Source of the DNA: Campylobacter sp.
GTDB taxonomy: Bacteria; Campylobacterota; Campylobacteria; Campylobacterales; Campylobacteraceae
NCBI GenBank assembly: GCA_022775765.1
Contig: JALFKC010000019.1
Location: 1-40,730, forward strand
Direction: 5' to 3'
DNA length: 40,730 bases
Position numbers and translations under genes: made by a program. The first letter of the stretch is position 1; each line of letters opens with the position of its first letter. Under the pieces are notes generated by a model. The model saw only the letters and a list, made by a program, of their open reading frames with translations, was not told the origin of the DNA and ran no database searches. This document shows positions 1 through 40,730 of the stretch, one piece after another.

Positions 1-34
1 AGTTTTTGATAAACTCTCTTCTATTTAACTTCAT
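1..34 (-). CDS. 5' end of a Tat-exported protein (partial)
   Basis: Only the first 11 codons lie in the window, reading MKLNRREFIKN, and the gene runs off the left edge. The NRREFIK stretch is a twin-arginine motif, so the product is probably a folded, cofactor-containing periplasmic protein such as a molybdopterin oxidoreductase; which one cannot be said. The start is set by an AAGGAG ribosome-binding site (complement of 40-45) five bases ahead of the ATG at 34-32. A second ATG at 39-37 lies too close to the ribosome site. Confidence 0.6.
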   Translation of the reverse strand, partial: MKLNRREFIKN

Positions 35-189
35 CTCATCTCCTTTATTAGAAATTTTGCAGATTATAATATAAATATAACTAAAGTATAATAAAATAAA
101 AAATGAGTTTATATTTTTAAATTTATGTTAAGGATTATTGAGTGGTATAGGTATAAATTTTAGTAAATAGTAAATAAATTATCACTATT

Positions 190-207
190 GAGAATTTATA
201 AATTCTC
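190..207. repeat. 18-bp perfect palindrome
   Basis: GAGAATTTATAAATTCTC is its own reverse complement. It sits in the gap between the partial Tat gene and the decayed SGNH-like gene, just left of a longer hairpin. It could be an operator or part of a terminator. No T-run follows it directly on either strand. Confidence 0.5.
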
Positions 208-214
208 AAAATTT

Positions 215-248
215 ATGATAAAAGGTTATTAAAATAGCCTTTTATCAT
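215..248 (-). terminator. Hairpin downstream of the MBOAT/SGNH pseudogene pair
   Basis: Arms ATGATAAAAGG and CCTTTTATCAT pair perfectly and extend inward with one wobble to about 15 bp. It begins about 13 bases past the stop of the minus-strand SGNH-like pseudogene and fits an intrinsic terminator of that operon. The T-tract is only moderate. Confidence 0.5.
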
Positions 249-260
249 TTTGATATTAAA

Positions 261-1647
261 TTATTTGTTTTGATAAAAATCATCTATCCATTTTGCAATG
301 GCAATACTTTCGATAAGTCCACCGCTATTTTGAGGATGAGTTCCGCTCTCCATTGTGATGTTCTTTTTTAAATTTATGGCGTATGGGTTAAATTTGCAAA
401 TATAAAGCCACTATCTTTATAGTATTTTTCGTATATATTTAACCATAACTGATCGTTTTTGGCGTTAAATGGTTTTAGATATACTCTATTTTTTGCTTCT
501 ATTTTTATAGCTTCTTTGCTGTTGATAGATATATTTTCATTCGCGAAGTTTATATCAATCAAACTTGAGTTAAAATCTCTATAAATTTCTTGTGTAAATT
601 TTGGATTATACTCGGTTGTGGTATTGTAATTCCATCTTAGGAATTTAGTATTGTAGTTTTTATTGATATTTTTTATTTTATACCACTCTTTGTTTATAAT
701 CTATATATGTTTTGAGAGATGAGTTTTATCCCATAATTATTTGCTAGAAGTATTGATTTGTTCTCAAATTTTGATCTAAAACTATCGAGCAAAAGATATT
801 TTTGAAAAAAGCTTGTTTTATTTTCAATGTTTTTTGTGATTATGGTTTGTTTAGAGTGTGAATTTGATTTTAAATCACTATTATTATCCTTAAAAACTAT
901 TAGCAATTTTTTCAAACTCTAATGGGGATAAATTTGCTATCATCTCGTATGAATTTTTTGATATGAGTATATCATCAGGCATTTTATCTTGTGCCTATTC
1001 AGAAAAACCATAAATTATCATTCCATCATCTTTGAGATAATATGATACTAATTTTTCAAAGATTTTTAAGGATTTAGCATTTAGTAAATTTGACTTATGG
1101 GCATAAATTCTAACCTTTTTGCCCGTAATTTGCTCTATGACTTCAGGGATAATATACCCCGCGCAAGAGAGCTATCACCAAACATTAAGATATCAACAGA
1201 GCTTTTCTCATCTTTAAAAATTTCATGCTTTGTGTAATCAAGCGGATCTCTTTCGTTCCAAACTTCTTTTGTAAAGTTGAGATTTAAATTTAGAGTTTTG
1301 GCTATTTTTGTGTATTCGTCCCAAAGTGGATTTGGTGATTTGCTAAAATTCAATGGTGATGAAGTTTGGCTTACAATAAGTTTTTGAATCAAAAGGGCTA
1401 AAGATACACTTGTAAAAATTATCAAAACTATGGCTAAATTTCTTAAATTTCTAAATTTTAAATTAAAAGTAGCTATCAAAAGCAAAATCACGCTTATTCC
1501 TAACCATAATACGCCTTTGATATCAAGACTCACAGCTATTTTTGCCTTAAAAATATCCCATAAAAGTAAGGTTATAAAAAGACAAATAAAAAATATAAAA
1601 ATTGATGGTATAAAGATTTTATTAAACTTTTTCATTTTAAAACTCAA
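261..1647 (-). pseudogene. Decayed SGNH/AlgJ-DltD-like partner of an MBOAT acyltransferase
   Basis: The remnant would be about 460 codons. The N-terminus (from the ATG at 1647; another at 1635) has four hydrophobic segments. A soluble part with the SGNH-hydrolase block ILMFGDSSLARG follows. Reading on needs a frameshift near 1150, readthrough of a stop near 998 (GFSE*AQDK), a frameshift in a T-run near 901, one near 700 and one near 384, before a normal TAA at 261-263. With these restored the protein is continuous and ends KWIDDFYQNK. It overlaps the upstream MBOAT remnant by 11 bp. Such pairs O-acetylate peptidoglycan or exopolysaccharide; the exact substrate is unknown. Five separate lesions make a functional product very unlikely. 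Confidence 0.75.
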
Positions 1648-3021
1648 GATATATAAATGGAAGTGGCGAACCGCTAAAATTGATTGCTAAAAATAGCAAA
1701 ACGCAGAGTATGATGATGGTTGAGAGTTTATTATTTATGAGAATTTGACCACTGCTATCAACTTTGTAAAATTTAAATAGATGTTCAAGCAGTGGAAATA
1801 TAAGTATTAAAAATATAGGGGCGATATAGTATGGCGAAATTATGTTAAATTCTACACCATACAAACCAAACATTTTAGCAACTAATAAATTTGCTTTGCT
1901 AATCCTAGCCTAAATAGGCCCAAGCAACCATTACCAAAACAAATGTAATAATCCATTTAAGTGGCTTAAAACCTTGATATACCATTTGAAAAATATTTTT
2001 TCTACTATCAAAATTACTCCGTGCAAAGCTCCCTAAATAGCAAAATTTATAGTGGCTCCGTGCCAAATTTCACTAAGCAAAAAGAGTACAAAGATATTCA
2101 AATACGCTCTAAGTTTAGAGGATCTACTCCCACCTAGCGGAAAATAAACATAGTCTTTAAACCAAGTTGAAAGGCTGATATGCCATCTGTGCCAAAACTC
2201 AGTTACACTTGTAGCAAGGTAGGGATAGTTAAAATTTGCAGCAACCTAAAGCCTATAAGCAAGACAAAACCTATCGCCATATCAGAATATCCACTAAAAT
2301 CAGCGTAAATTTGAATCCCAAATCCAATTATAGACGCCCAAGCTTCTATAATATTCATATTGCTAACACCATATTCAAAATTCCAATTCACATAAGTACC
2401 GATATTATCAGCAATTAAGAGCTTTTTTATAAGGCTAGATGATATTAAAACTGTAGCAAGAGCGAAGTTTGGAATGTTTAAAAGCTCTTTTTTATTGATA
2501 TTGTCATAGATATTTTTAGCTCTCAAAATAGGGCCACTTGTAAGGTGTGGCCAAAAAGATACAAACAATAGACACTCTAAAAAATCATCAAAAGGCTTTG
2601 ATTTTTCCTTATAAATATCTACAAAATAACCAATCACGCTAAAAGCATAAAATGAAATTCCAAGAGGCAAGATAAAGCTAGTGTTGCTTTTTATCTTAAA
2701 AGCCTCTATGAAAAAGTTAAAATATTTAAAAAATAGTAGTGGAAAAAGTGCAAGTAGGATTAGGATTATAAGTAGGCTTTTACTCTCTCTTGCAAGGGGC
2801 CAGTTTTTTAGAGAAATTTGTTAAGAGTGAGTGTAGAGCAAAAGAAGTATAGCTGGTGGATACCACGAAGCGTAAAAAAGGGCTGAGTATGTAGAGATAT
2901 AATTGACTCTAGCATTTTTAAATTTCTTGTTAAATTTAAAAATTCTTTTGTTGAAAATAGTAAAGTAGATGATAAAAAACAGAACTATCATTAAAACAAT
3001 AATATTATTTGTAAAAAGCAT
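1637..3021 (-). pseudogene. Decayed MBOAT-family O-acyltransferase (AlgI/PatA-like)
   Basis: About 460 codons of a polytopic membrane acyltransferase can be reconstructed. Family landmarks are ALFYASWYPP near the N-terminus, LPLGISFYAFSVIGYF, HLTSGPILRAK, IQIYADFSGYSDMAIG, and then in another frame SVTEFWHRWHISLSTWFKDYVYFPLGG. The block LLSEIWHGATINFAI*GALHGV carries the catalytic-type His. The stop sits where the family has Trp (TGG to TAG, near 2034). Frameshifts lie near 2830, near 2220 and in an A-run near 1993, with further stops near 1908. The C-terminal piece restarts at 1873 (MFGLYGVEF). It follows yggS by 19 bp, and its SGNH-like partner overlaps its end. Nonfunctional by multiple lesions. 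Confidence 0.8.
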
Positions 3022-3040
3022 TTTTATTCCTTTGATTAAT

Positions 3041-3670
3041 TTAATGAAGTGCCGAGCCGATTCGCACCATATTTGAGCCGTGTTTTAGAGCTATAGTGTA
3101 ATCACTACTCATCCCCATTGAGCAAATTCTAGCCCCAAATTCTTTTAAGCTTTCATAAATTTCATAAGTTTTATCAAAGCTTTGAGTGATTAAGCTCTCG
3201 TCATCGCTGTGGGCTGCGATTGACATTATGCCAATTAGATTGATATTTTTGCACTCATTTTGGATTTTTTGGTAGGTTTCATAAGCTCTGTTAGTGTCAA
3301 TGCCGTGTTTTGAGTCTTCATCGGCTACATTTATCTCAAGCAAAGTATCAAGGGTGTAGCTAAGCCTTTTATCCACAGCTTTTGCCAGTTCAAAGCTAAC
3401 ACAACTTTGCCAAAGAGTAGGGCGAAGTGAGATAAGATGGTTGATTTTGTTGGTTTGCAGGTTGCCTAAAAAGTGCCATCTTATATCAAGCTCTTTGTAA
3501 ATTTCCATCTTAGCTTTTAAATCTTGGACTTTGTTTTCGCCAAAATCCCTTTGACCTAGATCATATAGCTCTTTTATGCGTGAGAGTTGCATATATTTGC
3601 TAACGGTTACAAGTTTTGCGTCTTTATTAAGAGATGAAATTTTCTCTTTTATAGTGATAAATTTATCCAT
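3041..3670 (-). CDS. yggS: YggS-family pyridoxal-phosphate homeostasis protein
   Basis: A 209-residue single-domain PLP-binding barrel protein. The PLP lysine is K25 in KLVTVSKYM. Other family blocks are RDFGENKVQDLKAK, RWHFLGNLQTNK, GLMS-like NLIGIMSIAAH and the C-terminal SMGMSSDYTIALKHGSNMVRIGSALH region, whose Ser/Thr residues bind phosphate. Family members buffer free PLP and affect amino-acid pools; no catalytic reaction is established. Length matches the shorter epsilonproteobacterial forms. It lies 20 bp after rseP and is the last intact gene of the minus-strand operon. Confidence 0.9.
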   Translation of the reverse strand: MDKFITIKEKISSLNKDAKLVTVSKYMQLSRIKELYDLGQRDFGENKVQDLKAKMEIYKELDIRWHFLGNLQTNKINHLISLRPTLWQSCVSFELAKAVDKRLSYTLDTLLEINVADEDSKHGIDTNRAYETYQKIQNECKNINLIGIMSIAAHSDDESLITQSFDKTYEIYESLKEFGARICSMGMSSDYTIALKHGSNMVRIGSALH

Positions 3671-3690
3671 TTTTGCCTTTCAATTTTAAT

Positions 3691-4803
3691 TTATTTTGAT
3701 AATTGAATGATATCATTTACTACTGTAAAAACCATCAAACCAAACAAAAGCACCATTCCTGTGTATAAAAGCCCATATGTGACTCTTGGCGGAATAGGGC
3801 GTCTAAAGATAATCTCATAGAGATTAAAAGCGATATGTCCGCCATCTAGCACAGGAAGCGGGAAAAGATTAAGTATTCCTAAATTTACTGAGATTAACGC
3901 CACCAAAACCAAAAATACCGACAGGTTAATCTTAGCAGCCTGAGTGGTGATATCCCCCATTCTTACGATTCCAGCCATATCGCTAACTGGGACTATGCCA
4001 GTTACTAGTTTTTCAAGTCCGATTAATATAAGCTTTGAAGCATAGATTGTCTCGCTAAGTGCGTATGGAATAGATGAAAATCCCCTGTGATAAAGTGTAA
4101 TCAAATCCCCGCTAGGCGAAATTCCAATTAGTGGCTTTTTGATATCTTCGCCAAATATACTCTTTGCTTCGCCAACTTTTGGGGTTAGGGTTAGATTTAA
4201 AATCTCGCCATCTCTTTCTATACTAAGATCAAGAGTTTCAAGCCCTACAACCTTTGAGATATCATTCCACTCTTTAATTGCGGTGCCATTGATGGATTTT
4301 ATCTCATCACCAACCATCACTCCAGCACTAGTGGCGGCCGAGTTTTTAAGCACAGCTCCAACCTTTGGGGCGAGTTTTTCAACGCCAATGTAGCCAAGTG
4401 CTATGTAGATAAAAAATGCTAAAATTATATTAAAAAACGGCCCTGCAAAAAGTATATAAATCCTTTGCCACGGCGTGATAGAGTTGTAACTATCACTATC
4501 ATCGCTTCTTGCTTTGGGATTTAAATCTTCTTGCCCTTTTAGGCTAACATATCCACCAAGCGGGATTGAACTAAGTCTGTATTCAGTGCCATTAACTATC
4601 TTTGAGGCTAGAACCTCCCCAAAACCAACGCTAAAGGCATTAACTTTAACCCCCACATGCTTTGCAGCCAAAAAATGCCCCAATTCGTGGAAAAATATGA
4701 GAAATGATATCGCTAGTAAGGTTATTGCAAAATACACTCCCCAGTGCCAAAATGCTAAGGCAAGTAGGGCTATAGCTAGTATTAAATTTAGTATTTTTTT
4801 CAA
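3691..4803 (-). CDS. rseP: RseP-type site-2 intramembrane zinc protease
   Basis: A 370-residue membrane metalloprotease. The zinc motif H39-E40-L-G-H43 lies in the first membrane segment (FFHELGHFLAAKHVGV). A PDZ domain follows in the middle (about 140-225, GVMVGDEIKSINGTAIKEW). The third zinc ligand motif is LNLFPLPVLDGGH near the C-terminus. Family members cut membrane-bound anti-sigma factors and signal peptides. Its start overlaps the end of the racemase gene by 4 bp, so the two are probably translationally coupled. No anti-sigma gene is visible nearby, so the natural substrate is unknown. Confidence 0.92.
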   Translation of the reverse strand: MKKILNLILAIALLALAFWHWGVYFAITLLAISFLIFFHELGHFLAAKHVGVKVNAFSVGFGEVLASKIVNGTEYRLSSIPLGGYVSLKGQEDLNPKARSDDSDSYNSITPWQRIYILFAGPFFNIILAFFIYIALGYIGVEKLAPKVGAVLKNSAATSAGVMVGDEIKSINGTAIKEWNDISKVVGLETLDLSIERDGEILNLTLTPKVGEAKSIFGEDIKKPLIGISPSGDLITLYHRGFSSIPYALSETIYASKLILIGLEKLVTGIVPVSDMAGIVRMGDITTQAAKINLSVFLVLVALISVNLGILNLFPLPVLDGGHIAFNLYEIIFRRPIPPRVTYGLLYTGMVLLFGLMVFTVVNDIIQLSK

Positions 4804-5498
4804 ATTTGAACTCCGATTGATTTAAGTGCTGAGAGTTTTGCGTGAATTAAGGCTGTATCAAAAACTGGAAGCGGTGAGCAATTTTCATCTATCAAAAGCC
4901 CGATTTCGGTGCAGCCTAATACCACAGCTCTAGCCCCAAGAGACTTTAAACTAGAAATAATATCTATGTAAATTTGACGCGATTTTTCACTAATAATTCC
5001 ACGGCATAACTCATCAAAAATTATATCGTTGATAATTTCTATCTGGTTGTCGTTAGGAAGCAAAATTTCAAAGCCGTTTTGCCTAAGTTTGTCAGTGTAA
5101 AAGCTCTCTTTTAGAGTGTATTTGGTGCCAAGAAGTGTGATTTTGTTAAATCCGCTTTGTTTGAGAGAAATCGCAGTAGCGTCTATTATATGAAATAGCC
5201 CTATGCCTATTTTGCTAGCGACAAAATCAGCGACTTTATGCATTGTGTTAGTGGAGATTATTATAAAATCAGCTCCACCAAGCTCTAGCTTTTTAGCAAT
5301 TTCAACCAAAATTTCACCACATTTTTGCCACTCACCACTTGCTTGAAGTGTTTCAATCTCTTTGAAATTTACGCTGTAAAGCAAAATTTTGGCTGAATTT
5401 AGCCCACCAAGCTCATTTTTAACGATTTCGTTGATAACCTTGTAATATGTCAAGGTGCTTTCCCAGCTCATTCCGCCAATTATTCCTATTGTTTTCAC
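4800..5498 (-). CDS. Aspartate/glutamate racemase-family protein with Ser at the first catalytic position
   Basis: The 232-residue protein has the two-lobe Asp/Glu racemase fold. It begins IGIIGGMSWESTLTYYK and has the YgeA-like block TNTMHKVAD and the second-half block VVLGCTEIGLLI. Racemases of this family use two cysteines, one in each lobe. The second is present as C196, but the first is serine (S82 in IIISTNTMH, codon TCC). That would normally weaken or abolish two-base racemisation, so the product may act in one direction, on another substrate, or be inactive. It overlaps pgsA and rseP by 4 bp each and is otherwise intact. Confidence 0.8.
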   Translation of the reverse strand: MKTIGIIGGMSWESTLTYYKVINEIVKNELGGLNSAKILLYSVNFKEIETLQASGEWQKCGEILVEIAKKLELGGADFIIISTNTMHKVADFVASKIGIGLFHIIDATAISLKQSGFNKITLLGTKYTLKESFYTDKLRQNGFEILLPNDNQIEIINDIIFDELCRGIISEKSRQIYIDIISSLKSLGARAVVLGCTEIGLLIDENCSPLPVFDTALIHAKLSALKSIGVQI

Positions 5499-6040
5499 TC
5501 TTTGCCTTTTATAAATTTAATGTATCCATAAACATACTCAAAGCCTGAATAAAGCGTCAAAAATACCGCTATCCAAAGCAAAATCTCACTACCCCACCAC
5601 TGCATTGTTAGAAATCCAATAGCTATCATCTGAAATACGGTTTTGATTTTGCCAGCTATGCTAGCTGAGATTTTCGCCCCATCACTTGCCATTACAACGC
5701 GAAATCCAGTGATAAAAAACTCTCTAATTAGTATAAGATACACAGCCCAAATATCAGCCCTACCAATATATGCAAGCCCCAAAAATCCAGCTAAAGTTAG
5801 CATTTTATCAGCTAAGGGGTCAATTATCGCTCCAAATTTGCTAACTTGCCCCCAACTTCTTGCGATATAGCCATCAAAAAAATCAGTCACGCTAGCGATG
5901 ATAAAGACAATCACTGCAAAAAAATTTATCCACGAAGTATGGACCCCATCTATGCCACTTTCGCTAAGCAAGAGCAGATACAAAAAAAGCGGAGCCAAAA
6001 AAACTCTGATAATCGCTAGAAAATTTGGTAAATTAAACAT
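5495..6040 (-). CDS. pgsA: CDP-diacylglycerol--glycerol-3-phosphate 3-phosphatidyltransferase
   Basis: The 181-residue membrane enzyme makes phosphatidylglycerol-phosphate from CDP-diacylglycerol and glycerol-3-phosphate, the committed step to phosphatidylglycerol. The CDP-alcohol phosphotransferase signature is complete: D53, D56-G, A60-R61, G70, D74 and D78 in TDFFDGYIARSWG and FGAIIDPLADK. Several hydrophobic segments surround it. It overlaps the FabL-like gene by 1 bp and the racemase gene by 4 bp. That places phospholipid synthesis next to fatty-acid synthesis in one operon. Confidence 0.92.
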   Translation of the reverse strand: MFNLPNFLAIIRVFLAPLFLYLLLLSESGIDGVHTSWINFFAVIVFIIASVTDFFDGYIARSWGQVSKFGAIIDPLADKMLTLAGFLGLAYIGRADIWAVYLILIREFFITGFRVVMASDGAKISASIAGKIKTVFQMIAIGFLTMQWWGSEILLWIAVFLTLYSGFEYVYGYIKFIKGKE

Positions 6041-6822
6041 TATTTAAAAGTAGTCCCACCATCAACTATAAAGGTATGACCTGTCACCCAACTCGCTTCT
6101 TTGCTGCATAAAAACAAACACGCTCCAGCAAGGTCGCTAGGCTGCCCCATTCTACCAAGTGGGCTTAATTTGGCAGTTATATCTCTAACTTCTTCGTAGT
6201 TTGTAAAAGCCCTAAGTGCGTCAGTCTCTATAGGCCCCCCGCTTACTACATTAACTCTTATCCCAAACTCGCCAAGTTCAGTAGCTGCGTATCTTGCCAT
6301 CGCCTCAACTGCAGCTTTTGCAGTGCCGTGGCCTGAGTAATTTTCTATATAGACGCGGTTACCTGTGCTTGAAATGCTAATTATGCTTCCACCGCCTATT
6401 TTTTGCATTCTTTTGGCAGCTTCTTGGGCACCAACTACAAAGGCATTCACGGTTGCGGTGAATATATTGTTTATTCCTTTTGGTTTTAGTTTCATAAATT
6501 TAGTATATCCACCAACCACGGCTCTACCTGAAATTATCGCGTTTGAGATAAAAAAATCAACTCTATCAAAATCCTTGTCAATCTCTAAAAACAGCTCTTT
6601 GTATTTTGCTGGGTCAAGTATGTCAAATTTATACGCTCTAGCCTTTATGCCAAACTCACTCTCTAACTCTTTGGCTTGAGTTAGAGCGAGCTCTTCGTTT
6701 GAGTTATAAGTAAAAGCGATATTCGCCCTAACACTGGCAAATTTAAGCACGATGGCTCTACCAATTCCTCTCGTGCCACCGCTTACTACTAAAGTTTTAT
6801 TTTTAAAAAAACTACTATCCAT
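6040..6822 (-). CDS. SDR-family enoyl-ACP reductase, FabL-like
   Basis: The 260-residue protein has an N-terminal Rossmann motif (VVSGGTRGIGRA, about 12-23) and an active-site pair Tyr162 and Lys169 in NYSGHGTAK. The spacing is Tyr-x6-Lys. Six residues between Tyr and Lys is the enoyl-ACP reductase pattern (FabI/FabL), while ordinary SDRs have three. The overall length and the ending WVTGHTFIVDGG are closer to FabL. The likely reaction is NAD(P)H-dependent reduction of enoyl-ACP in fatty-acid elongation. It overlaps dapA and pgsA by 1 bp each. Whether it is the only enoyl reductase in the cell cannot be judged here. Confidence 0.75.
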   Translation of the reverse strand: MDSSFFKNKTLVVSGGTRGIGRAIVLKFASVRANIAFTYNSNEELALTQAKELESEFGIKARAYKFDILDPAKYKELFLEIDKDFDRVDFFISNAIISGRAVVGGYTKFMKLKPKGINNIFTATVNAFVVGAQEAAKRMQKIGGGSIISISSTGNRVYIENYSGHGTAKAAVEAMARYAATELGEFGIRVNVVSGGPIETDALRAFTNYEEVRDITAKLSPLGRMGQPSDLAGACLFLCSKEASWVTGHTFIVDGGTTFK

Positions 6823-7718
6823 TAAAATCCTTTTATGTCGTATTGTTTCATTACAGCTTCAATTTTGTTTAAGTTTTCCTTGCTTGGCTCACAAAGTGGA
6901 AGTCTGTATTCTAGGCTATCAATCAGCCCAGCTACAAACATCGCAGCTTTGATAGGGATGGGATTGCTTTCGCAAAATAGAATTTTGTTGATATTATAAA
7001 GCTTGTCATTAATCTCTTTGGCTTTTAAAAACTCGTTGTCAATGGCTAGATGAGTTAGTTTTGAGATATAATCTGGCAGTAAATTTGCAGTTACTGAGAT
7101 GACGCCTTTGCCGCCGTTGCTAAGGATTGGGTAATTAATCGCGTCTTCGCCGCTAATTACTATAAGGCGTGGTTCGTGAGCTAGTAGATCTACGCATTTA
7201 TCAATGCTTCCACTCGCCTCTTTTACACCGTAAATATTTTCGCAATCATTAAAAAGCTTGATGATAGTCTCAGCTTTTATCTCGCAACCACAACGACCAG
7301 GCACATTGTATAAAAGCACCGGAATATCAACCGAAGATGCTATCTCTTTGTAGTGAAGATAGAGCCCTTGTTGGCTTGGTTTGTTGTAGTATGGCGTAAC
7401 TGAGAGAATGCCATCTGCACCGTGAAGCTCAGCAAATTTAGCAAGCCCAACCGCTTCGTGGGTTGCATTGCTTCCAGCTCCTGCTAGGACTTTGGTATTT
7501 GTGTTTTTGCAAACATCCACAGCTATTTCTATACAAACTCTATGCTCGTCGTGTGTTAGAGTAGCACTTTCACCTGTTGTTCCGACTGGAACTACAGCGT
7601 CAATTCCATTGGCAATCTGCCTTTTTATGAGTTTAGCATAAGAGTTTTCATCAACTTTGCCATCTTTAAATGGCGTAATAATCGCGGTCATCGCACCTAT
7701 AATTATATTTTTATTCAT
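6822..7718 (-). CDS. dapA: 4-hydroxy-tetrahydrodipicolinate synthase
   Basis: A 298-residue TIM-barrel lyase that condenses pyruvate with aspartate semialdehyde, the first step of the lysine and diaminopimelate branch. The Schiff-base lysine is K166 in YGVKEASG. The proton-relay tyrosine is Y137 in LLYNVPGR. The substrate loop GTTGESATL is at about 46-54. Length is standard. Its start overlaps the end of the M16 protease gene by 8 bp and its stop overlaps the next ATG by 1 bp. Confidence 0.95.
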   Translation of the reverse strand: MNKNIIIGAMTAIITPFKDGKVDENSYAKLIKRQIANGIDAVVPVGTTGESATLTHDEHRVCIEIAVDVCKNTNTKVLAGAGSNATHEAVGLAKFAELHGADGILSVTPYYNKPSQQGLYLHYKEIASSVDIPVLLYNVPGRCGCEIKAETIIKLFNDCENIYGVKEASGSIDKCVDLLAHEPRLIVISGEDAINYPILSNGGKGVISVTANLLPDYISKLTHLAIDNEFLKAKEINDKLYNINKILFCESNPIPIKAAMFVAGLIDSLEYRLPLCEPSKENLNKIEAVMKQYDIKGF

Positions 7719-8967
7719 GACTATCTCCTTTTAAGATTATAGTTGTAGATTTTTCATCTCTAAAGTATAAATTTGCGGTATTTAAAAGCTCTTTTTGGGT
7801 TAAATTTTCTAAAATTTGTGGAATTTTGAATAGCTCGTCAAGACCATCTCTTGCAATATAACTTCCATAAAGCGAGGCAACTTTGCTCGCACTATCAAGC
7901 GAATATATAAAATCCCTTTTGGTGCTATTTTTGATTTTTTCTAAATCATCATCTGAAATTTCATCTGCTTTGATCTGAGCGATAAGTTTGTCAAGTTCGG
8001 CTTTGACTAAATTTGGATCTACTTTAGGATTACAAATCAAAAATATTACAAATAAATTTTCATCTGTTGCTTGAAGATTAAACACCTCAAAGTCATTGAT
8101 TAGCCCTAATTCATCGATAAGTTTTTTAGAGATTAGTGAGTTTTTGCTTCCACCTAGATGAAAGGCTAGGGCGTTTAGGTAGTTGTGATCTACGCTTTTA
8201 AATGAGGCTGTTTTGTAGGCTAGGGCTACTATATCAACTTCGCTTTGCTTTTTGAGGTGTACTAGTTTCGCACCATCTTGAGCAGGTTCAACCGTATGAA
8301 TGGCAGGGATTTCGCCCCTATTTGGTATGTTTTCAAAGTGCTTTTTGCTAAGTTTGAAAGCTAAATCTTTATCTATATCGCCACAAATTACCAAAAACGC
8401 ATTTTTGGGTTGGTAAAATTTGGCGTGAAACTCTTTGATATCATTAATATTCCAGTTTTTGATATCGTCTTTAAAGCCAATTGGCGTCCAGTGGTATGGA
8501 TGGTAGATAAAGGCTGTATTAAATAGTCTAAAAAACAGATATCCGCCAGGACTATTGTCAGTTCGCCATCTTCTTTCTTCAAGCACAACCTCTCTTTCAG
8601 GCAAAAACTCACTCTCATCAAGAGCTAGATTCTGCATAATATCTGCATAAAGCTCAAGTGATTTGTCTAAATTTGAAGCTTCGCATTTGATATAGTAATG
8701 TGTGTAGTCAAAGCCGGTTGAGGCGTTATTGACCCCGCCAAAGCCCTTTACTATCTCATCAAATTCGCCTGCTTTGCGAGTTTTGGTGGATTTAAAATTT
8801 AGGTGTTCAAGCATATGGGCGATACCGCTTTTTCCCATAGTTTCGTTTCTTGAGCCAACTTTATAAAAGACATTTACGCTTATTACAGCACTTCCTTGAT
8901 TAAATGGTATGTGATAAACTTCAAGGCCGTTTTGAAGTGAGATTTGGTTGTATGATGGAAAAATCAT
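7711..8967 (-). CDS. M16-family (pitrilysin-type) zinc peptidase
   Basis: The 418-residue protein has the inverted zinc motif H51-x-x-E54-H55 (IAHMLEHLNF). The downstream glutamates of the third ligand region lie at about 125-131 (REVVLEERRW). The GFGGVNNASTGFDYTHYY block is typical of M16 peptidases. There is no clear signal peptide, so it may be cytoplasmic. It sits between pyrD (3 bp gap) and dapA (8 bp overlap). The same neighbourhood is familiar in other Campylobacter genomes. Its substrate is unknown. Confidence 0.9.
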   Translation of the reverse strand: MIFPSYNQISLQNGLEVYHIPFNQGSAVISVNVFYKVGSRNETMGKSGIAHMLEHLNFKSTKTRKAGEFDEIVKGFGGVNNASTGFDYTHYYIKCEASNLDKSLELYADIMQNLALDESEFLPEREVVLEERRWRTDNSPGGYLFFRLFNTAFIYHPYHWTPIGFKDDIKNWNINDIKEFHAKFYQPKNAFLVICGDIDKDLAFKLSKKHFENIPNRGEIPAIHTVEPAQDGAKLVHLKKQSEVDIVALAYKTASFKSVDHNYLNALAFHLGGSKNSLISKKLIDELGLINDFEVFNLQATDENLFVIFLICNPKVDPNLVKAELDKLIAQIKADEISDDDLEKIKNSTKRDFIYSLDSASKVASLYGSYIARDGLDELFKIPQILENLTQKELLNTANLYFRDEKSTTIILKGDSHE

Positions 8968-8970
8968 TTT

Positions 8971-10035
8971 TTAACTCTCTTTCTTATTGTTTAAATTTGC
9001 ACCGACTGCTTTTTGGATATTTTCAAAACCATCTTTTTCAAGCAAAGTTTTTAGACCTTCGTTGATATCTCTAGCAATACTTGGGCCTTTGAAAATAAAG
9101 CTTGAGTAAATTTGGACTAAATTTGCTCCATCTTTGATACGCGTATAAGCTTCATCCGCACTATCAATTCCGCCTGAACTTATCAAAACACACTTGCCAA
9201 AAAGCTCTTTAGCCAAAGCTTTAAAAAACTCACGTGACTTCTCTTTGATAGCATTGCCGCTAATTCCACCAGTGTTAAAGCGGTTATTAATTAGCGAATA
9301 ATCAACACTAGTATTATTGATAATTATACCTTTTATGCCTAAATTTAGGGCTTCCTTGCATAAATTTAGAGCGTTTTCTACGCTCATATCTGGGGCGATT
9401 TTAAGGAAAATCGGTTTTTGAGTTAAGCTCTTGCTCATTAAAATTTTCAAAAACTCTACATTTTGAAGCTCTCTTAAATTTGGCGTATTTGGCGAGCTGA
9501 TATTGATGACAAATGCGTCACAAACCCCATCAAACTCTTTAAGCAAAAACTCATATTCAAGGTGGGCGTCTTCATTTGGTGTGGTTTTGTTTTTGCCGAT
9601 ATTTGCGATTAATGGGATACTAAACGGATATAGTTTTTCCACTCTTTGCTTGATAATTTTAGCACCATCGTTATTAAATCCCATATGATTTACGATGGTT
9701 TCTATCTCAGGAAGTCTAAAAAGGCGAGGTTTATCGTTGCCACTTTGAGACTCTTTAGTTAGAGTTCCATACTCAATATAGCTAAATCCAAGTGAGGTTA
9801 AAGGAGATATCATAGTTGCGTTTTTGTCAAATCCGCCTGCTAGACCTACAGGATTGTAAAATTTCATCCCTAAAATTTCTTGGTACAAAGCTTCATCATC
9901 AAAGCAAAATTTATTCGCACTAAAGCTTAAAATTCCCGGGAAAATTTTGGTAGCTCTCATCGCAGTTTCTGCAATTTTGTGAGCGGTTTCAGGCTGAAAT
10001 TTAAAAAAAACTTTTTTAATGCTATCGTAGTTCAT
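8971..10035 (-). CDS. pyrD: Dihydroorotate dehydrogenase, class 2 (quinone-linked)
   Basis: The 354-residue flavoenzyme oxidises dihydroorotate to orotate in pyrimidine synthesis and passes electrons to the membrane quinone pool. The N-terminal helical extension (about 1-40, KKVFFKFQPETAHKIAE) marks class 2. FMN and substrate blocks include NPVGLAGGFDKNA, MGFNNDGA, NISSPNTPNLR (catalytic Ser), IIINNTSVDYS and ISSGGIDSADEAY. It is the first gene of the minus-strand operon. An AAGGAG ribosome site lies five bases before the ATG. Confidence 0.94.
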   Translation of the reverse strand: MNYDSIKKVFFKFQPETAHKIAETAMRATKIFPGILSFSANKFCFDDEALYQEILGMKFYNPVGLAGGFDKNATMISPLTSLGFSYIEYGTLTKESQSGNDKPRLFRLPEIETIVNHMGFNNDGAKIIKQRVEKLYPFSIPLIANIGKNKTTPNEDAHLEYEFLLKEFDGVCDAFVINISSPNTPNLRELQNVEFLKILMSKSLTQKPIFLKIAPDMSVENALNLCKEALNLGIKGIIINNTSVDYSLINNRFNTGGISGNAIKEKSREFFKALAKELFGKCVLISSGGIDSADEAYTRIKDGANLVQIYSSFIFKGPSIARDINEGLKTLLEKDGFENIQKAVGANLNNKKES

Positions 10036-10147
10036 TTTATCTCCTTAAAGCCTATAATTCTATCAAATTAATTGTTAAAATTCTCTTTGTTTGTGCTAAA
10101 TTTGAGTATAAAACTAAATATGTAATTGAAATTTGAGATTTTAAAAG

Positions 10148-10175
10148 TTTAGCGTCAAATTTAATTGACGCTAAA
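10148..10175 (-). terminator. Terminator of the TonB-receptor pseudogene
   Basis: Arms TTTAGCGTCAA and TTGACGCTAAA are perfectly complementary (11 bp) around a 6-base loop. The hairpin starts 7 bases past the receptor stop codon. On the minus strand it is followed by a short T-run. It survives although the gene in front of it is broken. Confidence 0.75.
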
Positions 10176-10182
10176 TATAGAT

Positions 10183-12559
10183 TTAATATTTGTAGCTAAA
10201 GCTTACAATACCAGTTCTAACCTCTTGCGTAGTTGTTTATCACGCTTCTATCGCCATATTCGATATAAAAGTAGCGTTGAGACGTAGCGTCGTTGTTAGA
10301 ATCAAGTGGTCCCATATTTTTTGTCAAATACGTTTTGAAGTTCAGCTTTGATAATTAGATTTTGATTGCTTCCCAGCTTATATAAAAGTCAAAAATCAAA
10401 GGTTGGCTTTTGATAATTTCAGTTGGTCTTGAGTATTTTCCCCTCTATGCAACCAGATACGACCTCGCCTTCGCCAACTTCTACAAATGAGTTTGCTTTT
10501 TTACTATAAAATGCTCTTTTGCTTTTGCCGTAGTATTTAGCGGTGGTGCCAATGGTTAGCTTTTCATCCAAAAATCTAAATCTCATATCTACACTTCCAT
10601 AGTCTTTTGGAAGCATTGTGACTTTACTTAGTACATATCCTTGCTGTTCGTTACTTTGAATTCTACTAGTATCAAGGCAAGAACTTGCGTCTGTGATGGA
10701 AGTTGGCTGGTTGGTATTTTGCTTTGCGTAGACTAGATTGACATAAAATTCTCCCATATCATAGCTTAATTCAACTTTCCTACCGTGCATTTTGACTGTT
10801 TTATCATAATTATCAGACATTATTTGATTGACAAAAGCCCATTTTCATCTTCTGCTACAGTTAAAATATGTGGATATAATCATTAATGTGAGTGTTATAA
10901 TACACAGCCTTAAAGCCAAAAATATCATCATCAGTTGTGAGATTTTCTTTAAAGCTATTAAAGCAAAATTGCCAAGTTTTTGCAGTTTCTGGTTCTAGGT
11001 TTAAATTTGGTCCAAAAATATCTCTAGTTGAAAAATAGATTTCTTGAATGTTTGGTATTCTATGGTTTTTGCTATAGCTGATAAATGACACAAACAGCTC
11101 ATCAATCTCAGCACTTAGTATGGCTGAATAATTAAACGCACTATCTTTACCACCATCATAATTCCCAAAATCAGTTTGAAGTTCACAGTTCCAACATATT
11201 TACTGGTTTTGTAATTCATCTGTTCGTATCAAACTCTATCGGCGTAATCTTTTTCATATTTTGCTACGATGGCGCCATATCCTTTTAAACTGCTTTCCAC
11301 TATGTTTGAAATCCACCAAATTAGCACTCATATCAAGCTTAAATATATCGTGGGCTAAGTTTAAATCTGTATAGACAGTAAGGAATTTTTGTTCTCCATT
11401 TGGCTAAAAGTGTTTGCTCTATAACCCATACTTCTTGAGTATTTATTTCCTTTTAGATTTTCTCCCCTTAAGATTTGCTGTTTTCTTTGTTCGCGAAGTT
11501 TTGGATCTCTAATCTTTCTAAGTTCAGTTTGATAATTATAAAAATAGACAAGCTCATAAGGGTGTCTATTTTTTTATAGGTATTTTTTTGAGTTGCTAAA
11601 ACCCAAGTGTAAAATCCAAAAATGTATTATCAAATGGATTTGTTTTAAAGGTATTGCTGATATCAAATGTAAAAAATTTGTTTTGGTCTCTACATTTTCT
11701 ATTAGCTTTTACCAGAGATAAATGAGTCTCGTCTATATTTTTAAGTAGTTTCGTTGTAGGCTACTATTAAATTCAGATCAAGTAAGTCGCCATTATTTGC
11801 ATTATAGTTGAGTTGATAACTATCACTCTCGATTTTTCTAGCCAAAATGGTGTTTTCTAAGATTCTATAAGAAACTGCAAAGAGTGAATATCATCAAAAA
11901 ACTCAAATTTAAACATATTGTTTTTTATGCGTTGCTTAAGCTTATTTGGATCAAGTGGGCTTGTATCTTTGTCAGCTTTTTGTATCTCCCAAAGATCATA
12001 TCCAACCTCGCCTGGTGATATGTATTGATCCCACTTTTCATCCCGCTAATTCTCTTTTGAACTTTGAAAAACGCGTCTTTTTGAGATTGCAAATTTTGGG
12101 CCACCGCCAAATTTATAACTTTGTGAGATTTTTCTATCGCTAAAGCTACCTCTTTTAATATCCACTCCAACTATAAAACTTGGATCAATCAACGCTCCAA
12201 ATTGCGAAGTTGAGCCGGTTCTCACCATTATCAAGACCAGTTGCATAAAAAGTCTGAGTGATTCCATCGACCATAGTATTCACCTACCAAGTCCTGAGGT
12301 GTTGTGGATATTGACTGAGACTGTGCCTGAGAATTTGTCTTGATTGGTAAAACCCCAGGAATTTCTCTTATAATACTATCGATACTTTTAGTAGAGATAG
12401 CGATATATTCTCTAGCACTCACAGCTTTGGTTTTTTGATAGACTTTTTTGTCATTTTTTAGCTCTTTGACTGCGACATCAATAGTATCAAGACTACATTT
12501 TCTTGGGCTGTAGCATAACAATATAGTAGTGTCATACTAAATTTGCAAATTTGCTTCAT
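10183..12559 (-). pseudogene. Degraded TonB-dependent outer-membrane receptor
   Basis: The remnant of about 790 codons has a signal peptide start MKQICKFSMTLLYCYATAQENV (ATG at 12559-12557). A frameshift leads to a plug domain with VYQKTKAVSAREYIAIST and IIREIPGV. Barrel pieces are scattered over three frames: SYSKNHRIPNIQEIYFS with NLEPETAKTWQF near 11000, a strand-rich piece at 10419-10820, and a C-terminal strand RTGIVSFSYKY ending at 10183. Frameshifts and stops are numerous throughout. Intact receptors of this type import iron-siderophore, heme or similar ligands with TonB; the ligand cannot be named. The terminator and a Fur-box-like palindrome still flank it. Confidence 0.85.
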
Positions 12560-12570
12560 TTGCTCTACTA

Positions 12571-12591
12571 TAATAATGAATATAATTATTA
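12571..12591. promoter_or_regulatory. Fur-box-like palindrome upstream of the receptor remnant
   Basis: TAATAAT and ATTATTA flank a 7-base centre. The site begins 12 bases before the receptor start codon. Dyad A/T-rich sites of this kind in front of TonB receptors are often Fur operators. The local sequence is so AT-rich that chance is a real alternative. Confidence 0.3.
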
Positions 12592-12832
12592 AATTAAGGG
12601 TGAAATTATAATTTAAAAAATATTAAATTAATCTTAAAGATATAATGAATATAACATTTAATAATTTTTAGTATTAAGCTATAAATATAATTAAATGGTT
12701 AAAATATCCAAATTTATGGGTATTTTATGGGCAACTTTCACTTAGATAAATTCTATAAAAATATATAAAATTATCTAACTTTTTTGTATATTTATCTTGA
12801 CATATAAATTTAAATTTGCTCATACTTGTTCT
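12592..12832. other. AT-rich gap between receptor promoter and IS607 remnant
   Basis: No gene is seen. The left end of the insertion element must lie here. A TTGACA hexamer at 12797-12802 with a weak partner 17 bases on could be the tnpA promoter. No terminal inverted repeat is visible, which agrees with the IS607 family, which lacks them. Confidence 0.4.
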
Positions 12833-13431
12833 ATGAATAAATTATTATCAATAGGACAAGCCCAAAAGCTCTTGGTGTTACTACTTCGTAATTGGGATAA
12901 AAAAGGCTTATTAAAGCCTGATGAACTTACTCGTGGTGGGGATATAAGCTTGAAACACTTAAAAACATAAATCGCAATACTGTTTTTAGAAACGATAACC
13001 TAAAAACAGTAGAAGAGTTAGCTCTTTAGACCAAAAAGATGATTTAAATCGCCAAGTGTAAGTATTAGAGTTATATTGTTCTAAACAAGGCTTTGATTAT
13101 GAAATCATACAAGATTTAAGTAGTGGTATGAATTACTACAAAAAAGGCTTAACAAAGCTACTTAATTTAATTCTTGATGGTAAAGTTAAAAGGCTTATTT
13201 TAACTCATAAAGATAGATTATTAAGATTTGGTGCAGAACTTGTATTTTCTATATGTCAAGCAAAAGAAGTTGAAGTTATAATAATAAACAGAGGCGAAGA
13301 AAATATAAAATTTGAAGAATAGTTGGCAAAAGATATCCTTGAAACCATTACTGAGTTTTTTGCTAGACTTTATAAAAAATAAAAAATTACTTGATGAAAT
13401 GCAAGAAGTGGTAAATAACAGTGTCGGTTAA
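12833..13431 (+). pseudogene. tnpA: Decayed IS607-family serine recombinase
   Basis: The N-terminus MNKLLSIGQAQKLL begins a MerR-like DNA-binding helix pair, but several codons are missing where VTTSTLRNWDKKGLL is expected. The central part then shifts frame. The piece at 13128-13322 (GMNYYKKGLTKLLNLILD, RLILTHKDRLLRFGAELVFSICQ) is the conserved core of the IS607 TnpA resolvase domain. A stop (FEE*LAKDILETITEFFARLY) and another frameshift precede the normal end KLLDEMQEVVNNSVG. IS607 transposases move DNA through a serine-linked intermediate. This copy cannot be active. Confidence 0.85.
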
Positions 13432-13461
13432 AATTTCAAGTAAAACAAACCAAGATGATCA

Positions 13462-14762
13462 ATAACCATAAGTCATAAAATAGAGCTTGTGCCAAATAAT
13501 AAAGCAATCATACATTTTAAAAAGGCTTTTGGTTGTTCTTACTTAGCATATAACTGGGGACTTGCAAAATGGCAAGAATATTATAAACAAGGCATTAAAA
13601 AATCATATTTGGATTTAAAAAAAGAGTTTAATCATATTAAAAAAGATAAATTTCCTTTTGTCTATGAAGTAAGCAAATATGCTACGTAACAGCCGTTTTT
13701 GAATTTAAATTTAGCCTTTAATAAATTCTTTAAAGACTTAAAGCGTGGAATTGTAAGCTATCCAAAATTTAAAAAGAAAAAAGATAATTTTGGCTCTTAT
13801 TATATAGGTGGAGACCAAGTTATATTAAGTGATGTAAATAAAAATTCTAAAAAATTACTTAATCAAAATAGTAAAAAACAATATCTAAAAATTCCAAATT
13901 ACGGACTTGTAAAGATGAGAGAAAAACTTAGATTTAAAGGTAAAATTAACTCAGTAACAATTAGCCAAAAAGCTAATAAATTTTACGCTTCATTTTCAAT
14001 GCAAATATCAAAAGATGAATATAGTAAAACACATAAAATAACTATTAAAAATAATCAATCAGTAGGAATTGATTTAGGTATTAAAGAGTTTATTAGTCTG
14101 TCTAATGGCTTAGAAATAAAAGCACCAAAGCCACTAATAAGCTTAATAGATTTTTGATAAAAAGAGCTAGACAACTCTCTAAAAAACAACATCTAAAAAC
14201 CAAAGATGAAGCTTTTTAGAGAGTTAAAAAGTCAAAGAATTATCTAAAAGCAACTATTAGGCTAAACAAAATACATTAAAGAATTTCCAATATTAGAAAT
14301 GATTTTTTACATCTGTTATTGTAAGAAATTTTGATTACATAGGACTTGAAAACTTAAATACGCAAGGAGTGATGAAAAATCATAAATTAACCAAAAGCTT
14401 AGCCGATTTAAGCTTTTATGAGTTTTACAGACAGCTTGAGTATAAAGCAAAATATCAAGAAAAAGAAATTTATAGAGTAAGTAAATTTTATCCAAGCTCT
14501 AAAATTATGTTATAATTGCGGAAGCATAAAACAAGATTTAACTTTGAAAGATAGAGTGTATAAATGTAATAGTTGTGGAAACATCATAAATAGAGATATT
14601 AACGCAAGTATTAATTTATATAAATTTGTAAATAAATCAGTAGGATTAGTTCAATCCGAATTTACGCCTATGGACTTGACGGCAATGCAACAAGATTTAG
14701 CAATAAATCAAATTGCAACCAGCAAGGCTGAAATAAGAATACAACAGAAATCCTATTTATAG
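13462..14762 (+). pseudogene. tnpB: Decayed TnpB (IS607-associated RNA-guided nuclease)
   Basis: Reconstruction starts at 13462, where the expected ATG reads ATA. It then gives ITISHKIELVPNNKAIIHFKKAFG. A stop follows at YAT*QPFLNLN (CAA to TAA). An open stretch comes next with SVGIDLGIKEF, the first RuvC motif. After 14157 several frameshifts break the middle, including the YIGLENLNTQG region with the second catalytic residue. The end has the four-cysteine zinc finger (CYNCGS, CNSCGN) and the third RuvC motif NRDINASINL. TnpB cleaves DNA guided by an RNA from the element end. All three RuvC motifs can still be read, but not in one frame. Confidence 0.88.
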
Positions 14763-14786
14763 ATTTTTGTATCTATTTATAGGATT
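14742..14786 (+). repeat. Imperfect inverted repeat at the right end of the IS607 remnant
   Basis: ATCCTATTTATAGAT and ATCTATTTATAGGAT pair except for a two-base centre in each arm. The hairpin overlaps the tnpB stop codon and lies just before the host-derived SDR sequence. In TnpB elements the guide RNA comes from this position, so the hairpin may be a piece of that RNA or a terminator. I infer this from position only. Confidence 0.35.
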
Positions 14787-14794
14787 TTATAGGT

Positions 14795-15176
14795 TTGTAG
14801 GGACGGGTGGATGGAAGCCCTTAGAATGGAAGTGCTGACTTTGGGATAGAGTGTATGTTGGTTGAGCCAGGAGCTTTTAGGACGGAGTTTTTTTAAGGAG
14901 AGTTCGTCGTTTAAGTTTAGCGATATCAAGCTTAGTGCGTATGATGGCAAACGAGAAGAGCTTTACAGCCACTTTAAAAACTGGGATGGCAAACAAGATG
15001 GCAATCCTAAGAAATTTGCCATTCAGCTTTTTAAGGTTTTGGAAATGAGTGAGCTTCCACTAAGGGTGCTTATTAGCAAGTCGGCGTTTAGTCAGATAGA
15101 TGAGTATTATATTAAACGTTATGAGAGTTTTAAGGCTTTAAAAAATATTACGATAGATACAGAATTTGATAATTAA
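14795..15176 (+). pseudogene. C-terminal stump of a short-chain dehydrogenase
   Basis: Just after the insertion element the sequence encodes MEALRMEV, then after a frameshift SADFGIECMLVEPGAFRTEFF, a hallmark SDR C-terminal block. In a T-run near 14893 (seven T where six would keep frame) it shifts again into KESSSFKFSDIKLSAYDGK, and it ends normally at 15176. The Rossmann N-terminus and the active-site Tyr/Lys are gone, so the protein is dead. The insertion or a deletion linked to it probably removed the 5' part. The alcohol dehydrogenase gene starts 10 bp downstream and may once have been cotranscribed. Confidence 0.75.
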
Positions 15177-15186
15177 AGGAGAAAAG

Positions 15187-16242
15187 ATGAAAACATTAGC
15201 TTACGCAGCATTTTCAAGCACTACACCACTCGTGCCTTACGAGTTTGAAAGGAGAGAGCCACGCGAAAACGATGTGGTGATTGATATTCTTTATTGTGGG
15301 GTTTGTCACTCGGATTTGCATACGATAAATGGCGACTGGAATGCAAAATTTCCGGTTGTGCCAGGTCACGAAATCATCGGAAAAGTAGCCAAAATAGGCG
15401 ATAAAGTCAGTAAATTTAAAGTCGGCGATTTCGTAGGAGTTGGCTGCATGGTGGATAGTTGTATGGACTGTGAGCCTTGCAAAGCTGGTTTGGAGCAGTT
15501 TTGCGAAGAGGGCAACACTCAGACTTACAACGGCGTTGATAGGATTGATGGAATGCCAACGCAGGGCGGATACTCTACAAATATAGTCGTTAGAGAGGAA
15601 TTTGTGCTAAAAATCCCTAGCGGAATGGATCTCAAATCCGCAGCCCCTGTGCTTTGTGCTGGGATCACAACTTGGTCGCCACTTAGGAGATATGGCGTCA
15701 AAAAGGGCTCAAAAGTCGCGGTCGTGGGACTTGGAGGTTTAGGGCATATGGCGTTAAAACTCGCAAACGCTTTGGGTGCGGAAGTTACGCTATTTACTAG
15801 AACGCCTAGCAAAGCGAACGAAGCGGTGCGTCTTGGGGCTCATAAAGTAGTCATTTCAACGAATGCTGACGAGATGAGTGCGGTTAGGAATAAATTTGAT
15901 CTCATCATCGACACCGTGCCATATAATCACGACGTAAATCCCTATGTTAGCACACTTCACGCTTTTGGAACTATCGTTTTGGTGGGGTATTTGGGTGAGC
16001 TTTCGCCAACTCTAAACACAAGCGAACTTGTAATTAGTGCTAAAAATGTGACTGGATCGCCGATTGGTGGGATCAAAGAGACGCAAGAGCTACTTGATTT
16101 TTGCGGGGAGCATAAAATCGGTGCTGATATCGAGATGATAAATATGCAAGATATCAACGAAGCACACAAAAGAATGGTAAGAAGCGATGTAAAATATCGC
16201 TTTGTGATAGATATGAAGTCGTTGCGGAAAACTAAAAACTGA
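15187..16242 (+). CDS. Zinc-dependent NAD(P) alcohol dehydrogenase (YahK/cinnamyl type)
   Basis: The 351-residue medium-chain dehydrogenase starts at MKTLAYAAFSS. The ATG at 15187 is preceded by AAAGGAG, which favours it over the in-frame upstream codons. Catalytic zinc ligands are in CGVCHSDLH and GHE. The structural zinc site is the four-cysteine block CMDCEPCKAGLEQFC. The Rossmann motif VGLGGLGHMALKLA lies near residue 180. Family members reduce aldehydes to alcohols with NADPH. The substrate is not evident. It is intact although the SDR gene in front of it is broken. Its G+C content looks somewhat higher than its neighbours, which may point to acquisition. Confidence 0.9.
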   Translation: MKTLAYAAFSSTTPLVPYEFERREPRENDVVIDILYCGVCHSDLHTINGDWNAKFPVVPGHEIIGKVAKIGDKVSKFKVGDFVGVGCMVDSCMDCEPCKAGLEQFCEEGNTQTYNGVDRIDGMPTQGGYSTNIVVREEFVLKIPSGMDLKSAAPVLCAGITTWSPLRRYGVKKGSKVAVVGLGGLGHMALKLANALGAEVTLFTRTPSKANEAVRLGAHKVVISTNADEMSAVRNKFDLIIDTVPYNHDVNPYVSTLHAFGTIVLVGYLGELSPTLNTSELVISAKNVTGSPIGGIKETQELLDFCGEHKIGADIEMINMQDINEAHKRMVRSDVKYRFVIDMKSLRKTKN

Positions 16243-17051
16243 GAACGGAATTTTTTAGGGAAGTTTGATTAAAAATTTGTCTGAAATGATCAGATTAGCG
16301 AAATAAAACTTGAATTTGTAATAATATTCAAGACAGACATTTGGATATATGATTACGGAAATAAAATTTGGGCTTGAGTTTATTTGAGTTAAATTTCGCT
16401 ATAAGTAGTGACTGTTTTGGGGTATTAATGAGGGATAATTTTAATTAAGTCATATTTTTAGCCAAATTTACTGACTTAATCCCCAAACCTTAAACAATTT
16501 TATCTATTTTTACTATCAAGCCTTAAAAATCAAAAATCCCTATATTTAGCTGTTTTGTTATTTTTGTAATAAATTTTAGGAAATTATATATTTGTTAAAC
16601 ATTAGCCATTATTCGCCGTTTAAAACCCTTTAAATGCCGTTTAAAAGTTTTATTTTGTGAATGTTTTTGTGAGAAAATCGCCCTTTTGAGATATTTGGGA
16701 TTTTTTACTATCCTTAAACCACGCACCTAAAATGGGAATCCCACCAGCTCAAACCTCCACCACTCGCCACTTTACTAAGCTTTTCGCCCTATCCAACAAA
16801 TTCCCACTTTATTCACCCCCTTACAACTTCACCAACAAAATTCCATCAAATACCCCATTTTTCAAAACATTATAATTAAAATCTAGATTAAAATCACACA
16901 TTATTTTAAAATAATATGATAAAAATTTTTCAAAATTAGAAAACTAAATTTAACCTAAATATAATAAATTAAATAAAATATTCAACATTTTTATAAGTCC
17001 TTTGGTGATAAAATTGCATATTTTAATTTAATACTAATAAAAGGAGATAGT
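16243..17051. other. Non-coding region upstream of the hydrogenase operon
   Basis: About 0.8 kb without a convincing gene. It contains a direct repeat GCCGTTTAAAA at 16615-16625 and 16636-16646 (21-bp period). A C-rich, G-poor stretch spans about 16737-16865. A 16-bp palindrome sits at 16900-16915. The final AT-rich 130 bp leads to an AAGGAG ribosome site before hydA. The minus strand of about 16650-16743 reads a 30-codon stop-terminated stretch (SKKSQISQKGDFLTKTF) that looks like a coding relic but has no start. The hydrogenase promoter must lie here; I could not fix its hexamers. Confidence 0.5.
16900..16915. promoter_or_regulatory. 16-bp palindrome upstream of hydA
   Basis: ATTATTTTAAAATAAT is a perfect palindrome about 136 bp before the hydA start. 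It could be an operator for a dimeric regulator such as Fur or NikR. It does not match the spaced half-site pattern I know for Helicobacter NikR, so the regulator is unassigned. Confidence 0.3.
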
Positions 17052-18200
17052 ATGGATTACTCGTTAGATAAGATTGGTACTAGACTTGATGAGTTGGCTA
17101 AACTTAAAAAAATGCACTCTGATGGCTCTATAGTAGCTTTACTTGAAAAAAATGGCTTTAGTAGGCGTGATTTTCTTAAGTGGTCAGCTTCTATAGCTGT
17201 GCTTCTTGGGCTTCCAGCTTCATTTGCACCGATAGTTGCAAAAGCGGCTGAATTAAGTGATAGACTTCCTGTGATTTGGCTTCATATGGCTGAATGCACG
17301 GGTTGTAGTGAGAGTTTGCTAAGAAGCGACACGCCAACGATTGATAGCTTGATATTTGATTATATAAGTTTAGAATATCACGAAACTATTATGGCAGCAA
17401 GCGGATGGCAAGCCGAAGAAAACCTTGAAAACGCTATAGAAAAATATAAAGGTAAATATATTTTGATGGTTGAGGGTGGAATTCCAAAGGGTAGTAGTGA
17501 GTTTTTCTTAACTGTTGGACCGCACGGCAAGACAGGTCAAAAACACTGCGAGGACGCAGCAAAAGACGCTCTTGCTATATTTGCCATAGGAACCTGTTCG
17601 AGTTTTGGTGGTGTTCAAGCAGCCTATCCAAATCCTACAAACGCTCAACCACTAAGCAAAATCACAAATAAACCAGTCATAAATGTCCCAGGATGCCCAC
17701 CTAGCGAGAAAAATATCGTAGGAAATGTTATCCATTTTATACTCTTTGGCACACTTCCTGCACTTGATAATTATAACCGTCCAAAATGGGCTTATGGACT
17801 TAGAATTCACGATCTTTGCGAAAGAAGAGGGCATTTTGATGCGGGTGAGTTTGTTCAACACTTTGGCGATGAGGGGGCAAAAAATGGATTTTGTCTTTAT
17901 AAAGTAGGTTGCAAGGGTCCTTATACCTTTAATAACTGCTCAAGAGAGAGATTTAACTCACACACTTCGTGGCCAATCCAAGCAGGACACGGCTGTATAG
18001 GCTGTAGCGAGCCTGATTTTTGGGATAATATGGGGCCATTTGAAGAGCCTTTGGCTGATAGACTTTATCACAGCACATTTGGCGGGCTTGGTTCAGACGC
18101 AACAGCCGATAAAATCGGCATAGGTGTGCTAGCTCTAACAGGTTTAGCAATAGCCACTCACGCAACAATAGCAAGTATAAAGAAAAATAAGGAGTGTTAA
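17052..18200 (+). CDS. hydA: [NiFe] uptake hydrogenase small subunit
   Basis: The 382-residue precursor carries a long twin-arginine signal (SRRDFLK at 37-43, hydrophobic core to about 63, cleavage probably after AKA near 65). It is exported folded together with HydB. Cysteines for the proximal cluster are in ECTGCSES (C82, C85), GTCSSFGG and PGCPPSE. Medial and distal ligands follow in RIHDLCERRGH, VGCKGPYTFNNC and GHGCIGCSEPDFW. A C-terminal membrane helix (IGVLALTGLAIATHATIA) anchors the enzyme facing the periplasm. It is the first gene of the operon, with AAGGAG ahead of its ATG, and hydB starts 2 bp after its stop. Confidence 0.96.
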   Translation: MDYSLDKIGTRLDELAKLKKMHSDGSIVALLEKNGFSRRDFLKWSASIAVLLGLPASFAPIVAKAAELSDRLPVIWLHMAECTGCSESLLRSDTPTIDSLIFDYISLEYHETIMAASGWQAEENLENAIEKYKGKYILMVEGGIPKGSSEFFLTVGPHGKTGQKHCEDAAKDALAIFAIGTCSSFGGVQAAYPNPTNAQPLSKITNKPVINVPGCPPSEKNIVGNVIHFILFGTLPALDNYNRPKWAYGLRIHDLCERRGHFDAGEFVQHFGDEGAKNGFCLYKVGCKGPYTFNNCSRERFNSHTSWPIQAGHGCIGCSEPDFWDNMGPFEEPLADRLYHSTFGGLGSDATADKIGIGVLALTGLAIATHATIASIKKNKEC

Positions 18201-18202
18201 GT

Positions 18203-19915
18203 ATGTCTCAAAGAATTGTTATAGATCCAATTACCCGTATAGAGGGACATTTAAGAATCGAAGTAGTAGTTGATGAAGATAATGTAGTAAAAGAGGCCTA
18301 TAGTGGCTCAACACTGTGGAGAGGGCTTGAAACCATCATAAAAGGGCGTGATCCTAGAGACGCTGGATTTTTTATGCAAAGAATTTGTGGAGTTTGTACC
18401 TATTCTCACTACAAAGCTGGAACTATGGCGGTTGAAAATGCTCTTGGTATAAATCCACCACTAAACGCGGTTTTGACTAGAACGCTTATGAGTTCAGCTC
18501 TATTTTTGCACGATCACGCAGTGCATTTTTATCAACTTCACGCACTTGATTTTGTAGATATTTTAAGTGCACTTGAAGCTGATGTTTTCAAAGCTCAAGA
18601 TGAAGCATTTAAATGGTGCGATACACCATACGCGTGCGGGGCAGATCACCTAAAAGAGGTCAAAGAAAGGGTGGCTAAATTTGCCGCAAAAGGAAGCCTT
18701 GGGCCGTTTGCAAATGCGTATTGGGGACATTCAACTTACAAATTTACCCCAGAACAAAACTTAATCGCTCTTAGCCACTACCTAGAGTGTTTAAGAGTTC
18801 AAAGAGTTGTCGCTCAAATGATGGCGATATTTGGTTCTAAAAACCCTCACCCACAAAGTCTAACTGTTGGCGGAGTAACTTGTGTGATGGATATTTTAAG
18901 CCCAACAAGACTAGCTGAATACCTTACTAAACTGCAAGAAGTTGGCGAGTTTATCAATAGGGCTTACTATGCAGACCTTGTGATGGCAGGCAGAGCCTAT
19001 GCAAGTGAGCCAAGCGTAGTAAATGATGTGGGAGTGGCAAATTTATTCACTTTCAAAGAGTTTCAAATCTCTAAAAATGACTGGCTATTTGATAGCGGTA
19101 TTATCCTAAATGGCGATCTCTCAAAAGTTTATGATATCGATGAGAGCAAAATCACTGAAGAGGCTACCCACTCATGGTATAAAAATGACGCACCACTTCA
19201 TCCATATGATGGCGAGCAAGAGCCAAACTATACAGGCTTTAAAGATGAAATGACCTTAAATGCCAAAGGCGAGATGGAAAATACTAAAGTATTTGACACA
19301 GCTGGCAAATATAGCTGGATAAAATCCCCACGCTATGATGGTATGCCTATGCAAGTTGGCCCACTAGCTAATATCGTAGTAAACTACGCAAAAGGCAATA
19401 AATTTGTAGTCCCTGTAGTGGATAAATTCCTACACGACACAGGTCTTCCACTTACTGCGGTTCTTTCGACTCTAGGTAGAACTGCTTGTAGGATGATTGA
19501 GGCTAAGATAGTAGCTGACAATACCATAATCGCATTTAATAACCTAGTAGAAAATATCAAAAGTGGTGACACTGAAACTTGTGCCAAATACTCAATTGAC
19601 AAAAACAAAGAATATAAAGGCCGCTATATAGGCAATGTTCCTAGAGGAACTCTAAGCCACTGGTGTAGGATAAAAGATGGTGTGATACAAAATTGGCAAG
19701 CAGTTGTCCCATCCACTTGGAACGCTTCACCAAAAGACGAAAAAGGACAGATGGGAAGCTATGAAGCGTGCTTGATAGGGGTTAAGATAGCTGATCTTAC
19801 TCAACCTCTTGAAATTATACGCAAAATTCACTCATATGACCCTTGTATAGCGTGTGCGGTGCATGTGATGGATTATAAAGGCAACAAACTTGGTGAATAC
19901 AAGGTAAGTCTGTAG
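18203..19915 (+). CDS. hydB: [NiFe] uptake hydrogenase large subunit
   Basis: This 570-residue catalytic subunit splits H2 at a Ni-Fe centre. The N-terminal nickel ligands are in RICGVCTYSH and the C-terminal ones in DPCIACAVH. The tail after that His (VMDYKGNKLGEYKVSL) is the peptide removed by the HydD protease once nickel is in place. The ATG at 18203 is chosen because GGAG lies nine bases before it; an in-frame upstream TTG would overlap hydA. There is no signal peptide, as expected for a subunit that rides out with HydA. Confidence 0.96.
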   Translation: MSQRIVIDPITRIEGHLRIEVVVDEDNVVKEAYSGSTLWRGLETIIKGRDPRDAGFFMQRICGVCTYSHYKAGTMAVENALGINPPLNAVLTRTLMSSALFLHDHAVHFYQLHALDFVDILSALEADVFKAQDEAFKWCDTPYACGADHLKEVKERVAKFAAKGSLGPFANAYWGHSTYKFTPEQNLIALSHYLECLRVQRVVAQMMAIFGSKNPHPQSLTVGGVTCVMDILSPTRLAEYLTKLQEVGEFINRAYYADLVMAGRAYASEPSVVNDVGVANLFTFKEFQISKNDWLFDSGIILNGDLSKVYDIDESKITEEATHSWYKNDAPLHPYDGEQEPNYTGFKDEMTLNAKGEMENTKVFDTAGKYSWIKSPRYDGMPMQVGPLANIVVNYAKGNKFVVPVVDKFLHDTGLPLTAVLSTLGRTACRMIEAKIVADNTIIAFNNLVENIKSGDTETCAKYSIDKNKEYKGRYIGNVPRGTLSHWCRIKDGVIQNWQAVVPSTWNASPKDEKGQMGSYEACLIGVKIADLTQPLEIIRKIHSYDPCIACAVHVMDYKGNKLGEYKVSL

Positions 19916-19924
19916 GAGAGCAAA

Positions 19925-20605
19925 ATGCAAACAAAAAATTTAACCCCTAGGAAAGCTGAGTATGAGTTTAGCATAGGCTTTCGTGCAACCCACTGGATAA
20001 GAGCATTTTGTATATTTGCACTTATTATTAGTGGATACTATCTAGCTTATGTTTTTACTAGCCCAGAAGTTAGTAGTGAGCCAGTGCTATTTATGCAAGC
20101 AAAGTTTAGATTTGTGCATTTGGTAGCAGGCTTTATAATGATAGGAGCAATTATATTTAAAACTTATCTTTTTATTTTTGATAGCTTAAGCAAAAAAGAA
20201 AGAGTGAGTGTAAGTGACTTTTTTAGTCCAAAAGTATGGTGGGATCAGATCAAATACTATCTTTTTTTAGGCGATCACCCACACCTTAAAGGGGCTTATA
20301 ATCCACTTCAATTTATCGCATATATTCTTTTTTATGTAGTAGCGTTTTTTATCTGTCTAACAGGGCTTATTCTTTATATCCATGTATATCATCACGGACT
20401 TGGCGGAGTGCTTTATGAAGTTTTGAGACCTATAGAAATGCTTTTTGGTGGGCTTGCAAATGTTAGAGTGGTTCATCATATCTGTATGAATATCATTATG
20501 GTATTTATAGTAGCCCATGTTTATATGGCTGTGTTTAATGCTATAAAAGGCAAAGATGGTGCGATGGACGCTATTGTTAGCGGATATAAATTTCCAAAAG
20601 AGTAA
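19925..20605 (+). CDS. hydC: Hydrogenase cytochrome b subunit
   Basis: A 226-residue integral membrane protein with four to five hydrophobic segments. Candidate heme histidines are in RATHWIRAF (first helix), FVHLVAGF (second), and HHICMNIIMVFIVAHVYM (last). This is the Ni/Fe-hydrogenase 1 b-type cytochrome pattern. It takes electrons from the small subunit to menaquinone. It lies 9 bp after hydB and 3 bp before hydD. Confidence 0.94.
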   Translation: MQTKNLTPRKAEYEFSIGFRATHWIRAFCIFALIISGYYLAYVFTSPEVSSEPVLFMQAKFRFVHLVAGFIMIGAIIFKTYLFIFDSLSKKERVSVSDFFSPKVWWDQIKYYLFLGDHPHLKGAYNPLQFIAYILFYVVAFFICLTGLILYIHVYHHGLGGVLYEVLRPIEMLFGGLANVRVVHHICMNIIMVFIVAHVYMAVFNAIKGKDGAMDAIVSGYKFPKE

Positions 20606-20608
20606 AAA

Positions 20609-21148
20609 TTGAAATTTTTAGTTTTAGGTATTGGAAATGTGCTTCTTTCAGATGAAGGAACTGGCGTTCATCTATGCAATCTACTAAAAAACAACTACAA
20701 ATTCTCTCACTCTACAAACTCAATTGAGTTTGTAGATGGGGGAACTTTGGCTATGGCTTTAACGCCTATAATTGCAAAATTCGATCAAGTTTTGATGATT
20801 GATTGTATAGCGGCTGATGACGCAAAGATTGGAGATGTGTTTTTCTTTGATTTTGCAGATGTTCCACCAAAAATAAATTTTGGTGGTTCAGCCCACGAGA
20901 TGGAGATGCTTCAGACATTAGAGTTTATGGATATAGTAGGTGATAGACCCCCAACTATGGTGCTTGGAGTTGTTCCAAAACGCATAGTTCCTATGACTTG
21001 CAAGCTTAGTGATGAGCTTATAAGCTCATCGAGAATTATGGAAAAAAAGGCGATTTCATATATAAAATCACTCGGCTTTAGTGTAGAAAAAGTAGATGAT
21101 AAAAATATTCAAGAGATAGCAGATGAGTTTGAAAACGGTAGTCTTTAA
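20609..21148 (+). CDS. hydD: Hydrogenase maturation protease
   Basis: The 179-residue endopeptidase trims the HydB C-terminus. It starts with TTG at 20609, giving MKFLVLGIGNVLLSDEGTG. The GIGN motif and the acidic Glu17 are the family's nickel-sensing site. A second acidic ligand is in MIDCIAADD and the His ligand in SAHEMEM. It overlaps hydE by 26 bp. The TTG start has no strong ribosome site, so translation may be coupled to hydC. Confidence 0.93.
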   Translation: MKFLVLGIGNVLLSDEGTGVHLCNLLKNNYKFSHSTNSIEFVDGGTLAMALTPIIAKFDQVLMIDCIAADDAKIGDVFFFDFADVPPKINFGGSAHEMEMLQTLEFMDIVGDRPPTMVLGVVPKRIVPMTCKLSDELISSSRIMEKKAISYIKSLGFSVEKVDDKNIQEIADEFENGSL

Positions 21149-22601
21149 GTTTGAATATTTAAGTAGCAATGGCGTTTTGGAATACTTTTTAGGGTATTAT
21201 GCAAAGCGGTTTAATATGCAGTTTGCTATGCAAAAAAGTGGAAAAAATTTGAGTTTTTTTGTAAGCGGAAGTGAAGATGAGCTTTTGAAATTTAGCGATA
21301 ATGCGATGATAAATATTCCAAATTCTATCTTTTTATCACGTAGTAGTGTTGAAATTTATGAAGATGAGCTTCCAAACAGCTCATATCAAATCTCTAATCT
21401 TAAGTTTAATAATATCACCCCAAGCGTTGTCAAATCATATATAAAAAAGGATTTTGTAGAGAATGAATTTGGTATTTTGAGTGAAATTTGCATTTTAAAA
21501 CAAGATGAAAATTTAGGCGAAAGCTTGCTTAATATTACCAAAGAAAATTTCAGCAAAACTTTGGATGAGTTAAAACTCAAGCTTCTTCACAACCAGCCAG
21601 TTAGCCTAAAATGTGGTGATAGTAGTTTAAAGTTAGTAGCGAGTATTGATTTTAAGGCCAGCTATCTTATGCCAACTAGTGCGTTAAATATCTCTAAAAT
21701 TTTCGTCGCAAAAGATGAAGAGCTTATTATTTTAAATAGCTATGAAAAGCCTATTTTAAACTTAAGAATTAGTAATGTCTTTAGAAAAAATAGCACCGAA
21801 ATTCCAACATATTTTGATATCAAAATGGCAGATGATCTATTTTTGTTCGCACTTTTAAACTCACTAAAAGATGATGGAATTGATTTTGTGAGCATATTTT
21901 CAGATTGCAAAGAAGAGACAAAAGTGAGCGTTTTAAAAGATAGAGTTTTGATTTTAAAAAGTGATAAATTCAATCAAATTTTATATCCACAAGCTCAAAA
22001 ACCAAAAGATTATCTGCAAATTTCACTAAATAAAAAAGGTGATGATGAGATTTCACTTATTCATATAGAGAGCAAAATTCCACTTCTAAAGCTTAGAATA
22101 CCTTTGAGTTTTGATGAAATTTATGCCGAGATAAAATCTGATGAAGTTGGCTCAAAACTGCTTGATAACTTTACAAAAGAGTTTGAGCTTGCACGTGGCG
22201 AACTAAAGCAAGACAATAGCTTTTGTGCACTTTTTGATTTAATTAGCAAAGTGATTTTTGATAAAGACGCTAATTATTTGCTAGAGTGTGCCAAAAACAG
22301 CCTTGCTTCAAAAGGGCCTTTGGTGGATTTTAAAGGTGGCTTTGACGAGCCATTTAATATCTCAAAAACTCTAAGAAGTGCGATGAGTTATAAATTAGCT
22401 GGAGTTGATGACAACACCTTAAGTCTTGGGTGTATAGAGTCTTTAGCATACTTTTTAACTGGCGAAATCGCCAAAATTGAAGCTAGTTTTAAAGAGATCT
22501 ATATAGATGGCGATTTGCTTGAAAATCAAAGATTTATAGGTGCTTTTTTAGAGCTGATAGATAAGAAATTCCAAATCAAACTTCCTTATGAAAACATATA
22601 A
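21123..22601 (+). CDS. hydE: Epsilonproteobacterial hydrogenase accessory protein HydE
   Basis: The 492-residue protein is recognised by its place after hydD and its resemblance to Helicobacter HydE, which is needed for hydrogenase activity. Its biochemical role is unknown to me. The last 90 residues (SLGCIESLAYFLTGEIAKIEASF and IYIDGDLLENQRFIGAFLELI) parallel the end of the HypF Kae1-like domain next door (VILGGGVFANRALLTKCLRLF), but the glycine-rich nucleotide motif is degraded. It may be a diverged HypF-domain paralogue. The ATG overlaps hydD by 26 bp and the stop overlaps hypF by 14 bp. It is not the radical-SAM HydE of [FeFe] hydrogenases: no CxxxCxxC is seen. Confidence 0.8.
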   Translation: MSLKTVVFKFEYLSSNGVLEYFLGYYAKRFNMQFAMQKSGKNLSFFVSGSEDELLKFSDNAMINIPNSIFLSRSSVEIYEDELPNSSYQISNLKFNNITPSVVKSYIKKDFVENEFGILSEICILKQDENLGESLLNITKENFSKTLDELKLKLLHNQPVSLKCGDSSLKLVASIDFKASYLMPTSALNISKIFVAKDEELIILNSYEKPILNLRISNVFRKNSTEIPTYFDIKMADDLFLFALLNSLKDDGIDFVSIFSDCKEETKVSVLKDRVLILKSDKFNQILYPQAQKPKDYLQISLNKKGDDEISLIHIESKIPLLKLRIPLSFDEIYAEIKSDEVGSKLLDNFTKEFELARGELKQDNSFCALFDLISKVIFDKDANYLLECAKNSLASKGPLVDFKGGFDEPFNISKTLRSAMSYKLAGVDDNTLSLGCIESLAYFLTGEIAKIEASFKEIYIDGDLLENQRFIGAFLELIDKKFQIKLPYENI

Positions 22602-24795
22602 ATTTGAGATTTTTGGGATAGTGCAGGGCGTTGGGTTTCGCCCTTTTATCTACTCTTTAGCTCAAAAGTGTGGCGTAAAAGGCGAAGTTTTTAATGACTC
22701 TCAAGGGGTTAAAATCATAGCAAATTTAAATGACCCAGTTAAATTTAAAGATGAAATTTTATCTCATTTACCACCGCTTGCAAGGGTTGATGAGATAAAA
22801 TTTATTCAAGTTCAAAGCCAAAATTTCACAGAATTTAGTATCACAAAATCCAAAAACTCACTCAAACAAAATCCACTTCTACCAGATTTTGCAATATGTG
22901 ATGAGTGCAAAAAAGAGTTTTATGACCCACAAAACCCACGCTATCACTATCCATTTATCAACTGCACAAACTGTGGCCCAAGGCTCTCAATCATCAAAAC
23001 CTTGCCATACGATAGAACTAACACTACGATGGATAAATTTAAAATGTGTGAGTTTTGTTTGGGTGAGTATCAAAATCCCACTAACCGCCGTTTTCACGCT
23101 GAGCCAGTATCGTGCAAAAGTTGTGGGCCAAGCTTGCTATTTAAAACTAACAGCGGTGAATTGTTAGCCAAAAACAAAGACGCAATTATTGAGTGCATTA
23201 AAGCTATAAAAGATGGCAAAATAGTCGCTATCAAGGGACTAGGGGGGTTTCATCTAGTTTGCGACGCAACTAACGCTAACGCGGTATCCACACTTAGAGT
23301 TCGCAAAAATCGCCCAGACAAGCCATTTGCCATAATGTGCAAAGATAGCAAAATGGCATCTAAATTTGCTGAGATTTCCAAAGCTGAAGATGAGCTTTTA
23401 AACTCAAACATTAAGCCCATTGTGCTTTTAAAGCTTAAAAACTTTTTAGTTTTACCATCAAATTTAGCCCCAAATTTAAGCAGTATCGGTATTTTCTTGC
23501 CACCAACTGGGCTTCATCTGTTGCTTTTTGAGTATATAGATTTTCCACTGATTGCCACAAGTGCAAATATTAGTGGCGAACCAATTATCTATGATGAAAA
23601 AACTCTGCTTTCAAAGCTTAGCAAAGTGATTGATTTTTACCTTGACAACGATAGAGAGATTTTAACACCAAGTGACGATTCTATTGCGTTTATAATTGAA
23701 AATAATTTAACCGATAAAAACGCTATGTTTCTAAGAAACTCAAGAGGTGTTGCCCCCAAAATTTATAGGTCGAATTTTAAAGAAAAAGACACATTTTTAG
23801 CTCTTGGGGCTGAATTAAAAAATGAATTTGCTATCTACAAAGACGCTCAAATTTATAAAAGCCCATATATTGGCAATCTCAAAAATTTAGCTACACAGCA
23901 GAGATTTCAAAAAATGCTTGATATGTTTTGTGAAATTTACGATATCAAATTTGACGCGGTTATTGGGGATTTGCACCCAAGCTTTTGGAATACAAATGAG
24001 TTTGCAAAGATATGCAAAACCAGTCAAATTCCACTTTTCAAAGTTCAGCACCACTACGCACATCTACTCTCAGGGCTAATGCAAAACTCGCTTCTAAACT
24101 CAGGTAAAGAATTCCTAGGATTTTGTTTTGATGGGACTGGATATGGGGATGATGGCAAAATTTGGGGTGGTGAAGTGATGGTTTTTGATGAGTTTAATTA
24201 TGAAAGAAAGTATCATTTTGATGAGTTTAAATTAATTGGTGGTGATAACGCTATCAAAAATCCTAAATTCCTACACTTTGCAATCACTCAAAAATACCAA
24301 ATTTCAAACGATTTTGACTACAAATCGCTAAATTTAGCTAAAGCCTACGCAAAAACCACACTTTTTACAAGCTCACTAGGTAGAATATTTGACGCTTTTG
24401 GGGTAGAAATTTTAGGCGATATCAAGCCAACTTATGAGGCTCAAATTCCTATGATGTTAGATAAATTTTATGATGAAAATATAAGCGAAAATTATGAATT
24501 TAGCATAAAAAATGGCGTTATAATATACAAAAACGCTTTTTTACCATCCAAAGAAAACAAAAAAACAAAAGTGAGTAAATTTGTAAATTCAATCGCTAGC
24601 ATTATGCTTGAAATCGCTCTTTTGGAGCAAAAAGATGTGATTTTGGGTGGTGGAGTTTTTGCAAATAGGGCTTTATTAACCAAATGCTTAAGATTATTTA
24701 AGCAAAATAGTATAAAATGTTATATCTCAAATCCAACAAACGATAGTTCCATCGCCTTAGGAGAATTGGCGTGGTATATCTGTAATAAAAGGTGA
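22588..24795 (+). CDS. hypF: Carbamoyltransferase HypF
   Basis: The 735-residue enzyme turns carbamoyl phosphate into thiocarbamate on HypE, the source of the cyanide ligands of the Ni-Fe centre. Domains in order: acylphosphatase (1-90, IVQGVGFRPF), two zinc-finger blocks (CDEC, CTNCGPR; CEFC, CKSCGPS), a YrdC-like domain (about 200-380, IKGLGGFHLVCDA), and a Kae1-like domain (about 405-735, VQHHYAHLLSGL, CFDGTGYGDDG, LGGGVFANR). Length is normal for the family. It overlaps hydE by 14 bp, and nikR starts 4 bp downstream. Confidence 0.96.
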   Translation: MKTYKFEIFGIVQGVGFRPFIYSLAQKCGVKGEVFNDSQGVKIIANLNDPVKFKDEILSHLPPLARVDEIKFIQVQSQNFTEFSITKSKNSLKQNPLLPDFAICDECKKEFYDPQNPRYHYPFINCTNCGPRLSIIKTLPYDRTNTTMDKFKMCEFCLGEYQNPTNRRFHAEPVSCKSCGPSLLFKTNSGELLAKNKDAIIECIKAIKDGKIVAIKGLGGFHLVCDATNANAVSTLRVRKNRPDKPFAIMCKDSKMASKFAEISKAEDELLNSNIKPIVLLKLKNFLVLPSNLAPNLSSIGIFLPPTGLHLLLFEYIDFPLIATSANISGEPIIYDEKTLLSKLSKVIDFYLDNDREILTPSDDSIAFIIENNLTDKNAMFLRNSRGVAPKIYRSNFKEKDTFLALGAELKNEFAIYKDAQIYKSPYIGNLKNLATQQRFQKMLDMFCEIYDIKFDAVIGDLHPSFWNTNEFAKICKTSQIPLFKVQHHYAHLLSGLMQNSLLNSGKEFLGFCFDGTGYGDDGKIWGGEVMVFDEFNYERKYHFDEFKLIGGDNAIKNPKFLHFAITQKYQISNDFDYKSLNLAKAYAKTTLFTSSLGRIFDAFGVEILGDIKPTYEAQIPMMLDKFYDENISENYEFSIKNGVIIYKNAFLPSKENKKTKVSKFVNSIASIMLEIALLEQKDVILGGGVFANRALLTKCLRLFKQNSIKCYISNPTNDSSIALGELAWYICNKR

Positions 24796-24799
24796 AAAA

Positions 24800-25213
24800 A
24801 TGAAAGATGATGTTGTAAGATTTAGTGTTTCCTTGCCAGCAGTTTTAATGCAAACTTTGGATCAAAAAGTTGAGGAAAAATCCTCTACTAGAAGCGAATT
24901 TATAAGAGATCTTATTCGTCAAAAGATAGTTGATGATAAGTGGAATGGCGATGAAGATGGGCTTATAGGAGTTTTGAGTGCTGTTTATGATCACCATCAA
25001 AATGATCTTGTGAGTAAAAAAATGACACTCGAACACGGTGCAAATATAGATATAATTTGCACCACCCATATTCATATTGATCACACAAACTGTCTTGAAA
25101 TTTCGGTTTTAAAAGGCAATAACAATTTAATCAAAGCGTTTTATGACAAAATTTCAGGGTTAAAAGGCATAAAATTTGCCGAACTTTCAAAAATAGCAAT
25201 ACCAAATAAATAA
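24800..25213 (+). CDS. nikR: Nickel-responsive regulator NikR
   Basis: The 137-residue protein has an N-terminal ribbon-helix-helix (VVRFSVSLPAVLMQTLDQKV, then RSEFIRDLIRQ). A C-terminal ACT-like nickel domain follows. The square-planar nickel ligands of the family align as H79, H90, H92 and C98 (the last three in THIHIDHTNCLE). With nickel bound it should bind DNA and control nickel uptake or use. It sits inside the hydrogenase operon between hypF and hypB. That suggests the regulator is made together with the nickel enzyme and may autoregulate the operon. No matched operator could be fixed upstream of hydA. Confidence 0.92.
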   Translation: MKDDVVRFSVSLPAVLMQTLDQKVEEKSSTRSEFIRDLIRQKIVDDKWNGDEDGLIGVLSAVYDHHQNDLVSKKMTLEHGANIDIICTTHIHIDHTNCLEISVLKGNNNLIKAFYDKISGLKGIKFAELSKIAIPNK

Positions 25214-25223
25214 AGGAGAAAAT

Positions 25224-25964
25224 ATGTGTAAAGATTGCGGTTGCAGTATGGGCAATGAGAGCCACGAACATAGTCACGCTCACTCACATAACCACGCCCA
25301 TCCAAGCTTAAATGAGACAAAAACAGTAGAAGTTATAACTAAAATTCTATCCAAAAACGACGAAGAAGCAGCTCACAATAACGCTCATCTAAATGAAGCG
25401 GGGGTGTTTTGTATAAATTTAATGAGTAGCCCAGGAAGTGGCAAAACCTCATTATTAGAAAGAACAATCAAAGAAAGTGGCTACAAAATAGGAGTAGTTG
25501 AGGGCGATCTTGAGACTAATAAAGACGCCGATCGTATTATCAAAGCGGGTGCGAAAGCTCATCAAATCTCAACAGGACAAACTTGCCATTTAGACGCATT
25601 TATGGTGCACGAAGGACTTCATCATCTGCCGCTAAAAGAGCTTGATATAGTTTTTATAGAAAATGTTGGCAACCTAGTGTGTCCGGCTAGCTACAGCCTT
25701 GGTGCTCACCTTGACACGGTGCTTTTAAGTGTGCCAGAAGGTAGCGATAAAGTAGCAAAATATCCGGTAATGTTTAGAAAAGCTGATGTGCTTATTATCA
25801 CCAAAATTTCGCTTATAGAGCATTTTGATTTTAATATTGAAGAGGTCAAAAAAGAGGCTAAAAAGCTCAATCCAAAAGTTGATATTATCACCCTTGATAG
25901 CCTAACAGGCGAAGGCTTTGATAAGTGGCTTAAATATCTTAAACTCAAAAAGGAGTTAAGCTAA
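25224..25964 (+). CDS. hypB: Hydrogenase nickel incorporation GTPase HypB
   Basis: The 246-residue SIMIBI GTPase loads nickel into HydB with HypA. The N-terminus has a CxxCGC metal motif (residues 2-7) and a His-rich stretch (14-26) for nickel storage or delivery. The P-loop SSPGSGKT is at 68-75. The dimer-interface metal site is C121, H122 and C153. The guanine-specificity motif usually reads (N/T)KxD but is T193-K-I-S196 here, so the base-contacting Asp is replaced. It follows nikR by 10 bp with AAAGGAG, and its stop overlaps the hypC ATG by 1 bp. Confidence 0.94.
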   Translation: MCKDCGCSMGNESHEHSHAHSHNHAHPSLNETKTVEVITKILSKNDEEAAHNNAHLNEAGVFCINLMSSPGSGKTSLLERTIKESGYKIGVVEGDLETNKDADRIIKAGAKAHQISTGQTCHLDAFMVHEGLHHLPLKELDIVFIENVGNLVCPASYSLGAHLDTVLLSVPEGSDKVAKYPVMFRKADVLIITKISLIEHFDFNIEEVKKEAKKLNPKVDIITLDSLTGEGFDKWLKYLKLKKELS

Positions 25965-26245
25965 TGTGTCTTAGCATACCATCAAAAATCACTAACATTG
26001 ATGAGAATAATTTCGCTACCGTGGATACGCTAGGCGTTAGCCGTGGAGTTAGCTTAGATTTGATTAGCGAGCCTTTGAAAGTAGGGGATTATGTGCTTAT
26101 TCATGTAGGCTTTGCAATGGAAAAAATAGATACCAAATCCGCCCTTGAAAGTTTAGAAATTTATAAGCAGATCGCCAAAGAGATGGAGAGTGGCGAGATA
26201 CCACCAAACGAAGGCGATTTGGGACTATCGGCTATGAAAGAATAA
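25964..26245 (+). CDS. hypC: Hydrogenase assembly chaperone HypC
   Basis: The 93-residue chaperone begins MCLSIPSK; the Cys after the initiator Met is the essential residue that holds the Fe(CN)2CO unit. The conserved His is in VLIHVGFAMEKID. It partners HypD in building the iron part of the active site and then HydB. TAATG-type overlap with hypB; hypD follows 4 bp after. Confidence 0.95.
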   Translation: MCLSIPSKITNIDENNFATVDTLGVSRGVSLDLISEPLKVGDYVLIHVGFAMEKIDTKSALESLEIYKQIAKEMESGEIPPNEGDLGLSAMKE

Positions 26246-26249
26246 TTTG

Positions 26250-27353
26250 ATGGATCTTATAAATGATTTTAGAGACAAAGAGTATGTTTTAGGCCTAGCT
26301 AGGCTTATCAATAAAAGCGTAGTTAAACCCATAAATATAATGGAAATTTGTGGCGGTCACACGCACTCTATTATGAAATTTGGGTTACCCGATCTACTCG
26401 ATAAAAAGATAAATTTCATCCACGGACCAGGATGCCCTGTATGCGTAATGCCAATGGAGCGAATCGATGAGGCTATAGAGTTAGCAAACACTGATGGCGT
26501 AATACTTTGCACGCTTGCGGATATGATCCGCATACCAGGAAGCAATAAACAAACTCTAGCTAAGGCTAGGGCTAGTGGCAAGGATATAAGAGCTCTTTAT
26601 ACGCCACTTGACGCACTCAAAATCGCCACTGAAAATCCGCAAAAAAAGGTAGTATTTTTTGCCATAGGGTTTGAAACTACAACGCCAATGACCTGTGTTT
26701 TGATTCAAAAAGCACTAGAACTAAAACTAACAAATCTATTTTTTCATATTAATCATGTCACGGTTCCAAATACCATAAAAGCTCTACTTGATGATAAAGA
26801 TAATCAAATAGACGCATTTTTAGCCCCATCTCATGTTAGTGTAATTACAGGTTATGAAGTTTATAAAAATCTAGCCAAAATCTATCACAAACCCTTTGCA
26901 GTGAGTGGTTTTGAACCAGTTGATATACTTGATAGCATTAGAGATTTAATCACCCAGCACCAAAATGGCTCATATGAAGTTTTTAATGAATATAGCAGAG
27001 TTGTTAGCAAAAATGGCAACCAAAAGGCCAAAGAGCTGATAGATAAATTCTTAACCCCATCAAGCTTTAAATGGCGTGGGCTTGGTGAAATCCCAAATAG
27101 CGGATATGAGCTAAAAAGCGAGTTTGATTTTATAAATGCCAAAAAAGTCTTTAAGCTCAATATCGCCCCAGCCAAAGAAAACAGAGCCTGTATTTGCGGT
27201 GAAATTCTAAGGGGCAGGGCAAAGCCATATGAGTGCAAGGTTTTTGGCAAGGTTTGTAATCCACAAAACCCAGTAGGATCTTGTATGGTCTCAAGCGAAG
27301 GGGCTTGTGCGGCGTATTATAGGTATAAAAAATTAGATGAGCTATGTAAATAA
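26250..27353 (+). CDS. hypD: Hydrogenase iron-ligand assembly protein HypD
   Basis: The 367-residue protein is the scaffold for the Fe(CN)2CO group. Conserved blocks are MEICGGHTHSIMKFGL (Cys and His at the Fe site), HGPGCPVCVMP, a GFETTTP block and the 4Fe-4S cysteines near the C-terminus (CICGEILRGRAKPYEC, VCNPQNPVGSCMVSSEGAC). I prefer the ATG at 26250 over the TTG one codon upstream. Its end overlaps the DUF3137 gene by 17 bp. Confidence 0.95.
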   Translation: MDLINDFRDKEYVLGLARLINKSVVKPINIMEICGGHTHSIMKFGLPDLLDKKINFIHGPGCPVCVMPMERIDEAIELANTDGVILCTLADMIRIPGSNKQTLAKARASGKDIRALYTPLDALKIATENPQKKVVFFAIGFETTTPMTCVLIQKALELKLTNLFFHINHVTVPNTIKALLDDKDNQIDAFLAPSHVSVITGYEVYKNLAKIYHKPFAVSGFEPVDILDSIRDLITQHQNGSYEVFNEYSRVVSKNGNQKAKELIDKFLTPSSFKWRGLGEIPNSGYELKSEFDFINAKKVFKLNIAPAKENRACICGEILRGRAKPYECKVFGKVCNPQNPVGSCMVSSEGACAAYYRYKKLDELCK

Positions 27354-28284
27354 TTTAGAACTTGAGCGACAAAAATTCCTAAAACAGGCTATTTGGACAC
27401 CAGAGTTTTATTTTATAATTTTTTTGATTGTTTTGTTTTTATCTATTTTAATTGTGAATTTCTTATATGATATGTTTCCATCTTTAAGATTTACATCAAG
27501 ATCTAAACTTGATATGTATACATTTACATTTATAGCGGTTTTTGGTTTACTTTTTGTTTTCGTTAATCTTTTTGTGATTGATTTTAAAGAGAAAAAACTT
27601 GAATTTGCAAATTTTATTAAAGCAAAAATCATATCTTCAATGCTTGATCCATCCTACAAATATGACCCAAAAGCGGGACTTGGTAGCAAATTTATCAATA
27701 ACACTGGAATTTATGCTAGTGCATTTTATATCACGCACGATTTGATAATGGGCATTTATAACGGCGTGAGATTTATAGTTGAAACTTTCAAAGAAGAAAG
27801 AGATTATTCAAATGATACGGTTGGCAAACTAATAAACCTTGCATATCAAGCCAAATACGAACTCTCTAAATTTAACGGCTTGATATCGGGGATAAAATCA
27901 GATAAAAATTTCACTTCAAAAACGATAGTGGTGGATAGAGCGTTTAATACCAAAATAGACGGCAAAGTTGAGATTTTAGGTAACACTACTTTTAATGATG
28001 AATTTAGAGTTTTTAGTGATAATCCAGCCGAGACAAGGTATTTGTTAAGTTTTGTAGATATAGAAAAGATACTTAAATTTCAAAGCGAGATAGCCCTTGG
28101 CAAGGCGAGTTTTGCGTTTATAGATGGTAAATTTTATCTATTTTTAAACGGACTACATTTTAACTATGAACCATCTCTAACTCTAGTTATAAACCCAAAA
28201 AAAATTGAAAATTTTGTAAATAATATCAACAAAACTATAGCTTATATTGACTTTTTTAAAGATACAAAGGATAAAAATGGATAA
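27337..28284 (+). CDS. DUF3137-family membrane protein inside the hyp gene set
   Basis: The 315-residue protein has two membrane helices (about 25-45 and 62-81). A soluble part of about 230 residues follows. The region DEFRVFSDNPAETRYLLS, after TTFN, and the last FEP-like strands match the DUF3137 pattern as I recall it. No enzyme motif or cysteine cluster is seen, and the function is unknown. Its ATG lies inside the end of hypD (17 bp overlap) and its stop overlaps hypE by 8 bp, so it is translated as part of the maturation operon. In the C. jejuni order I know, hypD is followed directly by hypE. A link to hydrogenase membrane assembly is only a guess from context. Confidence 0.75.
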   Translation: MSYVNNLELERQKFLKQAIWTPEFYFIIFLIVLFLSILIVNFLYDMFPSLRFTSRSKLDMYTFTFIAVFGLLFVFVNLFVIDFKEKKLEFANFIKAKIISSMLDPSYKYDPKAGLGSKFINNTGIYASAFYITHDLIMGIYNGVRFIVETFKEERDYSNDTVGKLINLAYQAKYELSKFNGLISGIKSDKNFTSKTIVVDRAFNTKIDGKVEILGNTTFNDEFRVFSDNPAETRYLLSFVDIEKILKFQSEIALGKASFAFIDGKFYLFLNGLHFNYEPSLTLVINPKKIENFVNNINKTIAYIDFFKDTKDKNG

Positions 28285-29281
28285 GATACTTTTAAGCCAC
28301 GGTGGTGGCGGACAAGAGATGAATGAGCTGATAAATGAGACGATCTTTAAGGCTTTTGATAATGAAATTCTAAGGCTTACAAATGATTCCGCAATTTTAA
28401 AAATGAGTGAATTTGATAGTAGCGAGATGGCTTTTACGACTGATTCGTTTGTAGTTAAGCCACTATTTTTCCCAGGTGGAGATATCGGTAAAATCGCAGT
28501 TTGTGGGACGATAAATGACCTAGCAATGGTTGGAGCTGAGGCTAGATATTTGAGTTGTGCTTTGCTAATTGAAGAGGGTTTTAGTCTAAATGAGCTTAAG
28601 ATTATATTAAGCTCTATGGCCAAAGAGTGTGCTAAAAATGGTGTAAAAATAGTCTGTGGCGATACAAAAGTGCTTCCAAAAGGTGGATGCGATGGGCTCT
28701 TTATCAATACAAGTGGAATTGGCAAGATTGTAGCTAGTGGAATTTGCACAAGCTCGCTAAAAGTGGGGTCTAAGATTTTGTTAAGTGGCGATATTGCAAG
28801 ACACGGAAGCGTAGTGATGGCTTTAAGAGATGAGTTTGCACTAAGTAGTGAGCTACAAAGTGACTGCAAAAGCCTAAAAAGCGTAGTTTTAGAGCTAATA
28901 AACAGCGGAATAAAGCCACTATGCCTAAGAGACGCAACTCGTGGTGGAATTAGTGCGGTGCTAAACGAATGGGCGAATTTTAGTGGCTTTGAGATAGCTT
29001 TGCAAGAAGAAAAGATAAAAATCAGCGATGAAGTGATGGGAATATGTGAGCTTTTGGGCTTTGAGCCATATGAACTAGCAAACGAAGGGACTTTCGTGCT
29101 TGCTATAGAGCCAAAAGATGAAGAAAAGGCTTTAGAGATTTTAAGAAGCTTTGATAAAAATGCAAGTTGTATCGGCGAGATAGTTAGTGATAAAAGCACG
29201 GTTGTTACTATCACCAACCCATACGGTGCAAGTAGAGTTTTAATGCCACCAAGAGGCGAACTACTTCCAAGGATCTGCTAA
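28277..29281 (+). CDS. hypE: Hydrogenase maturation protein HypE
   Basis: The 334-residue PurM-like enzyme dehydrates the thiocarbamoyl group on its C-terminal Cys to thiocyanate, giving cyanide for the iron centre. It starts MDKILLSHGGGGQEMNELI and ends with the required LLPRIC tail. The ATP-binding block is CGTINDLAMVGAEA. The ATG at 28277 is chosen because an upstream TTG would add residues that match no family member. The stop overlaps the hypA ATG by 1 bp. Confidence 0.96.
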   Translation: MDKILLSHGGGGQEMNELINETIFKAFDNEILRLTNDSAILKMSEFDSSEMAFTTDSFVVKPLFFPGGDIGKIAVCGTINDLAMVGAEARYLSCALLIEEGFSLNELKIILSSMAKECAKNGVKIVCGDTKVLPKGGCDGLFINTSGIGKIVASGICTSSLKVGSKILLSGDIARHGSVVMALRDEFALSSELQSDCKSLKSVVLELINSGIKPLCLRDATRGGISAVLNEWANFSGFEIALQEEKIKISDEVMGICELLGFEPYELANEGTFVLAIEPKDEEKALEILRSFDKNASCIGEIVSDKSTVVTITNPYGASRVLMPPRGELLPRIC

Positions 29282-29625
29282 TGCACGAGTTTAGTTTAGT
29301 AGCAAATATTATAGAACTTAGCGAAGAAAACGCTAAGAAAAATGGAGCATCAAAAGTCGATGAGATAGTCATAAAAGTTGGCAAGTTAAGCGGTGTTGAG
29401 CCACATTATCTTGAGAGTGCATTTGAGTTTTACCGCTTAAATAGCCCACTTTGCAAGGACGCAAAACTTAGCATAAATCTGCAAAATATAGTCGTTGAAT
29501 GTAAGGAATGTGGGGCAAAATCCACACTTTTGCAAAATGAGTTTTTATGTCCCAAATGCTCTTCAAGCAACCTTGAAGTGATTGACGGCGAAGATATGTA
29601 TTTGATGAGTTTGGTAATGAGCTAA
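29281..29625 (+). CDS. hypA: Hydrogenase nickel chaperone HypA
   Basis: The 114-residue protein starts MHEFSLV, whose His2 and Glu3 form the nickel site. A zinc-ribbon with two CxxC pairs (CKECG and CPKCSS) lies at about 74-96. It passes nickel to HydB with HypB. It is the last gene of the 12.6-kb operon. I see no strong hairpin-plus-T terminator after it, only A/T palindromes. Confidence 0.95.
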   Translation: MHEFSLVANIIELSEENAKKNGASKVDEIVIKVGKLSGVEPHYLESAFEFYRLNSPLCKDAKLSINLQNIVVECKECGAKSTLLQNEFLCPKCSSSNLEVIDGEDMYLMSLVMS

Positions 29626-30476
29626 ATTTATAAATTTGCAAATTCCGTGTAAATTTAGTTAAATTTATGTATTTTTAACGAAATTGATTTATAAATTTAA
29701 TGATCTAAATTATACTTTGCTTTTATTTATAATTCTTTCTTGCTATGATTTAGTAGTAATGGGGTGATATTCATTAAAATATTTTTAGTCAATTTTATAA
29801 GCTTTTATTTCTAACATATCTTTTAATAAAATAGGGCAGCAATACTCTAAAATCTAAAATCAAATAATACTTCGCATAATTTTATGTATTTCAATCTAAA
29901 TTTTATCTATCTTATTTTAATACAAAATTTTATATCTATTTTAGTAAATTTATACATAAATATCTATGGATAACTTTCAATCATTCAAAAGGTAAAGTCT
30001 AACAAATTCCTATATATCGAGCTTATATGAGTATAAAGAGAATAGTGCTTTTACAAATTAGTATTTATTTGAAAATTATAGTTTTCAATACTAAATTAGT
30101 AAAATAGCTTGTATTTTACTAAATCTCATAGTTTTATAAGTATTATTTTTGGTATTAATTTGTGTATATTTATCAATTTTAAGATTGAATTCATTATCAA
30201 AATATTGACAAGATTTTAGAATCTTGATTGGTATTGTTTTTAACCCAGTAGTAAATTAAATATTTTAAATTGATCAATTTTAAAATTAGCTTTAAAGTTT
30301 TATACAAAAACATCACTGCCCTATTTTAAGTTTGCATTTAAATTTCTATCTTGTATTTTATACTATTTTAAAATTTAGATACAAATTTAAAATTTAGATA
30401 CAAATATTGTAGTATAGTAAATTTATAATTTTATAAGAAATATTTTTATTTTAAATTAAAGTGCTTTAAATTAAAT
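29626..30476. other. Gene-free AT-rich stretch after hypA
   Basis: No gene, RNA gene or ribosome site could be supported. It is among the most AT-rich parts of the window. It contains a 13-bp inverted-repeat pair about 500 bp apart (29827 and 30316). Local hairpins are at 30096-30122 (arms TTAGTAAAAT and ATTTTACTAA) and 30209-30226 (arms CAAGATT and AATCTTG). It may be the remains of a mobile element or of an old prophage or CRISPR locus. Confidence 0.5.
29827..30328. repeat. 13-bp perfect inverted repeats bounding about 0.5 kb
   Basis: TAAAATAGGGCAG at 29827-29839 is exactly complementary to CTGCCCTATTTTA at 30316-30328. The GGGCAG core stands out in such AT-rich DNA. The enclosed 476 bases hold no readable gene. 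It could be a miniature inverted-repeat element, but I see no clear target duplication at the outer edges. Confidence 0.4.
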
Positions 30477-30511
30477 ATTGCAACAGATCTAGAGAAGAGA
30501 ACTTGAGTATA

Positions 30512-30595
30512 GTTGCAACACATGAGAAAACTAAAGATTGCGATAGGCTTAGTTTATGATTTCAATCCCCTAGTAATCGGGGTAACTGTTGCAAC
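30512..30595 (-). CRISPR. Orphan CRISPR-type repeat with a spacer-like segment and partial repeat
   Basis: Bases 30559-30595 form a 37-base unit. Read on the minus strand it starts GTTGCAAC, carries the stem CCCC...GGGG, and ends GGGGATTGAAAT. That is the layout of type III or I repeats whose 3' end is ATTGAAA(C/T). To its left are 39 bases of unique sequence (30520-30558), a normal spacer length. Before them is the 8-base repeat end GTTGCAAC at 30512-30519, and another ATTGCAAC lies at 30477-30484. No second full repeat and no cas gene is in the window, so this is a relic at best. GTTGCAAC is itself a palindrome, so the partial copies are weak evidence. Confidence 0.55.
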
Positions 30596-30683
30596 CGCCT
30601 AAATTATTTTTAGTGATTGGGTTATATCATAATATATTATAAAATTCTTTAAGCAAATGCCCTAAATTTGCAAATTTAATAAA

Positions 30684-31016
30684 AAAAGTTAGAAAATACA
30701 CCCTTTTATATAATCACTAACTTACCACTTTTGATTAAATTTAGCTTAAAGATACCTATCTATAGGTATTTGAAATTTTAAAAAGTTGGAAAATACAAAG
30801 CAATTTATTAAATTCATTGCATTCTCTAATTTTAAGTGGTTTATAAGTTTCAAGACACCCTTAAAATGGGAGTTTGAATCTTAACCAAAAACTAAAAGTT
30901 GGAAAATACAATCTGTAAAACTTAAAATTTATGCATTTTCTACAAGTTTATATTAGATTAAGATATGGAATCCCTACAAAATGGGCTTTTAAGAATTTCA
31001 AAAGTTGGAAAATCAA
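30684..31016 (+). repeat. Tandem units of about 100 bp with paired hairpins
   Basis: The 18-mer AAAAGTTGGAAAATACAA occurs at 30781 and 30894. Near copies occur at 30684 (G to A once) and 31000 (shortened end), giving periods of 97, 113 and 106. In each complete unit the motif pairs with a downstream arm that differs between units but stays complementary (CTAACT at 30717; TTGCATTCTCTAATTTT at 30817; TGCATTTTCTAC near 30932). A second hairpin follows in each unit: ATACCTAT/ATAGGTAT at 30752-30769, then CCC...GGG hairpins near 30858 and 30972. Diverged sequence with kept pairing suggests structured RNA. No known family is recognised, and the strand is a guess. Confidence 0.5.
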
Positions 31017-31255
31017 AAAAGGAATGGTTTTGATAATAGAAAAAAATATAAAATATATCATCAAGATTTAAAGTAAAAATAGTAAAAGTTTGAGTGATTT
31101 TAAAAATATCTCTCGCCAAATATTTTAAGGATTTGAATATAAAATATGTGTGTAGATTTAGGTGAATTTATGGCTATAAATTTTTAAAATAAAACCAATA
31201 AATTTATTCATAAATTTAGCACGAGCTAAAATTTACATAAAGCAATTAATATATA
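31017..31255. other. AT-rich tail of the gene-free region
   Basis: Nothing coding is seen. One imperfect hairpin (AAATTTAGC with GCTAAAATTT, 31212-31234) lies ahead of the ubiD terminator. A short hairpin ATCAAAA/TTTTGAT follows the last tandem-unit motif near 31012-31036. Confidence 0.4.
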
Positions 31256-31276
31256 GGGTTTATAAGCCATAAACCC
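31256..31276 (-). terminator. Terminator after ubiD
   Basis: GGGTTTAT and ATAAACCC form a perfect 8-bp stem with a 5-base loop. It lies 11 bases beyond the ubiD stop codon on the minus strand and would end the long minus-strand operon. The T-tract is weak. Confidence 0.6.
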
Positions 31277-31287
31277 CACATTCGAAA

Positions 31288-33102
31288 CTAAACAATCTCA
31301 AATTTATTCAAAAACTCTCTATCATCTTTTATTAGTCCTTTTTGAATGAGTTTATCAATTACCTCTTTGGTGCAATCAACCTCCAAAGGCCACTCTCTTT
31401 CATAACCTTCCCACTCAAATTTTGAAGTAGCGTCTATGCAAATTTGGTCATTATCTATGAAAATATCTCTAAGTGCGTCTATGTTATTAGTGATTCGCCA
31501 AACACTCATATAAAGGTTATTTATATTGTTTTTGATATCAAGAAAGATGAGAATTTTAAAGTGCTTTCTAAACTCCAAAAGCTTCTCAAATACGCTTTTA
31601 ACCATCACAACTTTGTCGTAATTAATAAGCACAATAGGGTTTTTGGTATCAGTGAAATACTGCTTTAATGACAAAATATGGCTATCCATACTTTTAAACT
31701 TAACCAAAAGCTCTTCATCGCTTAGCAAATCGACACTATCTTTGCCACTTTGCATATCCACAGTTGCGTCAATTCCTAGTTTGCCACCATAGCAAGCGTT
31801 TGGACTAGCGTGATCTAGCTGATCGCACATTCCATCAGAAAACATTAAGCTTTGTGGGCTAATCCTATCCAAAACATATCTAGCAATTCCTTCATAATCC
31901 CTAAGTTTTGGTGCGTCTTTTGGCACAAAGATGGCGTGCTTGACAAAGCTCATCTGCCCAACCCCCCAAAAAGCGTGAGCGAGAGTCCTTGCGTGAGATG
32001 GGTATTTGGCATCCATTTTGGCTAAAATTAGATTGTGGAAAACGCCATTTTCAGGCATAGCATAATCAAGCAAATCATCCCCAGCTGTCATCCTAAATAG
32101 TGGGAAAAACACTCTTTCAGTTGCATAGCCCATATATTTATCTTCAAGTGGCGGTTTACCAACCACAGTCGCGTGAAATACAGGACTAGCCTTGCTTGAG
32201 ATAGCACTAACCTCCATCACAGGAAAAGGCAGCACCGGTGTATAAAATCCTGTGTGATCGCCAAATGGCCCCTCAAGTTCGGTTCTACTAGAATCTACAA
32301 ATCCCTCTATCACAAAGTCACTATCGTGTGGGATATAGATATCATTGGTTAGGCTCTTGACAAGTTTTGCCGGTGTTTTTCTAATAAATCCATAAAGCAG
32401 CAGTTCAAAAATGCCTTTTGGAAGCGGGGCTTGACCGCACCAGATATAGAGCGGATCGCCACCAATTGCTACAGAAACAGGCATTTTAACTCCAGCTTCT
32501 TTGTATTCATTGAAGAAATTTGCCCCATCTTTGTGAATTTGCCAATGCATACCAAGGCGATTTTTAGAGTAAATTTGAAGTCTATACATTCCTAAATTTT
32601 GCGTATCGCCATTTAAACTTTTGGTATAAACCTGTCCCATCGTGATGAATTTGCCACCATCATTTTCCCAAGTTTTAAGAACTGGAAGCTCATAAAGATC
32701 TACTTCATCGCCAAATTTAGCTATGCTTTGACACTCGCCTTTGGCTTTAAGCCGTTTGGTAAAGACATTTCTAAGAGAAAATAGATAAGTAGCAAAATCT
32801 AGCTTTTCTTTAAAAGATTGTGGTTTTTTGGGCTTTAATAAGGCTTCAATCTCACATGCTATCTCATCAGGCGTTTTGCCAAGGATGAGATTTAGTGCTT
32901 CAAAACTTCCAAAAGTATTTGTTAAAATCGGCGGAAATTTACGACCATCTTTATCTGTGGGATTAGTAAAAAATAGTGCCTTTGAGCTATCTTTTTTAAC
33001 TTCAACATAGCTTAAATGCCCTATTTCTAGGTCTATGTCAAGCGGTTCATCGATGATTTTTAGTAAATTTGCGTTTTTGAGCTTTTCTATCCATTCACGC
33101 AT
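31288..33102 (-). CDS. ubiD: UbiD-family decarboxylase
   Basis: The 604-residue protein belongs to the prenyl-FMN-dependent UbiD decarboxylases. Conserved blocks are GMHWQIHKDGA, PVSVAIGGDP, ELEGPFGDHTGFYTP (active-site Glu region) and KMDAKYPSHARTLAHAFWG. Length is the long form typical of epsilonproteobacteria. In these bacteria quinone is menaquinone made by the futalosine route, so a role decarboxylating a naphthoate intermediate is likely but not proven. It starts directly after the hemC stop and is last in the operon. Confidence 0.88.
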   Translation of the reverse strand: MREWIEKLKNANLLKIIDEPLDIDLEIGHLSYVEVKKDSSKALFFTNPTDKDGRKFPPILTNTFGSFEALNLILGKTPDEIACEIEALLKPKKPQSFKEKLDFATYLFSLRNVFTKRLKAKGECQSIAKFGDEVDLYELPVLKTWENDGGKFITMGQVYTKSLNGDTQNLGMYRLQIYSKNRLGMHWQIHKDGANFFNEYKEAGVKMPVSVAIGGDPLYIWCGQAPLPKGIFELLLYGFIRKTPAKLVKSLTNDIYIPHDSDFVIEGFVDSSRTELEGPFGDHTGFYTPVLPFPVMEVSAISSKASPVFHATVVGKPPLEDKYMGYATERVFFPLFRMTAGDDLLDYAMPENGVFHNLILAKMDAKYPSHARTLAHAFWGVGQMSFVKHAIFVPKDAPKLRDYEGIARYVLDRISPQSLMFSDGMCDQLDHASPNACYGGKLGIDATVDMQSGKDSVDLLSDEELLVKFKSMDSHILSLKQYFTDTKNPIVLINYDKVVMVKSVFEKLLEFRKHFKILIFLDIKNNINNLYMSVWRITNNIDALRDIFIDNDQICIDATSKFEWEGYEREWPLEVDCTKEVIDKLIQKGLIKDDREFLNKFEIV

Positions 33103-34041
33103 TTACAGCTCATTTTCTGCCATCTCTAGGGCTCTTTGAAGTAGCTCTTTAGCACCTTTGGCGATAAACTCATCGGCTAGGCGTTTGCCTGCTATTTGAT
33201 ATTGATCCTTGCTAAAGGCTACTTCATCTTTGATGACCTCACTTCCATCAGAAAGCCCAACTATTACTCTAACAAGCACATGTCCGCCATCAAAATTTGC
33301 ATTAATCCCAATAGGAACTTGGCACCCACCATTTAATCTAGCGACAAAATCTCTCTCTATTGTGGTTTCTATAATTGATTTTTCATCATTTATAAAATTT
33401 ATAGCCTCTAGTATCTCTTTGTCATCCTTGCACTCTATACCAAGTGCACCCTGCCCCATCGCAGGTATCATTTTGTTAGTTTCAAAAGGCACTACAAATT
33501 TAGCTTCATTTTCGAGCCCAAGCCTTTTAAGTCCTGCATAAGCTAGTATAATCGCGTCAAATTCACCCTCTTTTAGCTTCCTTAGTCTGGTATTGACATT
33601 ACCGCGAAGCGAGATGATATTTAGATCTGGGCGAAGTAAGAGAAGCTGCATACGACGCCTAAGAGAAGTGGTGCCAACTCTAGCGCCTTTTGGTAGAGCT
33701 TCAAGGCTTGAGAAGTTTTGACTCACAAAACTATCTCTGACATCCTCTCTTTTGCTTATCGCACCAAGGATTAAACCGTTAGGAAACTCAACTGGCACAT
33801 CTTTTAGACTATGCACTGCTAGATGGCTCTCTCCCCTTAGTATACTCTCTTCAAGCTCTTTGGTAAAAAGTCCTTTGCCCCCTATTTTGGCAAGTGGCGT
33901 ATCAAGAATCACATCACCTTTGGTTTTTATACTAAGGAGTTTGACTTTTATGCCGTGCTTTTTTTCAAGTTGTTTTTGGATAAATTCGCTTTGCCACATA
34001 GCTAATGCACTTCCCCTTGTGGCTATAGTTAGATCTTTCAT
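33103..34041 (-). CDS. hemC: Hydroxymethylbilane synthase (porphobilinogen deaminase)
   Basis: The 312-residue enzyme joins four porphobilinogens into hydroxymethylbilane for heme. It starts LTIATRGSALAMWQSEF. The conserved blocks are HSLKDVP, TSLRRRMQLL and LSLRGNVNTRLRKL-like substrate contacts. The Cys carrying the dipyrromethane cofactor is in LNGGCQVPIG near residue 240. It overlaps the fxsA-like gene by 4 bp and is in the same operon as hemA. Confidence 0.95.
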   Translation of the reverse strand: MKDLTIATRGSALAMWQSEFIQKQLEKKHGIKVKLLSIKTKGDVILDTPLAKIGGKGLFTKELEESILRGESHLAVHSLKDVPVEFPNGLILGAISKREDVRDSFVSQNFSSLEALPKGARVGTTSLRRRMQLLLLRPDLNIISLRGNVNTRLRKLKEGEFDAIILAYAGLKRLGLENEAKFVVPFETNKMIPAMGQGALGIECKDDKEILEAINFINDEKSIIETTIERDFVARLNGGCQVPIGINANFDGGHVLVRVIVGLSDGSEVIKDEVAFSKDQYQIAGKRLADEFIAKGAKELLQRALEMAENEL

Positions 34042-34409
34042 TTCTTCTCCTTTTCTATGATTTCTACATCTATTATCTCATCTTTATCATAATAAGTAGT
34101 GTTTTTAAAATTTGAACTATTTTGAGCGTTTGGTCTGCTAAAAAGCTTATAAAGAATTATCACCGCTGCAACTATATCGGTTGCAATGCCAGGTATCATC
34201 AGTAATACCGCTACAAATGCGTAGCTTAGCCCGCTATCAATGCTAAATATTATACCTGCTTTTTTGCTTAAATTTGCAAATATTAAAACCCCAATTATAA
34301 AAGTTATTAGGCTCTCAAGCAAAAATGCCCCAAAGCTAACGCTAAATATAAAAATCAGCGAAACTACAGCCTCAACGACAAAAAATGGCAAAAATAGTCT
34401 ATTTAGCAT
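34038..34409 (-). CDS. fxsA: FxsA-family membrane protein
   Basis: A 123-residue protein with an FxsA-like membrane part: an N-terminal hydrophobic pair, then the family block VAVLLMIPGIATDIVAAVIIL. A charged C-terminal tail (DEIIDVEIIEKEKK) follows. FxsA of E. coli affects phage exclusion by F when overproduced; the normal role is unknown. It overlaps proS by 7 bp and hemC by 4 bp. Confidence 0.8.
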   Translation of the reverse strand: MLNRLFLPFFVVEAVVSLIFIFSVSFGAFLLESLITFIIGVLIFANLSKKAGIIFSIDSGLSYAFVAVLLMIPGIATDIVAAVIILYKLFSRPNAQNSSNFKNTTYYDKDEIIDVEIIEKEKK

Positions 34410-36109
34410 ATCTCTTTTATAGCTTCTAAAGCTTCATCTTTGTTAAGAGTGGTTTTGGTTAAACCATCTCGCTTCACTAACTCAACCGTAGCGTTTTTTA
34501 ACCCTTTGCCAATTATAAGTGCGTAAGGAAATCCCATCAACTCAAACTCACTCATCTTTACGCCAAATCTTTGGTCTCTATCATCAAATAGCACTTTTTT
34601 GCCATCCTTAATCAAAGTGTCATAGATAGAGCTTGCAAACTCTATCTGCTCTTTATCTTTGACATTTGAGACGATAATCTCAATGTCAAATGGCGTTACG
34701 CTTTTTTGCCAAATAATGCCCTTTTCATCGTTGCTAGCCTCAACCATTACAGCCATTAGTCTGCTTACGCCTATGCCATAGCAACCCATCATAAATGGAA
34801 CTGCTTTACCATTTTCATCCAAAAATTTAGCATCCATAGGAACTGAATATTTATCTTTTAGTTGAAAAATGTGTCCTACTTCAACTCCTTTGCTAGAACT
34901 TAGTCTAGCACCACATTTTGGGCACAAATCACCCTGCTTTACTTCAACCAAATCAGCAAATCTATTTTCGTTGAAATTTACCACATTAAAGCCGATGAAA
35001 TGATAATCTTTTTGGTTTGCACCACAAATCAAATCTCTAGCGTCTTTTAGTTCACTATCTATATAAAAATTAACTTCTTGTGGAAGTCTTGCAGGGCCGC
35101 AATACCCAGCTACAAGGCCAACTTTTTCTATCTCATCAGCACTCAATTCACCAAACTCAAGCCCACCACACGCACTTAATGCTTTAATCTCTTGAAGCTC
35201 ATCATCCCCACGCACGAAAAATACAACTATCTCAGAGCTTTTTTCAAAGACAACCTTTTTAATCACAGCCTTAATAGTAAAAAATGGATCAATTCTAAAA
35301 AAGTGAGCCAATTTGTCGATGGTATCGATATTTGGTGTGTAAAATTTATTAAAGCCATTTGAGTGAGGTGCCTCTCCATCATACTCTCTAGGCTTTCTTT
35401 TGGCTGCTTCGACATTGGCTGCATAGTTGCAACTCTCACACGCTATTATGTCATCTTCGCCGCTACTAGCCAAAACCATAAATTCCTTACTTCCACTTCC
35501 ACCTATCGCACCGCTATCGGCCTCAACTACTCTAAAATCAAGCCCTAAACGAGTGAAAATTTTAGAATAAGTTACTTCCATCAAATCAAACTCACGCTTT
35601 AAATCCTCATAGCTAGAATGAAAACTATATCCATCTTTCATTATAAACTCACGCCCTCTTAAAATCCCAAATCTAGGTCTAGCCTCATCTCTAAATTTGG
35701 TGTTGATCTGATAGATATGCACAGGAAGTTGTTTATAACTTGTAACTCTATCTTTTATCATATTTACAGCACTCTCTTCGTTGGTTGGACTTATGACAAA
35801 ATCATTTTCTTTTCTATCTTTAAAACGCAAAAGTTCCTTGCCATAGACACCAAATCGCCCACTTTGCTTCCAAAGCTCACCCGGAGTTACTAAGCTAAAA
35901 GTTACTTCATTAGCCCCAGCTCTATTCATCTCTTCACGCATAATTTGTTTGATATTTGCAAGCACCATCTCACCAAGTGGCAAATAGTTATAAAGTCCGC
36001 TGCCTGTTTGAGCGATATAACCAGCTCTAATTAAGAATTTATGACTAGCAAGAACTGCGTCTTTTGGTGCTTCTTTGGTTGTTGGAGCAAAAAGTTTGCT
36101 AAATTTCAT
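34403..36109 (-). CDS. proS: Prolyl-tRNA synthetase, bacterial type
   Basis: The 568-residue class II synthetase charges tRNA-Pro. Motif 2 is RDEARPRFGILRGREF (about 138-153) and motif 3 is CYGIGVSRLMAVM (about 440). An inserted editing domain lies between them (about 225-400). The C-terminal anticodon-binding domain has VLFDDRDQRFGVKMSEFELMG. It follows hemA by 11 bp and overlaps fxsA by 7 bp. Nothing unusual. Confidence 0.96.
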   Translation of the reverse strand: MKFSKLFAPTTKEAPKDAVLASHKFLIRAGYIAQTGSGLYNYLPLGEMVLANIKQIMREEMNRAGANEVTFSLVTPGELWKQSGRFGVYGKELLRFKDRKENDFVISPTNEESAVNMIKDRVTSYKQLPVHIYQINTKFRDEARPRFGILRGREFIMKDGYSFHSSYEDLKREFDLMEVTYSKIFTRLGLDFRVVEADSGAIGGSGSKEFMVLASSGEDDIIACESCNYAANVEAAKRKPREYDGEAPHSNGFNKFYTPNIDTIDKLAHFFRIDPFFTIKAVIKKVVFEKSSEIVVFFVRGDDELQEIKALSACGGLEFGELSADEIEKVGLVAGYCGPARLPQEVNFYIDSELKDARDLICGANQKDYHFIGFNVVNFNENRFADLVEVKQGDLCPKCGARLSSSKGVEVGHIFQLKDKYSVPMDAKFLDENGKAVPFMMGCYGIGVSRLMAVMVEASNDEKGIIWQKSVTPFDIEIIVSNVKDKEQIEFASSIYDTLIKDGKKVLFDDRDQRFGVKMSEFELMGFPYALIIGKGLKNATVELVKRDGLTKTTLNKDEALEAIKEIC

Positions 36110-36120
36110 CTGTTTCCTTT

Positions 36121-37392
36121 TTATATATTTTCAATACTATATTTTTCATCATCTTCATCTATTTCTAGCTCAAAAATCTCTTTTAGAGTGTCGCTCTCAT
36201 CGCTATTTGTGATATTTTTTAAATTTATCGTTGGCCTGTGCAAAAACGCCTTAAAAACCTGATGAATAAGCTTTCTTGACTCTTCAAGGTCTGATGATTT
36301 TAAATAGCCTTTTTTGATAGCCTTTTCAAGCTCACTCTCGGCGGTATCTTTAGCTTTTTGACGAAGTGCTTTGATGATTGGAGTTGAGGCTAAAGACTGA
36401 ATATACTTAAAAAATAGCGTAGTATCTTTGCCTACAATTGAGTATGCAATCTGAGCTTGTTCCTCTCTTAAAGCGAGATTAAACTTAACTATCTCTTCTA
36501 AATCATCAACGCTATAAACCTTGATCTTCTCATTTTCACTCACGCTAATATCTCTAGGGACGGCTATATCAAAAAAGTATCTATTAAACTTAACCTCTTT
36601 GATTATGTTATCTGTGATAACAGGGTAGTTTGCAGAGGTTGCACTAAAAATCACAGGGCATAAATTTACAAATTTCTCAAGCTCATCAAATGGCTGAATT
36701 TCTATATCATATTCTAAATTTTCTTTGAGCTCAAATGCCCTTTTTTGGCTTCTATTGATAAGAGTAATATTTGCTCCAGCATTTATTAGATTTTTGCAAG
36801 TTAATTCACTCATCTCACCAGCACCCACAACTAGGACATTTACGCCATTGAATGAGCCAAAAATCTCTCTAGCTTTGCTAACTGCAACACTTGAAACTGA
36901 GACTGGATTTTTAGAAATTTGAGTTTGATTTCTTACTTTGGCTGCAGTTTTGAAGGCGAAATTTATCGCTCTAGTTAGATTAATGCCTACTGTGTTTTGT
37001 GCTTTTGCAAAATAAAATGCGTCTTTAATTTGTCCGACTATCTGAGTTTCACCAACTACTAAGCTATCAAGCGAACTAGCCACCAAAAACATATGGTGAA
37101 TCGCCCCGCTTCCTTCATAAATATCAGCTCTTTCTTCAAGTGCGCTAAAGCTAACCCCACTAAGAGCTGAAATCGCTTTGAAAATATACTCTGTAGCTTT
37201 AGTAGCTTCGCCAACAAAGGCAAAAATTTCAACTCTATTGCAAGTATTTATCACCATAACTTCATCAATGTTTAAATTTGAAGCAATTAACCTTAGAATT
37301 TCTCTTTTTTTATTGATATCCGTAAAAGCAAGTCTCTCTCTTATGGCAATGTCTGTGTTTTTATGAGTGAAACTTACATTGAGATATTGCAT
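36121..37392 (-). CDS. hemA: Glutamyl-tRNA reductase
   Basis: The 423-residue enzyme makes glutamate-1-semialdehyde from glutamyl-tRNA, the first step of heme synthesis by the C5 route. The catalytic Cys is in INTCNRVEIF near residue 50. The NADPH site is NVLVVGAGEMSELT and the C-terminal dimerisation helix is acidic. It overlaps the polyprenyl synthase by 1 bp. HemA is usually feedback-controlled by heme; nothing in this sequence shows how. Confidence 0.95.
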   Translation of the reverse strand: MQYLNVSFTHKNTDIAIRERLAFTDINKKREILRLIASNLNIDEVMVINTCNRVEIFAFVGEATKATEYIFKAISALSGVSFSALEERADIYEGSGAIHHMFLVASSLDSLVVGETQIVGQIKDAFYFAKAQNTVGINLTRAINFAFKTAAKVRNQTQISKNPVSVSSVAVSKAREIFGSFNGVNVLVVGAGEMSELTCKNLINAGANITLINRSQKRAFELKENLEYDIEIQPFDELEKFVNLCPVIFSATSANYPVITDNIIKEVKFNRYFFDIAVPRDISVSENEKIKVYSVDDLEEIVKFNLALREEQAQIAYSIVGKDTTLFFKYIQSLASTPIIKALRQKAKDTAESELEKAIKKGYLKSSDLEESRKLIHQVFKAFLHRPTINLKNITNSDESDTLKEIFELEIDEDDEKYSIENI

Positions 37393-38294
37393 TAAAACTT
37401 CCTATCTACAAGGTTTGAAACTATATTGACAAGCTCTTTATCATCGTATTTACTAACTTTTTGAATGGCTAAATTTGCGTATGATTTAGCCTCGTTGTAG
37501 CACTTTTGGATGATATTAAACTCGTTAAATTTATCCTTGATAAACTTAATCTCATCTTTATTTAGCTCTTTTTTAAAAAGAGATTTAAGCTTTTGTTTAG
37601 AAGCAGTATCCAAAACTTCATAAAGGTAGATAAATGGTAAAGTTGTCTTACCCTCTACAAAGTCACTAAATGCTGGTTTGCCTAAGGTTTTATCATCAGA
37701 AGTTACATCTAATAGATCATCGATTATTTGAAATGCTATACCTAAGTTTTTACCATATTCTCTAAAATCATCAGTGTCAAATCCAACTAAAAACGCCGCA
37801 CTCTCACAGCAACTCTCTATCAAAGCCGCAGTTTTATAGTATATCATATCAGTGTATTTTTGCTTGTTTTCATTGAAGCTTTGACTTAAATTAGCGTCCA
37901 TCAACTCACCTATGCTGATATTACAGACCGCGTCCGCTACACTTTGGGCGATAAATTTATCATAACTTACAAGATTTTTATAACCTAAGGTGTATAAAAT
38001 ATCCCCTAGCATTATCGCATTTTTAGAGCCAAAAGTAGCATTTGTGGATGGTTTGCCACGCCTTGTGTCGCTCTCATCAATCACATCATCGTGAAGCAAG
38101 CTAGCTGCGTGAATCATCTCTATAATCGCACACAACTCAAGTGTGATTTTGCTTTCGCCTGCGATTTTGGCGATAAGTTTGGATCTAAGCTTTTTGCCTG
38201 AGTTTATCGTCAAAAACATCTCATAAGATTTATCATAATTTAAAGCTTTAACTTGCTTACGCATAAGTGCGTCAATTTGGTCTAAAAATCCCAT
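37392..38294 (-). CDS. Long-chain polyprenyl diphosphate synthase
   Basis: The 300-residue trans-prenyltransferase has the two aspartate motifs LLHDDVIDESDTRRG and FQIIDDLLDVT, plus GKKLRSKL at the IPP site. Small residues ahead of the first motif (AAS) leave room for long chains. It probably supplies the side chain of menaquinone. It starts a heme/quinone gene run and overlaps hemA by 1 bp. Chain length cannot be read from the sequence with certainty. Confidence 0.9.
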   Translation of the reverse strand: MGFLDQIDALMRKQVKALNYDKSYEMFLTINSGKKLRSKLIAKIAGESKITLELCAIIEMIHAASLLHDDVIDESDTRRGKPSTNATFGSKNAIMLGDILYTLGYKNLVSYDKFIAQSVADAVCNISIGELMDANLSQSFNENKQKYTDMIYYKTAALIESCCESAAFLVGFDTDDFREYGKNLGIAFQIIDDLLDVTSDDKTLGKPAFSDFVEGKTTLPFIYLYEVLDTASKQKLKSLFKKELNKDEIKFIKDKFNEFNIIQKCYNEAKSYANLAIQKVSKYDDKELVNIVSNLVDRKF

Positions 38295-38362
38295 TTTTTT
38301 CCTTGAATATACTCAAAATAAACTATAATTTTAGCTTACTTTATATTAAAAATCAAATAAAA

Positions 38363-38995
38363 TCAAATTTCTCTTAAAATTTGGCTTATTTTCTCAAACG
38401 CCTCTTTTGGATTTTTGGCAATATGGGGCGAATTTATCCCATCACCAAATCCCCACCAAACTTGCAAATAAGGCATTCGTGCGTTGATTGCAGCGAGTTC
38501 ATCTTTTTTACTATCGCCTACAAAAACAGCCTTTGATGAGTTAAAATTTTCTAAAACCTTATAAAGCATAGTTGGGTCTGGTTTTTTAGGAATTAAATCA
38601 CTGCTTCCTATTATAAAATCAAAAATTTCAAAAATCCCATTTTTTCTTAATATCGCTTCAAGCGTCTCATCAGGGGCATTGCTAGCTAAAGCTAGCTTAT
38701 AACCAGCACTTTTGCAAGAGTTTAAGAGCCAATCCACACCATCATAAACGCGTGCAAATTTAGCGTAATTTTCTTTGAAAGTTTTTTCAAATTTTATCAA
38801 CTCGTTTTGACTTAGGCTCTGCACACTATAGAGTTCAAAAACTGAGTTTAAGTTTGGGTCATTTACGATTTTGACTATCACATCGCCACTAAGTTCGCTT
38901 AAATTTATGAGTTTTCTAAAGTTATTGACAGTCACAGTTATTGCTTCTTTGCTATCAATAACAGTGCCATCCATATCAAAAATTGCTACCATCAT
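38363..38995 (-). CDS. HAD-superfamily phosphatase (phosphoglycolate phosphatase-like)
   Basis: The 210-residue protein has HAD motif I FDMDGTVIDS, motif II LALASNAP, the Lys in SDLIPKKPDP and motif IV VFVGDSKKDELAA. A small helical cap lies between motifs I and II. The substrate may be phosphoglycolate or another small phosphate ester. Its ATG overlaps the MFS stop by 1 bp. Confidence 0.88.
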   Translation of the reverse strand: MMVAIFDMDGTVIDSKEAITVTVNNFRKLINLSELSGDVIVKIVNDPNLNSVFELYSVQSLSQNELIKFEKTFKENYAKFARVYDGVDWLLNSCKSAGYKLALASNAPDETLEAILRKNGIFEIFDFIIGSSDLIPKKPDPTMLYKVLENFNSSKAVFVGDSKKDELAAINARMPYLQVWWGFGDGINSPHIAKNPKEAFEKISQILREI

Positions 38996-40212
38996 TATCC
39001 TTTTTTGTGTTTTGTTAGAAGTAAATTTTTAAGTAAAAAGCATATTATGCAAAGCAAAGAACAAAACATAAATGCCCTACTAGCACCAAATTTAGCCGTA
39101 AAAGCCCCAGCTATCATCGCCCCAAAAGGCACCGAACCTTGAAAGGCAAGAGAGTATATACTCATCACCCGCCCACGAAATTTATCGTGAGTTTTATACT
39201 GAACTAGCGAGTTTAGGCTCGCTGTAGTCATCACAAATCCAAATCCTGTAAGCATCAAAAATACACTAGCTACCACAAAGCTATTACCAAGACCTATAAA
39301 AGCCAAAAATATAGCCACCACAAAAGGCATTATATACACGACATTTTTAACAACCTTACCAAGATACGCCATCGTCAAAGCCCCAAAAAACGAGCCAATC
39401 CCAAGAAATGACATAAGATAACCAAAGGTTTTCTCGCCACCTCCAAGGCTAAATTTAGCAAAAGCTGAAACTGTAATATTGTAATGAGGCAAAAACATCG
39501 ACATTATAAGTATAGTAAGAATGCAATTTAGGATGATTTTTTTGCGTTTGACATACTCAAGCCCTTGCAAAATAGAAAAAATTATCCCATCATAAGAGCC
39601 ACTTTTTTGAATAGTATGAATTGGGGTTATAAAAAATAGGCTTATCAAAATTGCCCCAAAACTGATAGCATTAATCAAAAAGCAATACCCTATCCCAAGA
39701 GCTGCTATCACAATCCCAGCCACAGCAGGCCCCAAAACTCTAGCTAAATTAAAAGACATTGAATTTAGTGCTATAGCATTTGGCAAGTGTGATTTTTCGC
39801 CAACTATTTCATAGACAAAAGCGTGTCTAGCCGGTGCGTCAAAGCTATTGCAAATTCCATTAAAAAACGCCAAAACTAATATAAGCGGATATGATTCAAA
39901 GCCCAAAAATACCATTAGCGTAAATCCCAAAGCCACAAGCATTAGCCCTATTTCAGCGGCTATTAAAATGCTTTTGGTATTTGCTCTATCTACAAATGCC
40001 CCGCTAAAAAGCGACAAAAAAAGTGGTGGCAAAAACTGCATAACTGCCACTATACTAACCAAAAATGGATCGTTTGTGATAGACAAAGCAAGCCACGGCT
40101 GAGCGATGGTTTGCATCCAAGAACCTATCAACGAGACATTCATACCAGCCCAGTAAATTCTGAAATTTTTGAATTTTAAAGATATAAAAGTGTTTTTTAT
40201 CGCTGTAATCAT
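38995..40212 (-). CDS. Major-facilitator transporter of the EntS/MFS_3 type
   Basis: The 405-residue protein has about 10-12 hydrophobic segments. The N-terminal block NFRIYWAGMNVSLIGSWMQTIAQPWL and the loop GAFVDRANTKS are typical of MFS exporters related to EntS. The start at 40212 has no clear ribosome site. The substrate is unknown; relatives export siderophores or drugs. It is the first gene of the minus-strand run and is divergent from the YceI gene. Confidence 0.88.
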   Translation of the reverse strand: MITAIKNTFISLKFKNFRIYWAGMNVSLIGSWMQTIAQPWLALSITNDPFLVSIVAVMQFLPPLFLSLFSGAFVDRANTKSILIAAEIGLMLVALGFTLMVFLGFESYPLILVLAFFNGICNSFDAPARHAFVYEIVGEKSHLPNAIALNSMSFNLARVLGPAVAGIVIAALGIGYCFLINAISFGAILISLFFITPIHTIQKSGSYDGIIFSILQGLEYVKRKKIILNCILTILIMSMFLPHYNITVSAFAKFSLGGGEKTFGYLMSFLGIGSFFGALTMAYLGKVVKNVVYIMPFVVAIFLAFIGLGNSFVVASVFLMLTGFGFVMTTASLNSLVQYKTHDKFRGRVMSIYSLAFQGSVPFGAMIAGAFTAKFGASRAFMFCSLLCIICFLLKNLLLTKHKKG

Positions 40213-40309
40213 TAGATGATGATAGCTAAATTCTTATTTAAATTTGATAAATTTCAAATTTTATTGTTTGAATTTGATAAATTAAAAAATAGTCATAAAT
40301 AAATATCGT

Positions 40310-40340
40310 TTGTAACACATTTAACATTATCAAATATAAT
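40310..40340 (+). promoter_or_regulatory. Candidate promoter of the YceI-family gene
   Basis: TATAAT at 40335-40340 lies 30 bases before the ATG. A weak upstream hexamer TTGTAA is at 40310-40315 with a 19-base gap. The -10 is a perfect match. The upstream element is poor, as often in Campylobacter. Confidence 0.45.
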
Positions 40341-40370
40341 AGCATGAATTTTTACAGAAAGGATTGAGTC

Positions 40371-40730
40371 ATGAGTGACACAAAAAAGAGCTTTGTAATC
40401 GATAAACCTCATACAGATGTGAGTTTTAAAGTCAGGCATATGGGTATTAGCAATACCAAAGGCAGATTTGATGAGTTTAGAGCAAATATTGAGTTTGATA
40501 CCTGCACTTTAAGCTTACTTGAAGCTAATATAGATATAAACTCTATAAACACAAGCAACAAAACAAGAGACAATCACCTAAGAACTGCTGATTTTTTTGA
40601 CGCTGATAAATTCCCTAATATGAAGTTTAAAATGACAGAATTTATCCCAAAAGATGATGATGAAGGCGTAGTAAAAGGCGAACTAACTATCAAGGATAAA
40701 ACCTTGCCAGTTGAGCTTGAGTATGAGTTT
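40371..40730 (+). CDS. YceI-family lipid-binding-like protein (partial)
   Basis: The first 120 residues are in the window; the gene runs off the right edge. It reads FVIDKPHTDVSFKVRHMGIS, then FDTCTLSLLEANIDINSI, RDNHLRTADFFDADKFPNM and KGELTIKDKTLPVELEYEF. These are YceI/lipocalin-like barrel blocks that bind isoprenoid or amphiphilic ligands. Unlike many YceI proteins it has no signal peptide after the ATG at 40371 (AAAGGA ribosome site), so it is likely cytoplasmic. Confidence 0.88.
   Translation, partial: MSDTKKSFVIDKPHTDVSFKVRHMGISNTKGRFDEFRANIEFDTCTLSLLEANIDINSINTSNKTRDNHLRTADFFDADKFPNMKFKMTEFIPKDDDEGVVKGELTIKDKTLPVELEYEF

Follow-up and report, generated by a model that had tools for sequence, protein, structure and literature searches.

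A DUF3137 gene lodged between hypD and hypE of a Campylobacter hydrogenase cluster is probably a passenger from a LemA-linked family

The stretch of DNA analysed here (the window, 40,730 nucleotides from Campylobacter sp.) carries a hydrogenase cluster with the gene order hydA-hydB-hydC-hydD, a 492-aa ORF, hypF, a nikR-like gene, hypB, hypC, hypD, a DUF3137 gene, hypE and hypA. The hydA-hydB-hydC-hydD genes (17052-21148) and hypF were named from sequence and position, and the other cluster genes by profile matches. Pfam or NCBIfam profiles confirmed HypB (25224-25964; PF02492), HypC (25964-26245; PF01455, E=6.1e-25), HypD (26247-27353; PF01924, E=2.4e-147, and TIGR00075), HypE (28277-29281, with an ATG start at 28277; TIGR02124, E=1.2e-126) and HypA (29281-29625; PF01155, E=3.3e-31), all encoded on the forward strand. 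The nikR-like nickel regulator gene (24800-25213, forward strand; PF08753, NF001884) lies between hypF and hypB; such a gene adjoins hypB in genome G002 too and lies about 0.3 kb before hypB in G005, and the G013 cluster is without one. The unclassified 492-aa ORF (21123-22601) between hydD and hypF gave no match in Pfam, NCBIfam or PHROGs; judged by its position it is probably HydE, and it is kept in G005 and G013 with 34-41% identity. About 3 kb upstream of hydA, we observed an IS605 OrfB-type transposase fragment (13699-14157; sub-threshold Pfam match).

The DUF3137 gene (27337-28284, forward strand) starts with ATG and encodes 315 aa. Its product matched PF11335 (DUF3137) over residues 178-306 (27868-28254, forward strand), covering profile positions 2-136 of 139 with E=1.5e-17 and 64.2 bits against a gathering cut-off of 26.1. 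This domain is predicted to be cytoplasmic, while residues 1-102 (27337-27642, forward strand) form a predicted two-helix membrane hairpin, judged by AlphaFold helices and hydrophobic stretches in the sequence. The gene overlaps hypD by 17 bp (27337-27353) and hypE by 8 bp (28277-28284), both on the forward strand; the ORF coordinates and the PF11335 match agree with the earlier note, which had described a DUF3137 gene embedded by these overlaps. An AAGGA motif stands upstream of the hypE ATG (28267-28271). By eye, the ribosome-binding context before the DUF3137 start is weak, with the nearest AGG about 13 nt off, which fits translational coupling without proving it. The GC content of the gene is 29%, compared with 38-40% in hypD and hypE. 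No convincing repeat scar was found at the insertion borders, and promoter and terminator scans gave results at chance level only. NCBIfam yielded no meaningful match for the protein, and because PADLOC and PHROGs gave no match, we set aside a role in defence or in a phage. In the literature searched, DUF3137 is scarcely named, apart from its listing in a Bacteroides iron-stimulon table.

We then surveyed the distribution of the hyp-linked gene. In a genus sample of 14 genomes, 12 of which had hypD, it was found at three hypD loci, those of the window genome (G000), G005 and G013, with 46-52% identity among the three copies. The arrangement, which the earlier note had described from one strain, is therefore not unique to that strain, and its carriers' copies form one clade; the spacing varies, however. 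In G013 the gene begins 3 nt after hypD and ends 9 nt before hypE, and in G005 it follows hypD by 9 nt, a TonB/ExbBD-like block separating it from hypE, which lies 5 kb away. The overlaps of 17 bp and 8 bp are thus specific to the window genome among the three carriers. The intact orthologues at the same site in the other two genomes (52% and 48% identity to the window protein) indicate that the ORF is not a chance one.

Conserved linkage with hyp genes was not found, the association being limited, among the genomes sampled, to the three carriers. The family survey (153 genomes) gave no further match above 41% identity to the hyp-linked copy. In the phylum survey, DUF3137 was present in 119 of 397 genomes; outside the genus, DUF3137 and HypD were both mapped in 88 genomes, none of which had them closer together than 9.9 kb, a count that leaves aside a few weak DUF3137 matches that could not be placed. 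A contig scan with the three hyp-linked proteins returned zero relatives. With a wider alignment, 10 loci were obtained; eight were C. showae orphans or had LemA adjoining DUF3137, and no hyp locus was recognised among the 10.

To place the carriers, ProS and HypD trees were compared, and the three carriers did not group together in either. In the HypD tree, G013 paired with G002 (99/98), in which hypD and hypE are adjacent without a DUF3137 gene. These results point to gain, loss or transfer of the gene. As the three carriers show no clear sister relationship, its link with hypD is either long-lasting or was transferred together with hypD.

These results bear on whether the protein is a lineage-specific accessory factor in maturation or assembly, one that holds HypD/HypE or the hydrogenase under maturation at the inner membrane and whose translation is coordinated with that of its partners. 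Such a role would account for the overlaps with hypD and hypE and for the same site in three genomes at 46-52% identity, and a predicted cytoplasmic domain on a membrane anchor would suit it, Hyp proteins being cytoplasmic. In G005 the gene even stays with hypD where hypE is 5 kb away, but the same separation from hypE also counts against the role. Moreover, nine of the 12 genus genomes with hypD lack the gene at that locus, among them G002, the closest HypD relative of carrier G013, and so do all the other hyp loci that were mapped. The DUF3137 protein is encoded in a common operon with HypA-F, but it has no domain in common with them and is not conserved with them. We therefore consider a maturation factor unlikely, a judgement to which the family's usual partner and the other genes found at the junction, both described below, contribute.

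We investigated the usual neighbourhood of the family. In all 62 genomes with positions compared, lemA lay upstream of DUF3137 at 0.9-1.05 kb. The window genome itself has a DUF3137 paralog (L029 743-1684) 2 bp downstream of lemA (listed at L029 1687-2253). The hyp-linked copy has no lemA directly upstream, hypD being there, and the genome's only lemA match is on contig C78. The lemA-DUF3137 pair also occurs in Myxococcaceae, Gastranaerophilales and alphaproteobacterial loci. Judged by gene neighbourhood, the normal partner of DUF3137 is LemA. Compared with the LemA-DUF3137 pair (PF04011 and PF11335), the hyp copy is alike in Pfam domain, length, two-helix plus alpha/beta layout and conserved residues, but it lacks a nearby lemA, is part of a metabolic operon, has diverged further and falls in an orphan clade. 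Right after lemA, G005 (L102 2855-7406) and G013 (L103 1432-5812) have three or four diverged DUF3137 genes in tandem. In some Campylobacterota, lemA-DUF3137 is followed by a third gene, which encodes a conserved membrane protein about 264 aa long (L082 1953-2744, L084 1967-2761, L085 668-1477).

To trace the origin of the hyp copies, we used a tree of 65 sequences. The three hyp copies formed one clade (100/100), nested in a clade of 18 orphans (99/99). The remaining orphans stand singly next to truA, ackA, mnmA or ribD in G004 and in genomes of the C. showae type; these neighbours were named partly by eye, truA by Pfam. The C. showae-type orphans resemble the hyp copy in belonging to the same subclade, lacking lemA and being single genes attached to housekeeping genes, and they differ in their sites, in having about 33-41% identity over the matched part and in that several are truncated. 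The orphan at truA overlaps its neighbour by 4 bp, indicating that orphans are tightly packed at other sites as well as in the hyp operon. Genome G067 keeps orphan DUF3137 copies, some of them truncated, yet it has no HypD.

The truncations (109-166 aa in several showae-type copies), together with the AT-rich, diverged sequence of the hyp copy, raise the question of whether the latter is non-functional baggage heading for decay. We consider this very improbable. The gene is intact and full-length in all three carriers, and its domain model is reasonably confident. Of 26 LemA-type conserved columns, defined as the same residue in at least 80% of LemA-linked members, the window copy retains 17, including E8, R11, K95, D135, G139, G181, F219, F223, Y235 and F261, and nine are altered, e.g. 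M242I and F277Y. Intactness in three carriers and retention of most family-conserved residues indicate that the gene has been maintained. Judged from sequence, a species-specific accessory role may still exist.

Next, the junctions between hyp genes were compared. The gap between hypD and hypE was at most 60 bp in 122 of the 143 family genomes in which both genes were found. Where an insert was present, its content differed, the three carriers having DUF3137. In G003 the insert is a PEMT/ICMT-like (phospholipid-methyltransferase-like) membrane methyltransferase gene with a 19-bp overlap with hypE, and in G087 (L098 2126-2617) it encodes a SAM methyltransferase. G111 has small ORFs (L096 2272-2851), one of them a PD-T4-3-like, defence-like fragment, and G117 (L099 1457-8207) has DUF1561 together with a specificity protein and a restriction enzyme of Type IIG. 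Other junctions were also occupied, with a GmrSD-type restriction protein between hypC and hypD in G003, Pyridox_ox_2 and YjbR genes at the same junction in G012, and a predicted membrane protein between hypE and hypA in G012 (inserted genes at L077 85-1794 and 2992-3489 in G003 and at L078 4352-5358 in G012). Because unrelated genes occur at these junctions, tight embedding between hyp genes is weak evidence for a hyp function. This is a caution against assigning function by operon position, as a tightly overlapped hyp-operon gene proves to be one of several unrelated passengers found there. Passengers have entered the hypD-hypE junction repeatedly, and the hyp junctions of Campylobacter-type genomes may be an insertion hotspot; no description of them as a landing site for cargo genes was found in the literature searched.

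The same comparison weighs on another explanation, in which the gene encodes an envelope protein that is no maturation factor and is kept in the hyp operon because it is needed under the same conditions, such as H2 respiration or nickel or oxygen limitation. The NikR-like gene in the same gene run, the intact state of the gene in three genomes and the TonB/ExbBD-type envelope genes adjoining it in G005 are consistent with such co-regulation. However, location alone tells little at a junction that also takes up unrelated genes, and the orphan relatives adjoin tRNA-modification and central-metabolism genes. Co-regulation of this kind is improbable in our assessment, slightly more so than a maturation role.

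To obtain a lead on the fold, we modelled the window protein with AlphaFold from a 12-sequence alignment (mean pLDDT 75.5). The model comprises helices at residues 2-46 and 54-102 (pLDDT about 66-84) followed by a C-terminal alpha/beta domain, in agreement with the two helices described in the earlier note. In a Foldseek search of the PDB with significance set at E<=0.001, this model had a single significant match, TtfA (6t84; E=3.8e-5, probability 1.00, TM 0.61 by target length), which involved the modelled alpha/beta domain. The model of a LemA-linked myxobacterial DUF3137 protein (L088 9830-10783) gave the same single match (E=1.3e-4, probability 1.00). For both, TM-scores were moderate (0.51-0.61 by target) and rmsd values were high (6.7 and 9.4). 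The two query sequences are about 22% identical, and their alignments have most other rows in common, so the two models are not fully independent. A hmmsearch of PDB sequences with two DUF3137 profiles did not recover 6t84 at E<=1 or E<=10. The modelled resemblance between DUF3137 and TtfA is thus probably a fold relation and not demonstrated homology.

TtfA (MSMEG_0736/Rv0383c), the trehalose monomycolate transport factor, serves the transporter MmpL3 as an accessory protein associated with the inner membrane, and an N-terminal helix is its anchor (PMC6593404). The TtfA structure has been described as an atypical fold (Ung et al. 2020, as cited in PMC7458404). TtfA is like the DUF3137 models in fold and in N-terminal membrane anchoring, but it has one membrane helix where DUF3137 is predicted to have two, and its partner is MmpL3 in mycolate producers, whereas there are no mycolates here. 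Inspection by eye of the loci read showed no RND gene next to lemA-DUF3137. DUF3137 gains two handles for testing its function, LemA as an almost constant neighbour and a fold resembling that of TtfA. If the TtfA link were true, a domain of unknown function present in many bacteria would be tied to a known essential accessory protein of mycobacterial lipid transport. The resemblance is a more interesting lead than the hyp location.

Taken together, the DUF3137 gene is probably a co-transcribed passenger in the hyp operon whose product has its own job as an envelope adaptor. The earlier note had left the choice between an assembly helper at the membrane and a passenger; the passenger is favoured by presence at only three of 12 hypD loci, the absence of close linkage in the 88 genomes outside the genus, the unrelated genes at the junction, the LemA linkage, the orphan clade and the HypD-less G067, and further by the exact overlaps not being kept and the low GC content, and a hydrogenase role found no support. 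A family member normally beside LemA at the inner membrane would have been duplicated away from lemA, and the resulting orphan line would have spread to single-gene sites in Campylobacter-type genomes, one copy ending up at the hypD-hypE junction of a few species. In that position it would be co-transcribed with the operon and, in the window genome, probably translated by coupling with hypD. Most probably the protein has its two N-terminal helices in the membrane and the TtfA-like domain on the cytoplasmic face, and is an inner-membrane-anchored adaptor that serves export or the upkeep of the envelope, a function its LemA-linked relatives may share; it would have no maturation role. A broader proposal is tentative and somewhat doubtful, namely that DUF3137 proteins are distant TtfA relatives and LemA-partnered adaptors in envelope transport or homeostasis, that the hyp copy was perhaps recruited to a membrane-bound respiratory complex in a few Campylobacter, and that hyp junctions are a landing site for genes including restriction systems. 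What is of interest at this locus is mainly that the family's context is corrected to LemA, that its fold gives a lead to TtfA and that hyp junctions take up foreign genes.

Finally, long insertions with a high content of Asn, Lys and Phe were seen in HypF and HypE of G005 (L024 2664-6038 and L100 6520-7692), and the hypF ORF is 1124 aa long in G005 compared with 735 aa in the window.
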